Below, in pieces: positions 1 to 12,253 of a stretch of DNA of 12,253 nt. The notes under the pieces were generated by a model, which was not told where the DNA came from, ran no database searches, and saw only the letters and a list, made by a program, of their open reading frames with translations. Position 1 is the first letter of the stretch. Each line of letters starts with the position of its first letter. The translations under genes and the position numbers were made by a program. Source of the stretch: Treponema sp. GTDB lineage: Bacteria > Spirochaetota > Spirochaetia > Treponematales > Treponemataceae. The stretch is from the NCBI GenBank assembly GCA_012513125.1, contig JAAZCS010000048.1:1-12253 (forward strand), in the 5' to 3' direction.

Positions 1-490
1 ATGCAAAGTGGATTTAGATTTACTCATAACAAAAAACAAATTTAACTATGAACAAGTTGAATCATCCTCTGCAATTCAACGTGCGATGAACAGTTTGGAT
101 GAAGATCCATCAGCTTGTTATGAAGAATTTGGAATAAAAACATATTTATTTGAAGATAAACGTCCGCTAAATCGTGAGAAATTTATTAGTTTTCTAAATA
201 ATTTGAACACAGAAAATATAATACGTGCAAAAGGTTATATTTGGTTTTTTGATAGTGATAAAGATGTTCAATTATTCGAGCTTGCAGGAAGAAATTCTTC
301 AATAACAGAGATAGCATATTGGGTTGCGGCGTTAGAAGATGAACAGATTTCAGAAGTTTTGAAAGATGATCCTCAGCTGAAAGAGAATTGGGACAAGGAA
401 TTTGGAGACAGAATTAATCAGATAGTTTTTATTGGTAAAAATATTGATGAATCGTTAATGAAACAGCAACTTTTGGAATGTCTAAATTAA
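1..490 (+). CDS. COG0523 (CobW/YciC-like) GTP-binding protein, C-terminal part
   Basis: This is the C-terminal part of a CobW/COG0523-family G3E GTPase; its start lies left of the window, and the frame is open from base 2. The Walker A and CxCC metal-binding motifs belong to the missing N-terminal half. Visible is the CobW_C-type domain, with IIRAKGYIWF, a following hydrophobic strand, an ELAGR/IAYWVAAL segment, and the closing GDRINQIVFIGKNID...LLECLN, all typical of the YciC/ZagA/YjiA branch. Members of this family are GTP-dependent metallochaperones, and several are Zur-controlled and deliver zinc under zinc starvation. The adjacent Zur-like regulator and zinc exporter genes support a zinc role here, but that is inferred from context. 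An in-frame GTG at 8 is unlikely to be the real start, because family similarity continues to the edge. Confidence 0.85.
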   Translation, partial: CKVDLDLLITKNKFNYEQVESSSAIQRAMNSLDEDPSACYEEFGIKTYLFEDKRPLNREKFISFLNNLNTENIIRAKGYIWFFDSDKDVQLFELAGRNSSITEIAYWVAALEDEQISEVLKDDPQLKENWDKEFGDRINQIVFIGKNIDESLMKQQLLECLN

Positions 491-513
491 GATAAATCTT
501 ATTGATTTTTTTT
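488..513 (+). terminator. Possible weak terminator between convergent genes
   Basis: A perfect palindrome with arms TAAGAT and ATCTTA (488-493 and 496-501) overlaps both convergent stop codons. It is followed on the + strand by TTGA and eight T residues (506-513). The stem is short and AT-rich, with a minimal loop, so termination would be weak. Only 8 nt separate the two convergent genes, so no other site is available. Confidence 0.3.
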
Positions 514-918
514 ACAGTTGCTACAAAGTCCGTACAGAATTGTTTTTGACAAATCTATTTCTATTCCATGTTCTTTTTGAATATGTTCAATGAATTCTTT
601 TCCATCATCGCAATTCAAATGAAAGATTTTGGAGCAAGAAGTACATTGTATGTGAAGATGGTTTGTACAATCTATATCGCTTGCAATGTATTGAAACAAA
701 GATTTTTTTCCATCTTCTGATGAATGGCTGATAACTTTTTTCTCTTCGATTAATTTATCTAGCCGTCTGTAAACTGTTGTAATATTGGTCTTTTCGCCAT
801 TTTCTTCAATAAAAGACAATATATCTTGAACTGAAACAACTTTTTCTTTATTCAATTCAAGATAATTAATGATTATTTGTCCAATTTTTGTTTTATATCC
901 ATCAGAACGCATATTCAT
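499..918 (-). CDS. Fur-family metalloregulator, probably zinc-sensing (Zur-like)
   Basis: A 139-residue Fur-family repressor of normal length. The N-terminal winged helix includes the family signature NITTVYRRLDKL (about 45-56), the DNA-recognition helix region. The C-terminal dimerisation domain carries two CxxC pairs, C92-x2-C95 and C132-x2-C135, the structural Zn(Cys)4 site. HxHxxC (H87, H89, C92), C84, H100, C103, H112 and H117 are candidates for the sensory site. Fur, PerR and Zur cannot be separated with certainty by eye; a zinc role is inferred from the neighbouring zinc exporter, SmtB-type sensor and COG0523 gene. It lies 52 nt downstream of the P-type ATPase on the same strand, so it may be the last gene of that operon or have its own promoter. 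Two ATGs compete (918 and 912), and neither has a Shine-Dalgarno sequence. Confidence 0.85.
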   Translation of the reverse strand: MNMRSDGYKTKIGQIIINYLELNKEKVVSVQDILSFIEENGEKTNITTVYRRLDKLIEEKKVISHSSEDGKKSLFQYIASDIDCTNHLHIQCTSCSKIFHLNCDDGKEFIEHIQKEHGIEIDLSKTILYGLCSNCKKNQ

Positions 919-920
919 AT

Positions 921-929
921 TTTATAGCA
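921..929 (-). promoter_or_regulatory. Possible extended -10 promoter for the Fur-family gene
   Basis: On the minus strand TGCTATAAA (929 to 921) matches an extended -10 element (TGn followed by TATAAT-like). No good -35 is seen 16-18 nt upstream. The predicted start, near 914, would fall between the two candidate ATGs and give an almost leaderless mRNA beginning at the second ATG (912). This is weak evidence in AT-rich DNA. Confidence 0.25.
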
Positions 930-934
930 AAAAA

Positions 935-966
935 GAAAAATATTACACTTGTTTTTATTATTTTTC
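935..966 (-). repeat. Inverted repeat between the ATPase and Fur-family genes
   Basis: GAAAAATA (935-942) and TATTTTTC (959-966) are perfect 8-bp inverted arms around a 16-nt spacer. On the minus strand the second arm is followed by six T residues (934-929). It could act as a weak transcription attenuator after the ATPase gene or as a regulator-binding site. Only two G-C pairs bring any stability, and chance is possible at this base composition. Confidence 0.3.
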
Positions 967-970
967 ATAT

Positions 971-2887
971 TTATGCAGATTTTATTGTTAGTGATTTTTT
1001 TACAAATAGAACTCTAATTGCATTTAATACTGCAAGAATCATTACTCCCACATCAGCAAAAATTGCCATCCACATATTTGCAATTCCTAAGGCTCCAAGT
1101 ATTAAACATAAAAATTTTATTCCAATTGCAAAATAAATATTTTCATATACGATTCTCATACATTTTTGAGAAATGCAAATTGCTTTTGATATTTTAAGCG
1201 GATTGTCGTCCATCAAAACTATATCTGCAGCTTCTATTGCAGCATCAGATCCCATGGCACCCATTGCAATTCCTATATCGGCTCTTGAGAGAACTGGAGC
1301 ATCGTTTATGCCATCTCCAACAAATGCAAGTTTGTCTTTTTCTTTTTTAGAGGAAAGAATTTCTTCTATTTTGGAAACTTTATCGTTTGGTAAAAGTTCG
1401 GAATAAACTTCATCAATTTTTAATTCCTCTGAAACGCTTTTCGCAACACTTGCAACATCTCCTGTAAGCATTATTGTTTTGAAAATGCCACATTTTTTTA
1501 GGTTTGTGATTGCATCTTTGCTTTCTGGCTTGATTATATCCGAAATAACAATATGACCTTCATACTGTCCGTCAATTGCAACGTGAATTATAGTTCCAGT
1601 TGAATGGCATTCAATAAAGTTGATATTTTCTTTTGCCATCAATTTTGCGTTTCCGATAAAAACGTTTTTACCGTCAATGATAGAATTAATTCCCTTTCCG
1701 CTAATTTCTTTTACATCAGTTACTCTTGTTTTATCAAGTGTTTTTCCATATGCTTTTTGAAGGCTTTTACTTATCGGATGATTCGAAAAACTTTCTGCTA
1801 AGGCTGCAATTTCAAGTAAATTCTCATCACTCATTTTGTTATGATGAATTCCGCAAACTTCAAAAACACCTTTTGTCATTGTTCCAGTTTTATCAAAAAC
1901 AACATATTTTACTTTTGATAATGTTTCCAAATAGTTTGAACCTTTAATCAAAATACCGTTACTACTTGCTCCACCTATTCCCGCAAAAAAACTTAATGGA
2001 ATGCTGATAACAAGTGCACAAGGGCAACTAATTACAAGGAATGTCAAAGCTCTGTAAATCCATTGTGACCATAAACCACTTTCATGAAGCAACAGAATTC
2101 TAATGCATGGAGGGATAAAAGCTAGTAAAAAAGCTGAAATACAAACGATTGGTGTATAAACTTTTGCAAATTTTGTAATAAAATTTTCTGATTTTGATTT
2201 TTTGGAGCTGGCGTTTTCAACCAAATCTAAAATTTTAGACGCTGTAGATTCACCAAAAGTTGTGGTCGCTTTGATTTTTAGAATTCCAGTCATATTAATG
2301 CATCCACTTGTAATTTCGTCATTTAGAGTCACTTCACGAGGAATACTTTCGCCTGTTATTGCTGACGTATTGATTGATGAAGTTCCAAAAATAATTGTTC
2401 CATCAACAGGAATTTTTTCACCAGGTTTTACGGTTATCACATCTCCAATTTTTAGGTTGTCAGGATTGATTTTTACCAAATTGCCATTTTCATCTTCAAT
2501 ATTTGCGTAATCTGGTCTAATGTCCATTAATTCACTAATATTTTTTCGGCTTTTTCCAACAGCGTAAGACTGAAAGAATTCTCCAATCTGATAAAAAAGC
2601 ATAACTGCTACACCTTCGGAATATTGGTGAAGTGCAATTGCTCCAACTGTCGATATTGCCATCAAAAAGTTTTCATCGAACGGTTGAAGATTTTTAATTC
2701 CCAATATTGCTTTGAAAAGAATATCATATCCAATTATTGCGTATGAAAGCATTAATAGAGTCAATTTTATGTATTCTCTGACGTTTTCAGAATTTGTAAA
2801 AATGCGAAGCGGGAAAAACTCTGCAAAAATAATAAGAATTGATGAAATAATTATTCTTGTTAAATATTTTTTTTGTTTTTTTGTCAT
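971..2887 (-). CDS. Zn/Cd/Pb-exporting P1B-type ATPase (CadA/ZntA-like)
   Basis: A 638-residue heavy-metal P-type ATPase of the inner membrane, pumping divalent zinc, cadmium or lead out of the cytoplasm at the cost of ATP. Visible elements, in order, are: N-terminal membrane segments; the actuator domain with TGES (178-181); the CPC metal-binding motif in a membrane helix (C288-P289-C290); the phosphorylation motif DKTGT (Asp332); HP (370-371) in the nucleotide-binding domain; MLTGD (473-477); and GDGINDAP (524-531). Asp612 in the last helices (FADVG) sits where the ZntA-type zinc ligand occurs, favouring the P1B-2 Zn/Cd/Pb subgroup over copper pumps. Unlike many family members it has no fused N-terminal HMA domain; a separate HMA protein is encoded just upstream. 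Its Shine-Dalgarno (AAGGA) overlaps the stop codon of that gene, with a 9-nt gap, indicating translational coupling. Confidence 0.95.
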   Translation of the reverse strand: MTKKQKKYLTRIIISSILIIFAEFFPLRIFTNSENVREYIKLTLLMLSYAIIGYDILFKAILGIKNLQPFDENFLMAISTVGAIALHQYSEGVAVMLFYQIGEFFQSYAVGKSRKNISELMDIRPDYANIEDENGNLVKINPDNLKIGDVITVKPGEKIPVDGTIIFGTSSINTSAITGESIPREVTLNDEITSGCINMTGILKIKATTTFGESTASKILDLVENASSKKSKSENFITKFAKVYTPIVCISAFLLAFIPPCIRILLLHESGLWSQWIYRALTFLVISCPCALVISIPLSFFAGIGGASSNGILIKGSNYLETLSKVKYVVFDKTGTMTKGVFEVCGIHHNKMSDENLLEIAALAESFSNHPISKSLQKAYGKTLDKTRVTDVKEISGKGINSIIDGKNVFIGNAKLMAKENINFIECHSTGTIIHVAIDGQYEGHIVISDIIKPESKDAITNLKKCGIFKTIMLTGDVASVAKSVSEELKIDEVYSELLPNDKVSKIEEILSSKKEKDKLAFVGDGINDAPVLSRADIGIAMGAMGSDAAIEAADIVLMDDNPLKISKAICISQKCMRIVYENIYFAIGIKFLCLILGALGIANMWMAIFADVGVMILAVLNAIRVLFVKKSLTIKSA

Positions 2888-2896
2888 AGGTAATCC

Positions 2897-3115
2897 TTAT
2901 AAATAAATTTCACAATCACGTTCTACTTTTTTACAAGCACGAACAACTTCTTTCATTACAGAATCTATGTTTGCAGAAGTAGCAAATTCAATAGTCATTT
3001 TTAGTGTCATAAAGTTTATATTGCAATTAACGACGCCATCAACTTTCTTACTTGCACTTTCCATTTTATCTGCACAATTAGCACAATCTACTTCAATTTT
3101 GTAAGTTTTTTCCAT
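2897..3115 (-). CDS. Free-standing heavy-metal-associated (HMA) domain protein
   Basis: A 72-residue cytosolic protein consisting of a single HMA fold. The metal-binding loop is DCANCADKME, with C11 and C14 as the CxxC ligands, followed by the usual beta-alpha-beta pattern; the acidic residue before the first Cys (D10) resembles zinc-type HMA domains. It lies between the ArsR-family gene and the ATPase gene, and replaces the N-terminal metal-binding domain that the ATPase lacks. The likely role is to bind zinc and present it to the pump or to modulate it (inference). I chose the ATG at 3115: it has GAGGA six bases upstream, begins one base after the ArsR stop codon, and starts just where the HMA fold normally begins. 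An upstream ATG at 3127 would add only four residues and overlap the ArsR gene. Confidence 0.88.
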   Translation of the reverse strand: MEKTYKIEVDCANCADKMESASKKVDGVVNCNINFMTLKMTIEFATSANIDSVMKEVVRACKKVERDCEIYL

Positions 3116-3116
3116 A

Positions 3117-3473
3117 TTAGTCCTCATTTGTATTTTTATGATTTTCTCTTAAATGTGATAATCCACATTCCAAGATGATTGAAACATGATTGTCATCAAG
3201 TGAATATTTTACTTCCTTACCTTCTTTTGTACCTTTTACAAGTTTTGCAGTTTTTAATACTCTAAGTTGATGAGAAACTGCTGATACGCTCATATTAAGA
3301 ATTTCTGCGATTTCTCCAACATATAAGTCTTGGATTTCCAAACAATTCAGGATTTTTGTTCTTGTTGAATCTCCAAAGATTTTGAATAATTCTGCAAGAT
3401 CATAAATTGTATCTTCATCGGCAATCTTGTTTTTTACAAAGTCAGTTGAGGATGTATTTTCTTCTTGATTCAA
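3117..3473 (-). CDS. ArsR/SmtB-family metal-sensing repressor with an alpha-5 zinc site
   Basis: A 118-residue winged-helix dimeric repressor. The recognition region MSVSAVSHQLRVLKTAKLV is classic for the family. The C-terminal helix carries D94-x-H96 and H107-x2-E110, the exact spacing of the SmtB alpha-5 zinc site (D104, H106, H117, E120 in SmtB). The alpha-3 region reads LYVGEIA, where cadmium/lead sensors such as CadC have Cys residues, so sensing of zinc (or cobalt) is favoured over cadmium/lead. It should repress its own operon until zinc is in excess. The start is ambiguous: TTG at 3473 has AAGGA seven bases upstream and is preferred. TTG at 3491 is also in frame and adds six residues, but has no Shine-Dalgarno and abuts the operator. 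Confidence 0.9.
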   Translation of the reverse strand: MNQEENTSSTDFVKNKIADEDTIYDLAELFKIFGDSTRTKILNCLEIQDLYVGEIAEILNMSVSAVSHQLRVLKTAKLVKGTKEGKEVKYSLDDNHVSIILECGLSHLRENHKNTNED

Positions 3474-3492
3474 AATGATTTCCTTGAACAAT

Positions 3493-3506
3493 TGAACATA
3501 TATTCA
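3493..3506 (-). promoter_or_regulatory. SmtB-type operator of the zinc-export operon
   Basis: TGAACA-TA-TATTCA matches the 6-2-6 core of the 12-2-12 inverted repeats bound by SmtB-type repressors. Extending to 12-base arms keeps 8 of 12 symmetric positions. It lies just downstream of the predicted transcription start (about 3513) and ahead of the repressor's own start codon, the usual place for autorepression. Confidence 0.7.
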
Positions 3507-3519
3507 ACTATACAAGGAA

Positions 3520-3548
3520 AATATATAATATAGAGATTGGATTGTCAA
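3520..3548 (-). promoter_or_regulatory. Sigma-70 type promoter of the arsR-HMA-ATPase operon
   Basis: On the minus strand, TTGACA (3548-3543, a perfect -35) is followed after 17 nt by TATATT (3525-3520). Transcription should start near 3513, giving about 40 nt of leader before the preferred TTG at 3473. The operator overlaps the initially transcribed region. Confidence 0.75.
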
Positions 3549-3549
3549 T

Positions 3550-3572
3550 AAAAAATATCATTAAAAAATGAT
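3550..3572 (-). terminator. Terminator after pbpC
   Basis: Immediately after the pbpC stop codon the minus strand reads ATCATT-TTTT-AATGAT (3572-3557), a 6-bp perfect stem with a 4-nt loop. It is followed by A and six T residues (3555-3550). The stem is AT-rich, so efficiency may be modest. The -35 element of the next operon follows within two bases. Confidence 0.5.
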
Positions 3573-5833
3573 TATTTTACTTCAAAAGAGATATTTTTTT
3601 CCATGTTCCCACAAATGATTTTTACTTCATGCTGTCCATATTCAACAGGCATTGAAAAAGAAAAAGGTCTTTCTTGTGTTTTATAAAACGAATTATCATA
3701 AAAAATATCGCAAAAATCTTCATTTCCACCAATTATTTCAAAAGGTATAGCCTGTCTTTGTTGATTTGTATTGTCAAAATAAAATATTGCGTTATTTTGT
3801 GGAGTTCGGATTTCTAAATTTGCACTTGAATATGATATTTTTCCACTGTATCTGCTAATTTCTGCCCATTGTTGATATTCAGATGGCAAAACATACGTTC
3901 CTTCAGCTTTGTGCCACGAACACAGTTCGCTTTTAGTTCCGTTTTCGATATATTCTTTTATTGTGGCATTGCAGTTTTTAGTGGCAATCATTCCGGATAA
4001 AGAGCAGATGTCTTTTTTTGTCCAATTTTCGGGCTCATCAAAAGAGGGTGCTTTTGAAAAATCTTTATATTTTTGAATTGTTAGATTATCAAGAATTTTT
4101 TTTGCCGTAGCTGCTGGTAATGAACTTCCTGTTTTTCCGATTACAGTCTCTCCTGAAAAATTTCCCATCCAGATTCCTATTGTCCAGTCTTTGGTGCTTC
4201 CTAGGGCAATAATGTTTTGATATTGATTAGATGTTCCTGTTTTGAAAATAGAATCGTATTCAGTTTGAAATGTTTGATTGTAACCAAAACCTAAAGCCCT
4301 AGCGTTTTTGTCCGAAAGAATTGAACAAATGATACGTGCGACATCTTTTTCGTATATTTGTTTTTCTTTTTTGTTTTTTTCATTCGTAAATGAGAGTTGC
4401 ATATATTTGCCATCTCGTGAAAAAACACTGAACGCGGTGACAAGTTCATATAGTTTTACTTCACCTGCACCAAGGGCTAGCCCCAAATCTGCTTTTTTTC
4501 CATCTTGTTTTAATGAGTCAAAACCCAATTCAAAAAGTTTATTCAGATATGTTTCAACTCCAACATCGTTTAATATTGCAACAGAAGGAACATTTAAGCT
4601 TGATGATAGTGCAATTCTGAATCTTACAGGACCGTTGTACTTGTTGTTAAAATTATGCGGAATATACAGATTGGAATTTCCAAATTCAAGAGGAATGTCT
4701 TCAAGTATTGAAGATGGAAAATATTTTCTTTTGTGATTTTCATCTCTTTGTTCCATTGAAAGTGCATACAAAAAAGGTTTCATGCTACTTCCAGCCTGAT
4801 TTTTTGTTAAAACTCCGTCAATTTGTCCATTATTAATTGAATCTGACCATGATGCATTTCCAATCCATGCAAGAACAGAACAATCTGCGTTATTTATCAG
4901 CAAAAGTGAAGCGTTGTTGATTCTTGATGAGTTTGACGATTTTAGCGAACTAAACAAAAATGATTCTGCCATATTCTGAATTTTTAAATCAGTTGATAAA
5001 GTAATTTCATTGGGAAGTTCTTTTGTATTATTTTTTACAAACTGAATCAAATGTGGCATTTCAAAAGGGTAGGAAAATAAAGAACTTTTTTTGGCAAAAC
5101 TTCGAATTGTTTCTTTTAGTTCATTTTCATTTGTATATGAAAACGTTTTTTTATACAGAGAATGAGCTTTTTCGCAACAAGCGTCCGGGTTTTTTATTGG
5201 ATTATACAGTGTTGGATTTGGAAGAGATGCAATAAGAAGTGTTATTTCTTCTTTTGTAAGTTCATTCAGTTCCTTTGAAAAAAAAGTTCTTGCAGCGGAT
5301 GTAATTCCTTCACAGTTATAACCGAAAGGAACGTTATTCAAATATAATTCAAGAATCTCTCTTTTTGAAAATCTTGCTTCCATTCTGTATGCGTTAAGTG
5401 CGTCAGTAATTTTTGTATAATAATTTCTGTTAGGATTTTTAGAAATGATTTTTACAAGTTGCATTGTAATAGTTGAAGCACCACGGACATTCTTTTTTGA
5501 TTTTAAATTTTGAAAAAACGCATGAATTATTGCAAATGAATCAACGCCATTATGAAAGTAAAATCTTTTATCTTCTGATTTTATAATTGCTTTTTTTATA
5601 TCTTGAGGAATATTGTCAAAGTCTGTCCATTCACGTCGTAATCCATTTTCAACAGAAGAAATTTGTATTAAAGTGTGATTCCTATCATAAAATCTACAGC
5701 TTTTTTTTCTGTCCATAAATTGAGATAAAGCTTTATATGGTGAAAACCGTAGAAATAAAAATAAAAACAGAAACAAGGCAATTATTAAAATAAGCACCTT
5801 GTTTCTAAAAGATTTTCTTATGATGCTTGTCAT
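3572..5833 (-). CDS. pbpC: Penicillin-binding protein 1C (bifunctional glycosyltransferase/transpeptidase-like)
   Basis: A 753-residue class A PBP, close to the E. coli PBP1C length (770). A cytoplasmic N-terminus and one membrane anchor (about 13-29) precede the GT51 glycosyltransferase domain with SEDKRFYFHNG (catalytic Glu87), RGASTITMQLVK (117-128) and KREILELYLNNVPFG. The penicillin-binding domain has SxxK (Ser349 to Lys352), SLN (412-414) and KTGTS (531-535), so all active-site motifs are intact. The C-terminus is the Cys-rich linker plus beta-sandwich seen in PBP1C (BiPBP_C). It polymerises glycan and acylates beta-lactams at the periplasmic face. The ATG at 5833 overlaps the A2M stop codon (ATGA) without its own Shine-Dalgarno, implying coupling; a GTG at 5869 would add 12 residues but is less convincing. 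Pairing with A2M is the known bacterial arrangement. Confidence 0.93.
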   Translation of the reverse strand: MTSIIRKSFRNKVLILIIALFLFLFLFLRFSPYKALSQFMDRKKSCRFYDRNHTLIQISSVENGLRREWTDFDNIPQDIKKAIIKSEDKRFYFHNGVDSFAIIHAFFQNLKSKKNVRGASTITMQLVKIISKNPNRNYYTKITDALNAYRMEARFSKREILELYLNNVPFGYNCEGITSAARTFFSKELNELTKEEITLLIASLPNPTLYNPIKNPDACCEKAHSLYKKTFSYTNENELKETIRSFAKKSSLFSYPFEMPHLIQFVKNNTKELPNEITLSTDLKIQNMAESFLFSSLKSSNSSRINNASLLLINNADCSVLAWIGNASWSDSINNGQIDGVLTKNQAGSSMKPFLYALSMEQRDENHKRKYFPSSILEDIPLEFGNSNLYIPHNFNNKYNGPVRFRIALSSSLNVPSVAILNDVGVETYLNKLFELGFDSLKQDGKKADLGLALGAGEVKLYELVTAFSVFSRDGKYMQLSFTNEKNKKEKQIYEKDVARIICSILSDKNARALGFGYNQTFQTEYDSIFKTGTSNQYQNIIALGSTKDWTIGIWMGNFSGETVIGKTGSSLPAATAKKILDNLTIQKYKDFSKAPSFDEPENWTKKDICSLSGMIATKNCNATIKEYIENGTKSELCSWHKAEGTYVLPSEYQQWAEISRYSGKISYSSANLEIRTPQNNAIFYFDNTNQQRQAIPFEIIGGNEDFCDIFYDNSFYKTQERPFSFSMPVEYGQHEVKIICGNMEKNISFEVK

Positions 5834-8334
5834 TTTATGATATAAAGGAATCCTTCGCTTCTGCCCCACGTTTCACTTTCGTACATGCATTCACCTTGAA
5901 CAGGTGGAGTCGGATAAACGCCTCTTCTTGTGGCTTTAAAAATGAATTCAATTTTTTCTGAGCCACTATCAAATTCATCATAGAAAAATCTAATTTCGTT
6001 GTTTTTAATTTCCTTGTTTGAAATATCATATGAATAAAAAATAGAATTTGCTTTTGATGAGGTTGTTGCAAATGATGAATCAAGAATTTCAGCTCCAGAC
6101 GGAATAGGCGCTCGCAATGCCACATAAAATCGTTTATTTTTGGATTTTACGCTGATAGTTCCTTTGTAGATTTTTCCACTTTCTAGTTCCATTGTATTAT
6201 TTTTGGCTTTAATGTCGTTTCCTGAATCTGCATCCGTAATATTATATTCTATTTCAAGACCATTTGCGTATGCGTATTGAGATTCGTCTGGAATTGCATA
6301 TTTCAGTTCGGCAGTATAATAAAGATTCCCATTTCCGTCTTTTGTTATATTAAGAGGAATATTTGTATTTAGTGGAAGAGTCGAAATTAAGTTGTCTGTA
6401 AAATCAAGACAAAGTGTGTCTGCTTTAGGATTTAACCCTTTCATTTGTTTACTCATTATTTCGTTATTATTCAATTTCACAGTTGCTAAGTAGTCAGTTT
6501 GCGACAGTTCTCTTTTTTCTATCAAAGTGCCAATTGCATCAAGAACGCAACTTGTTGTAACTGTATTTTTCCAATATCCCAGTGATTGTTTTTGAAGAAG
6601 TGAGAATAAAAGTTTATCAACAAGAATATTGTTTTTATCCGACATCACTAAAGCTTTTAATGAAAGAGCCAGTTCAGAAGATTCAGTGTCAAAATAGAAG
6701 AAAGATTGCTTTTTTGAACCAATAATACTAGCTCCTCTTCCGTTAATTTGAATCCTCTTTGAAATTTCTTTGCATATTGTGTCGGCTTTTACTTTATTTT
6801 CATCTCCTGAATAATTCATGTACGCCATTGCAACATAAGAAAGAGAAGAAACATCCAAGTTGTTCATTTGTTCATAGAGTGCAGAAAGTACTAAATCCAT
6901 ATCAGTGTTTTTGTACAACGAAATAACAAAACATGCATACGCCAAAATTGTTTTGTTTGAATTAGAATTATCTTTTTTTATTGAATTTACAATAAAACTT
7001 TGCATTTTCTGTGAATCAAAATTAAAATCATTTTCCGAAAAACCTTTTTCTAGTGAAAGTGCATAAATATGTGCCATTCTAAGTGTTACAAAAAGAGATT
7101 GATCATCTCCGTTTGGCCAATATGGAAAACCGCCTTCTGTTTTTTGCGATTTATACCAATCTTTAACAGTTGATTTTATACAACTTTTAGCATCAGTGAT
7201 TTTTGAATCCATTCCGAAAACGTCAATATAATCGGAAAATAATAAAAGTGGAAGAACTTTTGAAGATTGCTGTTCTAGACACCCGTATGGGTAATCAAAA
7301 AGATAATTTACAGAAGTTCCAAGCGGACCGAGCCTTGTTGCGTCTAGTGTGATTTTTAATTCTCCGCGATTATCTTTTATATTTGATGGAATTGCAATTT
7401 TTTCAGAAGCTGACGTTTCTTCATCCAAAATTGAACCGGTTGCAGTTGCCGTTTCATATACGAACGTTTTTTCTATATTGATTTTTGAAACAAGTTTTTC
7501 ATTAAAATCATCAGATTTTATTATATAAACTAATTCCACAGTTCCTTCTGCTTGGGCTGCAACATCAAAATAGACAACAGAAGAATCGTTGCTTTGAACT
7601 GTAACTGTGTGTTGAGATTCACCATCTATAAAAGCATTTCCGATTTTAGTTTTCAATCCTTTCGTTTTGTCTGATGAAATGTCATCTGTTATTTGTCTCG
7701 TTTCAACTGTTACAGAAACTTTTTGGCTTTTATCTGTTAGATTTGTGATTAAAACTCCACATTCAGCCGTATCACGTTCGCGAAGCATTCTAGGTTGCAC
7801 TTTTTGTATATTAATAGGATTTTGAACAAGAGCCTCGCTTTCGTTCAATGCAAATAAGTCATTTTTTACACCAAAAGCAGTTATTCTGTATGTTGTTAAA
7901 TTATCCGGGAAATTGAATGAATATTTTACAGTTCCATCTTGTCCTGTAATAAGGGAAGGTTCAAAGAATGCAGTTGCTCTAAAATCCTTTCTTTCAGATT
8001 CATCTTCATCCTTTTCTGCCTCAGCATCTCCACCTTGCAAATCTTTTATTGAATAGATTACAGGATTCATCAAATAGTCTCTTGAATCTCCACCAGTCGT
8101 ATAGAGAGGATAGTGTGAAGGATTATAGAAAAAGTCGATTGGATTTGGAACATGGTAATTAACTAAATCTAGTACGCTTCTGGCTGCCGCAAAAACAGTT
8201 AGTTCTGCATTTTCAACAGGTTTTCCACCTTTTGTTGCTTTTAATGTTAATGTCGCTTTTTCACCTGGTTTATATTTGTCTTTATCAAGTTTCATTGTAA
8301 CTGAAAATGACATTACGTCTGGATTTATGAACAA
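5830..8334 (-). CDS. Alpha-2-macroglobulin C-terminal half (bait region and thioester domain)
   Basis: 834 residues in the same frame as the upstream half, separated from it by one TAA and 27 further sense codons (8415-8335). It contains a macroglobulin beta-sandwich (KLDKDKYKPGEKATLTLKAT), a bait-like stretch (about 60-118) rich in Gly and charged residues, and the A2M domain (FFEPSLITGQDG...PRMLRERD). The thioester motif PYGCLEQ follows (Cys352, Glu354, Gln355) in an alpha/alpha toroid-like region. The normal C-terminal signature is RGVYPTPPVQGECMY...G. The thioester allows covalent trapping of proteases once the bait is cut. The fragment has no signal peptide, so as a separate protein it would stay in the cytoplasm and could not work. 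TTG at 8334 with GGAG eight bases upstream is a possible restart, but may be chance. Confidence 0.85.
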   Translation of the reverse strand: MFINPDVMSFSVTMKLDKDKYKPGEKATLTLKATKGGKPVENAELTVFAAARSVLDLVNYHVPNPIDFFYNPSHYPLYTTGGDSRDYLMNPVIYSIKDLQGGDAEAEKDEDESERKDFRATAFFEPSLITGQDGTVKYSFNFPDNLTTYRITAFGVKNDLFALNESEALVQNPINIQKVQPRMLRERDTAECGVLITNLTDKSQKVSVTVETRQITDDISSDKTKGLKTKIGNAFIDGESQHTVTVQSNDSSVVYFDVAAQAEGTVELVYIIKSDDFNEKLVSKINIEKTFVYETATATGSILDEETSASEKIAIPSNIKDNRGELKITLDATRLGPLGTSVNYLFDYPYGCLEQQSSKVLPLLLFSDYIDVFGMDSKITDAKSCIKSTVKDWYKSQKTEGGFPYWPNGDDQSLFVTLRMAHIYALSLEKGFSENDFNFDSQKMQSFIVNSIKKDNSNSNKTILAYACFVISLYKNTDMDLVLSALYEQMNNLDVSSLSYVAMAYMNYSGDENKVKADTICKEISKRIQINGRGASIIGSKKQSFFYFDTESSELALSLKALVMSDKNNILVDKLLFSLLQKQSLGYWKNTVTTSCVLDAIGTLIEKRELSQTDYLATVKLNNNEIMSKQMKGLNPKADTLCLDFTDNLISTLPLNTNIPLNITKDGNGNLYYTAELKYAIPDESQYAYANGLEIEYNITDADSGNDIKAKNNTMELESGKIYKGTISVKSKNKRFYVALRAPIPSGAEILDSSFATTSSKANSIFYSYDISNKEIKNNEIRFFYDEFDSGSEKIEFIFKATRRGVYPTPPVQGECMYESETWGRSEGFLYIIK

Positions 8335-8415
8335 TGTAGTTGCTCCAAAATATCCTTTTGGTTTGTTTATATCAGTTTCGCCAAATTTCTGCGTTGGTTC
8401 TTTAGTTCTGCTTGA

Positions 8416-11400
8416 TTATGATGAAACAGTCACATAGACAACCGGAATATAATTTCTGGCAATTTTTATGTTGATTATATTTGACGGAGAATCAAAGTGG
8501 TAAATTTCTTCTGTAAAAATTCCTTCTCTTTCTGTTGTAACAAGATAATCACCACGAGGAAGAGGACTTTCCAAAAGAATTTGTGCCGTGTCGCCAGGAT
8601 TATAAAGTGAAGCTGATGGAGTTAAATTGATGCTTTCGGCGTTGTTTGAGTCTGGTCTAATAAAATCTCCACCTGAAACATAAAATTCATATTCAGTTGT
8701 GACTTTATTATTGTTTTTGTCTTCACCAAAAAATGTAATCTTATTCCATCCTGAGTTTTTTGGAATGAATTTAAATGTACCTTTGTTAGCAATTTGTATG
8801 TCACCAGAATCATCTATAATTTTATTTTCTTTATATCTAGTATAAACTGAATTATCAACAGCTTTTTCTTGTACTAACGACCATTCCGTGTGAGAAAGTT
8901 CATATTTTAATGATTTGATGTCCTTTTTTGACCCAATAAGTTCGCCTTCAGGATTTACAATAATATATGGAATTTGGATTTCTTTATTCTTCTGTGAAAA
9001 TCCAACTATATTCTGTTTTAGCCCAATATAAAATAAAGCTGGATGAACAATTACACTGTTAGTTGCTGCGATTGTCTGGTTTGAAATATCTGTTACCTCG
9101 ACTTCAACTCGATATTCAAAAGTTTTTCCATATACGTTTTTATCTGTGATACAAATGGAATCCGCAGTTCCTTGATTTGAAAGTGTTCCGTTCGTGGACG
9201 AATATTGATTTCTGCCATAAGAAAGAGACGAAAATCCGAATGTATAATTTTCATTTTGTAAATTAGTCGGTTGATATTTAATTTCTTGTTTGTACCAGTT
9301 TGTTTCATAATTGGCTCCGCTTAAATATCCACCTGCCAAATATGACGCGTTCAGTTGTGCCTTTATTTCATCCCCGGCAAAGTATGTTTTCTCTGGAATA
9401 TCAATTTGTGATTGTGTTTTCAGCTCTTCAAAGCTTGCAACTTTTATGTAAACTCTGTCCGTGTTATACCACTTAATCTCTTCTTCATTATCATCTGATT
9501 TTCGTGTGTACATTAAGGCATAAGTTCCATTTTTTATATCTTGTGGAAGTGTGAAAGAACCGTAAAAGCCACCGCTATCTGATAATTCACCATTAATTGT
9601 AGAAATTGCATTTTCGTCTGATGAATTTATATTTTGCAGATTAATTAAATATTCACCTTTGTTTATTTGTAATTGTCCCAATATTTGATTTCTATCGATT
9701 CCTTTAAACGTTACTGTTTCACCAGGTTTATATAACATTCTGTCAACAAAAAAGAATGTTTGTTGAACACTTTTCATTGCTTTTGTAATACTGCTTTTGT
9801 AATCTACATATCTCCATTCAGTGTGTGAATTTGGAGTGAATATTGCCTTGTCTTTTCCATTTTTTACTAATAAAGCAATTGGATTATCTCTATCATTCAA
9901 ATTCTCTGATAAAAAGAAATTTTGATGTTCATTATCAATGATTATAATAGCAATTCCATTCTTATCTGTAATTCCTTTTGCAAGGCTTGTTTCCTCGTCT
10001 AAGTCAGAAGAATAAGTTAATGGAAGAACAAATACTTCTGCATTTTCAATAGGTTTTCCGCTACTAAGGCTTCTTACCATAACAACAGCTTTGTTTATTC
10101 CAATTCTGCAAGTGATTCCTAAATCCGTAACCTGAACAGTTAAATAGTTTTTATCTGAGTACAGACTATTATCTTTATTAGGAAGAAAGCAATTTGTGTA
10201 AATTTCTGCAAACCCAAATCCATCATCCAAATACGAATCTAAATCAATTTCGTAAAATTGTTTTTTGTTCAATTCTCCAACAGGCAACTTTTTATTTTCT
10301 GATAGTGAGTTTTGATAATCTATGAATAAAGGGTTGTTTGTTTTTTGAACAGAGTAATAGGAATCTTCGTTAATATTTTGATAGCAGTAGATTAATTTAT
10401 GTGGATATTGGGCTTCCATCATTTTGAAGCCATTATCAAGATATGTGATGTACGATTTTGCATTTCCTATTTTGATATTGTATTCAAGAAATGATTTATC
10501 ACCGGTGTTGAAATTTTGACCGTAAATATCTTTTAATCCATTTTTTAATTTGAATGTGAACGAGGAATTGTATGTTAGCGGAAGATTATACAGACAAAGT
10601 GTTTTGTAATTTATTTTAATATTTTCTTCTGTAATTTTATAATCAAGCGATGTCTCAATATTATCAATTATTGTTTTTGAATCAATTTCTTGTGTAAAAC
10701 GAGCTTCCAGATGACTTGATGATTGGTCATATACAATATACGGTTCTTTATCCCCATTGAGTGAGAATTTTTTTAATGTATTATATGAAAAGTTTTTGTC
10801 ATCGTTACTTGTTCTAAAATATATTTTTGAATTAATTGGCACTTCATCAGTAATGTTTATTACAAATGTATTTGTTATTTCTTTGCTTTGATTACAGATT
10901 AATTTTCCGTTCCATGAAAAATCTGATTTGTCATATAGTGGAACAGCTTCAAACTTCATCAGCTGTTTTTTAGTTGAGCACTTTATGGAAAGTTCTTTTA
11001 TTATCTGCTCTTTTGAAATTGCATAATTCACTCTCATGAAGACTTTTTTTTCATAAGGTGGGCAAATTTCATCGTATCCATAATATCTATCATTTTGACC
11101 AATGTAGCCTGGCATAAAAGTTGTAATAGAAAGAGGTGGAGTTTTTACTGTGAAAACTGATTCACCTTTTAGTGTTTTTTTATCAATTGATTTTAGATTT
11201 TTATTAACTGTAATTGTGTATTCTGTAGAAAAATCAAGATTCTCTTCTGCTTCAAAGCACACATGGTTTGTTCTAATCCATCTTTCTTTTCCTTTTAATG
11301 GAGGATTGATTTCTAGAATATTATTTGCTTTTGATTTTGACTGCAAGCTAGATAATTCAATTACAGGTTTCGAAAATATTACATAAAAAGATGGATTTTC

Positions 11401-11862
11401 AATGTTGTCTTCATCAAAAGATGTAGGTCCCCATGTTACGACTGTAAAATCCTTGTCATCCTGAATCGTCTCATCTTCAGAATTTGCATTTGTTACGATA
11501 GGTAATTTCTGTTTTTCAGTGTAGTATTTTGTTTTGTAATCAGCCAAATTTCTAATTTTATTTATGAATGATTCACTTTTTTCTGATGAATCTGTTTTTT
11601 GATTTATTTTCTTTGTGTTTATTTTGTTTGATTTAGAATTAACTTCAGGTTCTAAAGGGGTATAGTCAAGTGTGAATAAATTATTCATTTCGTTTTCAAT
11701 ATTGTCATAAAGAATGTTAGAATCATATAATTTATCAGAAATTAATTTGTTTTCGCCTTTTTGATTGGCTAAGTTTGTATTTACATCTTTTTTTGAATTA
11801 CAACCAACAAATAAGAATGGTATTGCTAAGAATAAAGTTAAATATTTTAATATATTTTTCAT
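8416..11862 (-). CDS. Alpha-2-macroglobulin N-terminal half, lipoprotein
   Basis: 1148 residues up to the TAA. The N-terminus is a lipoprotein signal: MKNIL, a hydrophobic stretch, then LFVGC with Cys21 as the lipidated residue. A polar low-complexity linker follows (about 22-135), as expected for a membrane-tethered periplasmic protein. From about 140 comes a Big_5/MG1-like domain (FSKPVIEL...NHVCFEAEENLDFSTEYTITV). At about 600 there is a beta-sandwich with GKPIENAEVFV and TDKNG. At about 705-720 is the MG2 signature DRMLYKPGETVTFKG. Further MG-like strands run to the end. The product stops before the bait and thioester domains, so alone it cannot trap proteases. The ATG at 11862 has GAGGA (11877-11873) ten bases upstream and is the obvious start for the signal peptide. 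It is transcribed divergently from the ilv leader and precedes pbpC, as in other bacteria. Confidence 0.88.
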   Translation of the reverse strand: MKNILKYLTLFLAIPFLFVGCNSKKDVNTNLANQKGENKLISDKLYDSNILYDNIENEMNNLFTLDYTPLEPEVNSKSNKINTKKINQKTDSSEKSESFINKIRNLADYKTKYYTEKQKLPIVTNANSEDETIQDDKDFTVVTWGPTSFDEDNIENPSFYVIFSKPVIELSSLQSKSKANNILEINPPLKGKERWIRTNHVCFEAEENLDFSTEYTITVNKNLKSIDKKTLKGESVFTVKTPPLSITTFMPGYIGQNDRYYGYDEICPPYEKKVFMRVNYAISKEQIIKELSIKCSTKKQLMKFEAVPLYDKSDFSWNGKLICNQSKEITNTFVINITDEVPINSKIYFRTSNDDKNFSYNTLKKFSLNGDKEPYIVYDQSSSHLEARFTQEIDSKTIIDNIETSLDYKITEENIKINYKTLCLYNLPLTYNSSFTFKLKNGLKDIYGQNFNTGDKSFLEYNIKIGNAKSYITYLDNGFKMMEAQYPHKLIYCYQNINEDSYYSVQKTNNPLFIDYQNSLSENKKLPVGELNKKQFYEIDLDSYLDDGFGFAEIYTNCFLPNKDNSLYSDKNYLTVQVTDLGITCRIGINKAVVMVRSLSSGKPIENAEVFVLPLTYSSDLDEETSLAKGITDKNGIAIIIIDNEHQNFFLSENLNDRDNPIALLVKNGKDKAIFTPNSHTEWRYVDYKSSITKAMKSVQQTFFFVDRMLYKPGETVTFKGIDRNQILGQLQINKGEYLINLQNINSSDENAISTINGELSDSGGFYGSFTLPQDIKNGTYALMYTRKSDDNEEEIKWYNTDRVYIKVASFEELKTQSQIDIPEKTYFAGDEIKAQLNASYLAGGYLSGANYETNWYKQEIKYQPTNLQNENYTFGFSSLSYGRNQYSSTNGTLSNQGTADSICITDKNVYGKTFEYRVEVEVTDISNQTIAATNSVIVHPALFYIGLKQNIVGFSQKNKEIQIPYIIVNPEGELIGSKKDIKSLKYELSHTEWSLVQEKAVDNSVYTRYKENKIIDDSGDIQIANKGTFKFIPKNSGWNKITFFGEDKNNNKVTTEYEFYVSGGDFIRPDSNNAESINLTPSASLYNPGDTAQILLESPLPRGDYLVTTEREGIFTEEIYHFDSPSNIINIKIARNYIPVVYVTVSS

Positions 11863-11951
11863 TTATAACTCTTCCTCTGTTTTGATTTACCAATTTTACA
11901 ATAATTACATATTAAAGAATAGTTCATTTTCTCATTGATAATCATCCCATC
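11863..11951. other. Divergent intergenic region, A2M side
   Basis: AT-rich spacer upstream of the A2M gene. It holds that gene's Shine-Dalgarno (11873-11877), and its promoter must lie here or slightly further right. Several TAAAAT/TAATAT-like hexamers occur on the minus strand, for example TAAAAT around 11899-11894, but none has a convincing -35 at the right spacing, so no promoter is called. Confidence 0.5.
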
Positions 11952-11979
11952 TTGACTATTTTCTAGTTTTGTGTAAAAT
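11952..11979 (+). promoter_or_regulatory. Sigma-70 type promoter of the ilv leader/ilvB transcript
   Basis: TTGACT (11952-11957) and TAAAAT (11974-11979) are separated by 16 nt. The predicted start, about 7 nt downstream of the -10, is near 11986, which is the A of the leader-peptide ATG. Confidence 0.7.
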
Positions 11980-11985
11980 AAAAAT

Positions 11986-12060
11986 ATGATTATTCTTTCA
12001 CTAGTCAAAGTGCTATCAGTTCTCGTCCTAAACAGTATTAATACTGGGGTACAACTGTAG
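11986..12060 (+). CDS. Branched-chain amino acid leader peptide (attenuator control peptide)
   Basis: A 24-codon open frame, ATG to TAG, with six Leu, five Val and three Ile codons: 14 of 24 residues. The first fifteen residues read MIILSLVKVLSVLVL. It lies directly after a promoter and before a terminator upstream of an acetolactate synthase gene, the layout of ilv leader peptides. It is not expected to have a function as a protein; the ribosome's position on it reports charged Leu, Val and Ile tRNA. There is no Shine-Dalgarno upstream, and the predicted transcription start coincides with the ATG, so translation may be leaderless. Three of the six Leu codons are CTA, one is CTC and one CTG, in an AT-rich genome; this may sharpen stalling (inference). 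Confidence 0.85.
   Translation: MIILSLVKVLSVLVLNSINTGVQL
12033..12049 (+). promoter_or_regulatory. Attenuator switch: palindromic hairpin and antiterminator strand
   Basis: CAGTATTAATACTG (12033-12046) is a perfect 14-bp palindrome able to form a 5-bp hairpin with a TTAA loop. ACTGGGG (12043-12049) can instead pair with CTCCAGT (12102-12108), which includes part of the 5' arm and loop of the terminator. The two pairings share ACTG and exclude each other. A ribosome stalled on the Leu/Val codons would block the hairpin and free the antiterminator. A ribosome at the stop codon would cover it and allow termination. This mechanism is inferred from pairing by eye. Confidence 0.55.
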
Positions 12061-12095
12061 TATTTGTGAATGGTGGTTTCATTTATATATAGCAG

Positions 12096-12127
12096 AAAGC
12101 TCTCCAGTTTGGGGAGCTTTTTTTTTT
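12096..12127 (+). terminator. Intrinsic terminator of the ilv attenuator
   Basis: AAAGCTCTCC (12096-12105) and GGGGAGCTTT (12111-12120) form a 10-bp stem, with one G-U pair and a 5-nt loop. The stem runs into an uninterrupted T tract from 12118 to 12127. It is by far the strongest hairpin in the window and sits between the leader peptide and ilvB, so it should gate transcription into the structural gene. Confidence 0.88.
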
Positions 12128-12174
12128 ATAGATGATTGTAGAATAATTAATCTTTTTATTTTTAGGATGCGATT

Positions 12175-12253
12175 ATGAATAAAACTGGTGCAGAAATTAT
12201 TGTTCATATGCTCGAAATGTATGGCATTGACACAGTAGCGGGAATTCCTGGAG
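12175..12253 (+). CDS. ilvB: Acetolactate synthase large subunit, N-terminal start (partial)
   Basis: Only the first 26 codons are in the window; the gene runs off the right edge. TGAEIIVHMLEMYGIDTVAGIPG is the N-terminal beta-alpha unit of thiamine-diphosphate enzymes of the acetolactate synthase family, ending at the conserved GxPG. Several related ThDP enzymes share this segment, but the upstream branched-chain leader peptide and terminator point to acetolactate synthase. That enzyme condenses pyruvate with pyruvate or 2-oxobutyrate as the first common step of Val, Leu and Ile synthesis. The start is supported by AGGA (12164-12167) seven bases upstream. Expression should be set by the attenuator just before it; an ilvN small-subunit gene would be expected downstream. 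Confidence 0.85.
   Translation, partial: MNKTGAEIIVHMLEMYGIDTVAGIPG

What the first reader, a model, noticed from the sequence alone, without database searches (positions are those of the whole stretch)
8416..8418. Single in-frame stop splits an otherwise intact alpha-2-macroglobulin
The frame is open for about 860 codons after the TAA and contains an intact thioester motif and C-terminal domain. The context TCA TCA TAA TCA AGC fits one C-to-A change. The break separates the signal peptide from the bait and thioester, so the protease trap would be lost unless the stop is read through, the second half restarts (TTG 8334), or the base is an error.
Basis: seen in the sequence. Interest (0 to 1): 0.7.

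Follow-up and report, generated by a model that had tools for sequence, protein, structure and literature searches.

The report
Stray stop in bacterial alpha-2-macroglobulin gene
One draft genome of a treponeme carries a stray stop codon in the gene for a protease-trapping protein; a near-identical intact copy exists, so this is an ordinary one-off mutation or sequence error, not a new kind of split gene.

Summary
A TAA at 8416-8418 (minus strand) interrupts a type I bacterial alpha-2-macroglobulin (YfhM/ECAM kind) directly upstream of pbpC. The frame before it has 1148 codons and the frame after it 861; the CLEQ thioester motif and C-terminal domain are intact but lie after the stop. The lesion is private among what was seen. 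The 37 orthologous loci fetched from the genus (picked from the best hits) each run through the site in one frame, one of them with 29 undetermined codons elsewhere, and none of the listed genus matches to the second half has a stop inside (listing cut). A database holds a 2010-residue intact copy (1148+1+861) that differs from the window pieces at 6 of 2009 residues. The stop looks recent: the intact sister already carries nearly all of this lineage's unusual substitutions. Conserved split, readthrough and recoding have no support. What remains is a strain-level null allele or a base error in a fragmented draft genome (406 contigs, 80.62% complete); without reads these cannot be told apart. 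Ordinary finding.

The parts
8419..11862 (-). First piece of the alpha-2-macroglobulin gene, 1148 codons from ATG 11862: lipoprotein-like signal (LFVGC, cysteine codon 11802-11800), Big_5, bMG3, MG2, first half of the bait-region domain
   Evidence: ORF list; Pfam scan; lipobox by pattern match only
8416..8418 (-). Internal TAA stop codon, private to this assembly among the sequences seen
5830..8415 (-). Second piece, 861 open codons plus terminal TGA: A2M domain, thioester motif, bMG10 C-terminal domain
7270..7281 (-). Thioester motif CLEQ; C, E and Q invariant in 37 of 37 fetched relatives
8332..8334 (-). First possible start (TTG) after the stop, with GGAG at 8346-8343, eight bases between them; those bases also encode a conserved stretch of the protein, so the match may be a by-product
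3572..5833 (-). pbpC (penicillin-binding protein 1C); likely start ATG 5833-5831 overlaps the A2M stop TGA 5832-5830 as ATGA (the mechanical ORF list starts it at GTG 5869)
   Evidence: start and overlap read by eye

Best explanation
This is a type I bacterial alpha-2-macroglobulin gene (the yfhM/ECAM kind, next to pbpC) of a Treponema, broken by one private nonsense codon that is either a recent strain-level mutation or a base error of the assembly. If it is real, translation would end in the first half of the bait-region domain. The product would be a 1148-residue lipid-anchored fragment without bait, thioester or C-terminal lock, so the protease trap would be lost. The 861-codon remainder shows no signal peptide by eye and would not be exported even if it restarted. 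pbpC, whose likely start overlaps the A2M stop, could be expressed less (polarity, lost coupling). Shown: the stop, the intact sister copy, intact relatives. Inferred: loss of function and the effect on pbpC. Between the two causes I put real mutation at about 0.5 and error at about 0.4.
For: Intact 2010-residue sister copy P0096, 6 differences in 2009 compared residues, in a cluster of 17 member sequences. The 37 fetched orthologous loci each have one frame of 2002-2087 codons, 36 fully read and one with 29 undetermined codons; none of the listed genus matches to the second piece has a stop inside (157 of 200 genomes match; listing cut). The stop replaces a residue kind conserved in 37 of 37. 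No other stop occurs in either piece, and their lengths add up exactly to the sister's. At columns invariant in the 37, the window deviates at 2 of 104 (first piece) and 11 of 141 (second), the intact sister at 2 of 104 and 10 of 141, so the lineage's divergence predates the stop. Draft genome of 406 contigs, 80.62% complete. The abstract of PMC11017572 says that many putative bacterial pseudogenes are attributable to assembly errors, with coverage among the likely causes.
Against: No reads are held, so mutation and error cannot be separated. The 17 cluster members may include fragments; only the representative is seen to be intact. In 11 readable contigs of 20 asked for (126,170 bases) no other clear same-frame split gene was seen, so this assembly is not obviously full of internal stops. 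The window's A2M branch is the longest of 38 in both pieces but only sixth of 36 in PbpC, which taken alone could mean older relaxed constraint.
Confidence: 0.9

Rival explanations
1. Base error or consensus error in the assembly; the organism's gene is intact.
For: Private to this assembly; near-identical intact copy exists; fragmented draft genome. The window also has one private substitution, 78 codons after the stop, at a column invariant in 37 of 37 relatives and shared by the sister, as expected of unreliable sequence (or of a dead gene); since 249 of 2009 columns are invariant, one such hit in six differences is not unusual.
Against: No other clear internal stop in 126,170 sampled bases of the same draft genome.
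Confidence: 0.4
2. True strain-level null allele: a recent nonsense mutation that removes the periplasmic protease trap in some strains.
For: Clean single lesion, open frame on both sides, intact near-identical copy elsewhere. One other A2M locus in the genus has an internal TAA (L107) and one a change of frame near a contig end (L108), so sporadic loss of these genes is plausible; those may be errors too.
Against: No second stop-bearing copy was found; no reads.
Confidence: 0.5
3. Functional split: two separate proteins, the second restarted at TTG 8334.
For: A GGAG lies 8 bases before TTG 8334.
Against: No signal peptide visible on the second piece (by eye, no predictor run); no fetched or listed relative has the stop; the GGAG encodes a conserved protein stretch.
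Confidence: 0.03
4. Stop-codon readthrough or recoding yields the full protein.
For: Both halves look constrained.
Against: No stop at this site in the 37 fetched relatives, so no sign of a selected recoding site; no RNA family hit in the window at gathering score; TAA followed by T is, from recall, an efficient terminator in bacteria; the neighbouring genes are open under the ordinary code.
Confidence: 0.03

Closest known systems
Type I bacterial alpha-2-macroglobulin (E. coli YfhM/ECAM, Salmonella SaA2M)
   Same: Lipoprotein-like signal, MG domains, bait-region domain, CXEQ thioester, C-terminal MG domain, adjacent pbpC (PMC4498604 and PMC5764988, passages seen). phmmer of an intact relative, P0095, finds 5a42, 4ziq, 4rtd and 4u48 among 9 sequences.
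   Different: This copy is interrupted by a stop that aligns near residue 787 of chain 5a42_A, upstream of the bait region (counted by eye on the alignment). Sequence similarity to ECAM is weak (63.6 bits).
Intact sister copy P0096 (same species or strain group, inferred from identity)
   Same: Length 2010 = 1148+1+861; 6 differences in 2009 residues.
   Different: No internal stop.
Internal-stop pseudogenes, real or spurious, in draft bacterial assemblies
   Same: Single internal stop in an otherwise conserved gene; PMC11017572 (abstract and passages seen).
   Different: Cause not determined here.

Membership tests
Type I bacterial alpha-2-macroglobulin | MG/bait/A2M/C-terminal MG domains | tested here: met
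   Pfam scan of the pieces apart, (A2M_BRD 20.7 bits, below its 22.7 cut-off); MG2, bMG3, A2M_BRD, A2M and bMG10 are listed for the intact sister
Type I bacterial alpha-2-macroglobulin | CXEQ thioester motif | tested here: met
   CLEQ at 7281-7270; C, E and Q in 37 of 37 relatives
Type I bacterial alpha-2-macroglobulin | Export with lipid anchor | tested here: inconclusive
   The window matches only a looser lipobox pattern (LFVGC), which also hits 25 of 37 relatives' untrimmed frames; a stricter pattern hits 13 of 37. No signal-peptide predictor was run
Type I bacterial alpha-2-macroglobulin | Neighbour pbpC | tested here: met
   PBP_1c is the best NCBIfam model, 461.5 bits, just under its 494.2 cut-off; PbpC found in 35 of 37 relative loci
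Type I bacterial alpha-2-macroglobulin | One continuous chain (bait and thioester joined to the anchored part) | tested here: not met
   Stop at 8416-8418 in this copy; met in sister P0096
Conserved split gene | Same break in relatives | tested here: not met
Programmed readthrough | Conserved stop at the site across relatives | tested here: not met
Assembly error | Reads without the stop | not testable with these tools
   no reads held
Old decaying pseudogene | More lesions and more deviation at conserved sites than in an intact sister | tested here: not met
   One lesion only; 11 against 10 deviations of 141 and 2 against 2 of 104

The most novel reading that the evidence does not exclude
The species segregates intact and null alleles of its periplasmic protease trap; the null allele makes only an anchored, trap-less stub and, through the overlapping start of pbpC, also lowers penicillin-binding protein 1C. 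The A2M-PbpC unit would then be switched down in some host niches.
Probability: 0.15. Interest if true: 0.35.

Novelty: already known. Interest (0 to 1): 0.1.

Why it matters
Mainly as a caution: a clean single stop in one draft genome looks like gene loss or recoding until a near-identical intact copy is found. If the stop is real, it would show loss of a protease-trap gene within a treponeme species and allow a test of whether the A2M gene is needed for pbpC expression.

Tried and rejected
Readthrough, recoding and functional split: rejected because the fetched relatives and the sister copy have no stop there and none of the listed genus rows has one in the second piece. Old pseudogene: the window's A2M has the longest terminal branch of 38 in both pieces and the highest invariant-site deviation rate in the second piece, 11 of 147 on 35 relatives, against 11 of 158 for the next; but the intact sister copy shares nearly all of it, so this marks a divergent lineage rather than decay. 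Protein search with the first piece gave 5 proteins, best 37% identity, probably because its length limit (1.75 times the query) just excludes a 2010-residue protein; the later profile search found the sister. Search with the second piece gave 89 proteins, 51% at best over the full length and up to 63% over parts. No tRNA and no Rfam match at gathering score in the window. Promoter and terminator scan of 3000-12253 near chance level (52 against 45.3, sd 6.5; 3 against 2.9). Paper searches: for broken bacterial A2Ms (20 listed of 569, 15 of 112), for bacterial A2M with PBP1c (12 of 8,501), for internal stops in draft genomes (10 of 76) and for Treponema A2M (8 of 23); none of the titles listed is on this case. 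The first two scripts for same-frame splits gave nothing, because withheld stretches read N; corrected, where the A2M split served as positive control and was found. That script misses splits with a piece under 60 codons or with a weak codon score.

Full report
Observation. The minus strand of the window holds an alpha-2-macroglobulin (A2M) gene followed by pbpC. An ATG-started frame of 1148 codons (11862-8419) ends in TAA at 8418-8416; the same frame is then open for 861 codons to a TGA at 5832-5830. Before the stop Pfam finds Big_5, bMG3, MG2 and, just below its cut-off, the first half of A2M_BRD (20.7 against 22.7 bits); after it A2M and bMG10. The thioester motif CLEQ is at 7281-7270, and its C, E and Q are invariant in 37 of 37 fetched relatives. 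The gene after it matches PBP_1c with 461.5 bits, a little under NCBI's cut-off of 494.2; its likely ATG overlaps the A2M stop as ATGA (read by eye). The same ATGA string stands at the A2M stop in 8 of 37 relatives.

Where it is. The window is a whole contig (12,253 bases) of a draft genome of 2.27 Mb in 406 contigs, 80.62% complete. That it is metagenome-assembled is my inference; no call says so. One relative of the same genus (G015) has a contig of 629,619 bases, the length of the contig behind a protein named as Treponema bryantii (P0126), and other relatives are named Treponema sp., so the group is Treponema in the broad sense. Only one A2M was found in this genome (for the first piece; the own row for the second), but a fifth of the genome may be missing.

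Relatives. Of the 200 genomes held for the genus, 157 match the second piece, and no listed match has a stop inside it; the listing was cut. With the first piece 128 of 196 match, and among the listed rows one, an A2M of G191, has a stop inside (listing cut). I fetched 40 loci: 37 chosen from the best-scoring hits and three because they looked broken. The 37 each have a single frame of 2002-2087 codons (stop to stop); 36 are fully read and one has 29 undetermined codons away from the site. Since they were picked from the top of the tables, this is not an unbiased count. PbpC was found in 35 of the 37 loci.

Sister copy. A profile search returned P0096, 2010 residues, in a cluster of 17 member sequences, sources not shown. 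Its length equals 1148+1+861. It differs from the first piece at 4 of 1148 residues and from the second at 2 of 861, and has no break; because it differs, it is not the window's own sequence read through. At the six differences the window agrees with more of the 37 relatives at one, the sister at two (one of them invariant in 37 of 37), and neither with any relative at three. Cluster members may include fragments, so I claim one intact copy, not seventeen.

Age of the lesion. On trees of each piece the window has the longest terminal branch of 38 (1.03 and 0.77), but in PbpC it ranks sixth of 36 (0.50). At sites invariant in 35 relatives it deviates at 3 of 108 (first piece), 11 of 147 (second) and 4 of 143 (PbpC); other lineages without close sisters reach 11 of 158 in the second piece. 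The sister copy deviates almost equally (2 of 104 and 10 of 141, against 2 and 11 for the window; 37 relatives). The divergence is therefore older than the stop, and the stop is recent or an error.

Assembly quality. I asked for 20 of the 406 contigs. Nine were withheld; the other 11 (126,170 bases) gave nine same-frame neighbours, each with a start codon 0-13 codons after the stop, which by eye look like ordinary adjacent genes (not checked by homology). The window gave two, one of them the A2M break, which has the longest start-free run of the eleven (27 codons). The genome is thus not obviously full of internal stops, but one error cannot be excluded; PMC11017572 (abstract and passages seen) reports that many putative pseudogenes in assemblies are artefacts.

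Mechanism. [quoted passage not shown] The stop aligns near residue 787 of chain 5a42_A, upstream of the bait (counted by eye). A truncated product would keep the anchor and lose bait, thioester and lock; the remainder shows no export signal by eye. Loss of function is inferred, not shown.

Verdict. The sequence observation is confirmed; the biology is an ordinary private nonsense lesion or a base error. Probability: real allele about 0.5, error about 0.4, functional split or readthrough about 0.06 together.

Noticed in passing
L107 (G191:C22), L108 (G003:C51), L106 (G059:C116): Other A2M loci in the genus are interrupted: L107 by an internal TAA, L108 by a change of frame near a contig end, L106 by a change of frame beside a run of undetermined bases, which may be only a scaffold gap. 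Real losses or assembly faults.
   Followed up: partly
window 971-3491, minus strand: An ArsR/SmtB-type metalloregulator (3117-3491) beside a heavy-metal P-type ATPase (971-2887), with a Fur/PerR-like regulator at 499-918 (the Fur/PerR matches are below NCBI's cut-offs).
   Followed up: no
window 5830-5833, minus strand: ATGA overlap between the A2M stop and the likely pbpC start; the same string stands at the A2M stop in 8 of 37 relatives.
   Followed up: partly
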